Shown here: positions 1 through 64,000 of the stretch, piece by piece | Layout of the letters: each line of letters starts with the position of its first letter | Numbering within the stretch: the stretch's first letter is position 1 | NCBI GenBank assembly: GCA_903824045.1 | Contig: CAIJVD010000023.1 | Span: 62,001 to 126,000 of the forward strand | From: an uncultured Chlorobiaceae bacterium | GTDB lineage: Bacteria > Bacteroidota > Chlorobiia > Chlorobiales > Chlorobiaceae | Reading direction: 5' to 3' | Length of the DNA stretch: 64,000 bases | The notes under the pieces: generated by a model | What the model saw: only the letters and a program-made list of their open reading frames with translations | The model's database searches: none | Told to the model about the DNA's origin: nothing | Program-made: the position numbers and the translations under genes

Positions 1-361
1 CGGGTCCGCCATAGGATGCCTTGACCTTGAAGCCGTTATAGATGGCCGGGTTGTGGGATGCCGTAATCACGATGCCTCCCGCAAGCTGTTTTGCTCTCGT
101 AAAGAGCGAGACCGCCGGCGTTGAGGCAAAGCTGTCGGAGAGATAGACCTTGAGTCCCTGCGAAGAAAAGACCTCGGCGGTATACTCCGCAAAATTTTTT
201 GACATGAAGCGGGTGTCGTATCCGACGCATACCCCTTTTGCCCTGTTTGGATGCTGAAGGAAGTATCGGGCGGAGGCCAGTGCGGCCAGTTTCAGATTGT
301 CAAACGTATAATCCTTTGCTATAATCGCGCGCCATCCATCGGTTCCGAATTTAACTTGCAT
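1..361 (-). CDS. Phosphoglucomutase/phosphomannomutase family protein, N-terminal part (cut by window edge)
   Basis: This is the first ~120 residues of an alpha-D-phosphohexomutase, which moves phosphate between C1 and C6 of hexose phosphates for cell-envelope or storage sugar synthesis. The start reads MQVKFGTDGWRAII, the usual N-terminus of the family. The catalytic phosphoserine motif TASHNP is visible near residue 105. The start codon is ATG at 361, and the rest lies beyond the left edge. It is transcribed away from lpxB across a ~110 bp gap. Whether it prefers glucose or mannose phosphate cannot be told from this fragment. Confidence 0.9.
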   Translation of the reverse strand, partial: MQVKFGTDGWRAIIAKDYTFDNLKLAALASARYFLQHPNRAKGVCVGYDTRFMSKNFAEYTAEVFSSQGLKVYLSDSFASTPAVSLFTRAKQLAGGIVITASHNPAIYNGFKVKASYGGP

Positions 362-474
362 TCTATAGTGATTTTGATATAATTGGGAATTGAAACTCCA
401 AAAGGAATTTTTGTGAAAAACCAACCGACAAAATACAGTTTACAAGTCGTTCATCCAATTATAGGCCTTTATTG

Positions 475-1617
475 ATGCCAATAAAGCTGTTTGTCATAGC
501 AGGAGAGGTTTCCGGGGATCTGCATGCCGAGGGGGTCATTGCGGAACTCCTGAAGGCACGGCCGGAGGTTGAGGTGTTCGGTATAGGCGGCCCGAGGCTC
601 CGGGCGCTTGGCGCAACGCTGCTCTATGATACCCGCCAGATGAGCATTATGGGCTTTGTCGATGTTATCAAGCATGCCGGATTTCTTCGGCGCGTCTTGC
701 GCGACCTCAAGGAGGCCATTCGCCGTGAAAAGCCCAGTGCCGCGCTTCTGGTCGACTATCCCGGCATGAATCTTGTGATGGCCCGCTTTCTGCACGAGCT
801 TGGAATTCCGGTCATCTTCTATATTTCCCCCCAGGTCTGGGCCTGGAAAGAGGGGCGTGTCGAGAAAATTCGAAAATATGTTGACCGACTGCTGGTCATC
901 TTTGATTTTGAGGTTGATTTTTTCCGCCGCCACGCCATCAATGCCGAATTTGTTGGTCATCCCGTTGTCGAAGAGCTCTCCACGCTCACCTTCCCTTCAC
1001 GCGATCAGTTTCTGCAGAAGCATGGTCTCTCACCGGCTACCCGCCTGATAGGTCTTCTTCCTGGAAGCCGCCGCCAGGAGATCGCCCATATTTTTCCGGA
1101 AATGCTCAAAGCGGCGAGGCTGCTTTCCAAAGAGTACCCTGTGGCGTTTCTTTTTGGTCGTGCGCCCCATCTCGATGAGCGCGACTACGCAATACTGTCG
1201 CCTTATGCAGACCTTCAGCTCATCAACTGCCCCGCTTATGAGGTGATGCACTACAGCGAGCTTGTGCTGGTAACCTCCGGCACGGCAACGCTTGAATCAC
1301 TCTGTTTCGGGGTGCCTATGGTTGTGCTCTACAGAACAGGAACTCTCAACTATCTGATCGGCCGCCAGCTCGTCAGGCTGAAGAACATCTCGCTTGCAAA
1401 TATTGTCTCGAAGGGGCTCGAAAGCAGTGAACGGGTGGTGCCTGAGCTGATCCAGCATGAAGCGAGCGGGGAGGGGATCTGCCAGGAGGCGAGAAAGATT
1501 CTTGACAATCCCGAGCTCTCCGCCGCCATGCAGCGGGAGCTGCTTCAGGCGCGTTCAAGACTTGCGGGAGCCTCCCCCTCAGAGAGAGTTGCCGGCATAC
1601 TCCAGGAATATCTTTAA
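475..1617 (+). CDS. lpxB: Lipid-A-disaccharide synthase
   Basis: This GT19-family glycosyltransferase joins UDP-2,3-diacylglucosamine and lipid X to make the lipid A disaccharide at the cytoplasmic face of the inner membrane. The protein of ~380 residues has the expected length. It carries the family N-terminus FVIAGEVSGDLHA, the YISPQVWAWKEGR segment near residue 120, and the LLPGSRRQEI motif near residue 197. A TTG codon lies just upstream at 472, but ATG at 475 is the better start. It indicates a Gram-negative outer membrane with lipid A. A small membrane protein gene follows 26 bp downstream. Confidence 0.95.
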   Translation: MPIKLFVIAGEVSGDLHAEGVIAELLKARPEVEVFGIGGPRLRALGATLLYDTRQMSIMGFVDVIKHAGFLRRVLRDLKEAIRREKPSAALLVDYPGMNLVMARFLHELGIPVIFYISPQVWAWKEGRVEKIRKYVDRLLVIFDFEVDFFRRHAINAEFVGHPVVEELSTLTFPSRDQFLQKHGLSPATRLIGLLPGSRRQEIAHIFPEMLKAARLLSKEYPVAFLFGRAPHLDERDYAILSPYADLQLINCPAYEVMHYSELVLVTSGTATLESLCFGVPMVVLYRTGTLNYLIGRQLVRLKNISLANIVSKGLESSERVVPELIQHEASGEGICQEARKILDNPELSAAMQRELLQARSRLAGASPSERVAGILQEYL

Positions 1618-1643
1618 GACCCTAAAGGAGAGGGAGGTTTGTT

Positions 1644-1931
1644 ATGCAGAAAGCAGTTGATTATCTCGTGGGCCACCCGGTAGTGTTTGTCATCGCCGTT
1701 ATCATTTCAGTTCTGATTCTGCTCTCTTTTTTCCGTCGTGTCATGCGCACGCTGCTTGTTGTAGCCGCCATCCTTGTGCTCTATCTGGCCTGGCTCCAGC
1801 TTACAGGCGGGCCGACTCACGAGGCCTTTTGGCACATCGGGCAGTGGTTCTCGACCCTCTTCCATTTTCTCGGTGAGCTCTTCAACACGCTCCTCTCACT
1901 CCTGAAACTCACCAAAAAAGAGCCCTCCTGA
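1644..1931 (+). CDS. Small membrane protein of unknown function
   Basis: This 95-residue protein has two hydrophobic stretches at residues ~13-28 and ~33-52, followed by an amphipathic, aromatic-rich tail ending in lysines. No catalytic motif is visible and I do not recognise the family. The start has a good ribosome-binding site (AGGGAGG, ~6 nt upstream). The 26 bp gap after lpxB suggests co-transcription with it. A role at the inner membrane is likely from the composition, and nothing more specific can be supported. Confidence 0.75.
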   Translation: MQKAVDYLVGHPVVFVIAVIISVLILLSFFRRVMRTLLVVAAILVLYLAWLQLTGGPTHEAFWHIGQWFSTLFHFLGELFNTLLSLLKLTKKEPS

Positions 1932-1940
1932 CCCGGGCCT

Positions 1941-1981
1941 TCGTCTGTGTCAGTCTGTGTCAGTCCGTGTCAGTCCGTGTT
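1941..1981. repeat. Dispersed GTCCGTGT-type repeat, copy 1 (inside ispH 3' end)
   Basis: Four consecutive 10-bp units of the form CAGTCYGTGT are visible, starting just downstream of the ispH stop codon and running into its coding end. Related units occur near 27251, 31849, 38781, 43721 and 55301. Confidence 0.8.
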
Positions 1982-2939
1982 CTCCGCCGAAGTGTTCTTC
2001 AAGATAGCGCGCAACGTTTTCGAGGTGCCACATCGGTGTTGAGGTTGCGCCGCATACGCCGGCGCTTGCCACTGGCTTGCCGTCCGCACCCTTCAGCCAG
2101 GCTTCCTGGATCTCCTCGACATCCTCAATGAAATAGCAGAGAGGATTTGCCTCCCGGCAGATGTTGAAGAGCACCTGTCCGTTCGAGCTCTTCCTTCCGG
2201 CCACAAAGATCACGCACTCGCTTGAAAGCGCAAAATCATGCAGTTTCTGGTTTCGGTTCGATACCTGGCGGCAGATTGTGTCTTTGAAGAGATGGCGCGG
2301 CATTGGCGTGTCGCCTTCCGTGGCTGCTTTCAACTGCGCACTTTCGATCGCACTCCACGCTTCACTCTGGCCCGCCGCGCTGAAGCGTGCCTCGAGATTC
2401 GCCTTCAGCTCCTCGAAGCCAGGCACATCCATGGTCGTCTGGGAGATGAGCGCAGTTTTCATGTTGAAGTCGAGCGCTTCAAGCTCTTCTGGATCGCCAA
2501 GGTCGGCATGCTTGATGATCAGGGCCCGGTTGTCGCACTGGCCGTTGATGCCGATGACTTCGGGGTGGGCGCGCTTGCCGTAGATGATAATCTGGTAGCC
2601 GAGTTTATGGAGGGTTCGCGCCATTTGCTGAAGCCGGGCAACGACCGGGCAGGTCGTATCGGTCAGGGTGAGATTGTTTTCGGCGGCGAGTCTGTAGGTC
2701 TCGGGCGGTTCGCCGTGTGCGCGTATCAGTACATGGGCACCCTTCAACTCTCTGAAGCGCTTTTCATCGATGGTCTCCAGGCCGAGCGCTTCAAGCCGAT
2801 GGACTTCAGCCTCGTTGTGCACGACATCGCCAAGCGAGAAGAGAGTGCCCTCCTGGCGGAGTTTCTCCTCTGCTACATTGATGGTGCCCTGCACACCAAA
2901 GCAGAAGCCCGATGAAGTTCTGTCAAGGTTTACTTTCAA
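1950..2939 (-). CDS. ispH: 4-hydroxy-3-methylbut-2-enyl diphosphate reductase
   Basis: IspH (LytB) is the last enzyme of the MEP isoprenoid pathway. Its [4Fe-4S] cluster reduces HMBPP to IPP and DMAPP, which feed carotenoids, menaquinone and the chlorophyll tails. The three cluster cysteines appear in GFCFGV (near residue 13), TTCPVV (near 96) and GVCGATSTP near the C-terminus. The family N-terminus is [15 protein letters not shown], preceded by TTG at 2939 with AGGA ~8 nt upstream. An in-frame ATG at 3002 would add 21 atypical residues. The last ~8 codons (GLTRTDTD) are read from a copy of the dispersed GTCCGTGT repeat. Confidence 0.93.
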
Positions 2940-3023
2940 GGTCGTATCCTGCTGTTGAGGAGGTGGATAGAGAAAGGTAACAAGCGTGCCGTCAAAAGGC
3001 AACGCCCCAATGAGAGATCGCCC

Positions 3024-3842
3024 TTACACTTCAACAAGTTCAACATCCGGCATCTCGGCGCCCATGAAGAGCTGGTAGAGCGAGCTGAATTTCTGGGGCA
3101 GGTCGCTGACCAGAAGGTGCGGGACGGCCGGGGCCGGTGAAGGGTTGAGCATGCCGGAGGCTCTCAGCAGTTCTGCACTTTTCTGCGCGACAGCTTCTGC
3201 CGAGTCGATGATGCGGATCTCGTTGCCGACGGTTTCCTGTATGACCGACTTCAGTATGGGGTAGTGCGTGCATCCGAGCACAAGCGTATCGACTCCCTCT
3301 CTGGTGATTCTGTCAAGGTACTCTCCGGCAATAAGCCTGGTGGCAGGATGGTCAATAAATCCCTCTTCGGCCAGCGGGACAAAGAGCGGACAGGCCTGGG
3401 AGAAGACCTTTTTCTTTTCATCGAGCTGGTTGATGGCAAAGGCGTAGGCGTTTGAGCAAACGGTCGCCTGTGTGCCGATGACGCCGATGCGGCCGTTTCG
3501 TGTGGTCCCGACGGCAAGTTCAGCGCCCGCCTTGAGAACGCCGATGACCGGGATATCGCCGCAGGCTTTTTCGACAACATCGAGGGCGAGGGCCGAGACG
3601 GTATTGCAGGCCACGATGATCATTTTCGGCTGGTAGCGCATGAGGATCAAGGTGTCATCGAGCGCATACTTCCTGATGGTTACCTGCGACTTTGGCCCGT
3701 AGGGGACCCGTGCCGTGTCGCCGAAGTAGATGATTTTCTCGGAAGGCAGTGCGGCCTGGACCGCCTTGACGACGGTCAGGCCTCCGATGCCGGAGTCGAA
3801 GATGCCGATTGGGCTTTCAGGAGTAATGTTCTGATGCGGCAT
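3024..3842 (-). CDS. murI: Glutamate racemase
   Basis: MurI interconverts L- and D-glutamate to supply peptidoglycan D-glutamate in the cytoplasm. The 272 residues show the family start [16 protein letters not shown] and the GDTARVPYG motif. Both catalytic cysteines are present, in VACNTVSA (near residue 76) and LGCTHYPIL (near residue 190). The start is ATG at 3842. It lies head to tail with ispH and ychF on the minus strand with short gaps, so a shared transcript is possible. Confidence 0.95.
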
Positions 3843-3876
3843 GGTTAGTACGTTTATCAGCGATCAGTCTGTTCAC

Positions 3877-4968
3877 CTACACATTAAAGCGGAAGACAAT
3901 CACATCGCCATTTTTGACAATGTAGTCGCGTCCTTCCGATCGGAGCTTTCCGGCCTCCTTGACCTTCTGTTCAGAGCCGAGATCGATCAGGTCGCGATAG
4001 CTCATCACTTCGGCACGGATAAATCCCTTCTCGAAATCGGAGTGTATCGCCCCGGCGGCTTCAGGCGCGGCAGCACCCTTGCGGATGGTCCATGCGTGAA
4101 CCTCTTTGACCCCTGCGGTGAAGTAGGTCTGGAGGCCGAGGAGGTCAAATGCGGTCTGTATCAGCCGGTCGAGCCCTGACATTGCAAGGCCGAGGCTTTC
4201 AAGGAATTCCGGACGTTCCTCTTCAGGCAGCTCGGCTATTTCAGCCTCAGTTTTCGCACTGATAATCAGCATCTTGGAGCCCGAGGCGGCGGCTATTTCG
4301 GCAACCTGCTTTGTATACTGGTTTCCGTCGGGAAGGTCAGTTTCTCCAACATTAGCGGCAAAAAGAATGGGTTTGGTCGTCAGCAGGAAGAACTGGCGAG
4401 CGAAGTCACGCTCCTCATCGGTTTCAAGAATTTTGCGTGCAGGAATGCCTTCGGAGAGGCCGGCAATGATTTTTTCGGCCAGCTCGACCTGCAGAAGCAG
4501 CTCCTTCTCCTTTCGGGCATTTTTGCGGAGCCTCTCTATGCGTTTCTCCATGCTGTCCAGGTCGGCCAGCATCAGCTCGGTTTCAATCGTGGCGATGTCG
4601 TCGGCAGGGTCGATTTTTCCTTCGACGTGGATGATGTTCTCGTCATCAAAACAGCGCACGACATGGACAATGGCATCGACCTCCCTGATATGCGACAGGA
4701 ACTGGTTTCCGAGCCCTTCGCCCTTGCTCGCACCTCTTACCAGACCTGCGATATCGACAATGTCGAGGGTTGTTGGCACAAGTGTCGGGGTCTTGACGAC
4801 ATCGGCAATCTGCTGCATCCGTTCGTCAGGGACAAGGACGGTTCCAACATTTGGCTCTATGGTGCAGAATGGGTAGTTGGCGGCTTCAGCCTGTTTGGCC
4901 GTGATGGCATTAAAAAGCGTCGACTTTCCGACGTTCGGAAGCCCGACAATGCCGCAGCGAAGTGACAT
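3877..4968 (-). CDS. ychF: Redox-regulated ATPase/GTPase YchF
   Basis: YchF (OLA1 in eukaryotes) is a ribosome-associated P-loop NTPase of the Obg group that prefers ATP. Visible motifs are the P-loop GLPNVGKST at residues ~8-16, [18 protein letters not shown], and the TGS domain near the C-terminus ([15 protein letters not shown]). The start chosen is ATG at 4968, giving MSLRCGIVG and exactly 363 residues, the usual family length. An upstream in-frame start would add 18 unrelated residues. It is divergent from cmk. Confidence 0.95.
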
Positions 4969-5009
4969 AACGGAAATGGTTTGTTGAATGAGTGCCCTTA
5001 AAAAATCAT

Positions 5010-5789
5010 ATGGCCTTAACATGTAACCAATATGTTTGGAAAAAGCAAATATATTTTATAAAATGGCAGGCTATTTCAAAATGCAAATCGAGGCGGAAAA
5101 TCGGTAACAGGCATATCATCATAGCTGTCGACGGTCCGGCAGCATCAGGCAAAAGCACCACGGCAAGGCGCGTGGCGCAGCAGCTCGGATATACCTATAT
5201 CGATACCGGTGCGATGTACAGGGCGGTGACCTTCAAGGCGCTTCAGGATGGAGTTCTCGACCGATTGCGACACTCTCCGGAGCTCGTTGGTGGCCTGCTT
5301 GACGCATTGACAATCAGTTTTGATGGTGATCGGGTTCTGCTTGACGGCAGGGATGTATCGCTCGAAATCAGGGATAACCGGGTGAGCAGGGAGGTAAGTT
5401 TTATCAGCTCTCTCAAACCGGTCCGCGACAGGCTCAGAGAGATGCAGCAGGAGCTCGGCCATGAGCGAGGCGTTGTTATGGACGGGCGTGATATAGGGAC
5501 TGTGGTTTTTCCTGACGCCGAACTGAAGATTTTTTTGGTTGCCGACCCCGCAGAGCGGGCAAAACGGCGCTATGCCGAACTTTCGGCTAAAGCCTCTTCA
5601 AGTAGCGAGCTGCCCGATATTAAGCAGCTGGAAGAGGAGATAATAAGAAGGGACAGGGAGGATGCCGAGCGTGAGCACGCTCCGCTCAAGAAGCATCCGG
5701 ACGCTGTCGAAATAGATACGTCGAGGTTGACCATCGACCGACAGGTGGAGATGGTCTACACTCTGGCAAAGGAGAGGGAGAGAGGCTGA
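5010..5789 (+). CDS. cmk: (d)CMP kinase; start codon uncertain
   Basis: Cytidylate kinase phosphorylates CMP and dCMP with ATP. The P-loop [11 protein letters not shown], the [12 protein letters not shown] segment and the [14 protein letters not shown] motif are clear, so the enzyme itself is certain. The start is not. The only in-frame ATG (5010) gives ~38 residues before the kinase fold, rich in Trp, Cys and Lys, where the family usually has 3-6. AT-rich promoter-like DNA (TTGGAA...TATAAA, ~5036-5062) lies inside that extension. No ATG, GTG or TTG lies in frame between there and the P-loop. An ATT at 5073 or ATC at 5100 (preceded by GAGGCGG) are candidate non-canonical starts. Confidence 0.88.
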
Positions 5790-5900
5790 GTTCATATGAG
5801 CCCGCTTTTTCTGATATAGTTTTTTTCATCAACCATAAAACCCCATGCCGAAATCTCTCGCGGCTGGCAGGCTAATTCACAGAGAGGAAGGAAAACATTA

Positions 5901-7673
5901 ATGGCAGAAGCATTTACAACACAGGACAAAAAGGTCAAGGAAAAACCGGCAAGGAAGAAAATCAAGGTTTTTGCGAACTACGAGCCCGCCGAACTTGCAC
6001 AGATGCAGCAGCTCTACACGAGCACGCTGAATGAAATCACCGAAGATGAGATCGTCAAGGGCCGCGTTGTGTCGATATCCAACAAGGATGTCACCATCGA
6101 TGTCGGATTCAAATCCGAAGGTATCGTCTCCCTGCTTGAGTTCAGGGACGAAGATGAAGTCAAGGTAGGAGATGATGTCGAAGTCTACCTCGAGAACATC
6201 GAGGACAAGATGGGCCAGCTCATTCTTTCGAAGAAGAAAGCCGATGTCCTGAGAATCTGGGACAAGATCTACGATTCAATCGAGAACGATACGATCATCA
6301 GCGGCAAGATCATCAACCGCGTCAAGGGCGGCATGACCGTCTCCCTCTCAGGCGTCGAGGCGTTCCTTCCAGGTTCGCAGATTGATGTCAAGCCGGTTCG
6401 CGATTTCGACGCACTTGTCGGCCAGACCATGGACTTCAGGGTTGTCAAGATCAATCCGGTTACACAGAATATTGTCGTCAGCCATAAAGTCATTCTTGAA
6501 GAGGAGTATGCAACCCGTCGCGAGGAGATGCTCTCCAATATCAAGGTCGGCATGGTGCTCGAGGGTACGGTCAAGAACATCACCGACTTCGGTATCTTCG
6601 TCGATCTCGGCGGCCTCGACGGTCTTGTACATATCACCGATATCACCTGGGGCAGGATCAACCATCCTTCCGAGGTTGTTGAGCTCGATCAGCCGATCAA
6701 GGTTGTTGTTGTCGGTTTCGACGAGAACACCAAGAGAGTCTCTTTGGGCATGAAGCAGCTCGAGTCTCACCCTTGGGAAAATATCGAACTCAAATACCCT
6801 GTTGGTTCCAAAGCACAGGGCCGCGTTGTCTCCATCACCGATTACGGCGCTTTTGTCGAGATCGAGAAAGGCATCGAGGGTCTTGTTCACATCTCCGAGA
6901 TGAGCTGGACACAGCACATCAAGCATCCGGGTCAGTTTGTCACCCTTGGTCAGGAAGTCGAGTGCGTGATCCTCAATATCGACAAGGATCACACCAAGCT
7001 CTCGCTCTCCATGAAGCGTGTGAACGAGGATCCGTGGATTGCTCTTTCCGAGAAATATATCGAAAGCTCCCTGCATAAGGGTACCGTCAGCAACATCACC
7101 GACTTCGGCGTTTTTGTCGAGCTCGAGCCAGGCGTTGACGGCCTCGTGCATATTTCCGATCTCTCATGGACGAAGAAAATTCGCCATCCAAGCGAACTGG
7201 TCAAGAAGAACCAGGAGCTCGAGGTGAAGGTTCTGAAGTTCGACGTGCACGCACGCCGTATCGCTCTCGGCCACAAGCAGATCAATCAGGACCCTTGGGA
7301 CGAGTTCGAACAGAAGTATGCTGTTGGAGCTGAGACTCCGGGCGAAATCTCCCAGATCATCGAGAAAGGCGTTATTGTGATCCTGCCTGGTGACGTTGAC
7401 GGGTTTGTTCCGGTTTCGCACCTGCTGCAGGGCGGTGTGAAGGATATCCACACCTCCTTCAAGGCCGGCGATGCACTTCCTCTTCGCGTCATTGAGTTCG
7501 ACAAGGAGAACAAGCGCATCATCCTTTCCGCGCTCGAGTACTTCAAGGACAAGAGCAAGGAGGAGATTGAGGCATATCTTGCTGCTCATCCAAACGAGAA
7601 GAAGGAGATCGAGGCTGCATCAGCGGAACTCGAGCCTCCGGTGAAATCGTCCGACAAGAAAGGCGGCGAGTAA
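5901..7673 (+). CDS. rpsA: 30S ribosomal protein S1
   Basis: S1 binds mRNA and delivers it to the 30S subunit. The 590 residues contain consecutive S1/OB-fold repeats, seen as recurring phrases such as [39 protein letters not shown] and [20 protein letters not shown], with more degenerate repeats at both ends. The length and six-repeat layout are typical. A GAGAGGAAGG ribosome-binding site precedes ATG 5901. The cmk-rpsA order is a common bacterial arrangement. A strong terminator follows directly. Confidence 0.97.
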
Positions 7674-7693
7674 ACCGGTACCTCTACAAGTGA

Positions 7694-7729
7694 AAAAAGC
7701 CTTCCCCGAGAAAGGGAAGGCTTTTTTTT
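7694..7729 (+). terminator. Rho-independent terminator of rpsA
   Basis: A GC-containing stem AAGCCTTCCC / GGGAAGGCTT with a 7-nt loop is followed by a run of eight T residues, 20 bp after the rpsA stop codon. Confidence 0.92.
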
Positions 7730-7845
7730 GCCCATTTTTGAAATCTTGTCGTTCCAGTCAGCTCGAAGTTTCTGTCATTTCGAAGTCCCAGTCCTCCCAT
7801 CTGGTCAATTCGTCCTCCCGTCCAGTCCTTTCGTTTTTCCCTCCT

Positions 7846-7872
7846 GTCATTTCGAACAGAGAGAGAAATCTC
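7846..7872. repeat. Dispersed GTCATTTCGAAC element, copy 1
   Basis: A 27-bp element begins GTCATTTCGAAC and ends AGAGAAATCTC. The same 27 bp, with only two adjacent bases swapped, occurs in inverted orientation at 28243-28269. A partial copy (GTCATTTCGAAG) lies at about 7775. The whole 7740-7905 gap between rpsA and era is low-complexity, pyrimidine-rich DNA built of related words, with no gene. Confidence 0.75.
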
Positions 7873-7905
7873 CATCTCCGAACATGCCGGATCCCCCGAC
7901 TTTTC

Positions 7906-8823
7906 TCAGTAGCCGTAGCTTTTCAGAAGGTTGTTTTTCTTGCGCCAGTCGGGTCGTACCTTGATGAAGAGCTCGAGGAAGACAGGGCGTCCGAGCATCT
8001 CCTCAATATCTTTTCTGGCACTCTGGCCAAGTTTTTTCAGGGCGGCCCCCTTGCTGCCTATCAGGATCTGCTTCTGGGTCTCCCGTTCAACAATGACCGA
8101 GCAGCGGATCAGATCCTTTCTTGTGGGGTCATCCTCGTGCTGTTCGCGGAATTCATCAATGACCACTTCCGTGGAATAGGGTACCTCACGTCCGTAAAGC
8201 AGAAAGATTTTTTCGCGGATGATCTCACTTACAAAAAACCGTTCCGGAGCGGTAGAGAGAGTGTCCTCGGGATAGAGCGGGTAGTTGAGAGGAAGAAAGG
8301 GGCGGAGTGTTTCGATGAGCTGGGGCAGGTTGCTGCCTTTAAGTGCTGAGACCGAGAGCACTGCAGCCGGACTCCAGGTATTGCGCACAAACGCTTCGGC
8401 CTCAAGCTGGCGCTCAGCGGTGACAAGGTCGCTTTTATTGAGCACGGCAATGATCTTCTTGCCGGAAGGCTTCAGCCATCCGCTGAAGAGCTCTTCGGCA
8501 AACTCCCGGTCAATAAAATCCTTTGTTCCCGAATAGGGCAGCAGCGCAATGACGACATCGGCCTCTTTCAGGGTATCGCGGATGATGGCGAGCATCGATT
8601 CGTGAAGCTTCTGCTGGGGCTTCATGATTCCGGGGGTATCGAGAAAGACGATCTGGCATTTTTCATTGTGATAGATGCCGGTGATTTTCTTTCTTGTGGT
8701 CTGCGGTTTTGGCGTGACGATGGAGAGTTTGAAATCAAGCAGCTCGTTGAGCAGTGTCGACTTGCCCGCATTGGGTGGTCCGATGATAATGGCAAATCCG
8801 CAGGAAAAAGGAGAGGAATTCAT
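7906..8823 (-). CDS. era: GTPase Era
   Basis: Era is a GTPase that binds the 3' end of 16S rRNA and aids 30S assembly. Visible are G1 [10 protein letters not shown]3 DTPG, G4 NKSD, and the C-terminal KH domain with [16 protein letters not shown]. The start chosen is ATG at 8823 ([15 protein letters not shown]), giving 305 residues. An upstream in-frame start at 8856 adds 11 residues without family support. The 3' end abuts a repeat-rich gap shared with rpsA. Confidence 0.94.
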
Positions 8824-8915
8824 GTTTTTTATTGAAGTGTTCTGACTGTTTACCAAAGTACTATACTAAATTATAGCCTTACAAGATAATACTCAATGAG
8901 CAACCCGGTTCCCTG

Positions 8916-10139
8916 ATGGAAAAACAACCCAAACTCGACCTGTGGCTTCTGATTCCCCTGATCGGTCTTCCTGTCATGGGGCTGATGACCGTCTACAGCG
9001 CAACCCATGGTACCGGAGATCCGACACTCTTCTACCGGCAGCTTGTATGGGCCATCATTGGTATTGTTGCCGTTATTTTTGTCTATTACAATGATGTTCG
9101 GGTTATCCGTGACAACTCCTACATCTTTTACGTCATATGCCTGCTTCTGCTTGTAGTGGTTCTGTTTTTCGGAAAAAATGTCGGCGGGCACAAGAGCTGG
9201 GTGAAAATAGGCTTTTTAAGTTTTCAGCCATCTGAAATCGCGAAGATGGCGACCATCCTTGCCATGGCTCGATTCCTTTCTGATGACAAGACTGACATCA
9301 AGTCCATTCCTCATCTGCTCATCGCCCTTGGCATTCCCATTTTGCCGGTACTGCTCATCATGCTTCAGGGGGATATGGGCACGACCATCACCTTTCTTTC
9401 CATCATGGCCCCGATGATCATCATAGCCGGTTTTGATATCTACATTCTCATGCTTTTCGGTTTCCCCTTCCTGCTCTTGGCGGCAGGGTTTATTAATGTC
9501 TATATCCCGGTACTGATGGCGATCGCGCTCTTTGCGCTGCTCATCTATCAGCAGAAGAAGTTCATGGTGCACCAGCTGCTCAGCGTCGGCTTCGGCCTTG
9601 CTGCGGGGATCCTTACCAACCGGTTTGCCGCTGAGATTCTCAAGCCTCACCAGATGAAGCGGATCGAGACCTTCCTCGATCCCATGTCTGATCCCCGTGG
9701 GGCGGGATATAATGTCCTTCAGGCCAAGATCGCGATCAGTTCAGGGGGATTCTTTGGTAAAGGGTTTCTTCAGGGAACCCAGACGCAGCTGCGCTTCATT
9801 CCTGCCCAGTGGACCGATTTTATTTTCTGCGTTATTGCCGAAGAGCTTGGCTTCATCGGTGCTGCACTCCTGATATCCCTCTACCTCATGCTGATCCTTC
9901 GACTGATCTGGGCAATATTCTCAATCAAGAACCGCTTTGTAGAGTTGACGCTGGCGGGATTCGTCTCGCTGCTCTTTATTCATGTGGTCATCAATGTCGG
10001 CATGACGATTGGACTGGTTCCCGTGATCGGCGTTCCCCTTCCTTTTGTCTCTTACGGAGGCTCCTCACTTGTTGGAAACATGATGATGGTCGGTCTTGCG
10101 CTCAACTTTTTCAGGAACAAGAGAAGTCTCGGCTATTAG
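8916..10139 (+). CDS. rodA: Rod-shape-determining protein RodA
   Basis: This SEDS-family peptidoglycan glycosyltransferase elongates the lateral wall and works with a class B PBP. The 407-residue polytopic protein shows the family segments [26 protein letters not shown], and the C-terminal [12 protein letters not shown] motif. Hydrophobic segments fill the length. RodA rather than FtsW is chosen from the shorter length and the start pattern [11 protein letters not shown]. mtaB follows 59 bp downstream. Confidence 0.9.
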
Positions 10140-10198
10140 GCCGCCTTCGAGAGGCCTCTTGGTGCTGAGAGCAAAAACAACTCTTTGAAGCTGGTACA

Positions 10199-11548
10199 AT
10201 GGGAAGAACAGTTGCCGCTATAACGCTCGGCTGCAAGCTCAACTATGCTGAAACCTCCTCGATACTTGATGATCTGAGCCGGAAGGGGTGGCAGTTGTCA
10301 TCCTCCGAAGAGGGGGCCGATCTTCTCATCATTCACACCTGCGCGGTAACTAAACAGGCCGAACAGAAGTGCCGGCAGAGAATCAGGGGAATCATTCGCA
10401 AGAATCCCCAAAGCAGGATCGCCGTTATCGGATGTTATGCCCAGCTCGGCGCTGAAGCTCTTTCAGCCATAAAGGGCATCGACGGCATTCTCGGCAGCAA
10501 TGACAAGTTCGAGAGCGCCAACTATGATGCGATCCTCTCTGCCTCCGTTCCCCATCCCTATATAAAGGTCACACCCTCTGATACCCTGGAGGAGGTCTAT
10601 CCCGGATACTCCCTGAGCCCGGAGACCGGGTGCCACAGAACTCGCGCATTCCTGAAAGTACAGGATGGCTGCGATTACGGATGTGCTTACTGTACCATTC
10701 CGGCAATCAGGGGCCGTTCAAGATCGCTTCCGCTGGAGGGGATTGTGGAGCGCGCCCGTCAACTTGCTTCGAGCGGTTATAGCGAGATTGTGCTGACCGG
10801 TGTCAATACCGGCGATTACTCCGATGGCCGTAATGGCCTTTGCGACCTGCTGCGACGGCTTGAGGGTGTCGATGTCAACCGGATCCGTATCAGCTCGATA
10901 GAGCCTGATATTGTCGACAGCGAACTGATTTCACTGGTCGCCGGCTCCCGAAAGATTGTCCCTCATCTGCACATTCCGCTGCAGAGCGGCTCTGACGGCG
11001 TCTTGGGATCGATGCGCCGCCGATATGATACCTCGCTTTACCGCTCCCGGATACTTGACGCAGTCCAGCATATCGCCGACTGCTCTGTCGGCGCAGATGT
11101 CATGGTGGGCTATCCCGGTGAAACCGAAGAGGATTTTCTGGCAATGTGCCGCTTTATCGAGGAGCTGCCGCTCGCCTACCTCCATGTATTCAGCTGTTCC
11201 GTGCGGCCCGGCACCGTTCTTGCCGGACAGGTTGCCCGCAGGGAGCGCACCCCGGTTGCACCCTCGGAGATTGCCCGGCGCAGCAGGGAGTTGAGCGCAC
11301 TTGGCCGCAGGATGCAAGCCGCCTTCAACTCCCGCTACATCGGCAGGGAGGGGATGGTTCTTTTTGAGGAGCTCAATCCCGGAGAAGGGACGCATCAGCA
11401 GAGCGGCTATACGCGAAACTATCTCAGAGTGAGGGTGGATATTTCGGGCGCTGTTGGAGCGTTCGATCTTAGGGGGCGCGAGCTGCCAGTTGTGATGGAG
11501 AGCATGGGGGATGATTTGATATTAGAGGGGAGACTCTTATCTTGGTAG
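10199..11548 (+). CDS. mtaB: tRNA (t6A37) methylthiotransferase MtaB
   Basis: This radical-SAM methylthiotransferase converts t6A37 to ms2t6A in ANN-decoding tRNAs. The N-terminal domain holds three cluster cysteines (LGCKLNYAET, HTCAVT, IGCYAQ). The radical SAM motif CDYGCAYC is near residue 158, and a TRAM-like region ends the protein. The length of 449 residues and the GCKLNYAET motif (rather than GCQMN) favour MtaB over MiaB or RimO. The stop codon overlaps the left arm of an inverted repeat. Confidence 0.9.
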   Translation: MGRTVAAITLGCKLNYAETSSILDDLSRKGWQLSSSEEGADLLIIHTCAVTKQAEQKCRQRIRGIIRKNPQSRIAVIGCYAQLGAEALSAIKGIDGILGSNDKFESANYDAILSASVPHPYIKVTPSDTLEEVYPGYSLSPETGCHRTRAFLKVQDGCDYGCAYCTIPAIRGRSRSLPLEGIVERARQLASSGYSEIVLTGVNTGDYSDGRNGLCDLLRRLEGVDVNRIRISSIEPDIVDSELISLVAGSRKIVPHLHIPLQSGSDGVLGSMRRRYDTSLYRSRILDAVQHIADCSVGADVMVGYPGETEEDFLAMCRFIEELPLAYLHVFSCSVRPGTVLAGQVARRERTPVAPSEIARRSRELSALGRRMQAAFNSRYIGREGMVLFEELNPGEGTHQQSGYTRNYLRVRVDISGAVGAFDLRGRELPVVMESMGDDLILEGRLLSW

Positions 11549-11642
11549 CATCGATATACATCTGTTCCGTGATTCGATTGCATCGTTTCTCCGCTCCGGC
11601 CGCCTTGCACTCAAATCCCTCACTACGATGTATATCGGTGCT
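11547..11642. repeat. Long-armed inverted repeat after mtaB
   Basis: Arms of 16 bp (11547-11562 and 11627-11642, core CGATATACATC / GATGTATATCG) match at 15 of 16 positions and enclose 64 bp. The left arm starts in the mtaB stop codon. No T-tract follows, so a simple terminator is unlikely. It could be a remnant of a small non-autonomous element or a structured 3' UTR. Confidence 0.6.
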
Positions 11643-11691
11643 GGATAGCAATTCCTTTTAACCGCCACCTTCAACTTAATTCCGCCAATCC

Positions 11692-12225
11692 ATGCCTATC
11701 AAGTCGCGTATCCGCTCGATTCCCGATTATCCGAAAAAAGGGATTCTTTTTCGTGATATCACCACCCTGATCAAAGACCCTGTCGGATTCAGGCTTGTCA
11801 TTGACAATCTTACGCAGCACTATCTCCTTAATGGCGTTGATTTTGACGTTATTGTCGGCATCGAGGCACGAGGCTTTATTATCGGCGGAGCCCTCTCCTA
11901 CACGCTCGGAAAAGGGTTTGTTCCTGTCCGCAAACCGGGCAAGCTGCCGGCTGATGTCGTTTCGCAGGAGTATGAGCTTGAGTACGGAAGCGACAAGGTC
12001 GAGATTCACGTCGATGCGCTTCAGCCAGGCCAGAGGGTGCTGCTTGTTGACGATCTGCTTGCAACCGGCGGTACAGCTCTTGCTGCTGCAGCGCTCGTCG
12101 AGAAGGTCGGTGGCGTTGTCTCCGAGATGGCCTTTATTGTCAACCTGCCCGATCTCGGAGGGGAACGAAAGATTCTCGAAAAAGGATACAGCGTCTACTC
12201 CCTGACGGAATTTGAAGGGGAGTAG
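11692..12225 (+). CDS. apt: Adenine phosphoribosyltransferase
   Basis: Apt salvages adenine with PRPP to form AMP. The 177 residues include the adenine-recognition segment VGIEARGFIIGG and the PRPP-binding loop VLLVDDLLATGGT near residue 116. Length and motifs are standard. The antiporter-like gene starts 3 bp after the stop, so the two are probably co-transcribed. Confidence 0.95.
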   Translation: MPIKSRIRSIPDYPKKGILFRDITTLIKDPVGFRLVIDNLTQHYLLNGVDFDVIVGIEARGFIIGGALSYTLGKGFVPVRKPGKLPADVVSQEYELEYGSDKVEIHVDALQPGQRVLLVDDLLATGGTALAAAALVEKVGGVVSEMAFIVNLPDLGGERKILEKGYSVYSLTEFEGE

Positions 12226-12227
12226 GG

Positions 12228-13556
12228 ATGCCTCCGCTCTGGCTGGCGGCGCCTTTTGCGATTCTTCTTCTCCTGATTGCTACCGGACCGCTGCTCTACC
12301 GGCGGTTCTGGGAGCATCACTACCCGAAGTTCGCCCTCTTGCTCGGAGGTTTTGTCGCGGCATACTACTGCTTCGCCATGCCTCAGGGTCCATTGCGCCT
12401 CTTCCATGCGCTTGAAGAGTACATCTCCTTTATTGCGCTGATCGCGGCTCTCTTCACCGCCTCCGGGGGGATTCTGATCACTGTGGGGCGGCGTGGTTCC
12501 CCCCTCGTTAACGGCGCACTGCTTGCAACAGGGGCAGTTCTTGCCAACCTGATCGGGACGACCGGCGCATCAATGCTGCTTATCCGGCCTTATCTGCGAA
12601 TCAATGAGGGGCGGCTCAAGGCGTTTCACACGGTTTTTTTCATCTTCATTGTCAGCAATATCGGTGGCGCGCTGACCCCGATCGGTGATCCGCCGCTCTT
12701 TTTGGGATTTCTCAAGGGGGTTCCTTTTTTCTGGGTGCTCTCTGCATTATGGCGCCCCTGGCTGCTGGCAATATCGGCGCTTCTTCTGCTCTTCATGGCC
12801 TTCGACGCTTTTGTCGGGAAGGGGAGTCCGCTAACTGCGGAACCGGGGGGCGGAGTGCGCATTGTTGGCGCCCGAAGCTTTCTCTGGCTTCTGCTCATGA
12901 TTGGCGCACTCTTTGTTGATCCTGCGATTTTTCCCTGGATACCGAGTCTTCAAGAGATGCTGCATCTTCCCTTCGGGATCCGCGAACTCCTTTTGTTCAC
13001 TCTCGCGGCGGGCGCCTATACAAGTGCCGACAGGCAGGCGCTGAGGGAGAACGGATTTTGTTTTTCACCGATCAGGGAGGTTGCTACTCTTTTTCTGGGG
13101 ATCTTTGCTACCATGATTCCAGCACTTCAGCTCGCGGCCGCCTATGCCGCTTCGCATGCAGGGGATTTCAGCGTGACGAGGTTTTACTGGATGGCGGGGG
13201 TATTGTCGGGGGTGCTTGACAATGCGCCGACCTATCTGAGTGTTCTTTCCGGGGCAATGGGCAAGTTTGGTGTTGATATTGGGGCGGTCGGCGACATGAA
13301 GGCCTTTGCCTCAGGCATGCCCTCGCCAGTCAGGGGCGACGCGATGTCGGGTATCTATCTGATGGCAATCTCGGTTGCATCGGTTTTTTTCGGCGCCATG
13401 ACCTATATCGGCAACGCGCCAAACTTTATGGTTCGAAGCATCGCAGAAGAGGCTCATGCAGTGGTTCCCGGATTCATCGGGTATCTTTTCAAATACTCGA
13501 TCCCGGTGCTTCTCCCGCTCTTTGCGGCTGTCTGGTGGCTCTTTTTCAACTACTGA
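12228..13556 (+). CDS. Sodium:proton antiporter-like membrane protein (NhaD/ArsB superfamily)
   Basis: This 442-residue protein has about a dozen hydrophobic segments. It carries the ion-transporter superfamily sequence SNIGGALTPIGDPPLFLGFLKG near residue 145 and the matching second-half segment SGVLDNAPTYL near residue 325. These two half-repeats are typical of COG1055-type Na+/H+ antiporters. The inner membrane location is clear, while the substrate is inferred from the family. It follows apt with a 2-bp gap. Confidence 0.8.
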   Translation: MPPLWLAAPFAILLLLIATGPLLYRRFWEHHYPKFALLLGGFVAAYYCFAMPQGPLRLFHALEEYISFIALIAALFTASGGILITVGRRGSPLVNGALLATGAVLANLIGTTGASMLLIRPYLRINEGRLKAFHTVFFIFIVSNIGGALTPIGDPPLFLGFLKGVPFFWVLSALWRPWLLAISALLLLFMAFDAFVGKGSPLTAEPGGGVRIVGARSFLWLLLMIGALFVDPAIFPWIPSLQEMLHLPFGIRELLLFTLAAGAYTSADRQALRENGFCFSPIREVATLFLGIFATMIPALQLAAAYAASHAGDFSVTRFYWMAGVLSGVLDNAPTYLSVLSGAMGKFGVDIGAVGDMKAFASGMPSPVRGDAMSGIYLMAISVASVFFGAMTYIGNAPNFMVRSIAEEAHAVVPGFIGYLFKYSIPVLLPLFAAVWWLFFNY

Positions 13557-13579
13557 GAGCAACTGGCCAAGAGTTCCGC

Positions 13580-13888
13580 CTAAGCGCCAGTTGACTTAAG
13601 GCTTTCGCTCACCGCATGCTTGAACTCCTTGGAAATCTTGAAAGTCGGGACGTTTTTCGGATCCACAGTCACCTTCTCGCCGGTTCTGGGATTACGTGCC
13701 TGACGCAGATTTTTGTACCGGATGTTGAATGAGCCGAACCCTCTGATCTCAATACGCTTGCCGGCTTTCAGAGAATCAATAATGCTTTCAAACAGACAGT
13801 CAACCACTGATTCCGTTTCATTTTTTGTCATGCCGGTCCGGTGAGCGATCACATTGACCAAGTCAGCCTTTGTGGTTGTGTTTCCCAT
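13580..13888 (-). CDS. HU/IHF-family DNA-binding protein
   Basis: This small basic nucleoid protein bends DNA. Its 102 residues carry the family signature GFGSFNIRYKNLRQARNPRTG and the beta-arm with the RNP motif (ARNPRTGEKV). The N-terminus TKADLVNVIA is typical. Whether it forms homodimers (HU) or partners as IHF cannot be told. It converges with the antiporter gene across a 23-bp gap that contains a short CAACTGGC/GCCAGTTG inverted repeat. Confidence 0.93.
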   Translation of the reverse strand: MGNTTTKADLVNVIAHRTGMTKNETESVVDCLFESIIDSLKAGKRIEIRGFGSFNIRYKNLRQARNPRTGEKVTVDPKNVPTFKISKEFKHAVSESLKSTGA

Positions 13889-13924
13889 AGTGATAGTAGG
13901 TTATTGTTATGAGTGTGTATCTGC

Positions 13925-14290
13925 TTATTTAAACCACAATTGAAGAGCAACAATTCCCATAAAGAGCGCAAAAGCCTTTCGGAGAGTATCGTTTGAAAGC
14001 TGTATGGCTATCCTGGCTCCGAAAAAGGCTCCTGCAAAGAGCCCGATGGCGAGAACAAGACCTATCCAGATATGTTCGGTTGAGATTTTTCCTGAACGCA
14101 GGTACTCAACGACACCGAGAATCCCTACCGGAAGGAGCAGCGCCACCAGCGACGTTGCGCTTGCCGTCTGTTGCGACATGCCGAAGAGCAGAACCAGCGC
14201 AGGCACAATGATTACGCCACCTCCGACACCGAACATTCCCGCAAGAAGGCCTGCTGCCAATCCTATCAAAAGCAGGGTGAAAATCTGCAT
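13925..14290 (-). CDS. TauE/SafE-family membrane protein, half-size
   Basis: This 121-residue protein has four hydrophobic segments and the TauE/SafE signature GMFGVGGGVIIVPAL at residues ~18-32. The family normally has about 250 residues in two homologous halves. This is a single half, which must dimerise if it transports anything. Half-size members are a known variant. The start is ATG at 14290. A longer in-frame reading to 14374 would extend into ftsH coding sequence and lacks family support. The substrate is unknown (sulfite or organosulfonate in studied relatives). Confidence 0.8.
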   Translation of the reverse strand: MQIFTLLLIGLAAGLLAGMFGVGGGVIIVPALVLLFGMSQQTASATSLVALLLPVGILGVVEYLRSGKISTEHIWIGLVLAIGLFAGAFFGARIAIQLSNDTLRKAFALFMGIVALQLWFK

Positions 14291-14312
14291 CGGTGAACGT
14301 TTCGGTTGTAGA

Positions 14313-16277
14313 TCAGGATGCCGCCAGTCCGAGGATCTCCTTGATCTCTGTTGCATTGAGTGACTCTTTTTCAATCAGCTTGCCAGCAAGCCGATGCAGG
14401 AGTTCAATTTTCTCGTTCAGAATGCCCTTGGCATTATCCATGCACTCCACAATAATGTTGCGGACCTCAACATCTATCTGAAGCGCGGTCTCTTCACTGT
14501 ACTCGCGGATATGGGAGTAATCCTTTCCGAGGAAGACCTCCTTGTGGCTGTCGCCGTAGTTGATCGGACCGAGTTTTTCGCTCATCCCCCACTGGCGGAC
14601 CATTCTGCGTGCGATATCAGTCGCCTTTTCAATATCGTTTGCGGCACCAGTGCTGGTTTCGTCGAATACCAGCTCCTCGGCAACCCTGCCGCCAAGAGCG
14701 TAGGTAATCGTCGCCAAAAGGTACTCCTTGTTGTGAGTGTAACGGTCTTCAAGGGGGAGGTAGGCTGTAAGGCCGAGACTTCTTCCCCGAGGAATTATTG
14801 TGACCTTGTGGATGGGATCGGATCCTTTCGTATAGCTTGAGACAAGCACATGGCCCGCTTCGTGGTAGGCGGTCATTTTTTTCTGATCATCCGATATAAC
14901 CATGCTTTTGCGTTCCGGGCCCATCAGTATCTTGTCGCGGGCCTGTTCAAAATTCTCCGGCGTTATGAGCAGCTGTTCATTGCGGGCAGCAAGCAGGGCC
15001 GCTTCATTGACAAGGTTGGCGAGGTCCGCACCCGAAAAGCCCGGTGTGCTTTTTGCCAGAAGGGTAATTTCAACATGCTCGTCGAGCGGAGTGTTTCGTG
15101 TATGGATTTTCAGTATAGCCTCACGCCCCCGGATGTCGGGCTTGTCGATGGTGATCTGCCTATCGAAGCGCCCTGGACGCAGGAGAGCCGTATCGAGTAC
15201 ATCGGGACGGTTTGTGGCTGCAATCAAAATCACATTCTCGCTGGTCGTAAAGCCGTCCATCTCCACAAGAAGCTGATTGAGCGTCTGCTCCCGCTCGTCA
15301 TGTCCGCCTCCGAGTCCTGCGCCTCGGCTGCGCCCGACGGCATCGATCTCGTCAATAAAGACAATGCAGGGGGAGTTTTTCTTGGCCTGATCGAAGAGGT
15401 CGCGAACCCGCGCTGCGCCTACACCAACAAACATCTCGACGAAATCAGCACCAGATATCGAGAAAAAGGGAACCTTGGCCTCTCCGGCGATGGCTTTTGC
15501 CAGAAGGGTTTTTCCGGTTCCCGGAGGGCCGAGCAGAAGTACCCCTTTGGGTATCTTGCCGCCTATTTTCTGGAACTTTTCTGGATTGGTTAGAAATTCA
15601 ACAGTCTCCTGAAGCTCCTCGACCGCCTCATCCACTCCAGCCACATCCTTGAAGGTGATCTTGACCTCAAATTCGCTGACCATCTTTGCCCGGCTCTTGC
15701 CGAAGCTGAAAATACTCTTTGCCTGGGCGCCGTTCTGCCCGCCCATGCGCCGCATCATAAAGAAATAGAAGAGTCCGAAAATGATCCATGGGGCAACGAG
15801 CACCAGAATGGTGTTCAACCCGCCGCCGCCTTCCTCTACCCTGATTCTTATGCCCTTTCCGGCAAGAAGATCGGCCTGTTCCGCACTGAATGAGGGGATC
15901 CTGACCGAGAAACGGTCGCTTTGCAGTGCGGTGCGGTTGGCCAGCTGAAGCTGTGTCGGGCTTTTGAGTCTGGCGTTGAGAATAACCGACCGGTCCTCCA
16001 GTGTCTTTACCGTTACCTCCGTTACAAGCTCCCTGGAGAGGACGGCCTTATAGTCGTTGTAGGTGATTTCAGGGCTGTCGGCGTTGATGAAAAAACGCTG
16101 AAACATGAAGAGCATGAGTAGCGCAGCCATCATGAATACCAACAAACGGGGAAACCGCCCTTGGGGGGTGTCGCCTTTTTGCTGAAACCATCCGGAGTCA
16201 CGGTCATCCTCTTTGACCGGCCGGAAGCTGTTTCGGGAGGCGGGTTTTGCGGGTTTCTTGCCCGGATTTTCAGCCAT
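14313..16277 (-). CDS. ftsH: ATP-dependent zinc metalloprotease FtsH
   Basis: FtsH is a membrane-anchored AAA+ protease that degrades unassembled membrane proteins and regulators. The 654 residues show two N-terminal membrane segments (residues ~46-66 and ~155-178), Walker A GPPGTGKT, Walker [10 protein letters not shown], the second region of homology (TNRPDVLD...RPGRFDR), and the zinc site HEAGH near residue 470. It faces gltX across a 252-bp divergent region that contains a perfect AAATGTA/TACATTT inverted repeat. Confidence 0.97.
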
Positions 16278-16300
16278 AAAAAGTGCGGAGTGTTGATATT

Positions 16301-16320
16301 AAATGTAACTTACTACATTT
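16301..16320. promoter_or_regulatory. Inverted repeat in the ftsH upstream region (possible operator)
   Basis: AAATGTA and TACATTT form a 7-bp perfect inverted repeat with a 6-bp spacer, 24 bp upstream of the ftsH start. The position fits an operator or a 5' UTR hairpin, and no regulator can be assigned. The rest of the 16278-16529 gap holds no gene that I can see. Confidence 0.4.
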
Positions 16321-16529
16321 AAAGTAATTAAAAAGACAACTTCAATGGAAAACAAAAAGTTTATTTCTCTCTTCTTTCCATTCCAAGTTTCTCCGGCTTT
16401 TTATCGGTAAGCCAGGCACCCTCAGTGCAGTCATTTCAATCTTATCAGTGAAAATACAGCCGGTTTTTCTTAAATTCATTGCTCTCGAGTTAGTTCCTGC
16501 TCAATAATTTTAACAGTGCGGCGATCATT

Positions 16530-18038
16530 ATGACTGGTCAAAGGGTTAGAACAAGGTTTGCGCCTTCACCAACAGGATACTTGCATGTGGGAGGTCTGAG
16601 GACAGCTCTCTATAACTACCTGTTCGCGAAAAAGATGCATGGTGACTTCATCATCCGGATTGAAGATACCGATCAGAGCCGCAAAGTGGATGATGCGCAG
16701 AAAAACCTTATCAAGACCCTTGAGTGGTCCGGTATAATCGCCGATGAGAGCCCCGAGCATGGCGGTGAGTTTGGTCCCTATGTGCAGTCCGAGAGGCTCG
16801 ACACCTACGCCCGGTACTGCCGTCAGCTGCTTGAAGACAACCATGCTTACTACTGTTTCGCGACTTCTGAGGAGCTCGAGGAAAACCGGCAGCTTCAGCT
16901 GAAGCAGGGACTTCAGCCCAAATACAACAGGAAGTGGCTGCCCGAAGAGTTGGGCGGCTCGGTGCCGTCAAGTGAAATCCGAAAAAGGCTGGACGCTGGC
17001 GACCCCTATGTCGTCCGTATGAAGGTGCCCGACTATGTTTCCGTCTGGTTTGAGGATATTATTCGCGGACCTGTCGAGTTTGATTCGGCGACCATCGACG
17101 ACCAGGTGCTGATGAAGTCGGACGGCTTCCCTACATACCACTTTGCAAGCGTTGTCGACGATCATCTGATGGGTATCACACACATCATCAGGGGTGAGGA
17201 GTGGCTGCCCTCTATGCCCAAGCATCTTCTTCTTTATGAATTTTTCGGCTGGGAGGCTCCGAAGGTTGCGCATCTGCCACTTCTGCTCAATCCTGACCGC
17301 TCGAAGCTCAGCAAACGGCAGGGCGATGTCGCCGTTGAGGACTACATTCGCAAAGGATACAGCAACGACGCTATTGTGAATTTTGTGGCCATGCTCGGAT
17401 GGAACGAGGGCGAGGGCAGCGAGCAGGAGGTCTACAGCATGGACGAGCTTATCGAAAAGTTTTCGCTTGAGCGGGTCGGCAAGGCCGGTGCGGTGTTCAA
17501 TGTTGACAAGCTCAACTGGCTCGAAAAGCAGTATATCAAGAACCGTCCCGCAGAGAAGATTATTGCGCTCATCAAGCCTATTCTGCAGAGCGAGCTTGAG
17601 CAGCGTCCTTCACTGATGCCTCGCGATCTCATCACCAGTGACGAATACCTTGCCAAAGTCATCGAACTTATGAGGGAGCGGGTTGGATTCGAGCATGAAT
17701 TCATCTCTTTTTCTCCATACTTCTTTTTTGAGCCTGAATCCTATGACGAGGAGTCGGTCAAAAAACGCTGGATTTCGGAAACCAATGATCTTCTGCAGGA
17801 GTTTTGCGGAACACTTGAATCTCTTCCGGAGTTTACGGCCGAAGGCATTGAGGCGGCCCTCAAGGATTTTGTCGCACCCAAAGCGCTCAAGCCGGCAGTG
17901 ATGATCCACCCCCTGAGAATTCTTGCTTCCGGCGTCGGCTTCGGGCCGAGTCTCTATCATATGCTTGAGGTGCTTGGCCAAGAGGTTGTACTTCGCCGTA
18001 TCAGAAAAGGAATTGAAAAAGTCAAGTATCAGGCCTGA
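16530..18038 (+). CDS. gltX: Glutamate--tRNA ligase
   Basis: GltX charges tRNA-Glu (and possibly tRNA-Gln). It also supplies Glu-tRNA for 5-aminolevulinate synthesis by the C5 route used for bacteriochlorophyll in this group. The 502 residues show the HIGH-type motif [18 protein letters not shown] at the N-terminus and the KMSKS-type motif [10 protein letters not shown] near residue 255, with a class I anticodon-binding C-terminal half. The gene is followed by a terminator and tRNA-Phe. Confidence 0.96.
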
Positions 18039-18053
18039 CAGAAGCGGGCATCC

Positions 18054-18090
18054 CGGGGCGACTCTCCGGGCGCCCCGAATTTTTTCTTTT
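18054..18090 (+). terminator. Rho-independent terminator of gltX
   Basis: The stem CGGGGCG / CGCCCCG with a 10-nt loop is followed by AATTTTTTCTTTT, 16 bp after the gltX stop codon. Confidence 0.8.
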
Positions 18091-18132
18091 GGAGGAAAAA
18101 TATTTATTTCTATATTTTGCCTCTCGTCGAAA

Positions 18133-18205
18133 GGACAGGTAGCTCAGTTGGTAGAGCAAAGGACTGAAAATCCTTGTGTCGGGGGTTCGATTCCCTCTCT
18201 GTCCA
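18133..18205 (+). tRNA. tRNA-Phe (GAA)
   Basis: This is a 73-nt cloverleaf. The acceptor stem is GGACAGG / TCTGTCC, the D-arm GCTC...GAGC, the anticodon stem-loop GGACT GAAAA TCC with anticodon GAA, and the T-arm GGGGG TTCGATT CCCTC. The discriminator is A and CCA is not encoded. It sits between gltX and crtC on the same strand. Confidence 0.95.
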
Positions 18206-18338
18206 CACCGTTTACAGCCAGTCACCATTATGCGGCCCCGTATAAAACTTGCATCCCCGCTTCTTTTTTCCGACCTTTCCTCGATACCCGATACCATAAC
18301 TTCATGCGTACCGGATTGAACATCACCGGCCCCCTGTC

Positions 18339-19514
18339 ATGAATATTACTACGGAATTCCTTCAGGAAGTCTGGCACGACATGCGTGAACCGGGTGCTTA
18401 CGAGTGGTGGTATTTCGATGCCGAGGATCCCTCCACCGGTCTCTCTTTTGTGTTTATCTGGTTCTCCGGCTTTCCATTTTCCCCCTACTACACCGATCAC
18501 TATGAGCAGTGGAAGTCGAACGGCTCCTCTCCATCCTGCGCAGCTCCGCTTCCTTCCGACTACTCCGGCTTCAGTTTTCAGCTCTATGAAAACGGCCTGG
18601 AGAGTATAAACTTTATCAAAGAGGGTCGGAACGGTCTCTTTGAGAGCAGCCGTTCCGAGGTAGGCGTCCGGTTTGAAAAAAACAGCTTCGCCTATGACCC
18701 TTTGACGGATGAGTACCGCATAACGATTGATTTCCCTTTTCCGGTCCGTCAGAAGGAGGTGAAGGCAGAGATCGTCTTCGCGTCAAAAAGAAGGATACGC
18801 TTCGAAAAAAAAGATGGCAACAATTCCGGTGCGGTTCCCCTGCACCAGTGGCTGCTGAGCGTTCCGAAAGCCGAGGTATCGGGCACGATTGAGATTCACG
18901 ATAGCGGTTCTGGAGCACTTCGAAGGATTCCCGTCAAGGCGACAGGGTACCATGATCACAATCTCGGCATGAAGCCGATGCAGGAGTATGTTTCCCGCTG
19001 GTATTGGGGAAGAGCATTTTCGGGACCCTACGACCTGATTTACTACGTCGTCTTTTTTCGCAATGACGCCTACAAGCCGCTATCCCTGCTTCTTTTGCAT
19101 GACAATGTTCGTGATTCGACCAGAGTCCTCGACGCCCTCTCTTTTAACGAAAAGAGCTATAGCCGGGGTCTTTTTGCCCCGCTTCACAGCAGGGAGCTCG
19201 AGTTGCACGCCGAGGATGTCAGTCTGAGGATTCATCATGACAGGGTGCTCGATTCCGGTCCCTTTTACCTCCGGTTCTCATCGGCAATGTCGATCAATGT
19301 CAACGGCCGGAAAATCGACGGCATCAGGGGAATCTCCGAATTTCTCAACCCGATTCGCCTGCAGTCATCCCTCTTGAGGCTTTTTACCCGAAGCAGGGTA
19401 TGGCGGGATGGAGAGAGCTCCATCATGTACCGAAGCTACAACAGCGTCAAGCACTCTTTCGATTGGATTACTAATCAAAAAAACATAACTTCACCACATC
19501 AAACATCCAGCTGA
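18339..19514 (+). CDS. crtC: Carotenoid 1,2-hydratase (CrtC type)
   Basis: CrtC-type hydratases add water across the terminal double bond of an acyclic carotenoid end. In green sulfur bacteria the product is hydroxychlorobactene, which is then glycosylated and acylated for the chlorosome envelope. The 391-residue protein has the AttH/CrtC double-lipocalin hallmark EWWYFDAEDP near residue 22, and YHDHNLG...WYWGRAFSG near residues 205-225. It directly precedes petC-petB, the arrangement I recall from Chlorobaculum tepidum. No strong ribosome-binding site precedes ATG 18339. Confidence 0.85.
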   Translation: MNITTEFLQEVWHDMREPGAYEWWYFDAEDPSTGLSFVFIWFSGFPFSPYYTDHYEQWKSNGSSPSCAAPLPSDYSGFSFQLYENGLESINFIKEGRNGLFESSRSEVGVRFEKNSFAYDPLTDEYRITIDFPFPVRQKEVKAEIVFASKRRIRFEKKDGNNSGAVPLHQWLLSVPKAEVSGTIEIHDSGSGALRRIPVKATGYHDHNLGMKPMQEYVSRWYWGRAFSGPYDLIYYVVFFRNDAYKPLSLLLLHDNVRDSTRVLDALSFNEKSYSRGLFAPLHSRELELHAEDVSLRIHHDRVLDSGPFYLRFSSAMSINVNGRKIDGIRGISEFLNPIRLQSSLLRLFTRSRVWRDGESSIMYRSYNSVKHSFDWITNQKNITSPHQTSS

Positions 19515-19639
19515 TTTTCGCATGAATTGTTCAGAGGCAGGATATAAATCAATTATACCCCACGGGTTATGCCAAACTGCAGGGCTGTGTTGGCTTTTTG
19601 ACATTTATAATAACACCTATAAAAAGGAGCGAGATCGTC

Positions 19640-20185
19640 ATGGCACAACAAGGTAATTTCAAGAGTCCATCCAGGATGGGCACTCTTGGAGAGGGCGCTC
19701 CGCTCTCTTCATCCGGTGCGGTATCTGCAGGTAAACCCCGAGATGAGGGACTGACGGGTGTTGATTTTGAGCGTCGCAGTTTTCTTGCAAAAGCTGTTGC
19801 CGGCGTCGGTGCCGTTGTTGCGGTCTCATCTCTTTATCCTGTAGTGAAATACCTTACCCCGCCGGTAAAGGTCGTTAAAAGCGTCAATGAACTTGTTGTC
19901 GGAAAAGCCTCTGAAGTACCGGCAAATACCGGCAAGATCTATCCTTTCAATGAAGACAAGGTTCTGGTTGTCAACAGCGGTGGCAAGCTGACGGCATGCT
20001 CGGCAGTCTGTACCCATCTTGGATGCCTTGTGCACTGGGACAGCAAGGGCAACGAGATTTCCTGCCCCTGCCACGGCGCAAAATACAAGCAGACCGGCGA
20101 AATCATCTCCGGCCCGCAGCCCAAACCGCTTAAGGTTTACAAGGCAAGGGTCGACGGAGATAATCTTGTCGTTTTCAAATCGTAA
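19640..20185 (+). CDS. petC: Rieske iron-sulfur protein of the cytochrome bc-type complex
   Basis: This [2Fe-2S] subunit oxidises menaquinol and passes electrons to periplasmic c-type cytochromes. The 181 residues have one N-terminal membrane anchor (residues ~50-72, AKAVAGVGAVVAVSSLYP). The cluster boxes are CTHLGC and CPCHG near residues 125-150. The start is ATG at 19640 with an AAGGAGCGAG ribosome-binding site. A longer in-frame reading to 19598 passes through that site and is unlikely. petB follows 35 bp downstream. Confidence 0.95.
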   Translation: MAQQGNFKSPSRMGTLGEGAPLSSSGAVSAGKPRDEGLTGVDFERRSFLAKAVAGVGAVVAVSSLYPVVKYLTPPVKVVKSVNELVVGKASEVPANTGKIYPFNEDKVLVVNSGGKLTACSAVCTHLGCLVHWDSKGNEISCPCHGAKYKQTGEIISGPQPKPLKVYKARVDGDNLVVFKS

Positions 20186-20220
20186 TTATTTAATCTTGAA
20201 AATCAACGGAGTCAGGAAAC

Positions 20221-21408
20221 ATGGCTGAAAACAATGAGAACGCTTTGGCTGGAAAAGCGCCGGCAAAGCCAAAACCCGCAAGTGGCGGGGTCTACAAACC
20301 GCCGGTTGAGCGCCAGAGCTCGAATCCCCTCAAGGCGTGTTGCACCACCGCCGATATCGGAGAGTGGTTCGCTGAACGCTTTTATGTTGTGCTACCGATC
20401 ATCGATTACCTGAAGAAAAAGGAAGTTCCAAAGCATCGCCTCTCGTTCTGGTACTATTTCGGCGGCCTCGCGCTTTTCTTTTTCATGATCCAGGTTGTTT
20501 CAGGCCTGCTTCTGCTGCAGTACTACAAGCCTACCGAAGCTGATGCCTATGCATCGTTCGTCTTCATCCAGAAAGAGGTCTCCTTTGGATGGCTCATCCG
20601 CCAGGTTCATGCATGGTCGGCCAATCTCATGATCATGATGGTGTTTGTCCACCTTTTCAGCACCTTCTTCATGAAGAGCTACCGCAAGCCGCGCGAGCTG
20701 ATGTGGCTGAGCGGATCGGTGCTCTTTGTGCTCTGCCTCGGTTTCGGCTTTACCGGATACCTTCTACCGTGGAATGAGATCGCCTACTTTGCGACCCAGG
20801 TCGGAACAGAGGTTCCCAAAGTGATGCCCGGCGGCGACCTTGTGGTCAACCTTCTGCGCGGTGGCGAAGCCGTTACCGGTGAAACCCTGACCCGCATGTT
20901 CTCGCTGCACGTTGTGATGCTTCCAGGCCTGCTTCTTCTGATGCTCGCAGCCCACCTGATGCTTGTTCAGATTCACGGTACCTCCACTCCAATCGGATAC
21001 AAGGAGAGGGGTCTTGTGAAGGGATACGAGAAGTTCTTCCCGACCTTCATGGCCAAGGACGCAATTGGCTGGATGCTCGGATTTGGCCTTATCATCTATC
21101 TTTCATGGGTCTACCCCGGAGAGATCGGCCTCAAGGCAGATCCGCTTTCGCCTGCTCCAATGGGCATCAAGCCGGAGTGGTACTTCTGGGCGCAGTTCCT
21201 TCTCCTGAAAGACTTCAGCTTCCCGAACGGTGAGTTTATTGCCATTATTCTTGTCACGGCCGGTGCTGTTTTCTGGGCACTGATCCCCTTCCTCGATCAT
21301 CGTGCCTCAAGAGAGGAGAAGAGCCCGATCTTCACCATTATCGGTCTGCTCTACCTTGCCGGTCTGCTCATCAACACCTATCGTGTCTTTGCAGTCTATG
21401 GTTTCTAA
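20221..21408 (+). CDS. petB: Cytochrome b of the quinol:cytochrome c oxidoreductase
   Basis: This diheme integral membrane subunit carries both quinone sites. The 395 residues combine a b6-like N-terminal half (heme-ligand histidines in [18 protein letters not shown] and [19 protein letters not shown]) with a subunit IV-like half holding the Qo-site motif PEWYFW near residue 318. An ~80-residue soluble N-terminal extension, rich in Lys and Pro, precedes the first membrane helix. No cytochrome c1 or f gene follows, as is known for green sulfur bacteria. A terminator closes the petCB unit. Confidence 0.95.
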
Positions 21409-21430
21409 GTGTATATGAATGAAGTCAGTA

Positions 21431-21465
21431 ACAGAAAAAGCCCGGTTTTGCCGGGCTTTTTCTGT
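21431..21465 (+). terminator. Terminator after petB
   Basis: A perfect 15-bp stem (ACAGAAAAAGCCCGG / CCGGGCTTTTTCTGT) has a 5-nt loop and T-rich 3' arm, 22 bp after petB. Its symmetry suggests it may act in both directions, and it also lies downstream of the converging GH13 gene. Confidence 0.9.
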
Positions 21466-21509
21466 TATATGGAGATGGATTGGAGAGGGAGTTGCCGGGA
21501 TGATCGGGG

Positions 21510-24500
21510 TCATTCAGGCGTTTGCCCGCTGCTCAACTCCTCGGCGCTCTGGCGAATCAGCTCTCCCATCTCATAGCCAGAGAGGAATGCCTGCATATCT
21601 ATCTTTTCGAGAGTTTCAACCCACCCGGCAATAGTCGCTTGCGGTGCTGCGGATTCCGCCTTTGTTTTCGCGACTCGCTTTTCAAGCATGAACGCCAGGG
21701 AGAGCCAAGCCACGAGCACGCTGAAACGGTGTTCGCGGAACCATGATTTCTGGTGCCGTTCATCGAACTGCATCATCCTTCTGAAATACTCGCACTTTGA
21801 GCCATAGAGCCCTTTCAGGCTTGTGTGCAGAGCCGCCTCAAGGGAGTCTTCCCAGGCCCCTGTTTCGCTTGAGAGCAGGCAGCTGATCAGATCGGGAAGA
21901 TTCTCCCCTGGAATGCCGATAAGCCCTTTTTCAGTATAGAGAGAAGCAAGAGCATCCCTCATAAGCCAGTCGTCAATGATGTTCCTCTGCAGAGACCCTT
22001 CCGTGGCAAGCATCTCCTGCAGGGCGTCGAGCACGATCCAGTGAAGCACCAGAGAGAAGAACCCGCTCCCTTTCTCGCCGCCGAGCCCGAGTGCTGCCTG
22101 AAGTTTTTTTGACTCCGGTTGACCGGGAAGTCGGGATGCAAGGCCTGCAGCTCGCTGGTAGCGGGCCGAAGCTCTGGTTGCGACTCCTTCCGGGAGCGGC
22201 AGAGGTTTCTCCATGAGTTCACTGAACTGCACGGCAACGGTTGACAGGAGTGCTTCAATCGCCTCTTCCAGCGCCTCAGTTCCCTTTGTTTCAGGCTGTT
22301 CGAGAGCGGCCGCCATGAGAGCTTCTGAGGCAAGCGACGTTGTAATAAGCCGGTGCAAGGGAGAGAGGCTCATGGTGAGCACGGCGCGCTCAATCGAATC
22401 GGTTCCGGCCCCGTTGAGTTCGGCTGCAAGCCGGTCGTAGGGCCTCATTCTTGAAGGTCGGACCTCCCTGAAATCAAGGAAGACGTTATACTTGTAGCCG
22501 TCGAGCGCCACCAGTAGCCCCTGTTCGGCGAGCTGGCGGTTGGAGCGGATGAACTCCTGGCCGCTTCTGTGGTCGCGGAAGATCACATAGGTGCCCTCCT
22601 GGTGGCTGAGGTTGAGTCCGTCAACCAGAGAGCTTTGGCGGATCTCCCCGTCCTGGAGGTAGCCTACCGACATGCTTACCCAGCCGGCAGCCTGTTCGAA
22701 GCAGTTGTTGAAGACCACCAGAGCCTTATCATCGCCAAGCCGGTTCGAATAGGCGAAAATATTCTCGTTGACCGCACCGGCAGGAGAGTAAACATCGTAG
22801 AGGAAGAAGTGGCGCACCTCGGCAAAGAGGGGGCGCTTCTTCATGATCGGGAAAATCTCGTGGTAGTGGCGGCCTACAAGGTGTTCATCCGGGTGCTCGT
22901 CGTAGTAAGCCTTCGCATACTCCATGCCGTACTTCTCGGTGAATCCCTCCACCTGCCCGTGGCCGAACATCGGCAGTCCCGGCATGGTCAGCATCATCAC
23001 GCAGACCCCGAAGTACTTGTCGCCCCGGCCGAACTGCGCAATAGCGGTATCCTCATCGGGGTTGTTCATGAAGTTGACATAGCGCTTGAGGATCTGGGCG
23101 TCAAATTCAAGGGTGTTCTTGATCAGGTATCGGTAGCTGGCATTGTCCTCCTTCTTCAGCATGTGCATGAACGCGCTGTTGTAGACGCGGTGCATGCCGA
23201 GCGTCCGGACAAAGTAGCCCTCGAGCATCCAGAATGCTTCGGCAAGCAGGAGTGTGTCGGGCACCTCGCTGTGAATGCGGTCCACCACCTCACGCCAGAA
23301 CTCCTCGGGAATGGCCGCATCGAAATCAGCCATGCTCATCGCATTGGCCGAGCGCGAAGGTACCCCCGCGCTATGGCCGTGCAGCGGGAACCAGAGGCGC
23401 TGAATGTGCCGTTTTGCCAGCACCATGGCCGCATCAAAACGGATGATGGGAAACATCCTTGCAACATGCAGGATCTGCTGTATGACCCCTTCGCGCACTT
23501 CAGGACTCAGAAAGTTCAGCTGTGCGGTGTCGTTCCACGGCATATTGGTGCCGTCGTTGCCATGATAGATATATCGGGTATCGCCGGTCAGGTAATCTAT
23601 CCGCTTGAAGGTCACTGCGGCATCCGAGCGGTTCCAGTAGCCGTCCTCGAGATAGATGCCGTAGCGCGAGTCGCTGCAGAGGTTCGGGCCTGTGTAGGAG
23701 TAGTTGTAGTAGGGCGCTGTATTGGAAGAGAGGAACCAGTCGGGACAATCCCTCACCAGCTCGGAATCCATGCCCGTATGGTTCGGCACCATATCGCTTG
23801 CAAGGCGAATGCCGCGAATCATCGTCCGGTGCCGGAGGTTCAGGTAGCCCTCATAGCCGCCGATGTCGTCCGAAATATCATATTTTTCAAGAGCGTATGC
23901 AGAGGCTTTCGCTTCAGGATTGCCCTGCATCTGCTTGATTTTCTGTGAGGCAGGACTTCTCTGCCAGAGCCCGATCAGCCAGAGGGCGGTAAAACCGCGA
24001 TCGGCCATCATATCCAGCTCGGCATCGGGAATGTCCTGCAACCGGTGTACCGGACGGTGGTAGATCTTGCTGAGCTGGTCGAGCCAGACATAGGTGCTTT
24101 TGGCAAGCATGACCACTTCAGGCATCCATGACGAGTCGGTCGAGTAGTTTGCCGGGGCATCATCAAGCGCGCTGTAGCTAGGAATATGCGCCTCTTTTTC
24201 AAACCAGTGCCCATCCCTTTCCGCGCTTCGCTCTTTGGCGATCTGCTCGAAAAAGAGGTATTTATCCTCATCCTCGATAAAGTTGATAGCTCCGTCCAGC
24301 AACTCCCAGAAAGGGGAGTCATCAATCAGCCCGCCCCAGTTAAGGCGGATGAATCGAAGCTGCTCAAGGATGGAGCCCGGAGCATGCCGGATCGGCTGTG
24401 TTAGTAACTCAGCCAGGTCCAAGCCGCCGGGACCGACAGGTCCCATAGTCTTCATAGAACTCTGCATCGTCTGAATCAGCTTCCGATAAGCATCTTCGCG

Positions 24501-25019
24501 CATCAGCGAATGGTCGGTCAGGAGGTCGGAAAACTGGTCGAGCGCGGGATTCTGGTTGTTCAGCCAGACAAGGAAGGACTCCTCGAGTACTTCGGCCCGT
24601 TTGTTTTCACCGTTCAGCCACTCCGCCGCAGTTTCGAAGCCGCAATAGATCTTCTGTGTGGGAAATGCCTTGATAAAGCGGTTCAGATATTGTGCCGATC
24701 TCTCCGCTGAGAGCTCTTCCGAAAGCTGTCCGTAGACCTTGTCGAGCAGGTCCGGCTGGCGCCAGGTCATGGCGCGCGTCATGACATAGTGAAACAGTTC
24801 GTGCAGCAGCTTCATGCCGTGGAGCTGCGCGGGCAGCACGGGCTTGGCTTCACTGCCCAGCTTCTGTTTGAGATAATCGTTGATGACAAGGGCTTGCTCC
24901 TCGGCTTTCCTGAAGCTCTCATGGCCACTTGAAGGAAGTGAGAGGAACTCGGGATCGGTCAGATGAAATAGCTCTCTGGCATTCCGATTGACGTAGAAGT
25001 GTTCTTTATTCTGAAACAC
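21510..25019 (-). CDS. Large alpha-amylase-family (GH13) protein
   Basis: This 1169-residue protein has a GH13 TIM barrel in the middle. The nucleophile Asp lies in IRFDAAM (near residue 526), the acid/base Glu in LLAEAFW (near 590), and the transition-state Asp in NNPDED (near 650). Region I, DMVPNHTGMDS, is near residue 415. About 330 mainly helical residues precede the barrel, and about 400 follow it, with a beta-rich part and then a helical tail. No signal peptide is visible, so it is probably cytoplasmic and acts on glycogen-like glucans or on sugar transfer. The long flanking domains are unlike classical amylases, and the substrate is unknown. Confidence 0.85.
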   Translation of the reverse strand: MFQNKEHFYVNRNARELFHLTDPEFLSLPSSGHESFRKAEEQALVINDYLKQKLGSEAKPVLPAQLHGMKLLHELFHYVMTRAMTWRQPDLLDKVYGQLSEELSAERSAQYLNRFIKAFPTQKIYCGFETAAEWLNGENKRAEVLEESFLVWLNNQNPALDQFSDLLTDHSLMREDAYRKLIQTMQSSMKTMGPVGPGGLDLAELLTQPIRHAPGSILEQLRFIRLNWGGLIDDSPFWELLDGAINFIEDEDKYLFFEQIAKERSAERDGHWFEKEAHIPSYSALDDAPANYSTDSSWMPEVVMLAKSTYVWLDQLSKIYHRPVHRLQDIPDAELDMMADRGFTALWLIGLWQRSPASQKIKQMQGNPEAKASAYALEKYDISDDIGGYEGYLNLRHRTMIRGIRLASDMVPNHTGMDSELVRDCPDWFLSSNTAPYYNYSYTGPNLCSDSRYGIYLEDGYWNRSDAAVTFKRIDYLTGDTRYIYHGNDGTNMPWNDTAQLNFLSPEVREGVIQQILHVARMFPIIRFDAAMVLAKRHIQRLWFPLHGHSAGVPSRSANAMSMADFDAAIPEEFWREVVDRIHSEVPDTLLLAEAFWMLEGYFVRTLGMHRVYNSAFMHMLKKEDNASYRYLIKNTLEFDAQILKRYVNFMNNPDEDTAIAQFGRGDKYFGVCVMMLTMPGLPMFGHGQVEGFTEKYGMEYAKAYYDEHPDEHLVGRHYHEIFPIMKKRPLFAEVRHFFLYDVYSPAGAVNENIFAYSNRLGDDKALVVFNNCFEQAAGWVSMSVGYLQDGEIRQSSLVDGLNLSHQEGTYVIFRDHRSGQEFIRSNRQLAEQGLLVALDGYKYNVFLDFREVRPSRMRPYDRLAAELNGAGTDSIERAVLTMSLSPLHRLITTSLASEALMAAALEQPETKGTEALEEAIEALLSTVAVQFSELMEKPLPLPEGVATRASARYQRAAGLASRLPGQPESKKLQAALGLGGEKGSGFFSLVLHWIVLDALQEMLATEGSLQRNIIDDWLMRDALASLYTEKGLIGIPGENLPDLISCLLSSETGAWEDSLEAALHTSLKGLYGSKCEYFRRMMQFDERHQKSWFREHRFSVLVAWLSLAFMLEKRVAKTKAESAAPQATIAGWVETLEKIDMQAFLSGYEMGELIRQSAEELSSGQTPE

Positions 25020-25274
25020 AGCAGTGTTTGGCTTGATTTTCTGTAACAGGAATGCAATGCGAGGGCATCAATCCATTTAGAGATAAAGGCAACGCCCAGA
25101 GGTTGCAGCGGCGACTGCCCTTGCACCAGACAAGGTACGGAATTTCTTCAATAAAAGGGCAGAGTACTCTTCTGCCGCTTCTCGGGTTTTACCCTTGATC
25201 GGTCAGATTGCAGGCGCAGAAGCGCCGCTTCGGGGCAGCAGGCTTTCGGTGAACAGGAGTTAAGGAGGGGTGTC
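25020..25274. other. Non-coding gap between the GH13 gene and the small membrane-protein operon
   Basis: No ORF with coding character, strong hairpin or tRNA is visible in these ~255 bp. It presumably holds the promoter of the minus-strand GH13 gene. Confidence 0.5.
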
Positions 25275-25664
25275 CTACCTGATTATATTATCGATGTATC
25301 GCTGGAGATAACTGAATCCGAGATCTTTTACGGAGCGGAGCACATCGAGCCCGATGGCGGCCAGGGCACTGGACGTGGGGGATGGCGCTGCTTCGATGGT
25401 AGTGCAGGCTTCTGTGTTTGCAGCGGAGCGTCTGGCGCGGTTGCCTTTAAGCGCCCGGGCAAGGAGCACTCCGGTCAGAAAAGAGAGTCCGGCCGCCTGC
25501 AACGGGTGCTTTCTGACGAGTTCAGCCGGAGAGAGTTCATCCTCCAGCTCTTCTTTCAGGTGGCGCCCTCTTGCCTTGATTTGCGCCTCTTTCTCCTCAA
25601 TGGTGTTCTGCAGCTCTTCTATTCTTGCCTGAATGCTGGACAGGTGCTCATTTTTTGTAGTCAT
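25275..25664 (-). CDS. Small YqjD/ElaB-like protein (DUF883-like)
   Basis: This 129-residue protein has an N-terminal coiled coil (SIQARIEELQNTIEEKEAQI), then the PAELVRKHPLQAAGLSFLTG segment that resembles the glycine-rich membrane anchor of the ribosome- and stress-associated YqjD/ElaB group. A variable tail ends the protein. The assignment rests on pattern, not on a catalytic motif. It overlaps the preceding holin-like gene by 17 bp and is the last of a three-gene minus-strand operon. Confidence 0.65.
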   Translation of the reverse strand: MTTKNEHLSSIQARIEELQNTIEEKEAQIKARGRHLKEELEDELSPAELVRKHPLQAAGLSFLTGVLLARALKGNRARRSAANTEACTTIEAAPSPTSSALAAIGLDVLRSVKDLGFSYLQRYIDNIIR

Positions 25665-26049
25665 GGACCGATAAAAGAATGTTCTGGATCATGTTTTTAA
25701 GAAAGAGCGGTCTGGCTTTGGAGAAAAAGAGAAAGCCGGAGAGAAAGACAAGACCGACAAGCAGATAGCCGAGGAAGGGATGGCCGAGAAGCTCTCCCGA
25801 CAGAAGGGCCAGCGTTGTCAGAAGGTAGGCGACTCCGATGATCAGAATTACTCCAAGAATGACCATGGAGGAGACAACAGCGATCTTCTCCGTCATCTCG
25901 ATCTTTAGCAGCTCTATCTTCGCTTCGATAATGGTGGTTATGTCATTGTAGGTAGACGCGGCCGTCTCGTTGAAGATGGCGTGGATGCCTCCGCTCCTCT
26001 GTGTTGGCGGAGTCTTCTGGCTCTCTGTTCCTTCCTGGCGGTTCGTCAT
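25648..26049 (-). CDS. Phage holin family / YqjE-like membrane protein
   Basis: This 133-residue protein has a charged N-terminus, an amphipathic segment, and two adjacent membrane helices (residues ~60-85 and ~92-112). That is the layout of the YqjE / holin superfamily III group. The name is historical, and no prophage genes are nearby. It sits between two other small membrane proteins in the same order as E. coli yqjD-yqjE-type clusters, which suggests an envelope stress role. Confidence 0.7.
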   Translation of the reverse strand: MTNRQEGTESQKTPPTQRSGGIHAIFNETAASTYNDITTIIEAKIELLKIEMTEKIAVVSSMVILGVILIIGVAYLLTTLALLSGELLGHPFLGYLLVGLVFLSGFLFFSKARPLFLKNMIQNILLSVHDYKK

Positions 26050-26053
26050 TGTC

Positions 26054-26329
26054 TTATCGCTTTCTTCTCATCAAGAGCCCGAAAAACGCCCCTGTCCCCA
26101 ATGCATAGAGCATCGCCTGGGCGGGGTATTTCCTGATAAACTCCTTTGCAATCTCTGTTCCCTGCAGGAGCCGGTCGTATGATTCACTCTCCCTGAAGCG
26201 CGCAAAGGCTTCCGAAAGGGTAGCACCGAACTCTTTTACCTGATCGGGAATATTCGTCTCGTGCTGAGGCGCACTGGCCTGATCAGCTGGTTCTTGGCTG
26301 TGTATGGTAACCGGGACGTCCTGTGGCAT
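26054..26329 (-). CDS. Small C-terminally anchored membrane protein
   Basis: This 91-residue protein has a long amphipathic helix (QVKEFGATLSEAFARFRESE) followed by KYPAQAMLYALGTGAFFGLLMRRKR, one short membrane segment and a basic end. That tail resembles the DUF883 membrane anchor of its operon neighbour. The start is ATG at 26329. An in-frame start at 26392 adds 21 residues without support. Four base pairs separate it from the holin-like gene. Confidence 0.65.
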   Translation of the reverse strand: MPQDVPVTIHSQEPADQASAPQHETNIPDQVKEFGATLSEAFARFRESESYDRLLQGTEIAKEFIRKYPAQAMLYALGTGAFFGLLMRRKR

Positions 26330-26443
26330 GGCAGTGGAAGCGCTGTTGATGAATTTTCGGTAAATGGGCCTGAACGCAATATATAAAAACAATATGGTCT
26401 TTACACCGAACTCGCTCTCTCTGGCTGGAGCGGGTGTAGCCGG

Positions 26444-27181
<738 letters not shown>

Positions 27182-27250
27182 CCTGCAAGAGTTTATACCA
27201 TCAAGGTACTCTTTTTACCGCTATTTCGCCAGTCGCGTTGGTGGGGGGGG

Positions 27251-27300
27251 CTGGGACTGACACGGACAGGCACGGACTGAACGGACGGAACGGACGGAAA
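27251..27300. repeat. Dispersed GTCCGTGT-type repeat, copy 2
   Basis: Reverse-oriented units (CACGGAC, ACGGACGGA) are repeated about five times in the gap between the SDR and the YdcF genes. A GGGGGGGG run precedes them. Confidence 0.7.
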
Positions 27301-27378
27301 CGGGGGAGGGCGTGCTTGCTAATTGATTTTTCTCTAACTTGTTGTTGAACTTTTTTTCTTCATCAAAAAATAGTCATC

Positions 27379-28143
27379 GTGCTGCTTTTTAATAAAATTC
27401 TTCCGCTGCTGGTGCTCCCTTTGGGGTTCAGCATTATCTGTATGCTGCTCGGCATCATCCTGAAAAAACGGCTTCTGCTCTCCTATGGAGTGCTCTGGTT
27501 ATGGCTTTTCAGCATGCCGGTAGTCGGTGATGGCTTGATGCGCTTTGTTGAGGGTGGGAGCTTCAGGGTCGCGGTCGCCTCTCTTCCCAAGGCAGACGGT
27601 ATTGTGGTGCTCAGTGGAATGATTGATCAGGTGAAAGGGGCCCCGAGGGGAGAGTGGAACGGGGCCGTTGATCGTTTCGAGGGAGGGATTGATCTCTTCC
27701 GGGCAGGCAAGGCGCCTCTGCTTGTCTTCACCCGCGGACAGATTCCCTGGCAGACCGACGCGGTGCCAGAAGGTGAACTGCTTAAACCACGGGCCGTTGC
27801 GCTCGGCATTCCCGCCTCCGCAATCCGGTTGACCGGCAAGGCTGAGAATACCGCCGATGAAGCACTCGAGTCGAAAAAGCTTTTCGGGCTTGAAACGGGA
27901 GTGCCGAAAAAAATCATTCTGGTTACCAGTGCCTTCCATATGCAACGGGCGGCGATGCTTTTTGAGCATGCCGGTTTTGAGGTGATCCCCTTCAGGGTCG
28001 ATTACCGTACCGCTGACAGATACGGCGCAACAGTGCTCCGCTATCTGCCTGATTATGAATCGCTTGATAATTCTGCAACAGCACTGCGCGAGCTGCTTGG
28101 CAGGCTCTTCTACTGGACGAGGAGCATGCTGAAGCTGAGCTGA
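27379..28143 (+). CDS. YdcF family protein (DUF218)
   Basis: This 254-residue protein has two N-terminal membrane segments (residues ~5-25 and ~30-48). The DUF218 domain follows, with ADGIVVLSG near residue 72, the AENTADEA motif near 155, and ILVTSAFHMQRA near 178. Relatives include E. coli YdcF and the SanA/ElyC proteins linked to envelope polysaccharide metabolism. The start is GTG at 27379. It stands alone between repeat elements. Confidence 0.85.
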   Translation: MLLFNKILPLLVLPLGFSIICMLLGIILKKRLLLSYGVLWLWLFSMPVVGDGLMRFVEGGSFRVAVASLPKADGIVVLSGMIDQVKGAPRGEWNGAVDRFEGGIDLFRAGKAPLLVFTRGQIPWQTDAVPEGELLKPRAVALGIPASAIRLTGKAENTADEALESKKLFGLETGVPKKIILVTSAFHMQRAAMLFEHAGFEVIPFRVDYRTADRYGATVLRYLPDYESLDNSATALRELLGRLFYWTRSMLKLS

Positions 28144-28242
28144 TTGGCGCGCTCGTGTAGCGGTCATGAGTCTATGATGGAGCCGTAGTTTTGTCCCTTC
28201 ATCCTGCTCTGTCGGGGACGGCTTCCCGCCGCTTCTGTAAAT

Positions 28243-28269
28243 GAGATTTCTCTCTTCGTTCGAAATGAC
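28243..28269. repeat. Dispersed GTCATTTCGAAC element, copy 2 (inverted)
   Basis: This is the reverse complement of the 27-bp element at 7846, with only two adjacent bases differing. A shorter related word (TTCGAAATGCCATGAC) follows at about 28279. It lies in the 28144-28380 gap, which otherwise contains only the ArsR promoter region. Confidence 0.75.
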
Positions 28270-28346
28270 AAAAGGTGGTTCGAAATGCCATGACAAATGG
28301 TCAACAATGAGAAAAAAGGGCTGGGGATTGCTTTTCTTTTTTATCC

Positions 28347-28362
28347 ATCGTATATTTGCGAT
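28347..28362. promoter_or_regulatory. Candidate ArsR operator
   Basis: ATCGTATATTTGCGAT is an imperfect 16-bp palindrome (ATCG...CGAT arms) centred ~27 bp upstream of the ArsR start. That is the position expected for autoregulation by an ArsR/SmtB repressor. A second similar word, TTATTCGCGATAA, lies at 28911-28923, just upstream of the thioredoxin-like gene. Confidence 0.5.
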
Positions 28363-28380
28363 GAACAAATCAAGGGGATT

Positions 28381-28716
28381 ATGCAGAGAACTCTAACAGC
28401 GGTTGAATACAGCGGAGAGGAAGAGGTTATGGCGGGGATTGCCAAGGCGCTTGGTCATCCAGTGAGGATAAGGATCTTGAAGCTTCTTGCCACTCATGCA
28501 TGCTGTTTCACGGGGGAGCTGACGGAGCTCATTCCTATGGCGCAGTCCACGATTTCGCAGCACCTCAAGGCGCTGCTTGATGCAGGTCTTATTCAGGGAG
28601 AGATCAATCCGCCTAAAGTTCGCTACTGTATCAATTCCGAGACATGGCTTAAGGCAAACGCACTTTTTGACGTTTTTTTCAGCAAGGAGCATATCGGCGG
28701 CTGCAAGTGCAGGTAA
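28381..28716 (+). CDS. ArsR/SmtB-family transcriptional regulator
   Basis: This 111-residue winged-helix repressor contains ALGHPVRIRILKLL and the recognition helix MAQSTISQHLKALLDAGLI. Potential metalloid-binding thiols occur in HACC (residues ~40-43) and in the C-terminal GGCKCR. The start is ATG at 28381. A longer reading to 28297 would run through the presumed operator. The neighbouring permease, CxxC protein and ArsC-like gene suggest it senses arsenic or antimony species or a related thiophilic ligand. A 38-bp tandem repeat begins 4 bp after its stop codon. Confidence 0.88.
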   Translation: MQRTLTAVEYSGEEEVMAGIAKALGHPVRIRILKLLATHACCFTGELTELIPMAQSTISQHLKALLDAGLIQGEINPPKVRYCINSETWLKANALFDVFFSKEHIGGCKCR

Positions 28717-28719
28717 GCC

Positions 28720-28795
28720 GAAAGGAATGGGGACGTTCACAACAAACTCAACTAACGGAAAGGAATGGGGACGTTCACAACAAACTCAACTAACG
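28720..28795. repeat. Perfect 38-bp tandem duplication
   Basis: Two identical 38-bp units (28720-28757 and 28758-28795) abut without spacer. Each begins GAAAGGAATGGGGACG and ends AACTCAACTAACG. The 28-bp core reappears, reverse-complemented, at 31916-31943. Confidence 0.92.
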
Positions 28796-28942
28796 CGTGC
28801 AGCGATGTTATGAACCACTGGATTGGAAGAGTGTCCATGAATTGCACGAATTTTCACTAAGGGGAACGTGGGCGATGTAGACAAGACGGAAGAGATTTTG
28901 GATTAATTTTTTATTCGCGATAACCACATAAAGGAGAAAAAG

Positions 28943-29251
28943 ATGAAAGAGATCAAGATTCTTGGTAGCGGATGCGCCAAGTGCAGTCAGCTTGCTGACG
29001 TGGTAAAGGCAGTTATTGAAACGGAGGGCATTGAGGCTTCCATGGAGAAGGTTGAGGATGTTCAGGCCATCATGGCATATGAGGTGCTTTCTACGCCTGC
29101 TCTGGTTGTCGATGGTGAGGTTCGCTCAAAGGGGCGCATTCCTTCTTATGATGAGATCAAGGAGATTCTGACAACCAAAAAGCATAGTTGCTGTTGTGGC
29201 GGCGCTTCGCATGGCAGCAATGGAAAGAATCCTTCCGGATGCTGTTCCTGA
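28943..29251 (+). CDS. Thioredoxin-like small redox protein (CxxC)
   Basis: This 102-residue protein of the redox-active disulfide protein 2 type has a thioredoxin fold with GSGCAKCSQL at residues ~7-16 and the cis-Pro segment STPALVVDGEV near residue 52. The C-terminal tail has six cysteines (CCCGG...CC). ATG 28943 has an AAGGAG ribosome-binding site. Such proteins commonly accompany ArsR-permease pairs. It may hand electrons or metalloid to the adjacent permease, but this is inference. Confidence 0.88.
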   Translation: MKEIKILGSGCAKCSQLADVVKAVIETEGIEASMEKVEDVQAIMAYEVLSTPALVVDGEVRSKGRIPSYDEIKEILTTKKHSCCCGGASHGSNGKNPSGCCS

Positions 29252-29305
29252 ACTCGCTGAAGAGATTTTGAGTTTTTGATTTTGAATTGAAAAACGCCTT
29301 AGCTG

Positions 29306-30343
29306 ATGAGTGATTCCCGAGAGCGGTCGCCCAGATGGGTCGGAGGCCTTTTGGCTGCGACAACGCTGTGGGTTTTTGTATATGGCAGCCTGGAAAATGC
29401 AGCCGGGCTGGTAGTTCAGCTTTCGGGGGTTGGCCGGGGGACTCCATTTGGCGAGGCTCTTTTCTTTTTTCTCTATGAGGTTCCGAAGGTGCTGCTGCTC
29501 CTTCTTGCAGTGGTTTTTGTGATGGGCGTGCTACACACCTTCATCTCTGCTGAACGAACCCGGGCAATTCTTTCAGGCCGGCGCACGGGCGCCGGGAACG
29601 TTATGGCGGCCCTGCTCGGCATTGTGACCCCATTCTGCTCCTGTTCTGCAGTCCCGCTCTTTATCGGGTTTTTGCAGGCAGGGGTGCCCCTCGGAGTGAC
29701 CTTCTCCTTTCTTGTTTCGGCCCCGATGATCAACGAGGTGGCCCTTGCGCTGCTCTTCGGGATGTTTGGCTGGGAAATCGCCCTGCTCTACTCCACTATG
29801 GGACTGGCCGTTGCCATTGTTTCAGGCATGGTAATCGGGAAGCTCCGGATGGAGCGATATCTGGAGGAGTGGGTGCAGAAAATGCAGGAGAGCAGGATTG
29901 CTGCTGAGGTCGAAGATGAGCCGATGAGCGTCTCAGAGAGGATCCGGGAGGGGCTGCGGCATGTCCGCGAAATTGTCGGCAAAGTGTGGCCCTACATTGC
30001 CCTTGGCGTTGGCCTCGGTGCCGCAATTCATGGCTATGTGCCAGAAAACCTCATGGCTTCGCTCATGGGCAAGACGGCCTGGTGGAGTGTTCCGCTGGCC
30101 GTGCTGATCGGCGTGCCCATGTACTCCAATGCTGCGGGGATCTTGCCGGTGGTACAGGCACTGCTTGGCAAGGGCGCAGCGCTCGGTACGGTGATGGCTT
30201 TCATGATGAGCGTCATTGCCCTCTCCGCTCCCGAGATGATCATTCTGCGCAAGGTGCTCAAACCTCGTCTGATCGCCGTTTTTGCCTCTGTTGTGGCCGC
30301 AGGAATCATGCTTGTGGGCTTTGTTTTCAATCTTGTTCTGTAA
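29306..30343 (+). CDS. Permease of the YraQ/ArsP family
   Basis: This 345-residue inner membrane protein has about eight hydrophobic segments in two halves. The family signature PFCSCSAVPLF (near residue 112) contains the paired cysteines implicated in trivalent organoarsenical binding in ArsP. The second half contains IGVPMYSNAAGILPV. A charged loop of ~40 residues joins the halves. The gene lies between the CxxC protein and the ArsC-like gene, which supports a metalloid or organo-metalloid efflux role. Confidence 0.87.
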   Translation: MSDSRERSPRWVGGLLAATTLWVFVYGSLENAAGLVVQLSGVGRGTPFGEALFFFLYEVPKVLLLLLAVVFVMGVLHTFISAERTRAILSGRRTGAGNVMAALLGIVTPFCSCSAVPLFIGFLQAGVPLGVTFSFLVSAPMINEVALALLFGMFGWEIALLYSTMGLAVAIVSGMVIGKLRMERYLEEWVQKMQESRIAAEVEDEPMSVSERIREGLRHVREIVGKVWPYIALGVGLGAAIHGYVPENLMASLMGKTAWWSVPLAVLIGVPMYSNAAGILPVVQALLGKGAALGTVMAFMMSVIALSAPEMIILRKVLKPRLIAVFASVVAAGIMLVGFVFNLVL

Positions 30344-30372
30344 TCGCGCCACCCTCAATAGTTCATCTTCCC

Positions 30373-30801
30373 ATGAAGAAATCAGTACTCATTCTCTCTA
30401 CCGGGAACTCCTGCCGCAGCCAGATAGCGGAGGGATTTCTCAGCTCGTTCGATCATTCGATTGAGGTCGTTTCGGCCGGAACAAATCCCGCCGCTGCGGT
30501 TCATCCGCTGGCGGTGAAGGTGATGCGTGAAGAGTGGATCGACATCAGCCACCACCAGCCTAAAAACGTCGAAGAGTTCCTCGATTGGCCGTTTGACTAT
30601 GTCGTGACGCTCTGCGGTGGGTCACTGGAGACTGGCCCGGCATTTACCGGCAGGGTTGGCGAGCATCTTCATATCGGCTTTGACGATCCAGCGGAAGCTA
30701 CAGGGTCGAAGGAAGAGTTGCTGGCGGCATTCCGCCGGGTTCGTAACGAGATCAACCAGCGTTTCAGGCTGTTCTACAACGAGGTTTTAACCAAAGAATA
30801 A
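30373..30801 (+). CDS. ArsC-like protein of the low-molecular-weight phosphatase fold, lacking the nucleophilic cysteine
   Basis: The 142 residues align well with thioredoxin-coupled arsenate reductases. The P-loop is present, as are HP...VM, DISHHQ, VVTLC and GFDDPA. The P-loop reads STGNSCRS, however, so the nucleophile (Cys10 in plasmid pI258 ArsC) is Ser9, encoded TCT. Cys14 and Cys81 remain, but the third redox cysteine (Cys89) is a Gly. Classical arsenate reduction therefore looks impossible. The reading frame is intact and follows the permease by 29 bp, so it is probably expressed. It may bind oxyanion without turnover, or use another chemistry. Confidence 0.82.
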   Translation: MKKSVLILSTGNSCRSQIAEGFLSSFDHSIEVVSAGTNPAAAVHPLAVKVMREEWIDISHHQPKNVEEFLDWPFDYVVTLCGGSLETGPAFTGRVGEHLHIGFDDPAEATGSKEELLAAFRRVRNEINQRFRLFYNEVLTKE

Positions 30802-31054
30802 TAACCAGATTCGATATCGCCGGATAGGTTTTCCTCTACCCGTCCATCCTCCCCTTCTTCATTGCAGGCGTTTTTTCAACCCTTCACCCTTTATTTTCCT
30901 CTCTTTTAAGGTGCGCTTAAAAATCCTTTAAGGGTTGCGGTGATACCTTTATTCCAGAACGAGATCAGCAGTAACACCTGCCGAACCGTTCCAGAAAGCA
31001 AACAAAGAAAAGATAATGCATAAGCAGAACGGAAAAGCAAACGAGGGGAAAACT
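30802..31054. other. Gap before the FISUMP gene, likely promoter region
   Basis: No gene is visible. An AT-rich segment, TTAAAAATCCTTTAAGG (about 30916-30932), is partly palindromic and may belong to the promoter of the downstream secreted-protein gene. I cannot define -35 and -10 boxes with confidence. Confidence 0.4.
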
Positions 31055-31831
31055 ATGAAAAAAAGAGTTAGCGCGATCTATACCTTACTGATCCTTGCGG
31101 TCACCATGATGGGTGCTGCTACCGAGCTTAGAGCTGCTGGCGCGGCCAGCGCTGTCGATATCGACAACCAGAGCTACAACACGGTAGGCATCGGGAGGCA
31201 GGTGTGGATGAAGGAGAATCTGAATGTTTCCAGGTACAGAAACGGAGACCAGATCCGTCAAGCAAAAACCAACAAGGAGTGGCTCGATGCGGGAGCCAAA
31301 GGGGAGGGCGCATGGTGCTACTACGGCAACGATCCAGGAAATGCTAAAAAATATGGCAAGATGTACAACTACTTCGCCGTAAAGGATCCAAGGGGGCTTG
31401 CTCCGTTGGGATGGCATATCCCAACCGCTGAGGAGTGGCAGACCATCGTCAAAAACCTCGGAGGAGAGAGCGTAGCCGGCGGAAAGATGAAGTCTAAGGA
31501 GGCTGGATCATGGAAATACCCGAATCACGATGCCTCCAACAGCAGCGGCTTTACAGCCAACCCTGGAGGATTCAGGGGCATGACCGATCTGGAGTTCAAG
31601 TTCGCAGGTGAAAACGCCTACTTCTGGTCATCTTCGGAGTTCTCAGCGACTCAGTCATGGTGTGCGCTCTTGCACTTCGAGCACCCGAACGTCATTTTTA
31701 CTGCCGAAGAGAAGTTTGAGGGGAGCTCAGTGCGCTGCATCCGCGACACCGATATGCTCGGCAAAGCAATGAAGAAGACAGGTGTGATGAGAACCTCACA
31801 GCTGCAGAAAACTTCACGCGTCAAAGCTTAA
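31055..31831 (+). CDS. Secreted FISUMP-domain protein
   Basis: The 258-residue protein has a signal peptide (MKKRVSAIYTLLILAVTMMG, cleavage likely near ELRAAG) and one Fibrobacter succinogenes major paralogous domain. The domain pattern is DIDNQSYNTVGIGRQVWMKE, LGWHIPTAEEW, GFTANPGGFR, FWSSSE and SVRCIRD. The function is unknown, though the domain is frequent in exported proteins of Bacteroidetes and Fibrobacteres. ATG 31055 has a GAGGGG ribosome-binding site. An earlier in-frame start (31016) would add 13 polar residues ahead of the signal peptide. Confidence 0.85.
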   Translation: MKKRVSAIYTLLILAVTMMGAATELRAAGAASAVDIDNQSYNTVGIGRQVWMKENLNVSRYRNGDQIRQAKTNKEWLDAGAKGEGAWCYYGNDPGNAKKYGKMYNYFAVKDPRGLAPLGWHIPTAEEWQTIVKNLGGESVAGGKMKSKEAGSWKYPNHDASNSSGFTANPGGFRGMTDLEFKFAGENAYFWSSSEFSATQSWCALLHFEHPNVIFTAEEKFEGSSVRCIRDTDMLGKAMKKTGVMRTSQLQKTSRVKA

Positions 31832-31848
31832 AAGCGGCGATTGCCGCT

Positions 31849-31892
31849 GTGTCAGTCCGTGTTCGTCCGTGTGAGTCCGTGACTGTCCGTGC
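31849..31892. repeat. Dispersed GTCCGTGT-type repeat, copy 3
   Basis: Four units (GTCAGTCCGTGT, TCGTCCGTGT, GAGTCCGTGA, CTGTCCGTG) lie just after the FISUMP gene. Confidence 0.75.
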
Positions 31893-31915
31893 CAATCAAT
31901 GCTTTCTTTGATAGA

Positions 31916-31943
31916 GTTAGTTGAGTTTGTTGTGAACGTCCCC
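31916..31943. repeat. Inverted copy of the 28-bp repeat core found at 28720
   Basis: The 28 bp are the exact reverse complement of the core of the tandem duplication at 28720-28795. They are followed by two CCCCTAAGTTG units. Together the copies bracket 3.2 kb holding the CxxC protein, permease, ArsC-like and FISUMP genes. Confidence 0.9.
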
Positions 31944-31968
31944 TAAGTTGTCCCCTAAGTTGGAAAAA

Positions 31969-31999
31969 CAAAAAGGCCGGGGTGATCCCGGCCTTTTTT
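31969..31999 (-). terminator. Terminator of the cytochrome c-555 gene
   Basis: The stem AAAAGGCCGGG / CCCGGCCTTTT lies ~25 bp beyond the stop codon of the minus-strand cytochrome gene and has T-tracts on both strands, so it could work bidirectionally. Confidence 0.88.
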
Positions 32000-32022
32000 G
32001 CGTTATCGCGTAAAAGAGAAGC

Positions 32023-32358
32023 TTACTTGCTCTGCTCGACGATGTAGGTAACTGCATTGCCGATATCCTGAGTGGAGAAAGAGGCCTTGCCGCCTTTAGC
32101 TGGCATGGTGCCTTTCTTGCCCTGGAAGCCTTTGTCGGCATGCTCGACGAGGACGTCAACGCCCTGGGCGATACGTGGTCCCCATGCAGCTTTATCGCCT
32201 ACTTTCGGTGCGTTCACAAGACCGGTCTTGTGGCAGGCGGAACAGCTTGAGTCATAAATGGCTTTGCCTGCAGTCGCGTCGTAAGCAGCGGAAGCGTCTA
32301 CAGAGCTGATGGCAACAACGGCAAGGGCGCAAAGGGCCGCAGAGATGATACGGGACAT
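32023..32358 (-). CDS. Cytochrome c-555 (soluble class I c-type cytochrome)
   Basis: The 111 residues have a signal peptide (~24 residues ending VDASA) and a single heme site SCSACHK. The AYDATAGKAIYDSSC N-terminus, GAPK-like NAPKVGDKAAW segment and MPAKGG sixth-ligand methionine closely follow the c-555/c-554 (CycA) of Chlorobaculum tepidum as I recall it. That protein carries electrons in the periplasm to the reaction-centre cytochrome. An AAGGAG ribosome-binding site lies ~7 nt upstream of ATG 32358, and a promoter lies about 100 bp upstream. The upstream neighbour is a cytochrome-porin gene in the same direction. Confidence 0.92.
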   Translation of the reverse strand: MSRIISAALCALAVVAISSVDASAAYDATAGKAIYDSSCSACHKTGLVNAPKVGDKAAWGPRIAQGVDVLVEHADKGFQGKKGTMPAKGGKASFSTQDIGNAVTYIVEQSK

Positions 32359-32451
32359 TGGTAGTTCTCCTTATTGTTTTATAAGATGTTGGGCCGGGAT
32401 ACTTTTGTGTAATGATGCACACAAACCTTTTATACTACGAGAATAATCCGA

Positions 32452-32482
32452 ATTATACAACATTTAGGGGGATTATTGTAAA
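32452..32482 (-). promoter_or_regulatory. Sigma-70-type promoter of cytochrome c-555
   Basis: On the minus strand, TTTACA and a consensus TATAAT are 19 bp apart (TTACAA with 18 bp is an alternative). The -10 box ends ~94 bp upstream of the start codon. Confidence 0.6.
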
Positions 32483-32562
32483 CAATCGTGAATAATATTT
32501 TTCCGGAATAACCCGACGCAAGGCCTGCTTGCTCGGCTCTTTTGTGGTGAAATGCCCGGAAA

Positions 32563-32604
32563 CAAGAAAGGCAGGATCGTCTGGTGACGATCCTGCCTTT
32601 CTTG
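32563..32604 (-). terminator. Long hairpin terminator of the cytochrome-porin gene
   Basis: A perfect 19-bp stem (CAAGAAAGGCAGGATCGTC and its complement) with a TGGT loop lies 46 bp beyond the stop codon of the minus-strand gene at 32650. It separates that transcript from the c-555 promoter. Its T-tract is interrupted, so it could also be a transcript-stabilising hairpin. Confidence 0.8.
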
Positions 32605-32649
32605 AGCTGTGATGCTTGTTCCGGTCAGAAGACCGAAGTCAGCAGTTGC

Positions 32650-33990
32650 TTAGAACGCAGCCTGTACCGCAAGGTTGAACGTATTTGCGGTTGTGTTGGC
32701 TCCAGCTGCGAGATTTGCAGCGGTGTCGTAATACTTGCGCTGGTTATAGGTGTAGGTGCCTGTCATCGAGATATTTGGTGCAGGCCACCATGCGACAGAC
32801 GGTGCAATTGTCGGCTTGTGGATAAGGTTTGGCGTTGCAATGTTGGCTGCATTGGCGATATCGGCATAGGTGATCTTTGCGTAGACCGACGGGATCACAA
32901 AGTAGCCAATTGCAGTCTGGTAGTTGGTGAGCTTCAGATCCTTGTCTTTGCTGACAGCAAAACCAAAGATGACGTTCTGATAGGCTGCCTGGATATCACC
33001 ACCGTATACGAGGGATTCGCCAAGATAGTTTGCGGAGAAGCCTCTTGGAGAGGTTTTAATGGTTGTGGCATTGTTAATGGTGGAAGCGTGGGTGAGGCCA
33101 CCGCCGATGCTGAGCTGATTGTCAACACCGTTGTAGTTGTTGCCGAACTCTCCGCCAGTGCCACTGAGCAGGCCAGCACCAATCAGCTTGACCTTTGCAC
33201 GAACATAGGTAAGGTCATTGAGCTTATTGATGGCAGCGCTGTAGCCGACTGTGTTGTATTTCGCGCCAGTGCTGGTGCCTGCGGTGATGGTGTAGCCACC
33301 AGTCTCACCCTGTGTGTAGGTCAATTCAGCATAGGTCTGCGGAGCAGGAAGTACGTTAGTAGCCTGAGATACATAGCCATTATAGGTTCCACCCTGGAAG
33401 GCGTTGCCGATAGCAAAGTTCAGCCCTGGCTGGATCTGGTATACTGCCCTTAGCGTGTGGCTGGCATTTGTCTCAATAGTGGTGACTGTTTCGTCAGTTT
33501 CAACAACTGCAGTACCGAGTCCTCCGATCTGGCCAAAGATGGTGAAGTTATCTCCGAGTGATGCGCCATAAAAGAGGTTGAGTCCATTGGGTGCGTTAAT
33601 CGTGAACGCCTTTCCCGAGCTTGCACCTGTTTTAGAGTTTGTCACCTGATTGGAATAGCTGATGACGTTTCCGTTGACAACGATAGATAGCGGATTAAAC
33701 TGCGGGATGGAGCCGGTGTTCGGCGCATCGATGGATTTCTTCCAGTCTTCCACACCCAGCTTGACATTTTCCTGCTTGGTGAATGCTCCGTCTCCACCGC
33801 CCGGCAGGCGGAAGCCGTTGTTCATAAAGGCCTCACCGGTAGCGTTGCGTGCAGCAAAGCCGGAGTGACACATGTAACAGGAAACCTGATACTTTCTTGC
33901 CCATGACGGGATTGCAGAGCTCTCATTGCTCCAGAACATCGCCGGTACCATGCAGAGTGTAGCAATGGACGCGAATCTCATTTTTTTCAT
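32650..33990 (-). CDS. Cyc2-like monoheme cytochrome fused to an outer-membrane porin barrel (putative)
   Basis: The 446 residues start with a signal peptide (MKKMRFASIATLCMVPAMFW...ESSA). The mature start is IPSWARKYQVSCYMCHSGFA, with one CxxCH, then a GEAFMNNGF segment. About 380 residues of alternating polar/hydrophobic, Gly/Asn/Thr-rich strands follow, ending in a C-terminal Phe (NLAVQAAF), as expected for an outer-membrane beta-barrel. The P-x-[FW]-A-R...CxxCH...NG[FY] layout and total length match Cyc2 cytochrome-porins of Fe(II) oxidisers. The start is ATG 33990. An in-frame reading to 34176 runs through the promoter. Family membership is inferred by eye, and a generic monoheme porin of green sulfur bacteria is the alternative. 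Confidence 0.72.
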   Translation of the reverse strand: MKKMRFASIATLCMVPAMFWSNESSAIPSWARKYQVSCYMCHSGFAARNATGEAFMNNGFRLPGGGDGAFTKQENVKLGVEDWKKSIDAPNTGSIPQFNPLSIVVNGNVISYSNQVTNSKTGASSGKAFTINAPNGLNLFYGASLGDNFTIFGQIGGLGTAVVETDETVTTIETNASHTLRAVYQIQPGLNFAIGNAFQGGTYNGYVSQATNVLPAPQTYAELTYTQGETGGYTITAGTSTGAKYNTVGYSAAINKLNDLTYVRAKVKLIGAGLLSGTGGEFGNNYNGVDNQLSIGGGLTHASTINNATTIKTSPRGFSANYLGESLVYGGDIQAAYQNVIFGFAVSKDKDLKLTNYQTAIGYFVIPSVYAKITYADIANAANIATPNLIHKPTIAPSVAWWPAPNISMTGTYTYNQRKYYDTAANLAAGANTTANTFNLAVQAAF

Positions 33991-34138
33991 AAGTCGGATA
34001 CTCCGTGTTTGTGATTGGATGGATTGTTTGTTGCTTGCAAAGCATAAAAAAACAAGGAGATGTTTCCTGACAGATCCTTGTTCTCCACCGCTCGTCGAAT
34101 CTTCCCAACTGGTTGTTGGGGGTCGGCCGAACGTCGCG

Positions 34139-34167
34139 ATATAATGAAAAGTCGGATTTATTTTCAA
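34139..34167 (-). promoter_or_regulatory. Sigma-70-type promoter of the cytochrome-porin gene
   Basis: On the minus strand, TTGAAA, 17 bp, then TTATAT lie ~150 bp upstream of ATG 33990, leaving a long 5' leader. The leader contains no obvious ORF. The rest of the 33991-34451 gap holds no supported gene, and at its end are CCAAAAT words repeated three times (about 34418-34446). Confidence 0.55.
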
Positions 34168-34451
34168 ATAATCCAAATATTGCCATCAATTAGTTCTCGA
34201 TTGTTAAGTTTTTTACGGTTTTTTGCATCATTTTTCAGCCACTTTCCAGTGAACTGCAGACGCCCGCAGCGCTTCAGGTTCACCGCTTTTTTCATTATAC
34301 TATTACATATGATGATGATTCCGGATTTTGAATTACAGTTTTTGATTCAAAGAGGTCAACACCGATTTTTCTCGTGTTTCGGTTAGGCCCATCCTCTTTG
34401 TATGCGCGCTGTCTAATCCAAAATTAGAATCCAAAATCCAAAATCCCATAA

Positions 34452-35177
34452 ATGAACGAACCCATTCTCCGGCTTGAGGGCATCCGCAGGGAGCTCGAGC
34501 TTTCAAAGGATATCCGCCAGACCATCATCCCGAATCTCTCTCTTGAGATAGGGGCTGGGGAGTTCATTGCCATCACCGGCCCTTCCGGTTCTGGCAAATC
34601 GACCTTGCTCTACATTATGGGCGGTCTCGACAAGCCGACCTTCGGTCAAGTCTGGCTGGACGGGGAGGATATTACCGCAAAGAACGAGACAGAGATGACC
34701 CGCATCCGCAATGAGAAGATCGGTTTCATCTACCAGTTTCATTTTCTTCTTCCCGAGTTCAGCGCCCTGGAGAATGTCAGCATGCCGATGATGATCAACG
34801 GCCGGCGGAGCCGGAAGGAGATTCGCGAGCGAGCCTCTCTGCTGCTCGACATGGTTGAGATGCAGAATAAGTATACCAATAAACCGAGCCAGCTTTCGGG
34901 AGGACAACAGCAACGCGTCGCCATAGCAAGGGCGCTTGCCAACGAGCCGAAGGTGCTGCTTGGCGACGAGCCGACCGGCAATCTCGATTCCCGCTCGGCC
35001 GACAATGTCTATCAGCTTTTTGACCGGCTGAATCGCGAGTTGAACCAGACCATCATTGTCGTCACCCACGATGAGGATTTTGCCAACCGCGCCGGCCGGC
35101 GGATTCACCTTGTGGATGGCACGATAGAGAGCGACCGGAAGCTCCATAGCGTTCCGGCCCTGCAGTCGCAGGATTGA
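34452..35177 (+). CDS. ABC transporter ATP-binding protein (LolD/MacB type)
   Basis: This 241-residue ATPase has Walker [10 protein letters not shown], the Q-loop in [20 protein letters not shown], the signature [14 protein letters not shown], Walker [14 protein letters not shown] and H-loop THDEDFA. Sequence around the Q-loop and D-loop places it with LolD-like ATPases, which power lipoprotein release or substrate efflux across the envelope. No permease is adjacent, so the partner must be encoded elsewhere. The CruA gene starts 36 bp downstream. Confidence 0.88.
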
Positions 35178-35212
35178 ATGCCTTTATATTCATAGTACTC
35201 TAACTATTTATT

Positions 35213-38775
<3,563 letters not shown>

Positions 38776-38780
38776 GAAAG

Positions 38781-38817
38781 GAACACGGACGGACACTGCC
38801 TGACACAGGTGGCGGAC
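38781..38817. repeat. Dispersed GTCCGTGT-type repeat, copy 4
   Basis: Reverse-oriented units (ACACGGACGGACAC, CTGACACAGG) lie right after ligA, before the convergent DUF2283 gene. Confidence 0.65.
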
Positions 38818-38833
38818 GATGGTGGGCTTGTTC

Positions 38834-39040
38834 TTATGCGGTTTTTTTGGATATCTCCTGGTAGGAGAACTCCCATAATCCGGCATTTTCTTTGGCGTGT
38901 TCGATAGTCATGCTCACGAGATTTCCTTGTTCGTCTATATCGATGAGGACATTTTCGCTGATCTCACGGGTTTCAAATACCGGTTTATCCAGCAGCTCAA
39001 CAAGCGCAGTGTCCGTATCTTCAAAATATTTGATTTTCAT
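38834..39040 (-). CDS. DUF2283 family protein
   Basis: This 68-residue protein has KIKYFEDTDTALVEL at the start and NVLIDIDEQGNLVSMTIEHA in the middle, the DUF2283 pattern. Members often follow a DUF4258 gene in small two-gene modules considered toxin-antitoxin-like, with DUF2283 as the presumed antitoxin. Here the upstream partner is broken (see the adjacent pseudogene), so this may be an orphan antitoxin-like remnant. Confidence 0.82.
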   Translation of the reverse strand: MKIKYFEDTDTALVELLDKPVFETREISENVLIDIDEQGNLVSMTIEHAKENAGLWEFSYQEISKKTA

Positions 39041-39043
39041 AGG

Positions 39044-39212
39044 TCAATTCTCCTTAAACGATCGGTCGAAAAAAGCATTGAGAATAGTTTCACCATCATT
39101 CAAGTAGCACAACCCTTAAAACCTTTCCGGCTTCTGGTATGTAGGGCCATTTCTTTATTCTTCCGTCAGACTGAACTATTGTTTTTAGGGGAGTATTGAC
39201 GGTAAAAAGAAT
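39044..39212 (-). pseudogene. Remnant of a DUF4258-type gene, frameshifted and truncated
   Basis: On the minus strand one frame reads TPLKTIVQSDGRIKKWPYIPEAGKVLRVV (written here in parts: TPLKTIVQSDG, then RIKKWPYIPEAGKVLRVV) and then meets stops. One base later the next frame continues YLNDGETILNAFFDRSFKEN and stops 3 bp before the DUF2283 start codon. LRVVYLNDGETILNAFFDR is the C-terminal pattern of DUF4258 proteins. An extra base near 39104 and loss of the N-terminus explain why no full gene is seen. Confidence 0.65.
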
Positions 39213-39373
39213 TCATTCATCTTTTATTCCCGCTCGGTCAGGCCGGCTTCGCGTATACTGAAAGTACTGAGTTGTCCTCATTTTTTCCAAAAAGCACCCA
39301 GTTGAGTACAGCTTTTTCCACCAGCCATCTTCCTCTGGGAAATGTCGTGAAAAAAACGGAAATCAAGCCACTC
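39213..39373. other. Gap between the DUF4258 remnant and menG
   Basis: No gene or strong hairpin is visible. It could hold the decayed 5' part of the DUF4258 gene. Confidence 0.4.
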
Positions 39374-40123
39374 CTACTTCTTCGCCACGTAGAGTATCGA
39401 GGTCTCAAAGGTCATGGGGATGTACTCTGCCATTTTGAATCCTGTTTTTTTCAGGATTGCGGTGAAGGCTTCGGCTTGCGGGAACTGTTCCACGGAGTGG
39501 GGGAGGTAGTCGTAGGCGAAGGTGGATTTGCTGAAGAGTCCGGCGACTTTCGGCAGTACGTTTTTGAAGTAGATGAGGTAGAGCTTTTTGAGCACGCTGT
39601 TGCGCGGTATCATAGGCTCGATGATGAGCGCATGGCCTCCGGGTTTCAGTACACGGAGGAACTCTCGCATGCCCTCTTCAAGATCCTCAAAATTTCTGAC
39701 TCCGAATCCGGCACTGACGATATCAAAGCTCGCATCGCCAAAGGGGAGTTTCTCGGCGTACCCTTCGTGGAAGGTAATGTGGGGGTATTTTTTTCTGGCC
39801 AGCACAAGCATTTCGGGCGAGAGGTCGAGGGCTGTGACCTTCGCTCCCGCTATTCGTGACATCGATGCGGCGAGATCTCCGGTACCGGTTGCCACATCGA
39901 GAATTGCGGGCGCAGAATTCCCTCCGAGCAGCTTTTTTGCCCGGCTTGTGGCAGTTCTGCGCCAGTATTTGTCTATTCCGAGGCTAAGCAGGTGGTTGAG
40001 AAAATCGTAGGTGGGTGCAACCTCGTCGAACATCTGCTGAATCGATGCACGGGATTTCGTCCGGTTAAGGGATTTGGCGCTCTCTTTCGGGTTACTCACA
40101 GCGGCCTCAGTGTTTTTTTCCAT
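39374..40123 (-). CDS. menG: Demethylmenaquinone methyltransferase (MenG/UbiE family)
   Basis: This SAM-dependent enzyme makes the last step to menaquinone, the quinone of green sulfur bacteria. The 249 residues show [24 protein letters not shown], the SAM motif [11 protein letters not shown] near residue 75, DLSPEML, and [13 protein letters not shown]. The start chosen is ATG 40123, which overlaps the hisI stop region by 17 bp. TTG at 40132 is an alternative. Because ubiquinone is absent in this group, the menaquinone role is favoured. Confidence 0.92.
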
Positions 40124-40520
40124 AGACTTCAAGAGGATCGAACATCAGTGTGTCGCAGATCTCCATCATACCGTCCTCTTTGGCTTTACGATAGAAGCAG
40201 GAGTGGTAGCCCACGTGGCAGGCTCCGCCTTTTTGGGAGACTTTCAGGATCAGTGTGTCGCCGTCACAGTCGATGAGGATGTCGAAAACATCCTGCATGT
40301 TGCCGGAAGATTCCCCTTTCAGCCAGAGCTCCTGGCGGCTGCGGCTCCAGTAGCAGGCTTTCTTTTTCTCGATGGTCATCTCAAGGCTCACCCGGTTCAT
40401 CCACGCCATCATGAGCACCTTGCCGGTCTCATGGTCCTGTACAATAGCCGGAACCAGCCCTTTTTCATCGAATTTAACCGTTTCAAGGAAGCTTTTCTGG
40501 AGGTCTTGGTTATCGCCCAT
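40107..40520 (-). CDS. hisI: Phosphoribosyl-AMP cyclohydrolase
   Basis: HisI opens the adenine ring of PR-AMP in histidine synthesis. The 137 residues show [25 protein letters not shown] near residue 43 and the zinc/Mg site [28 protein letters not shown] near residues 88-115. No HisE domain is attached. It overlaps the start of menG, so the two are translationally linked. hisH and hisA are elsewhere in the window (49.8-51.2 kb). Confidence 0.94.
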
Positions 40521-40681
40521 CGATGGTATAGATTAAGTAGTTTTCAAGCACTGCTGCCGGTGAGGAGGCAGGGGAAAGAGTGCCCTAAAGATTGATAAAA
40601 TTATGGAAAAACCAATGCTTGAATGGAGAAAAAGTTCAAAAGGCTTAACTTCCCTCAGCTGAATACCTAAAGAAAGTACCC

Positions 40682-41770
40682 ATGAATACCCTCCAGAAAA
40701 TTTTCCCGAAATATTCCATAGCTCTTGCCCTTCTTTTCATTGTAACGGTGTTTTTTCTGATCACCAGAGGAAACAGTGTCGATATCGATGCGGGTGAGGT
40801 CACCTATGCTGAGCTTGTCCAGGCGATCTATGCCACCGGCTTTGTGGAGGCGGACGGTGTTGCCAATCTCAGTGCCGAGCTCTCCGGAACCATCCGCACA
40901 GTCAGTGCGCTTGAGGGGCAGCATGTTACTTCTGGCCAGAAAATTCTGGAATTCGACAGCCCGCAGCCCGATCTTGCTGTGCGTTCTGCAAGGGCGGCAC
41001 TTGCCGAACAGCAGGCGCAGGCCGCTGATACCCGGCTTCAGATTTCCAGAAAGCGAAATCTTTTTCGCGAAGGGGCTATCTCCCGTCAGGATCTTGACGA
41101 TGCAGAGAAGAACATCCAGCAGGCTGAAGAGCTTCTCCAGCAGAAGGCTCTGCAGCTGAAGATGAAGCAGGACGATCTTAATAAGCTTGTCGTCAGGGCG
41201 CCTTTTTCAGGCATACTGACTCTGCAGAGTGTCAAGAAGGGGGATTATGTTATGGCAAATACCCTTGTTGCGAGGGTTGTCGATACTTCGAAATACATGG
41301 TCAGTGTCGAGGTTGACGAGCTCGATGTGCCACGCATAGAGAACGGCCAGCAAGCCGTCGTTGTTTTTGACGCCTACCCTCTTCAGCGTTTTGCGGCAAA
41401 GGTTGTGCGTATTGTGCCGCAGACCGATAGAGTCACCAAAACCTCCCGTATCTACCTCTCGCTGGCAAAGCCTGCCCGCACCATACAGGCCGGCATGACC
41501 GCTACGGCCAACATCATCTACAACACCCGGGCCAATGCGCTCCTTGTCAGAAAGAGCTCGGTGTTCGAGGAGAACCATCAGAGCTACGTCTGGAAGATTG
41601 ATGAGGGTCGCCTGAAAAAGCAGGCGATCCGTGAAGGTGCCAGTGACATGACCTTTATTGAGGTGGTTCAGGGTCTCCGCAAAGGTGACAGGGTCGCTCT
41701 TGTGCCGGAAAAGGGGCTTCACGAAGGGATGGATGTCAGGGTCGTTCGGACGGTCAAACTAAAAGGGTAG
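40682..41770 (+). CDS. Efflux periplasmic adaptor (HlyD/RND membrane fusion protein)
   Basis: This 362-residue protein has one N-terminal membrane anchor (residues ~13-31). The lipoyl halves (GTIRTVSALEGQHVTSGQKIL and VVRAPFSGILTLQSVKKGDYV) flank a coiled-coil hairpin rich in Gln/Glu (residues ~98-160), and beta-barrel and membrane-proximal domains follow. It would bridge an inner-membrane pump and an outer-membrane channel. No pump gene is adjacent, and the next gene is ferrochelatase-like. Divergent from hisI across 161 bp. Confidence 0.87.
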   Translation: MNTLQKIFPKYSIALALLFIVTVFFLITRGNSVDIDAGEVTYAELVQAIYATGFVEADGVANLSAELSGTIRTVSALEGQHVTSGQKILEFDSPQPDLAVRSARAALAEQQAQAADTRLQISRKRNLFREGAISRQDLDDAEKNIQQAEELLQQKALQLKMKQDDLNKLVVRAPFSGILTLQSVKKGDYVMANTLVARVVDTSKYMVSVEVDELDVPRIENGQQAVVVFDAYPLQRFAAKVVRIVPQTDRVTKTSRIYLSLAKPARTIQAGMTATANIIYNTRANALLVRKSSVFEENHQSYVWKIDEGRLKKQAIREGASDMTFIEVVQGLRKGDRVALVPEKGLHEGMDVRVVRTVKLKG

Positions 41771-41779
41771 CGCAGCTTC

Positions 41780-42793
41780 ATGGCATTACGGCGGAAAATA
41801 GCGGTCATTCTTGTTGCACACGGAGAGGCTGAAACGACCCGGTTCCGGGAGAACTACCGGGTGATGAGCAAGACGCTTCTGCATGCCTCCCAAATCATGC
41901 CTTTACCGGTCCCGCTACAGAAAGCCATTGCCATCTCCTCATCGTTCAAGAAAGTCCTCAGTGCCTTCTCGCAGCCGCAGTGTTCGCCGCAGAACAGGAT
42001 CACCAGGGAGCAGGCAGCAGCTCTCCAGCGCCATCTGGACGAATCTCCGCCCTCAGAACAGTTCGATTTCGAGGTACATGCCGCCTTTTCGGCCTCGCCG
42101 CCCTATGCCGAGCGCGTTATCGATACTACCCGGCAGTGCGACGGCCAGGTGATGGTCTCCATGGCCCCTGTTGATACCACTCTCTCCTGCGGTCTTCTTT
42201 GCTCCTGGCTCAACGCTTCACTTCAGGGCAGTGAACTCGCCAAAGTCCGTGTACTCAGCCAGTTCTGGGATGACGAGCACCTTTACCCGCTCTATTGCGA
42301 CCATCTTTTCCAGAGTGCAGCACCAACCCCGCACCCCAAGCCCGATGGGCGGCGGATACTCGTACTGCTCTTTCATGGTACGCTTGTCGCCGACGAAAAG
42401 GGCAACCCTCCCGTTTTCCAGACCGGGCGTGAGGGAGCCATAACTCTTGCTCGCCGCTTCAGTGCTGCGGTTCTTTCGGACCCGAGGAATATTTACAGTG
42501 AGGTTTTACCTGCCTATCTCAACCATGATTTTGGTGGCAAGTGGACCAGCCCCTCTTTCGAGGAACTCTGCGTGTCGCTCCGTGACGCGCATAACGCAAG
42601 TGCCGATATTTTCGGTTGCGGTTTTTTTTCAGACGGCAATGAAATCATTCGCCGGGCTGATGAGCTGAAGCAGTTGACACCGGTGAAGGATGCCTCCGTC
42701 ATTTCATGCGTCAACAGCTCCCCGCAGTTTATCTCATATCTCGCCCGTCGGGTCTCCGATGCGGCACACCAGATCATCGGTTTGAATGGTTAA
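41780..42793 (+). CDS. Divergent ferrochelatase-like protein
   Basis: This 337-residue protein resembles ferrochelatase in layout: ILVAHGEAET...FRENYRVM at the start, FSASPPYAERVI (GMRYGNP-like region), LLFHGTL (the FSxHG histidine) near residue 196, HDFGGKWTSPSFEE near residue 250, and FGCGFFSDGNEII near residue 276. The histidine and the Glu-rich loop are retained, but overall the sequence is far from canonical HemH. It may insert metal into a tetrapyrrole or be a related chelatase. It starts 9 bp after the HlyD-type adaptor and is probably co-transcribed. Confidence 0.65.
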   Translation: MALRRKIAVILVAHGEAETTRFRENYRVMSKTLLHASQIMPLPVPLQKAIAISSSFKKVLSAFSQPQCSPQNRITREQAAALQRHLDESPPSEQFDFEVHAAFSASPPYAERVIDTTRQCDGQVMVSMAPVDTTLSCGLLCSWLNASLQGSELAKVRVLSQFWDDEHLYPLYCDHLFQSAAPTPHPKPDGRRILVLLFHGTLVADEKGNPPVFQTGREGAITLARRFSAAVLSDPRNIYSEVLPAYLNHDFGGKWTSPSFEELCVSLRDAHNASADIFGCGFFSDGNEIIRRADELKQLTPVKDASVISCVNSSPQFISYLARRVSDAAHQIIGLNG

Positions 42794-42867
42794 CGCCTTT
42801 GAGTTGTTTACTCTGTGGTACTGTTCACTGCTTCAGGTTTGCAACAGAAAAAAAAGGAACTGATCGT

Positions 42868-43710
42868 ATGGGTCGGGCGGCATTGTTTATTGACGGTGCG
42901 AATCTCTTCTATACCCAGCGCCATCTGGGGTGGCAGATAGACTTCTCCCGTCTTATGGCCCTCTTCATGTCGCGGTACGGCTCGGTGCAGGCGAACTACT
43001 ATGTTCCGGCATCGGAACCGGTATCGGAAGAGAGTGCGGCCTTTACGCGGATGCTGACCGCCCAGGGCTATCGTATTACCTCCAAGCCTGTCAAGAAGAT
43101 CGTCAACAAGGAGACCGGTGAGATCGTCATGAAAGGCAATCTTGACGTTGAGCTTGTTGTCGATGCCATGAGCCGAAAAGATCAGTATGACACGTTTATT
43201 CTTTTCAGTGGCGACAGCGATTTTCTTCCCCTGATCAGGGCACTGAAGGGGTTGGGGAAGGAGGTCGTAGTTTACTCCACGCGCGGGCTGAGCGCGCGAG
43301 AGCTGCTTGCTGAACCAGGGATCTCCTATTGCGATCTCTCTCTCCTCAAAGAGCCTGTCGGCCAGCTCCGCCAGGGCGAGCCGTCGAGAAGCCCGGTCGT
43401 AGTGCCGGAGGGGGAGAGCTCTTTTCCTCCAAGGCTTCCTGAACCGGGGGAGAAGTTTACCGGCTCAGTCCTCAAGGTCAAGCCCTACGGGATTTTTCTG
43501 AGCAACCCCTACCATGTCAAATGCCTTCTTCCCCTGAGTTTTATGGGTATCAGCCGCCATGTCGATGATCTCGTGGCAATCGTAAGGCTGACCGATGATT
43601 TCGAGGTATCCGTCTTTCATGTCAACACCGCAAGGGAGGTTCCCGAGATCACCGTCAAACTTTCCGACAAGAGGATGGCCGAAGAGCTCTCTGCAAGGCT
43701 CGAGGGGTGA
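42868..43710 (+). CDS. NYN-domain (LabA-like PIN) protein with a C-terminal OB/S1-like domain
   Basis: The N-terminal ~160 residues form a NYN/LabA nuclease-like domain with conserved acidic residues in LFIDGANLFY, LDVELVVDAM and LFSGDSDFLPLI. Residues ~195-280 (KFTGSVLKVKPYGIFLSN) look like an S1/OB RNA-binding fold. This suggests an RNA-processing or RNA-decay role. The start is ATG 42868, and longer readings to 42706 run through the previous gene. The cleavage activity is inferred from the fold. Confidence 0.82.
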   Translation: MGRAALFIDGANLFYTQRHLGWQIDFSRLMALFMSRYGSVQANYYVPASEPVSEESAAFTRMLTAQGYRITSKPVKKIVNKETGEIVMKGNLDVELVVDAMSRKDQYDTFILFSGDSDFLPLIRALKGLGKEVVVYSTRGLSARELLAEPGISYCDLSLLKEPVGQLRQGEPSRSPVVVPEGESSFPPRLPEPGEKFTGSVLKVKPYGIFLSNPYHVKCLLPLSFMGISRHVDDLVAIVRLTDDFEVSVFHVNTAREVPEITVKLSDKRMAEELSARLEG

Positions 43711-43720
43711 AGAGATTTTA

Positions 43721-43751
43721 GGGAACACGGACGGACACGGACTCACACGCA
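43721..43751. repeat. Dispersed GTCCGTGT-type repeat, copy 5
   Basis: Units GAACACGGACGGACACGGACT and CACACGC occur between the NYN gene and the DUF1499 gene. Confidence 0.65.
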
Positions 43752-43812
43752 CAAGATCAAGAAGTTTTTCTTCGTCCTTGCAGTCCTTCTTTAACAACAA
43801 ACAAAACGCTCT

Positions 43813-44238
43813 ATGAATATCCTTAATTCCATTACTGAAGGGTTTTCGGCTTTATGGCCCAGGCTGGACGCGGCGCCGCAGCTGGTTGACGGGAAGCTGC
43901 GACCATGTCCGGGAACACCCAACTGCGTGAGCAGCGAAAGCGACGATATGATTCACCGTATCCAGCCGCTACCCTTTGATGGTTCCGCGGCAGAGGCAAT
44001 GGCGCGCCTGAAAAAGGTTGTCGTTGAGCGTGGTGGAACCCTCCAGACCGAAGCTCCCGACTACATCTGGTCGACCTTTACGGTTCCTGTGTTTGGCTTT
44101 GTTGATGATGTGGAGTTCCGGCCGAGCCCTGAGGCGAAGGTGATCCACGTGCGTTCCTCCTCCCGGCTCGGCTTCTCCGATCTCGGCGTTAATCGGGCCA
44201 GGATAGAAGAGCTGCGGAAGGCTTTTATCAAGGGATGA
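43813..44238 (+). CDS. DUF1499 family protein
   Basis: This 141-residue protein has the DUF1499 hallmarks LRPCPGTPNCVSSES near residue 31 and VDDVEFRPSPEAKVIHVRSSSRLGFSDLGVNRARIEELR near the end. The function is unknown. No signal peptide is evident. It stands alone, followed by a short gap containing CCAAAAT words before the convergent cbiO. Confidence 0.88.
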   Translation: MNILNSITEGFSALWPRLDAAPQLVDGKLRPCPGTPNCVSSESDDMIHRIQPLPFDGSAAEAMARLKKVVVERGGTLQTEAPDYIWSTFTVPVFGFVDDVEFRPSPEAKVIHVRSSSRLGFSDLGVNRARIEELRKAFIKG

Positions 44239-44289
44239 TTAAGGAAAGTTTTGGATTCCGGATCCCCTAATCCAAAATTCAGAATCTCT

Positions 44290-45009
44290 TTAGTATTGAA
44301 GCCGCAGCGGCAACTCAAGATCGTTAGCCTCAAGAAGCGCCCTGTCGGAGAGGATCTCCCGGGCAGGACCTTCGGCCGTAATATGTCCACGGTTCATGAT
44401 GCATACCCTCTGGCAGGTATCCCAGAGGAAATCGAGGTCGTGCGATACAATCACGGTCGTTTTTTTGAGCCCGTTCACCAGAGTGATGAGCCTTCGGCGG
44501 TTTTTCGGGTCAAGATCGGAGGTCGGCTCATCCATGAGGATGACCGACGGCTCCATGACCAGAACTGCCGCGAAAGCGCCAAAGCGTTTCTCGCCCTGCG
44601 ACAGGTGAGAGGGGGGCTTCTCTCTGAGCTCACTGATAGCGAGGCGCTTGAGCACTTCATCGACCAGACCCGCGATCCTCTCTTTCGGGATGCCGAGATT
44701 TTCGGGTCCGAAGGCGATGTCGTCATAGAGCCGTGAGGTGAAGAGCTGGTCGTCCGGATTCTGGAAGAGCATGCCGACCCGCTTGTGGATCAGGTCGAGA
44801 TTTTTTTTCTCAACCGTTATTCCGCCCATGGTAACTCTGCCGGTCCGGGGGAGAAAAAAGCCGTTCAGATGGTTGAGCAGGGTTGATTTTCCTGCACCGT
44901 TCGCCCCGACAATTCCTGTGCAGCATCCATCCTCCACAGTGAGGGTGAGCCTGTCGAGGGCCCTGGTTCCGTCGGGGTAGGAAAAGCTGAGATCCTGAAT
45001 GGTAATCAT
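44290..45009 (-). CDS. cbiO: Energy-coupling factor ABC ATPase (nickel/cobalt transporter)
   Basis: This 239-residue ATPase of the CbiO/EcfA type has Walker A GANGAGKST near residue 38, LFQNPDDQLFTSRLYDDIAFGP (the ECF Q-loop), signature LSQGEKRFGA, Walker B VILMDEPTSDLD and switch SHDLDF. It powers the CbiMQ membrane complex encoded directly upstream (13-bp gap). NikR next to the operon suggests nickel as substrate. Confidence 0.93.
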   Translation of the reverse strand: MITIQDLSFSYPDGTRALDRLTLTVEDGCCTGIVGANGAGKSTLLNHLNGFFLPRTGRVTMGGITVEKKNLDLIHKRVGMLFQNPDDQLFTSRLYDDIAFGPENLGIPKERIAGLVDEVLKRLAISELREKPPSHLSQGEKRFGAFAAVLVMEPSVILMDEPTSDLDPKNRRRLITLVNGLKKTTVIVSHDLDFLWDTCQRVCIMNRGHITAEGPAREILSDRALLEANDLELPLRLQY

Positions 45010-45022
45010 CGCTATCTGGAGC

Positions 45023-45718
45023 TTAAAAGATCAGGCGAACCGTCATGAAACCCAGCGCCCACAAACCTGCAAAAGCCAGCTCCCGGGCGGTGAAGGCTTC
45101 AGGCTTTTGAAATGTAAGGTTGCCCGAAAAGCCCCTGGCATTCATTGCCTTGTAGATCCTTTCAGCTCGCCCGGTTGTTCTCAGCAGCAGCGATCCCAGC
45201 AGCGGCGCCGTCCGGCGAAGCTCTTTGCCCCGTCGCCCGAAGGAGCGCAGATCCCTTGCTTTCTGCATTGAAGCGGCCTCCTGCTGCAAGAGGGAGCTGT
45301 AGCGGTAGAGCAGTATCAGCTGCGTTACAAGCACCTCCGGGAGACGCAGTGCGCTGAGTGCCCTGCACATTCTATGGAACGGCATCGTGTGGGTTAGCGA
45401 AAGCAGTGCCGCAAGAGTGACCATGGTCTTTGCCAGAATGACTGTGGCAGAGAGCATGCCGCCGGTGACGCTGGCGCCCATGAGCTCCATCACGGGTGCC
45501 CTGTCAAAGAGGATATTGCCTGCGGCCATGAAGAGAATGAATGGTGAGAGCTTCAGCAGGCGACCCGATATTCTCCCCGGAGGAATACCTGAAGAGGTGC
45601 AGAGATAAACCGGAAAGGCACCGAGGGCGGCAACGGCAGTGAGGTTAAATTTCGGGACGGAGACAACGGCGAGGATAAAGATCGCCGTTACCAGCAGGGT
45701 TGAGCGGTCGGTTCCCAT
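45023..45718 (-). CDS. cbiQ: Energy-coupling factor transmembrane protein CbiQ
   Basis: This 231-residue T-component has several membrane helices and the coupling motifs RALSALRLPEVL and ARDLRSFGRRG, plus AMNARGF near the C-terminus, that contact the ATPase grooves. ATG 45718 shares its A with the last base of the cbiM stop codon (TGATG), so translation is coupled. A longer in-frame reading to 46036 would sit inside cbiM and is not real. Confidence 0.92.
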   Translation of the reverse strand: MGTDRSTLLVTAIFILAVVSVPKFNLTAVAALGAFPVYLCTSSGIPPGRISGRLLKLSPFILFMAAGNILFDRAPVMELMGASVTGGMLSATVILAKTMVTLAALLSLTHTMPFHRMCRALSALRLPEVLVTQLILLYRYSSLLQQEAASMQKARDLRSFGRRGKELRRTAPLLGSLLLRTTGRAERIYKAMNARGFSGNLTFQKPEAFTARELAFAGLWALGFMTVRLIF

Positions 45719-46620
45719 CACGCGCTTCGCTCCCTGCGGCTTCTGCGGAGTGCAAGACCGGCACCGCCTGCAGCAACGATGAGCAGCGTCGCGCCAGCAA
45801 TTGCCGATGCCGGTGTGCCGGGCTCGCTCTTCCCCTGCACCGCGATTGTTTTGCCAGTACGCTTGATCGACCATTCGAGCCCGTCCGGAGCCGATGAGGC
45901 GAAAGGGGAGAGGAGTGTGACTGTTAGCAGTGCAGCGATGGCAACGGCCGCAGGCACAAGAGGGGGGATAGCGGGCTGCTTCTCTCCGGTCAGGAGTGCG
46001 GGTGCTCTGTTCAAGATAAAGGAGAGCACTGCCCATGTCGCCATGCCTTCAACCATGCCTATAGCAAGGTGGATCGGGAGCATGAAGAGAAGAAATGTGG
46101 AGAAGGGAAGTTCGCTAATGCCGGAGAGGGTTGTCTGCACAACCACTGAGGATGCGCCGAGGAGCAGGCCCGCTGTGGCGGCAATCATGCTTGCAGCGGC
46201 AAGCCTGAAGGGGGGTGCGGCAGCACCGGCAAGTGGCCGGAAGAAAAAAGGGTAGGCGATGAATACCGGGAAAAAGGCGATGTTGAACATGTTGCAGCCG
46301 AGGGCGAGCACTCCTCCATCAGCGAGAAACAGCGACTGGATGATGAGTACCGAGGAGAGCGTGATGAAGGCCCTGTGCGGTCCGAGGAGCGCAGCAAGCA
46401 GGAGTCCTCCGCCGAGATGGCCGCTTGAACCGGTGCCGGGTATGCTGAAGTTGATCATCTGCGCGGCGAGGATGAAGGCCCCGAGCACTCCCATGAGCGG
46501 GGTTCTTTTCGGGTCGTTCTCTTCGGTGATCTTTTTTGCTGACCATCCAATGAGGGTGCTGCTCAACGCCCAGAAAACACCTCCGACAACAGGCGAAACG
46601 AGCGCATCTGCCATGTGCAT
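45718..46620 (-). CDS. cbiM: Nickel/cobalt ECF substrate-binding protein, CbiM fused to a CbiN-like (PDGLE) part
   Basis: The N-terminal MHMADALVSPVVGG provides the metal-binding His residues that line the CbiM/NikM site. Six or so membrane helices follow, then a PDGLE motif (SSAPDGLEW near residue 232) and a last helix typical of CbiN/NikN. In many genomes these parts are separate genes. The fusion of ~300 residues gives a complete NikMN-type unit. Regulation by NikR is likely from the operator-like repeat upstream. Confidence 0.9.
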   Translation of the reverse strand: MHMADALVSPVVGGVFWALSSTLIGWSAKKITEENDPKRTPLMGVLGAFILAAQMINFSIPGTGSSGHLGGGLLLAALLGPHRAFITLSSVLIIQSLFLADGGVLALGCNMFNIAFFPVFIAYPFFFRPLAGAAAPPFRLAAASMIAATAGLLLGASSVVVQTTLSGISELPFSTFLLFMLPIHLAIGMVEGMATWAVLSFILNRAPALLTGEKQPAIPPLVPAAVAIAALLTVTLLSPFASSAPDGLEWSIKRTGKTIAVQGKSEPGTPASAIAGATLLIVAAGGAGLALRRSRRERSA

Positions 46621-46670
46621 GATTACTCCCTGGAGTCGTTCTGGCGTTTAGAGATCTCTGCGAGTTGCGA

Positions 46671-46695
46671 TAGCATAAATATAAGATATGTGCTA
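46671..46695 (-). promoter_or_regulatory. Candidate NikR operator upstream of cbiMQO
   Basis: TAGCA and TGCTA arms are separated by 15 bp of A/T-rich DNA (TAGCATAAATATAAGATATG, then TGCTA), ~50 bp upstream of cbiM and beside nikR. The size and two-arm layout resemble NikR boxes, though the arms differ from the E. coli GTATGA/TCATAC. The A/T centre may also hold the -10 box. Confidence 0.55.
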
Positions 46696-46737
46696 CCGCC
46701 GTTCAAGGGGAAATTGCGGGGTGCTCTATGGTGTTGC

Positions 46738-47145
46738 TCACTCTGTGGCCGATGAGATGCTGAGGCTGAGATGCTTCACGCCGACTTGTACCTTGAGGGT
46801 GTTTGCAAGCGTTTCGACGTCGGAAGCCCGCCCTTTGACGGCAAGAATCTCGAGGCAGTGGTGATGGTCGAGGTGGACATGCTGGGTTGAGATTATCGTC
46901 GTTTGAAAGTCGTGCTGGATGTCGAGCAGCAGGTTGACCAGTTCGCGCTTGTGATGGTCATAGGTCATGACGATTGCGCCGGCAACGGTTCCCCCTTCGG
47001 TACACTGTTTTCTGACGAGCTCCTCTCGGATGAGGTCCCTGATGGCTTCGGAGCGGCTTTTGTAAGAGAGTCCTTCAATATGTCGGTCGAACGAGTCGAT
47101 CAGCGGTTTTTCAAGGGAGATGCCGAACCGGTAGAGGTCGCCCAT
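46738..47145 (-). CDS. nikR: Nickel-responsive regulator NikR
   Basis: This 135-residue regulator has a ribbon-helix-helix N-terminus (LYRFGISLEKPLIDSFDRHI) and an ACT-like metal domain. The nickel ligands are visible in TQHVHLDHHHCLEIL (equivalents of His76, His87, His89 and Cys95 of E. coli NikR). The start is ATG 47145. The upstream reading to 47280 overlaps nfnB. It directly precedes the cbiMQO operon on the same strand and probably represses it when nickel is sufficient. Confidence 0.95.
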   Translation of the reverse strand: MGDLYRFGISLEKPLIDSFDRHIEGLSYKSRSEAIRDLIREELVRKQCTEGGTVAGAIVMTYDHHKRELVNLLLDIQHDFQTTIISTQHVHLDHHHCLEILAVKGRASDVETLANTLKVQVGVKHLSLSISSATE

Positions 47146-47170
47146 CGTCTGTTCCAGATTGGTGAATGAA

Positions 47171-47208
47171 AACGAGGCCGGCCTCAATCCTTGATGCCGG
47201 CCCGTTTT
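47171..47208 (-). terminator. Probable terminator of nfnB
   Basis: On the minus strand a GGGCCGGCATC...GAGGCCGGCC hairpin followed by TCGTTTTC lies just after the nfnB stop codon and before nikR. The loop is irregular. Confidence 0.55.
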
Positions 47209-47215
47209 GTGGGTT

Positions 47216-48646
47216 TCAGCTCGCGCTCGAGAGTTTTTCGTGTATGGCTTTTGCGGCGGTGCGCCCGGCGCCCATGGCAAGAATGACCGTGGCCCCGCCG
47301 GTTACAATATCACCACCAGCATAGACACTCTCTTTCGAGGTGGCCATGGTGTTGATGTCGACAACAATCGTATCTCTCTTGCTGACCTCAATGTCGGGGG
47401 TTGTCTGCCTGATGAGCGGGTTCGAACCGTTACCGATGGAGATGACGGCCATGTCGATGGGGAGAACGAACTCAGAGTCTTTGATCGGTACAGGTTTGCG
47501 TCTTCCGGACTCGTCAGGCTCTCCAAGCTCCATCTTGAGGCATTTGGCGCCGGTCAGCCACTGCTGCTCATTGCCCAGGAACTCCAGAGGGTTCATGAGC
47601 ATGAGAAACTCGACCCCCTCTTCCTTTGCGTGATGGACCTCTTCGAGACGGGCAGGCATCTCTGCCTCAGAACGGCGGTAGACGATGTAGGCGTGTTCAG
47701 CGCCAAGTCTTCTGGCTGTGCGAACAGCGTCCATGGCCGTGTTGCCGCCGCCGAAAACGGCAACGCTCTTTGCCTTGCAGTTGAATACCGGGGTGTCGCT
47801 CTGGGGGAAATCGTATGATTTCATCAGGTTTACCCTTGTCAGGAACTCGTTGGCGGAGTAGACGCCGAGAAGATTCTCTCCGGGGATCCCCATGAACCAG
47901 GGGAGTCCGGCACCGACGCCGATAAAGATCGCATCGAAATGTTCCTCGTTGAGGAGCTCGTCGACAGTGACCGAGCGGCCTGCCACGGTGTTGGTGACAA
48001 AGGTTACGCCGAGCTTTTTGAGGCCCTCAAGCTCGCTCTGCACAATGACCTTCGGAAGACGGAACTCGGGGATGCCGTACATCAGCACTCCGCCGAGTTC
48101 ATGCAGCGCTTCAAAGACGGTGACAGAGTGGCCGAGCTGGGCAAGGTCGTTGGCGCAGCTCAGTCCGGCGGGGCCGCTGCCGATGACGGCAACTTTTTTG
48201 CCAGTCGCTGGCTGCACGGTTGGCAGCTCTACATTGCCGCTCTGGCGCTCATAGTCGGCGGCAAAGCGTTCGAGGTTGCCGATGGCGACCGGCTCGCGTT
48301 TTTTGCCGATGACGCACATTTTCTCACACTGGTCCTCCTGAGGGCAGACCCTTCCGCAGATTGCAGGCAGAACACTGTCCTCCTTGATCTTTTTTGCTGC
48401 ACCCAGAAAGTTGCCTTCAGAGATAAGCTTGATAAACTGGTCGATCTTGATGTTGACCGGACACCCCTTGATGCATACCGGGTCCTTGCACTGGATGCAG
48501 CGGAGCGCCTCCTGCTGGGCAAGTTCGGGCGTATAGCCGAGGTTTACCTCTTTGAAGTTCCTGCTTCTAATTACAGGATCCTGTGACGGCATTGCCTGGC
48601 GCGGTATGGCAAAGCGTTCTTTGGTCGTGATATTTTTCGGGTCCAT
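47216..48646 (-). CDS. nfnB: NADH-dependent ferredoxin:NADP+ oxidoreductase, large subunit (NfnB; GltD-like)
   Basis: The 476 residues look like the small subunit of glutamate synthase. Two N-terminal cysteine clusters bind 4Fe-4S centres (CIQCKDPVCIKGCP and CGRVCPQEDQCEKMC). There is an FAD site (GSGPAGLSCANDLAQLG near residue 155) and an NADPH site (VFGGGNTAMDAVRTARRLG near residue 292). No large glutamate synthase subunit is nearby. Instead the upstream gene is the sulfide dehydrogenase-like NfnA, which points to electron-bifurcating Nfn. It would balance reduced ferredoxin from the type I reaction centre with NAD(P)H. Confidence 0.87.
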   Translation of the reverse strand: MDPKNITTKERFAIPRQAMPSQDPVIRSRNFKEVNLGYTPELAQQEALRCIQCKDPVCIKGCPVNIKIDQFIKLISEGNFLGAAKKIKEDSVLPAICGRVCPQEDQCEKMCVIGKKREPVAIGNLERFAADYERQSGNVELPTVQPATGKKVAVIGSGPAGLSCANDLAQLGHSVTVFEALHELGGVLMYGIPEFRLPKVIVQSELEGLKKLGVTFVTNTVAGRSVTVDELLNEEHFDAIFIGVGAGLPWFMGIPGENLLGVYSANEFLTRVNLMKSYDFPQSDTPVFNCKAKSVAVFGGGNTAMDAVRTARRLGAEHAYIVYRRSEAEMPARLEEVHHAKEEGVEFLMLMNPLEFLGNEQQWLTGAKCLKMELGEPDESGRRKPVPIKDSEFVLPIDMAVISIGNGSNPLIRQTTPDIEVSKRDTIVVDINTMATSKESVYAGGDIVTGGATVILAMGAGRTAAKAIHEKLSSAS

Positions 48647-48748
48647 AGTAATGCTTCGTTAAAAAGAGAGTTTGTGTAGAGAGCCGCAAGCCGCGCCTCT
48701 ATAACGAGTGATTGTCGTCATGAGGGTGGCCGGAGGGTGAACGGATGC

Positions 48749-49594
48749 TCAGCCCCCTATTCCGATCCTGCATTTGTGCGAAAACGCCTCTGCCGACTGC
48801 TTTTCCTCTGGTATGTAGAGCTTGTTGCGGTCGGTAAGGTTCTTGAAATCGACCTGGTGTGCATCGAACTCGGGGCCATCAACACAGGCGAATTTTGTCT
48901 CGTTGCCTATCGTTACCCTGCAGCCGCCGCACATGCCGGTGCCATCGACCATGATCGGGTTGAGGCTGACCATCGTTTTAATGCCGTATGGGCGGGTGAC
49001 CTCGGCCACGGCGCGCATCATCGGAATCGGGCCGATTGCAAGGACAAAATCAACAGTTTTGCCTGAATCGATAATCTGCTGGAGCATCTGCGTGACGAAG
49101 CCGTGAAAGCCATAGGATCCGTCATCGGTCGTTATGTAGGCCTCGTCGCTTACTGCCTTCATCTCATCCTCAAGGATCACCAGCTCTTTGGAGCGGGCGC
49201 CGTTGATGGTAATGACATAGTTGCCGGCCTCCTTGAGGGCAACAGCCGTCGGGTAGGCAATGGCCGTGCCGACGCCACCGCCGATGCTGACGGCTGTGCC
49301 GAACTTTTCGATATGGGATGGAGTTCCAAGCGGACCGACGATATCGCTGATAAAGTCACCGGGGTTCTTGCTGTTCAGCTCCCTCGTCGATTTTCCCATT
49401 CCCTGTACAATGAGGGTAATGGTGCCTGTTTCGGGGTTCGAGCCGGCAATGGTAAGCGGAACCCGTTCGCCGTTTTCAGAGACCCTTACCATCACAAACT
49501 GCCCGGCTTTTCTTTTTTTGGCAATGCGAGGGGCCTCTATTTCAATTTTTTTGATATTTTCAGCTAAAAAATTAGCCGAGACAATTCTGTACAT
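48749..49594 (-). CDS. nfnA: NADH-dependent ferredoxin:NADP+ oxidoreductase, small subunit (NfnA)
   Basis: The 281 residues match the ferredoxin-NADP reductase-like subunit of sulfide dehydrogenase/Nfn. There is an FAD domain (VPLTIAGSNPETGTITLIVQ), the NAD-binding GGGVGTAIAYP near residue 103, and a C-terminal [2Fe-2S] site (MCGGCRVTIG...FACVDGPEFDAHQVDF). It precedes nfnB by 102 bp on the same strand. A PyrK-like role is less likely because no pyrD is adjacent. Confidence 0.87.
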   Translation of the reverse strand: MYRIVSANFLAENIKKIEIEAPRIAKKRKAGQFVMVRVSENGERVPLTIAGSNPETGTITLIVQGMGKSTRELNSKNPGDFISDIVGPLGTPSHIEKFGTAVSIGGGVGTAIAYPTAVALKEAGNYVITINGARSKELVILEDEMKAVSDEAYITTDDGSYGFHGFVTQMLQQIIDSGKTVDFVLAIGPIPMMRAVAEVTRPYGIKTMVSLNPIMVDGTGMCGGCRVTIGNETKFACVDGPEFDAHQVDFKNLTDRNKLYIPEEKQSAEAFSHKCRIGIGG

Positions 49595-49764
49595 TGGCGC
49601 TCAGGTTTCGTATGATGGTGGAGACTTTGCTTTTTTGCATGGAGAGGCGCAAAAGTCATTATAATAAGCATTCTTTTTTCAAGAAAAAAATGGTGCGGAA
49701 TGCTGGCCTGCAGGGCCGCGGCTCACTCAGGATATGACCTTCTGCAATTTTACTACTTCCCTTC

Positions 49765-50370
49765 ATGGTTTTTATTGCTGATTACGGTGCCGGAAACCTC
49801 CGGTCGGTCCACAAGGCCTTCGACTTTCTTGGGGTCAAGGCGGTCGTCAGCAGTGATCCCCGAAAGCTTGCCGGATGCACAAAGGTTGTGTTGCCCGGTG
49901 TAGGGGCGTTCGGTCAGGCCATTGAGACCCTCAACGCTTCCGGATTTACCGAGGCGCTATGTGAACATGTTGACAAGGGGGGGCAGCTTCTCGGCATCTG
50001 CCTCGGCATGCAGCTGCTCCTCACACAGAGCGAGGAGATGGGTGCATACAGTGGGATGAATCTGATCCCCGGTCGTGTGCTCCATTTCAGGAGCGAAACC
50101 GACAAGATTCCGCAGATAGGATGGAACTCCGTCGATCAACAGAAAGAGAGCGTTCTCTTTCGCGGTGTTCCGGATCACTCGTTTTTCTACTTTGTACACT
50201 CATACTACTGCGAGCCGGAAAGCCTCGATGCTGTTGCGGCGACCACCTGGTTTGCTGGAAAAAACTTTTGTTCAGCCATTGAAAAAAATGGTATTTTTGC
50301 TGTGCAGTTTCATCCGGAAAAGAGTTCCGATGCAGGCCTGAAGGTTCTGAAGAACTTTGCCGACTGCTAA
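49765..50370 (+). CDS. hisH: Imidazole glycerol phosphate synthase, glutaminase subunit
   Basis: HisH releases ammonia from glutamine for HisF. The 201 residues show IADYGAGNLRSV at the start, the nucleophile Cys in LGICLGMQLL near residue 80, and the His/Glu pair in VQFHPEKSSDAG near the end. hisA follows 26 bp downstream. hisF is not in the window. Confidence 0.95.
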   Translation: MVFIADYGAGNLRSVHKAFDFLGVKAVVSSDPRKLAGCTKVVLPGVGAFGQAIETLNASGFTEALCEHVDKGGQLLGICLGMQLLLTQSEEMGAYSGMNLIPGRVLHFRSETDKIPQIGWNSVDQQKESVLFRGVPDHSFFYFVHSYYCEPESLDAVAATTWFAGKNFCSAIEKNGIFAVQFHPEKSSDAGLKVLKNFADC

Positions 50371-50395
50371 AACCAGGGCTTTTGTGTATTCGATT

Positions 50396-51166
50396 ATGTT
50401 GATCATTCCAGCTATAGACATCAAGGACGGGAAGTGTGTAAGGCTTACCCGTGGCGATTTCAGCCAGAAGAAGATATACCTCGACGACCCCCGCGACATG
50501 GCCATCATCTGGCGCAAGCAGAACGCCAAGATGCTGCATGTGGTCGATCTTGATGCGGCACTTACCGGGGAGATGGTCAATTTCGAGAAGATCCGCCAGA
50601 TTGTGACCGAGCTTGATATTCCCGTGCAGGTCGGCGGGGGCATTCGTTCGGCAGATGCCGTCAAGCGCTATCTTGATATCGGCGTGAGCCGGGTGGTTAT
50701 AGGTTCTGCCGCTGTGACCAATCCCCATCTTATTTCTGAACTGCTCAAATCCTACAGGCCATCCCAGATCGTTGCCGGCATTGATGCCGAAAATGGAGAG
50801 CCAAAAATCAAGGGGTGGACCGAAAGCACCGGCCTTCAGGATTTCGAGCTTGGTCTGAGGATGAAAGAGATGGGCATCGAGCGGGTTATCTATACTGACA
50901 TCTCCCGTGACGGCATGATGCAGGGCTTCGGTTACGAAAGCACCAAGCGGTTTGCCGAAAAAACGGGGATGAAAATTACCGCATCAGGCGGCGTTTCCAG
51001 TTCAGAGGATCTTCGCAAACTTGCTCTGCTCAAGGATTATGGCGTTGATTCGGTCATCATCGGCAAGGCCCTCTACGAATGCAATTTTCCCTGTCAGGAG
51101 CTCTGGTACTCTTTTGAGGAGGGCATATGCCTGGATCACAATTTCTCGACAGCCCGGAAGAGATAA
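50396..51166 (+). CDS. hisA: ProFAR isomerase (HisA)
   Basis: HisA isomerises ProFAR to PRFAR in histidine synthesis. It is a (beta/alpha)8 barrel of 256 residues with the catalytic Asp in IPAIDIKDGKCVRL and the second in YTDISRDGMMQGF near residue 170. The phosphate-binding GGGIRS and ASGGVSS loops are present. The start is ATG 50396. A longer reading to 50357 overlaps hisH without support. Confidence 0.95.
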   Translation: MLIIPAIDIKDGKCVRLTRGDFSQKKIYLDDPRDMAIIWRKQNAKMLHVVDLDAALTGEMVNFEKIRQIVTELDIPVQVGGGIRSADAVKRYLDIGVSRVVIGSAAVTNPHLISELLKSYRPSQIVAGIDAENGEPKIKGWTESTGLQDFELGLRMKEMGIERVIYTDISRDGMMQGFGYESTKRFAEKTGMKITASGGVSSSEDLRKLALLKDYGVDSVIIGKALYECNFPCQELWYSFEEGICLDHNFSTARKR

Positions 51167-51251
51167 CCCCGTTTCATCCCGGCGCCGTTCCACTCTCCGC
51201 CCCTAAGGGTGACGGCCGCTCCCCCCAATCGCAACAAGATCTTTGATTGCA

Positions 51252-51887
51252 ATGCCCGAGAAGGATAGAGAGTTGCAGCAGCATATCGAGGCGGTAATAT
51301 TTGCCTCGGAAGAGGCGGTTACCCTGCAGACCGTCAGGACGGTAACGGGCAGGGAACTTGATTCCGGGGAGCTTCAGTCGATTGTCGAAAGGCTCAACGC
51401 CGAATACGAGTCGACTGGCCGAACCTTTCGCATTCACCGGATTGCCGGCGGTTATCGCTTTCTCACCGCTCCGGAATTTGCCGATATCCTCAAGAAGCTG
51501 CTTGCGCCAAAGATTCAGAGGCGGCTTTCCCGGACAGTCCTTGAAGTTCTGGCCGTTATTGCCTATAATCAGCCGGTGACGCGCGGCGAGATACAGCAGA
51601 TTCGCGGAGTGAGCCCCGAGTACGCTATCGACAGGCTGCTTCTGCGCGGCTTCATCGAGGTTCGGGGCAGGGCGGACTCTCCCGGCAAACCACTGCAGTA
51701 CGGTACAACAAAAGAGTTTCTGGATCTCTTTCACCTCGCATCGCTCAAGGACCTTCCAAAACTTCGCGAGATCAGGGAGATTCTTCAGGAGCATGAGGAG
51801 CAGCAGTATCTTTCGGGCCCTGAGGAGAGCGCCATAGCAGCCATTATTCACGAGGATTTGAACGGGACAGATGAAAAGCAGCAATAA
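51252..51887 (+). CDS. scpB: Chromosome segregation and condensation protein ScpB
   Basis: ScpB is a winged-helix partner of ScpA and SMC in the condensin complex. The 211 residues show IEAVIFASEEAVTLQTV at the start and VLEVLAVIAYNQPVTRGEIQQIRGV (second winged helix) near residue 98, with GRADSPGKPLQYGTT. The start is ATG 51252, with TTG 51243 as alternative. scpA is not adjacent. The stop codon overlaps the start of the next gene. Confidence 0.94.
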   Translation: MPEKDRELQQHIEAVIFASEEAVTLQTVRTVTGRELDSGELQSIVERLNAEYESTGRTFRIHRIAGGYRFLTAPEFADILKKLLAPKIQRRLSRTVLEVLAVIAYNQPVTRGEIQQIRGVSPEYAIDRLLLRGFIEVRGRADSPGKPLQYGTTKEFLDLFHLASLKDLPKLREIREILQEHEEQQYLSGPEESAIAAIIHEDLNGTDEKQQ

Positions 51888-52614
51888 GAACGAAGAGGTC
51901 AGGATCAATCGCTTTCTGGCAATGTGCGGGATTGCATCGAGAAGGGCCGCCGACCAGCTTGTACTGGAGGGCAGGGTCATGCTCAACGGCAAGATTATCA
52001 CGGAGCCGGGAGTCAAGGTAAACCCTTCGGTTGACGAGGTCATTGTTGACGGGCAGAAGTATGCCCAGCCTGAACACAGGAAGGTCTATATCCTTCTCAA
52101 CAAGCCGCGCAACGTTATTACAACCAGCAGTGACGAAAAGAACCGGGAGATGGTGCTGGATTACATCGATGTCAAGGAGCGGGTTTTTCCCGTCGGCCGG
52201 CTTGACAGAAAAACTACGGGCCTCCTGCTGCTCACCAACGACGGCATTCTGGCCCACAAACTTATGCACCCTTCGTCTAATGTAAAAAAAGAGTATATTG
52301 CAGAGCTTGACGAGAAGTTTCCGCAGAACATGCTGTCTCAGCTGACCGGCGGCATGCGCTTGAAGGATACGGGGGAAAAAGTCAGCCCCTGCAGGGCCAA
52401 GCTGCTTGATGACGGCATGCAGGTACTCTTGAGCATTCATGAAGGAAAGAACCATCAGGTCAGAAGAATGTTCGAGACCCTCGGTTTTGAGGTTAAACGG
52501 CTCGAAAGGGTTGCTTATGCAGGCCTGACGGTCGGAGAACTCCGGAGGGGCGATTGGCGATATCTGAGCCGCAAAGAGGTGCAGGAGCTTTACAAGCTGG
52601 CTGAGAGTTCATAA
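51871..52614 (+). CDS. 23S rRNA pseudouridine synthase (RluB/RsuA family)
   Basis: The 247 residues have an N-terminal S4 RNA-binding domain (RINRFLAMCGIASRRAADQLV) and the RsuA-family catalytic motif FPVGRLDRKTTGLLLLTNDG near residue 109 with the active Asp. Further motifs are HEGKNHQVRRMF and VKRLERVAYAG. It overlaps scpB by 17 bp, a widely conserved pairing. RluB is the likeliest orthologue, but RsuA or RluE specificity cannot be excluded. Confidence 0.92.
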   Translation: MKSSNKNEEVRINRFLAMCGIASRRAADQLVLEGRVMLNGKIITEPGVKVNPSVDEVIVDGQKYAQPEHRKVYILLNKPRNVITTSSDEKNREMVLDYIDVKERVFPVGRLDRKTTGLLLLTNDGILAHKLMHPSSNVKKEYIAELDEKFPQNMLSQLTGGMRLKDTGEKVSPCRAKLLDDGMQVLLSIHEGKNHQVRRMFETLGFEVKRLERVAYAGLTVGELRRGDWRYLSRKEVQELYKLAESS

Positions 52615-52656
52615 GCCCCGTACCGGTTTTGTCAAAGAACAGAACCCTCTACGGCC

Positions 52657-54693
52657 ATGAGACTCAGGCAGCTCCCTCTTCGGCAGTTGATAGTGCCGGC
52701 AATGCTTTGTTTTTCTTCTCTTTTTCCCCCTTCATCTTTCGCCCAGTCCAGCGACCTGCAGGAGCTGCTCGACAGTGCGGACTCCCAGGGCAATGTCGAA
52801 TCTCTGCTCGAGCTCATCGAGGAACTTAAGCACCACAGGATACCCATCAATGAGGCTGATGCCGACGCCCTGCGCCAGCTTCCCTGGCTGACAGCCAGCG
52901 ATGTGCACGCCATTCTTGCCCGCCGCCATGAGAAAGGGCAGTTCCATTCGATGGAGGAGCTTCAGGCGGTGATAGGAGAGGATAAGGCGCTGAGCATTGC
53001 CCCCTACGTTTTTATAGAAGGGTATTCGGCACTCCCCGCCAAAAAAGGGAGGTCGCCATTTTCAGGAACCTTCATCTCACGATTTTTCAGGGAGACAACC
53101 CCGAGGGAGGGAGTTCTCGGCGGAGCCTACGGCGGCGGCAACGAAAAGCGCTACAACCGCCTGCAGCTCTCGACTCCTCATATGAGTGCAAGCCTGCTTG
53201 GCCAGAAGGATATCGGAGAGCGGGATATGTTTGACTTTACCTCCTTCAGCCTTCATCTGCACGATCTCGACGCACTGAAGAGCGCTGTGGTCGGTAACTA
53301 TACCCTCAATTTTGGTCAGGGACTTGTTATCGGTCAAAGCCGCTACTTTTCAAAAGGGTCTGATCCTTCCGGAAGCCTCAGGCTCCCATCGAAGCAGCTG
53401 ACGCCGTTTACCTCAAGCGCTGAATACGGTTTTCTCAGAGGGGGCGCGGCAACCCTGAAGCTCGACCCCTTTGAGCTTACCGAGTTCTACTCCCTCAACA
53501 GTGTCGACGGGAGGATCAACTCCCAGGGGGTCATTACCAGTTTCGACCAGTCGGGCTATCACCGCACCCCTCTTGAGAGCGGACGCAAAGACAATGTGTC
53601 GGAAACCATCGCCGGAGCGCATTTTCTCTACAGCTATCACTCCGAAGGGCTCTCAGGCCGGGTCGGAGGAACCCTGCTCTACTTCCGTTACAGCGAGCCG
53701 CTTTCACTGCTTGAGCCTGACGCTGCACCCTCCACGCGCTCTTCCTCGGCGCTCAGCAGCATCGAAACCGATCTCTCTTTTGGCAGGGCCAGCGTTTTCG
53801 GGGAAGTCGCATTGGCACAAAACCCTGAGTCCTCCTCCTGGATGGCCGGAAGCGAGTATGAGATTGCCACGGGATTGAGCATTGTGGCTGCCCTTCGCCA
53901 CTACGGCATCGGCTTTTACTCCCCCTTTGCCGGAGCGTTTGCTGAAAGGGGGACAGGGGGCGCCAACGAGCATGGCCTCTATTTTGGTTTCAAGGCAAAG
54001 TTAAGTGATCGTTTTTCGGCTGGCGGCTATTACGATCACTTTACCTTTCCCACGCTGAGTGGAGATGAAAATTATCCCTTACCGTCCAGCGGCCATGACC
54101 TGAGGGGAGAGGCGAGCTGGAAGGCCACGCCCGAGGTGACCTGGACGCTTCAGCTGCAGGAGAAGAGGAAGGAGGAGGCCCGTCTGCAGTATCCTTCCGC
54201 TCCAACCTCTTCGGGCGTGCAGAAAATATGGACAGCTCTGCCGACAGAGAGCAGTCGGGCCCGCCTGGACTGTGATCTTGGCCCGTTTTCGGGCGTTAAG
54301 TTGAGGAGTCGTGGCGAGGTGAAACGGGTGGTCGAGCGCTTTCTTGCCGGCAACGAAACGCTTTATGGCTGGCTCTGTTACCAGCAGGTTAGCTGGCAGG
54401 GTGCCGGGCTGACTATGAAGTGCAGGGTGACAGTGTTCAATACCGACGCATATGACGCCGCCATCTACGCTTCAGAGGACGACCTCCCCTTGACCTCCAG
54501 CCTCGGCATCTATGATGGCAGAGGCAAGTCGATCAGCCTTCTTGCAGTGTGGCAGGCGATGAAGCAGATGAAGCTCGCAGCGCGCTACGAGCAAACATTT
54601 TACAGTGACCGGGCAACCTACGGCAGCGGCTACGACGAGCGCAGTACCAGCTCTCCGGGATCGTTCCATCTTGGATGTTATCTCTCGTTCTGA
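52657..54693 (+). CDS. Helix-hairpin-helix protein with predicted outer-membrane barrel
   Basis: This 678-residue exported protein has a signal peptide (LIVPAMLCFSSLFPPSSFAQ). An HhH segment (IPINEADADALRQLPWLTAS...HSMEELQAVIG, residues ~65-110) resembles ComEA/T2SS K-type HhH motifs. About 530 residues of alternating beta-strand character follow, with many aromatic residues, ending in the terminal Phe (FHLGCYLSF) of an outer-membrane barrel. Such HhH-barrel proteins are widespread in Bacteroidetes/Chlorobi with unknown function. DNA uptake has been suggested only from the HhH part. Confidence 0.78.
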   Translation: MRLRQLPLRQLIVPAMLCFSSLFPPSSFAQSSDLQELLDSADSQGNVESLLELIEELKHHRIPINEADADALRQLPWLTASDVHAILARRHEKGQFHSMEELQAVIGEDKALSIAPYVFIEGYSALPAKKGRSPFSGTFISRFFRETTPREGVLGGAYGGGNEKRYNRLQLSTPHMSASLLGQKDIGERDMFDFTSFSLHLHDLDALKSAVVGNYTLNFGQGLVIGQSRYFSKGSDPSGSLRLPSKQLTPFTSSAEYGFLRGGAATLKLDPFELTEFYSLNSVDGRINSQGVITSFDQSGYHRTPLESGRKDNVSETIAGAHFLYSYHSEGLSGRVGGTLLYFRYSEPLSLLEPDAAPSTRSSSALSSIETDLSFGRASVFGEVALAQNPESSSWMAGSEYEIATGLSIVAALRHYGIGFYSPFAGAFAERGTGGANEHGLYFGFKAKLSDRFSAGGYYDHFTFPTLSGDENYPLPSSGHDLRGEASWKATPEVTWTLQLQEKRKEEARLQYPSAPTSSGVQKIWTALPTESSRARLDCDLGPFSGVKLRSRGEVKRVVERFLAGNETLYGWLCYQQVSWQGAGLTMKCRVTVFNTDAYDAAIYASEDDLPLTSSLGIYDGRGKSISLLAVWQAMKQMKLAARYEQTFYSDRATYGSGYDERSTSSPGSFHLGCYLSF

Positions 54694-54718
54694 AACAGTT
54701 TATTGGACAAAACCGCTC

Positions 54719-55312
54719 ATGACTGATGAACCGCTTATACCCAAACATGGAGGTTACAGGAACCTGAAAAGCTTCAGGATTGCACAATTGATTTAAGATG
54801 TGACGGCGCAGTTTTGTGATCGATTTATCGAAAAGCGGAGTCGCACTCATGACCAGATGGTACAGGCCGCCCGTTCAGGGGTTCAGAACATCGCCGAAGG
54901 GAGTCAGGCATCCGCAACATCCAAAAAAACCGAACTCAGGCTGACCAGCGTAGCGCGAGCCAGCCTGGAAGAGCTTCGCCTCGATTATGAAGATTTTCTG
55001 CGCCAGAGGGATTTGCCTGCATGGCCACCAGGCCATCCTTCGCTGATTCGCTTTAAAGCCCTGCGGTGCAGCACCCTGGAGGATATGCGTAGCTTGATTG
55101 CGGGTGAACGAAACATAGCAGGTGCCAAGCGCAATGAGCACTCATCGGTGCTGGCGGCAAATGGAGCGCTCTGTCTCATCAATCTTTGCTGTTATCTCCT
55201 GGATCGCCAGATTGATGGACTTGCAAAATCTTTTGAAAGCAATGGAGGATTTACGGAACGCCTCTACCGCATACGTTCGGAAAAAAGAAGAGGGAGGGGG
55301 AACAGGGACTGA
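54719..55312 (+). pseudogene. Four-helix-bundle (S23-type) protein gene interrupted by a nonsense codon
   Basis: From ATG 54719 the frame reads MTDEPLIPKHGGYRNLKSF and RIAQLI, then TAA (54794-54796), then continues in the same frame with DVTAQFCDRFIEKRSRTHDQMVQAARSGVQNIAEGS for ~170 more residues. The whole reading matches the four-helix-bundle family that includes 23S rRNA intervening-sequence proteins, in which a Tyr is usual at the stop position. A shortened protein could start at GTG 54800. The tail encodes RRGRGNRD from repeat DNA. A sequencing error is possible. Confidence 0.75.
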
Positions 55313-55370
55313 CACGGACGCACACGGATCCCGTGAGGAGTGAAAGTCCGTGAACGTCCGTGCTCTTCAC
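55301..55370. repeat. Dispersed GTCCGTGT-type repeat, copy 6, in inverted arrangement
   Basis: CACGGACGCACACGG on the left and GTCCGTGAACGTCCGTG on the right face each other, so the region could form a hairpin between two converging genes. Confidence 0.7.
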
Positions 55371-56314
55371 TCCTCTCCGGCGGCACGGAGCAGGCGGTCC
55401 CTGATCGCCCGGCCGAGTCCTTCCGATGAGGGGAGTTCACAGTAGATGAACCGGATCCCTTCGCTGTCGCAGTGGCGGAAAAAGCTGAAAAGTTCGCGAC
55501 CGTACTCTTCAAGGTTCTTGCAGATTTTCTGCGCTTCCCACTCTCCGGCTTGCCGCTGCATGCCGATGAATGCAGAACGTGGCCGTGGAGTTGCCGCCTC
55601 CCGGGGCCGGCAGAGGATAATGGAGGCCAGAGGGGCATAGTGCGGGTACTTCAGTCCGGGACTTTTGGGAGGTGTTCCCTCGCTGTCGCTCTTTTCTGCA
55701 CTCACCTCACCGACAACCGCCTGAAGCTGTTCGAGGGTAATTGCACCCGCCCTGAGGAGTATCGGTTTCTGGCCGGAGCAGTCGACGATGGTGGATTCAA
55801 GCCCGATGCTGCTGGGTTCGCCCCTCAGAATACAGTCGATCCGGCCCTCAAGGTCCTTCATGACCGTCTCCCAGCTGGTAGCGCTCGGCAGGCCGGAAAG
55901 GTTTGCCGAGGGGGCTGCAACGGGGGTTGAGCAGCGGCTGAGAAACTCCCTTGCCACCACATTTGCGGGGCATCGGACCCCGACGGTCTCAAGGCCTGCC
56001 GTTACGGCTTCGGGCACGAGGGGGCTCTTTTTCAGCACAAGCGTCAGCGGCCCGGGAAAAAAACGCTCGATGAGTTTTTCTGCTGCAGGATTGATCTGGC
56101 GGGCAACTTCGCCGAGTTGCTCTACCCGGCCGATATGTACAATCAGAGGATTGTCTGTTGGGCGCCCCTTTGCCTGAAATACCTGGCGGATCGCCTCCGT
56201 ATTGGTAATTGCGGCTCCAAGGCCGTAGACCGTTTCGGTCGGAAAGGCTACGATTCCGCCGGAGTTCAGTATGGCGGCGGCCTCTTCGGGCGAATCGGTT
56301 ATAAGTGTCTGCAT
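55367..56314 (-). CDS. L-threonylcarbamoyladenylate synthase (TsaC2/Sua5 type)
   Basis: This enzyme makes the threonylcarbamoyl-AMP intermediate for t6A37 of tRNA, the substrate later used by MtaB of this window. The YrdC domain covers residues ~1-200 with GGIVAFPTETVYGLGA, KGRPTDNPLIVHI and SANLSGLPSAT. A ~100-residue C-terminal Sua5-like region follows (KSPGLKYPHYAPLA). At 315 residues it is the long form. The start is ATG 56314. Confidence 0.94.
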   Translation of the reverse strand: MQTLITDSPEEAAAILNSGGIVAFPTETVYGLGAAITNTEAIRQVFQAKGRPTDNPLIVHIGRVEQLGEVARQINPAAEKLIERFFPGPLTLVLKKSPLVPEAVTAGLETVGVRCPANVVAREFLSRCSTPVAAPSANLSGLPSATSWETVMKDLEGRIDCILRGEPSSIGLESTIVDCSGQKPILLRAGAITLEQLQAVVGEVSAEKSDSEGTPPKSPGLKYPHYAPLASIILCRPREAATPRPRSAFIGMQRQAGEWEAQKICKNLEEYGRELFSFFRHCDSEGIRFIYCELPSSEGLGRAIRDRLLRAAGEE

Positions 56315-56331
56315 AATCTCTTCGGGGAGTT

Positions 56332-57033
56332 CTACCTGAAGTTGGAGAGCGTAACGAACTGCTCGGGCATGAGGAGAATGTAGGAGAGGGTGCCGACCAG
56401 TGCACTGACAATCGGTATGGTCAGGTTGTCGTCAATCCTGAAGCCGGCGACGCGCACTACAAAGGCCTCCGTCAGGGTTGCCGTCGCAGCCATGATGATG
56501 CCGATGAATGGATTGATGCCTGGCACGATAGTTACAATGGCAAGTGCAGAGAGGAAAAACGCAATGCTTCCCTCAACGCTTTTCTGGCCGAACCTGTGCC
56601 TTCCGAAGGCTTTTCCGACAATGGCCGCAAGGGTATCGGAAACGGCGACCATGGAAAATGAGGCTATGACGATGATTTTAGGAAAAAAAATGACCAGGAT
56701 AAGTGCCGACAGGGTGATGCAAGTCGCTCCGTTCAGGTGTGTTTTTACCTTCTGGATCTCATGCGTTCTGAGCATGGCATCAAAGGTCTTGTGGTACCAC
56801 ACAGCAACCGGCTTGAATGAATTTTTCAGCAGGTCGACGAGGAGAAAACCGGCGAAAATAGGGGCAAGCAAGAGCAGTGCCAGTTCGCGGCTGATGTTGT
56901 AGTAGATGATGGCAATCGACAGTGATGAGAGATGAATGGCTTTGCGCGCAATCTCATATCGCAGGGCAAGCCGGTCGGGTTGTTCCATAGTTGGTAAAGT
57001 GCGCGGTTGCTTCGTCTTTTCCGGGGAGATCAT
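56332..57033 (-). CDS. Polyprenol/phytol/diacylglycerol kinase-like membrane protein
   Basis: This 233-residue protein has about seven membrane segments and the dolichol/phytol kinase pattern: RKAIHLSSLSIA at residues ~30-41, HLNGATCITLSA near 99, SDTLAAIVGKAFGRHRFGQKSVEGSIAF near 132-160. Relatives phosphorylate long-chain alcohols with CTP. In a phototroph, recycling of phytol or farnesol is a plausible role. ATG 56988 (MEQPDRLALRYEIARKAIH) is an alternative start. It is followed closely by the Sua5-type gene (17 bp). Confidence 0.78.
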   Translation of the reverse strand: MISPEKTKQPRTLPTMEQPDRLALRYEIARKAIHLSSLSIAIIYYNISRELALLLLAPIFAGFLLVDLLKNSFKPVAVWYHKTFDAMLRTHEIQKVKTHLNGATCITLSALILVIFFPKIIVIASFSMVAVSDTLAAIVGKAFGRHRFGQKSVEGSIAFFLSALAIVTIVPGINPFIGIIMAATATLTEAFVVRVAGFRIDDNLTIPIVSALVGTLSYILLMPEQFVTLSNFR

Positions 57034-57203
57034 CAGCTGGCCTTTCCGGCTTCAAGGCATGAATATACGTTGAAATCTTCTCAGGAGGAAAGGCGGATGA
57101 GGAGTTCCTCTCCTTAACGTGTAAGTTGATGAGTGCACCCTTCCTTTTCCTGTGCAAAACTTGTATTTTACGGCTCATTTCAAATCCCTTCCAGCCCAAC
57201 TGT

Positions 57204-58769
57204 ATGACGACTGATAAATTGAGAGTGGCGGCTATCGACCTCGGTACCAATTCATTTCACATGATTGTTGTCGAGTATGGCGGTGGCAAGGGGATTGTTG
57301 AGATCGACCGTGTCAAGGACATGATATGCATTGGACGCGGCAGCATTTCGACAAAAATGCTCGATGAGGAGGCGATGCAGTCCGGTGTAGCAGCACTGAA
57401 AAATTTTCTCGTTCTTGCTTTGCAGCATGGCGTTGCGCCTGAAAACGTTATCGCCTTTGCCACCAGCGCCATTCGGGAGGCCAGGAACCAGGATGTGTTT
57501 CTCCGAAAGGTTCGCGATGAGACCGGCCTGAAAGTCAAGGTGATATCGGGGAGGGAGGAGGCGGAATTTATCTATTACGGAGTCCGCAATGCCGTGCAGC
57601 TTGGCGTGGAGCCTGATCTTCTCTTCGATATTGGCGGAGGTTCTGTTGAGTTTGTCATCGCGACCCGCGAGGGTGTGCAACTCCTCGAAAGCCGCAAGAT
57701 CGGCGTTGCCAGAATGCTCGAACGATTCGTTCCAAACGATCCGATGACCCCGTCCGATATCAAGCTGCTCGAACAGTTTTTTGCCGCCGAGATGGTCTCA
57801 GCTGTCGAGCGGGCGACTGAACTCAAGGTTCATCGGGCGATCGCATCCTCAGGAACCGCCCAGAATATTGCACGCATGATTCGTTCGATGAGCGGAGTGG
57901 AGAGCGATTTGCCGCTTAATAACAGCGTTTTTACCCGCAGCGAGTTTCAGAAGCTCTACAGGGCTGTGTTGCCGCTCGGCTCGGCAGATCGCAGGAAGAT
58001 GACCGGTCTCGATGAAAAAAGAGTTGATTTGATTGTGCCAGGCCTGATCCTGGTCGATATGATTTTCAGATGTTTCAATCTGAGTGAAATCGTGATTTCT
58101 GATTACGCCCTTCGCGAGGGAATGGTGCTCCACTATTTGAAGCATAGCCTCAATGTCTCGGCCAGCAAGCTGTCGGGGCCCGAGTCTGAGCTTGATATCC
58201 GCCGGGCGAGCGTCTGTGAACTCGGATGCCGCTGCGACTGGGACCGGGAGCATTCAGAGCAGGTTGCAGGGCTTGCGCTGCAGCTTTTTGATGTGCTGGG
58301 TTTTCTGCATGGCCTTGAACCTCTCTATCGTGAGCTGCTGGAGTATGCTTCGCTCCTCCATAATATCGGAACCTTTATCTCCATCTCTTCACACCACAAG
58401 CACAGCCAGTACATTATCCTAAACGGCGAGCTCCGCGGGTTCTCTCCTTCCGAGATAGAGGTTATGGGTCATGTAGCCCGCTATCACCGCAAGTCCCCTC
58501 CTTCGGAGAAACATCTGGCATACAGTCAGCTGCGGCCGAAACACAAGCGGGCGGTCGATGTGCTCTCCGGGATTCTGCGTCTTGCCAACGGCCTTGAGCG
58601 CGGTCACCGGCGGAACATTCTCTCCATTGAGGCAATTGCGCGGGGAGAGGGAGTGTTGCTTCGCCTGAAAAGCCTTTATGAACCCGATATTGAGATCTGG
58701 GCCGCCGAACAGCTGAAATCATGGCTGGAATGCGTCCTTCAGAAACCCTTCGCCATTGAGAGTGCCTGA
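57204..58769 (+). CDS. Ppx/GppA phosphatase (exopolyphosphatase family)
   Basis: This 521-residue enzyme has the ASKHA N-domain (AAIDLGTNSFHMIVVEYG, SGREEAEFIYYGV, LLFDIGGGSVEFV) and a C-terminal HD-type region (YASLLHNIGTFISISSHHKHSQYI). It hydrolyses polyphosphate and/or pppGpp. The start is ATG 57204 (MTTDKLRVAAIDLG). A reading to 57126 adds 26 Cys/Phe-rich residues without support. The next gene overlaps its last codons. Confidence 0.9.
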   Translation: MTTDKLRVAAIDLGTNSFHMIVVEYGGGKGIVEIDRVKDMICIGRGSISTKMLDEEAMQSGVAALKNFLVLALQHGVAPENVIAFATSAIREARNQDVFLRKVRDETGLKVKVISGREEAEFIYYGVRNAVQLGVEPDLLFDIGGGSVEFVIATREGVQLLESRKIGVARMLERFVPNDPMTPSDIKLLEQFFAAEMVSAVERATELKVHRAIASSGTAQNIARMIRSMSGVESDLPLNNSVFTRSEFQKLYRAVLPLGSADRRKMTGLDEKRVDLIVPGLILVDMIFRCFNLSEIVISDYALREGMVLHYLKHSLNVSASKLSGPESELDIRRASVCELGCRCDWDREHSEQVAGLALQLFDVLGFLHGLEPLYRELLEYASLLHNIGTFISISSHHKHSQYIILNGELRGFSPSEIEVMGHVARYHRKSPPSEKHLAYSQLRPKHKRAVDVLSGILRLANGLERGHRRNILSIEAIARGEGVLLRLKSLYEPDIEIWAAEQLKSWLECVLQKPFAIESA

Positions 58770-60642
58770 GAAGAGCGAAGCTGCAGCCCCGCGGCGGCTT
58801 GCCGATATTCTCGAAAGGGAGGGCTCGCTCTGGTTCGAATCCGCATTCTGCAAGGGGCGGCAGGCCGGTGCAATGCTTTTTTCCGCTCCGGTCGAGGTAA
58901 TGACGCTCGACTCGCTTGAAGGGCTTGAGCGTTTTTTTCAAAGGCTTGAGAAGAGACACAGAGAGGGTAATTTTCTGGCAGGATGGTTGAGCTATGAGGC
59001 CGGTGCTGGTTTCGAGCCCTCCCTTGCCGATGTTGCGGCCGAGGGTGCGTCAAGAAAACCGCTCGCATGGTTTGGTGTTTACCCTGCCCCTGAGCGTTTT
59101 TCAGCCGCTGAAGTGGCCGATCTTTTCTTCGAAGAGGAGTTGACGGAGGGTTTTTCTCACCTTCAGATTGAAGGGTTGTCGTTCGATCTTTCCCCACAGG
59201 GGTATGCCTCCAAAATAAAGGCAATCAAGAGTGAGATTTCGGCTGGAAATGTCTATCAGGTAAACTTTACCGGGCGTTACCGTTTCAGGTTCAGCGGCTC
59301 GGCGCCGGAACTTTTCCGCCGTATGAGAAGCGCTCAGCCCTTCGCCTACACGGCATATCTCAAAACCGGAGAGAGCACGATCCTCTCTTTTTCTCCCGAG
59401 CTTTTTTTCGATTGCCAGGGAAGGGTGATTGAGACCAGACCGATGAAGGGCACCGCTCCGCGAGGAGGGACGCCCATCGAGGACTCGCTTCTCAGGGAGG
59501 GGCTCGCCGGATCCCTTAAAAACCGCGCTGAAAATCTCATGATTGTTGATCTCCTGCGCAATGACCTCGGCCGGATCTGCATGCCCGGTTCGGTTGAGGC
59601 CCTTGAGCTCTTCATAACGGAGACATACCCGACCCTTCATCAGATGGTCTCATCCATTCGCGGCCTTGAACGGCCGGGTATAGGGCTCTACGAACGCTTT
59701 AGGGCGCTCTACCCCTGCGGTTCGATAACGGGAGCGCCGAAGATACGAGCCATGAAGCTCATCCGGGCTCTTGAGCGAGGACCCAGAGGGATCTATACAG
59801 GCTCGACAGGCTATATCACTCCCGATGGCGACATGATCTTCAACGTGGCAATCAGGAGCCTCGAACTCAGTGGCGGCACGGGAGTCTATGGCACGGGGAG
59901 CGGTATTGTCTGGGACTCAGATCCGGATGAGGAGTACCGTGAGTGCAAGCTCAAGGCGAGAATCCTTGAGGATGTGGCGGCCGGGGAGTTTGAGATTTTC
60001 GAAAGCATTCTCTGGAGCCATGTCTACCTTTGGCCCCAGGAGCATCTTGAGCGCATGGCCGCTTCGGCTTCAGCGCTCGGGTTTGTCTGGCAGAGAGATG
60101 AAGCGGAGAGGCTCCTTCTCAGCCTTGAAGCGGAGATGCGCCTTACTGGCACTCGTTTCAAGGTAAGGCTCGCGCTCTGTCGCAAGGGGGAGCTCTCAGT
60201 CCGTTATGATCCCGCTCCCGTTCTCTCCGGCGCACCCCCCCTCCGCCTTTGCGTTGCGGCTCACCGGACCGACTCCTCCATGCCTATGCTCTTCCACAAG
60301 ACCACGAGAAGGAGGCTCTATGACCGCTATTATGCGCTTGCCAGAGAGAAAGGGTTTGATGAGGTGCTTTTCCTCAATGAGCGCGGTGAGGTGACGGAAG
60401 GGGCGATCAGTAATCTCTTTCTTCGTAACGGCCGGCAGTTCCTGACGCCACCCCTTCGATCAGCTCTCCTTAACGGGATTTACCGGAGCTATGTTCTTGC
60501 AACCCGTCCTTTCGTTTCGGAAGGCACGGTGACTCTTGCCGAGCTGAAGGGCGCCGAAATGATCTACATAGCCAATTCGGTGCGCGGCCTGCGTCCCGCC
60601 AGCTTCAGTGGTGAGGAGATAACACTGGGGAAGATGGGGTGA
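58762..60642 (+). CDS. Aminodeoxychorismate synthase component I fused to aminodeoxychorismate lyase (PabB-PabC)
   Basis: Residues ~1-410 are a chorismate-binding PabB domain (GNVYQVNFTGRYRF, TRPMKGTAPRGG, LIVDLLRNDLGR-like MIVDLLRNDLGRIC, FRALYPCGSITGAPK, GIYTGSTGYI). Residues ~420-626 are a PLP-dependent lyase domain (FDEVLFLNERGEVTEGAISNLFL). Together they make p-aminobenzoate for folate from chorismate, needing only a PabA glutaminase. Such fusions are known. GTG 58762 is chosen (TTG 58756 is an alternative), overlapping ppx by 8 bp. Confidence 0.92.
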   Translation: MPEKSEAAAPRRLADILEREGSLWFESAFCKGRQAGAMLFSAPVEVMTLDSLEGLERFFQRLEKRHREGNFLAGWLSYEAGAGFEPSLADVAAEGASRKPLAWFGVYPAPERFSAAEVADLFFEEELTEGFSHLQIEGLSFDLSPQGYASKIKAIKSEISAGNVYQVNFTGRYRFRFSGSAPELFRRMRSAQPFAYTAYLKTGESTILSFSPELFFDCQGRVIETRPMKGTAPRGGTPIEDSLLREGLAGSLKNRAENLMIVDLLRNDLGRICMPGSVEALELFITETYPTLHQMVSSIRGLERPGIGLYERFRALYPCGSITGAPKIRAMKLIRALERGPRGIYTGSTGYITPDGDMIFNVAIRSLELSGGTGVYGTGSGIVWDSDPDEEYRECKLKARILEDVAAGEFEIFESILWSHVYLWPQEHLERMAASASALGFVWQRDEAERLLLSLEAEMRLTGTRFKVRLALCRKGELSVRYDPAPVLSGAPPLRLCVAAHRTDSSMPMLFHKTTRRRLYDRYYALAREKGFDEVLFLNERGEVTEGAISNLFLRNGRQFLTPPLRSALLNGIYRSYVLATRPFVSEGTVTLAELKGAEMIYIANSVRGLRPASFSGEEITLGKMG

Positions 60643-60646
60643 GCGG

Positions 60647-61612
60647 TTAGCGGGGTTGTTGGTGTTTGCTTTTCTTCTGGTTTTTTAATGCAGCTTGTAC
60701 GTTGCGCTTCAGGCGCCTCAGGCCGATGCGGTAGACCGGCGTTCCGGCAAAGAGCTTCCGAAAGCCTGAATGTGTCAGCTCGAGGAGGGTTTCGGGGGAA
60801 AGGCTCATGACTCGCTCTAAAGCCGTAAAGGAGTCCTCTGCCTGAATGAGGGCCTGGCGGTTGTGGGGACAGATATCCTGGCAGATGTCGCAGCCGAATA
60901 TCCAGTTTCCGGTCATGGAGGACTCCTCATCGGTGAACTCTCTTTTCAGCTCTACAGTCAGGTACGAGATGCATCGCGATGCGTCGAGCACTCCGGGCCC
61001 AAGTAGCGCACCGGTTGGGCAGTGTTCGATGCACAGAGAGCAGCTGCCGCAAAGATTGGGGAGCCCGGGCCGCTCATCAATGATTTCAAGGTCGGTCAAA
61101 ATCTCGCCGAGAAAGAGCCGCGAGCCAGCTGAGGGAACGATAAGGAGGGTGTTTTTCCCTGTTTTTCCGATACCCGCCCGCTCCGCCCAGCTTTTTTCCA
61201 GAACTGGTGAGCTGTCAATCGTGATAAGCCCATCGACGGGTTTGGCAGCGATCACCCTTATCGCCTCAAGGAGACCTTCAAGCATCGAACGGAGCGTGTC
61301 GTGATAGTCCGCGATGAGCGCGTATCGGGATATTCTGAGCCCTTCAGGGGGTGAGCTGGCGGGATGGTTATAGCTGATTGCAGCGGAGATGATGGTTTTC
61401 AGGCCGGGAAGGAGCAGGGCGGGATCGCCCCGTTCCACCACTCTCTTTTCCATCCAATCCATCTCTGCGTGCCGTTTTTCGGTGATCATGGCGCGGTATC
61501 GCTGCATGGCGAGTGGCTGAGGAGCAGGAGTGGAAAATCCGACGGCGGCAAAGCCAAGCCTCGAAGCTTCTTTTCGTATCCGGAGAGCAAGGCTCGGTGA
61601 GGTCTGCTGCAT
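60647..61612 (-). CDS. queG: Epoxyqueuosine reductase QueG
   Basis: QueG is a cobalamin-dependent enzyme that reduces epoxyqueuosine to queuosine in tRNA. The 321 residues have the B12-binding N-terminal part with the active segment TIDSSPVLEKSWAERAGIGKTGKNT. Two [4Fe-4S] motifs follow, CGSCSLCIEHCPTGAL near residue 190 and CDICQDICPHN near 245. The HEAT-like C-terminal extension of longer QueG proteins is absent. It converges with the pabBC gene with a 4-bp gap. Confidence 0.93.
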   Translation of the reverse strand: MQQTSPSLALRIRKEASRLGFAAVGFSTPAPQPLAMQRYRAMITEKRHAEMDWMEKRVVERGDPALLLPGLKTIISAAISYNHPASSPPEGLRISRYALIADYHDTLRSMLEGLLEAIRVIAAKPVDGLITIDSSPVLEKSWAERAGIGKTGKNTLLIVPSAGSRLFLGEILTDLEIIDERPGLPNLCGSCSLCIEHCPTGALLGPGVLDASRCISYLTVELKREFTDEESSMTGNWIFGCDICQDICPHNRQALIQAEDSFTALERVMSLSPETLLELTHSGFRKLFAGTPVYRIGLRRLKRNVQAALKNQKKSKHQQPR

Positions 61613-61691
61613 TTCAGGGTAGAGAGCAAAGGGTTGTTCCGGCAGGCTCCTTTATAACAAAATAAATATACATTTAAGGGAGCTATTATTC

Positions 61692-63635
61692 TTGGCTCAA
61701 CGTTATCTGCATGAGATGGAACGACGGGAGTTTATCAGGAAGATGCTTCTCGGTACGGGGATCGGTGGCGGTGCCCTGCTGACGTGTACGGCCGCGCTTC
61801 TGGGCTATTATCAGCCAAGAAAGGAGTTCTACCTGAAAGCCGATGCCGGAGAGAGAGAGAAGCTTGCGCTCCCAAAAAAGGTGGTCGTTGTCGGTGGCGG
61901 GCTGGCAGGCATAAGCTCGGCTCTTGAACTGGCGACGAGGGGGTTTGAGGTGACGCTACTCGAATCCTCCTCCGCTCTCGGGGGGAAGTTGACCGGCTGG
62001 GATATTGATGCTCTGGGGGAGCGTTTCCCGGTGGAGCACGGCTTCCATGGATTTTTTGACCAGTACTACAATCTCAACGAGATTTTTGCGGCGGCAGGGG
62101 TACCCGCTGAGGCTTTTGATCTCTCCCCCGGATACCCTGTCATTTTCAGGAACTCTCCCAAAGAGGTCTTCGGCCGGACATCGAGGCTCTTTCCTCTCAA
62201 TGTGCTCTCCGTTCTGGAGCAGTCGAAAAGGCTTGACCTTCGCTCGTTTCTGAACAACTCGAAAGGGTGGTTTTCAACTTCCGAGCTCTTCCGCTATGAG
62301 TACGCCCATACCTTTCATCAGTTCGACGCTATCGATTTTCTGACCTACTGCCGCAAAGGAGAGACGCTTCCGGCATTTGTCGATACGGTGCTTCACCCCT
62401 TTGCCGATGCCACCATGAACCGCATGGAGGTTCTTTCGGCGGCAGAGGCGCTTCGCTATTTCCATTTCTATTTCATGGGCAGCCCCGAGGGGCTCTCTTT
62501 CAGGATTACCCGTCGTGACTGCATGACGGCGCTCATCAATCCTCTCGAGGCCCGGCTGAAGTCGCTCGGCGTCACGCTCCGCAAAGGGTGCAGCGCAATA
62601 CGGCTCGAGACGGCTGGAGGAAAGGTTTCCGGGGTTCTTGTTGATGGCGGCGGCAGCGGGGGCTCAATTCTTCTCGATATCAATCCGGGCGATCTGCCGA
62701 AAAAAGGATTTGCCTCTTTTTCGACTGCAGGAGGGATTCCGGTCATGCTCTCCAGAAAGGGCAGCTGGTATGTGGCTTACGACGGCCGTTGCACGCATAT
62801 GGGATGCCCGGTCACTCCCGACGAGAGTGGCGGAGGCTTTAGCTGCCCCTGTCATGCAGGACGATTCGATGCTTCAGGCCGCCCGGTGGGCGGTCCGCCA
62901 AAAGCTCCGCTGGCCCCGCTGTCGGTGGAGTTGAGGGGGTCGCGGCTTGTGGTGAGCAGTTTTGGAAGCAGCGGCAACGGTGAACTGCTGGAGTGTGATT
63001 ACTGTGTCGTGGCATCCAACGTAAGGGGCGTGCGTGAGCTGGTGAAATCTTCCAGCATCGGCCATCCGGAGTTCGAGTCCGCAGTTTCCTCGCTTGGAGA
63101 GGCCGATCCCTACGCGGTCTATCGTCTCTGGCTTGACCGGCCCTTCGACTCCGGCGGATTTCCGTTCTATACCGTGTCGGGCTATGCCTATACCGATTCA
63201 ATTACTCATTATTCCGATTTTCAGGAGCCCTTCAAGGGGTGGGCAAAAAAAAACGGAGGCTCTGTTGTTGAGCTGCATGCCTACGCCATCGCACCGGAGG
63301 ATCTCCGCGGGGAGAGTGAGCTCAAACGGGCAATGCTCGAGGAGCTGCATGCTGTTTTTCCAGAGACAAGAGGGGCAACGGTGCTCCATGAGCTCTTCAT
63401 GATGCAGTCAAATTTCACCAGGTGGGCGCCGGGCGATCATGCCCGCCGGCCCGGTGTGGAGACACCGCTCCCGAACCTTTTTCTTGCGGGAGACTGGGTA
63501 AAGGTCGATGCGCCGGTTTTTTTGATGGAAGCAGCCGCTTTTACCGGCCGCATGGCAGCCAATGCGATTTTCCGTCGTGAGTCGCTCCGCCAGATCCCGC
63601 TTCCGATTGTGCCCATGCACGGGCTTTTCGCCTGA
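61692..63635 (+). CDS. crtU: Carotene desaturase/methyltransferase CrtU with an inserted Rieske domain
   Basis: The 647-residue protein opens with a twin-basic, hydrophobic segment (RREFIRKMLLGTGIGGGALL) and an FAD fold (KKVVVVGGGLAGISSALELATRG near residue 63). A phytoene-desaturase-like body follows. A Rieske [2Fe-2S] module (CTHMGCPVTPDESGGGFSCPCHAGRFDASG) lies at residues ~365-395 inside the flavoprotein. This layout is that of CrtU of green sulfur bacteria, which aromatises a beta-ring to give chlorobactene (or isorenieratene). The start is TTG 61692, preceded by AAGGGAG; ATG 61716 is an alternative. Confidence 0.88.
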   Translation: MAQRYLHEMERREFIRKMLLGTGIGGGALLTCTAALLGYYQPRKEFYLKADAGEREKLALPKKVVVVGGGLAGISSALELATRGFEVTLLESSSALGGKLTGWDIDALGERFPVEHGFHGFFDQYYNLNEIFAAAGVPAEAFDLSPGYPVIFRNSPKEVFGRTSRLFPLNVLSVLEQSKRLDLRSFLNNSKGWFSTSELFRYEYAHTFHQFDAIDFLTYCRKGETLPAFVDTVLHPFADATMNRMEVLSAAEALRYFHFYFMGSPEGLSFRITRRDCMTALINPLEARLKSLGVTLRKGCSAIRLETAGGKVSGVLVDGGGSGGSILLDINPGDLPKKGFASFSTAGGIPVMLSRKGSWYVAYDGRCTHMGCPVTPDESGGGFSCPCHAGRFDASGRPVGGPPKAPLAPLSVELRGSRLVVSSFGSSGNGELLECDYCVVASNVRGVRELVKSSSIGHPEFESAVSSLGEADPYAVYRLWLDRPFDSGGFPFYTVSGYAYTDSITHYSDFQEPFKGWAKKNGGSVVELHAYAIAPEDLRGESELKRAMLEELHAVFPETRGATVLHELFMMQSNFTRWAPGDHARRPGVETPLPNLFLAGDWVKVDAPVFLMEAAAFTGRMAANAIFRRESLRQIPLPIVPMHGLFA

Positions 63636-63653
63636 AAAGTCTCATGCCACCCA

Positions 63654-64000
63654 TCACTTCTGCCCATCCCTTTTCCCTGCCCCCATGCACTTGGCAACCG
63701 TGTCGTGCAAGAGGGGGCGGAAGGCCCTGATTCGGATGTTGTCGGGTGAGGGGTAGACCCTGTTGCTGAGCAGGATGACGGCCAGCTGCATCTCTGGATC
63801 GACCCAGATGCTTGTGCCTGTATAGCCGAGGTGGCCGTAGGAGGCGGCTGAAAAAAATGTTCCGGAGGAGGAGCTCCCTTCAGTCGGGCGCTTGTCCCAT
63901 CCAAGGGCTCTTTCCGAATGGTTGCGAGAGAGAAATTGACGGATGGTTGATTCCCGGAAATAGAGATGACTGTCTAGCGTTCCGCCACTCATCACCATCT
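63654..64000 (-). CDS. Serine hydrolase of the beta-lactamase/PBP-like family, C-terminal part (cut by window edge)
   Basis: The last ~115 residues show [29 protein letters not shown], the typical KTG-box region (here GYTGT) of class C beta-lactamase-like esterases and peptidases. The active-site SxxK lies beyond the right edge. It converges with crtU with an 18-bp gap. Substrate unknown. Confidence 0.85.

Follow-up and report, generated by a model that had tools for sequence, protein, structure and literature searches.

The ars cluster and its ArsC-like gene

The window, meaning the whole 64,000-nucleotide stretch of DNA that was analysed, contains a short ars cluster in the order arsR, arsE, arsP and, last, an ArsC-like gene (Table 1). 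The host genome (G000) measures 2.09 Mb and is 99.96% complete and 0.26% contaminated, and the closest relatives used for comparison were Chlorobiaceae. The first-pass annotation had described an open frame within an ArsR-CxxC protein-permease cluster, and this description was borne out by the Pfam and NCBIfam assignments of the three upstream genes, all of which were intact (arsP orthologues were up to 82% identical). A 27-base repeat (GGGGACGTTCACAACAAACTCAACTAA) was found as a tandem pair between arsR and arsE, with a third, inverted copy in the window downstream of the ArsC-like gene; 15 copies were counted in the genome at up to 3 mismatches, several as close pairs, and the repeat is possibly a REP-like element. 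The next conserved gene downstream of the cluster encodes a LolD-like ABC ATPase. The stretch of about 3.4 kb that separates the two carries three genes, one of them cytochrome c-like, and is absent from relatives in which the lolD-like gene directly adjoins the cluster.

Table 1. Coordinates of the ars cluster and neighbouring features in the window
Feature	Position	Strand	Remarks
arsR, ArsR/SmtB metalloregulator	28381..28716	+	Intact; first gene of the cluster; Pfam HTH_20/HTH_5, NCBIfam HTH_metalloreg
27-base repeat, tandem pair	28729-28755, 28767-28793	+	Possible REP-like element
arsE, MTH895/ArsE thioredoxin-like protein	28943..29251	+	Intact; CAKC; Cys-rich tail; NCBIfam TIGR00412 above cut-off
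arsP, ArsP_1 permease	29306..30343	+	Intact; Pfam PF03773, E=1e-73
arsC-like gene, putative pseudoenzyme	30373..30801	+	Fold of thioredoxin-type ArsC; C9S, C88G
P-loop STGNSCRS, codons 9-16	30397..30420	+	Nucleophile codon 30397-30399 = TCT (Ser)
Former redox segment LCGGSLETG, codons 80-88	30610..30636	+	Third Cys codon 30634-30636 = GGC (Gly)
Probable acr3 remnant, internal fragment	30804..30872	+	69 bases; matches model positions 541-603; immediately follows the arsC stop codon
Stretch between arsC and the lolD-like gene	31016-34450		Three genes, one cytochrome c-like
27-base repeat, third copy	31917-31943	-	Inverted
LolD-like ABC ATPase	34452..35177	+	Next conserved downstream gene

The ArsC-like gene is an open frame of 142 codons without stops, and its translation starts MKKSVLILSTGNSCRSQ. 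The protein belongs to the LMW-PTP fold (Pfam PF01451, E=2e-17); scored alone, it reached 104 bits with its best NCBIfam model, against a cut-off of 174. The translation confirmed the residues reported in the first-pass annotation: serine stands in place of the nucleophilic cysteine of the P-loop (Ser9) and glycine in place of the third redox cysteine (Gly88), while Cys14, Cys81 and the acid aspartate (Asp105, in GFDDPA) are kept. Arg15, the oxyanion-binding arginine of the P-loop, and Asp105 are invariant in the orthologue alignment, the ArsC-like protein included.

In the pI258 arsenate reductase, Cys10 attacks arsenate and Cys82 and Cys89 relay the disulfide outward, Cys89 being the target of thioredoxin (PMC2714181, PMC6193951). 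Ser9 takes the position of Cys10; of the two cysteines carried on the redox helix (Cys82 and Cys89), the first is retained as Cys81, the second is Gly88, and the helix itself is not predicted. The relay is thus lost at both ends, so by the established mechanism the canonical reaction is not expected to proceed. The protein is almost certainly no canonical arsenate reductase, and its loss of catalytic residues (C9S, C88G) is that expected of a pseudoenzyme.

A structure was predicted with AlphaFold2 from the family alignment, giving a confident ArsC fold (mean pLDDT 91.5) in which segment 81-90 had a mean pLDDT of 59 and no helix; in the C. ferrooxidans orthologue, run as a control by the same procedure, this segment had a pLDDT of 82 and a helix at 82-86. 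The model thus shows a fold predicted to be intact except for the redox helix. Foldseek neighbours of the model were arsenate reductases, headed by Deinococcus indicus ArsC2 co-crystallised with arsenate (TM 0.87-0.91; TM 0.87 to 8p5n), and by title the list included the C10S/C15A mutants of pI258 ArsC (1jf8, 1jfv) and YwlE C7S with a phosphorylated serine (4kk4).

Orthologues and selection on the host-strain branch

An alignment of Chlorobiaceae ArsC homologues had been proposed in the first-pass annotation as a check on whether Ser9 is conserved in this gene context. It is not: CTGNSCRS with Cys9, as well as Cys81 and Cys88, was present in 41 of 41 other distinct full-length Chlorobiaceae orthologues (about 66-74% identity), many of them in arsR-arsE-arsP-arsC order, and eight remoter orthologues (58-69% identity) likewise had CTGNSCRS and the third cysteine. 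With no orthologue carrying Ser9, the serine was rejected as a conserved trait of the gene context. The same annotation had allowed that homologues in this context might all keep the cysteine and this strain alone have decayed; the first part held, the cysteine having been lost in the host strain alone, and the second did not, as the gene is not decayed in general. Among 68 columns invariant in the 41 relatives, the ArsC-like protein was changed at four (C9S, V80L, A84S and C88G), compared with 0-1 changes in each of the other orthologues. All four private changes lie at or beside catalytic residues, and the segment around the lost third cysteine had diverged at other positions as well. No private change at invariant columns was found in arsR, and two were found in arsE.

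Across the phylum (394 genomes scanned), a P-loop pattern with a TCN serine codon matched a single genome, that of the host; the AGY version was covered within the aligned orthologues only. Of 86 Chlorobiaceae genomes, 77 carried the cysteine pattern, and the host genome is among them through an intact paralogue. No sister strain with C9S was found, and a plasmid search recovered only homologues below 60% identity. That the catalytic-codon changes occur in a single genome might point to a sequencing or assembly error. Such an error is extremely improbable, given that two catalytic codons carry separate differences of transversion type, with further changes nearby, and given the open frame and the completeness and low contamination of the genome.

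Selection was estimated with a three-class codon model (own script and implementation), with the host-strain branch as foreground. Overall, the ArsC-like gene was relaxed on this branch (K=0.61, p=0.004), and no relaxation was found for arsR (K=1.08) or arsE (K=0.96). Mild relaxation of arsP was also recorded on the branch (K=0.76, p=0.02), with no obvious cause. An earlier exclusion of codons 9 and 80-88 was post hoc, and the analysis was repeated with an active-site region of nine codons (9 and 81-88) preset on the basis of the pI258 mechanism, the remaining 133 codons forming the rest. K was 0.12 for the active site versus 0.80 for the rest (2dlnL 14.0, the highest among 35 branches tested alike, the next being 3.5). 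This comparison draws its active-site signal from only nine codons, on a long branch with much synonymous change (t about 1.9), and with the background tree and its branch lengths fixed apart from a scale.

Neutral tails were then fitted to the terminal branch. One common time for the whole gene gave lnL -6475.2 and separate times gave lnL -6467.8 (2dlnL 14.9), and none of 9000 parametric simulations under a common time matched the observed difference. With separate tails, the neutral fraction of the branch was 40% for the active site (support about 14-100%) and 0.5% for the rest (at most about 3%). Neutrality of the ArsC-like gene over the whole branch lay 24 lnL below full constraint; on the non-catalytic codons alone, a gene-wide neutral tail of about 3% was still compatible. 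The model thus shows active-site codons evolving almost neutrally on the host-strain branch and the other 133 under constraint, and for this one strain it suggests that purifying selection has acted on the rest of the protein after the loss. The estimated age and persistence of the loss rest on the codon model because no C9S sister strain was found. An old whole-gene pseudogene was rejected, as whole-branch neutrality and a common neutral tail fit far worse; the frame is intact, and gene-wide release from selection was not seen. The gene is not a canonical reductase, and it is not a simple old pseudogene either.

Fast change restricted to the active-site codons is also what one would expect if the P-loop and redox segment had been remodelled by positive selection to suit a new partner or oxyanion, a gain of function rather than a release. 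The fitted exponent, however, shifts this segment in the direction of neutrality (the test covered rates up to neutral), and most of the changes take functional groups away (C9S, C88G), which makes such remodelling very unlikely.

Still less likely is an active reductase with an unusual mechanism, in which Ser9 or Cys14 would attack arsenate and Cys14 and Cys81, with the Cys-rich ArsE, would replace the disulfide relay. The first-pass annotation had raised a mechanism through Cys14 and the Cys-rich partner, and the retention of Cys14, Cys81, Arg15 and Asp105 next to an ArsE with CAKC is in keeping with it. The evidence nevertheless tells against it: the protein lacks the nucleophile as well as the cysteine that thioredoxin would target, its predicted structure shows no redox helix, and the active-site codons are almost neutral rather than under new constraint. 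Nothing compensatory is visible either, because the Cys-rich tail of ArsE is a family trait equally present beside fully catalytic ArsCs.

Other ars loci and the loss of acr3

A complete arsR-arsC-arsD-arsA-acr3 operon was located on another host contig (L108 3212-7389), and a further intact host arsC (L002 859-1281, minus strand; G000:C11) has genes for a PhoB-like response regulator and a PstS-like protein as neighbours. The orthologue of this PhoB-linked arsC comes after acr3 in the ars operon of several relatives. The second arsC type (at least 79% identity) was present in 7 of 86 family genomes, the host included, and the first arsC was absent from three of the six others (G007, G019, G036), frameshifted in one (G012) and retained in two (G010, G013). 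The first-arsC locus of G013 was intact. In G010, which also retains the cysteines, acr3 was internally deleted, with residues 1-24 and 299-345 remaining beside an intact arsC (L125 1232-1450). In G012, an arsC pseudogene directly followed arsP (L121 3214-3780), frameshifted and with a stop after about 38 codons, and was followed in turn by an acr3 remnant. Both arsC and acr3 were gone from G007 and G019, and the whole cluster from G036. Counted over genomes at least 90% complete, the first arsC was lost or dead in 5 of 7 genomes with the second type versus 3 of 58 without it (Fisher p=1.3e-4; p=7.6e-4 without the host strain; both values ignore relatedness). These related genomes neatly illustrate the replacement of one ars operon by another, since the locus occurs in them as intact, half-deleted, dead, frameshifted or missing.

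In most relatives, acr3 begins 6-21 bases after arsC; it is gone after the ArsC-like gene of the host, where an nhmmer search of the 214-base gap detected a probable remnant (E=7.5e-4; a score this high came from 0 of 1000 shuffles but from 2 of 589 other segments of the window). The apparent presence of acr3 after arsC at every well-covered relative locus is a sampling effect, with duplicates from two collections and a locus (L125) holding only acr3 fragments. Relatives without acr3 have the LolD-like gene immediately downstream of arsP or arsC. It adjoins arsC in G002, G003, G014, G017, G022 and G039, and the cysteines are retained in all of them. Because these six relatives lack acr3 and keep their cysteines, loss of acr3 alone fails to explain the lost cysteines, and it was rejected as a sufficient cause.

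Among relatives carrying the second arsC type, the same gene is a pseudogene or has been deleted, a pattern that favours simple decay. On this reading the host gene is a recently killed, non-functional reductase, made redundant by the second ars operon, whose intact frame would reflect little elapsed time; the graded loss across the second-type genomes (G013, G010, G012, G007, G019, G036), together with the missing acr3 and its probable remnant, fits such a course. Against it, the fit is far poorer with a neutral period for the entire gene, whatever its length, than with different rates for the active site and the remainder, the four changes at invariant columns are all at or beside catalytic residues, and the upstream arsR, arsE and arsP are intact. 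Decay in progress is the main rival reading, a substantial possibility though less likely than not.

Proposed role and comparison with known systems

The explanation given somewhat better than even chances, from the residues and the codon model, is that a redundant arsenate reductase has lost catalysis and been retained as a folded pseudoenzyme that probably binds oxyanions. The Cys9 nucleophile and the thioredoxin-accessible Cys88 have been lost in the host strain only, and the frame, the other P-loop residues, Arg15 and the aspartate are kept. According to the codon model, the catalytic segment would have escaped selection over a considerable share of the lineage's history, with the rest still constrained. 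Arsenate reduction may have moved to the separate arsR-arsC-arsD-arsA-acr3 operon and the PhoB-linked second arsC, a takeover that would have made catalysis at this locus dispensable and allowed deletion of the partner acr3. The surviving P-loop may bind arsenate or phosphate without turnover, by analogy with laboratory Cys-to-Ser mutants of the fold, and the protein may serve the arsR-arsE-arsP system as an oxyanion-binding or partner-binding protein.

An oxyanion-binding or regulatory role had been suggested in the first-pass annotation from the conserved fold without its nucleophile. The conserved fold stands, and because the non-catalytic part appears to be still constrained, a non-catalytic role is the leading reading; the role itself is a reading of the residues and the model. 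The narrower proposal, of a natural ArsC pseudoenzyme kept as an arsenate or phosphate binder that possibly modulates ArsP or ArsR/ArsE, reduction having moved elsewhere, is put forward tentatively, at rather less than even chances. Family membership alone would label this gene an arsenate reductase, which is a caution for annotation. Within the literature collection that was searched, no paper paired 'pseudoenzyme' with 'arsenate reductase'.

The ArsC-like protein resembles thioredoxin-coupled ArsC of the S. aureus pI258 and B. subtilis type in its LMW-PTP fold, its P-loop of the form x-T-G-N-S-C-R-S with Arg15, its second catalytic cysteine (Cys81), its acid Asp105 and its ars-type operon; it differs in having serine for the nucleophilic cysteine and glycine for the third cysteine, and in that the redox helix is not predicted. 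In ars operons with redox-active disulfide protein 2, the redox protein was proposed to act with ArsC (PMC2963123). A similar thioredoxin-like protein is encoded alongside arsC in the host cluster, but unlike those systems, the host ArsC-like protein should be unable to accept electrons by the known route.

Binding by a PTP-type P-loop protein in place of catalysis, the putative mode of the ArsC-like protein, has parallels in two papers (PMC4257672, PMC10040874), in which MK-STYX is a pseudophosphatase and PRL proteins act as pseudophosphatases on CNNM transporters. As described there, the partner of PRL is a transporter; MK-STYX and PRL are, however, eukaryotic and of other PTP classes, and any corresponding link of the ArsC-like protein to ArsP is one that we infer. 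Closest in the change itself are the mutants C10S/C15A of ArsC (1jf8, 1jfv) and C7S of YwlE with phosphoserine (4kk4), which share the Cys-to-Ser replacement of the P-loop nucleophile; Cys-to-Ser ArsC mutants have been used in laboratory work (PMC2714181). The host protein differs from these in that the change is natural, the third cysteine is also lost and Cys14 is kept. If arsenate is still bound, the protein would be a natural counterpart of the laboratory Cys-to-Ser mutants, and an ArsC fold with a selected, non-catalytic role in arsR-arsE-arsP clusters.
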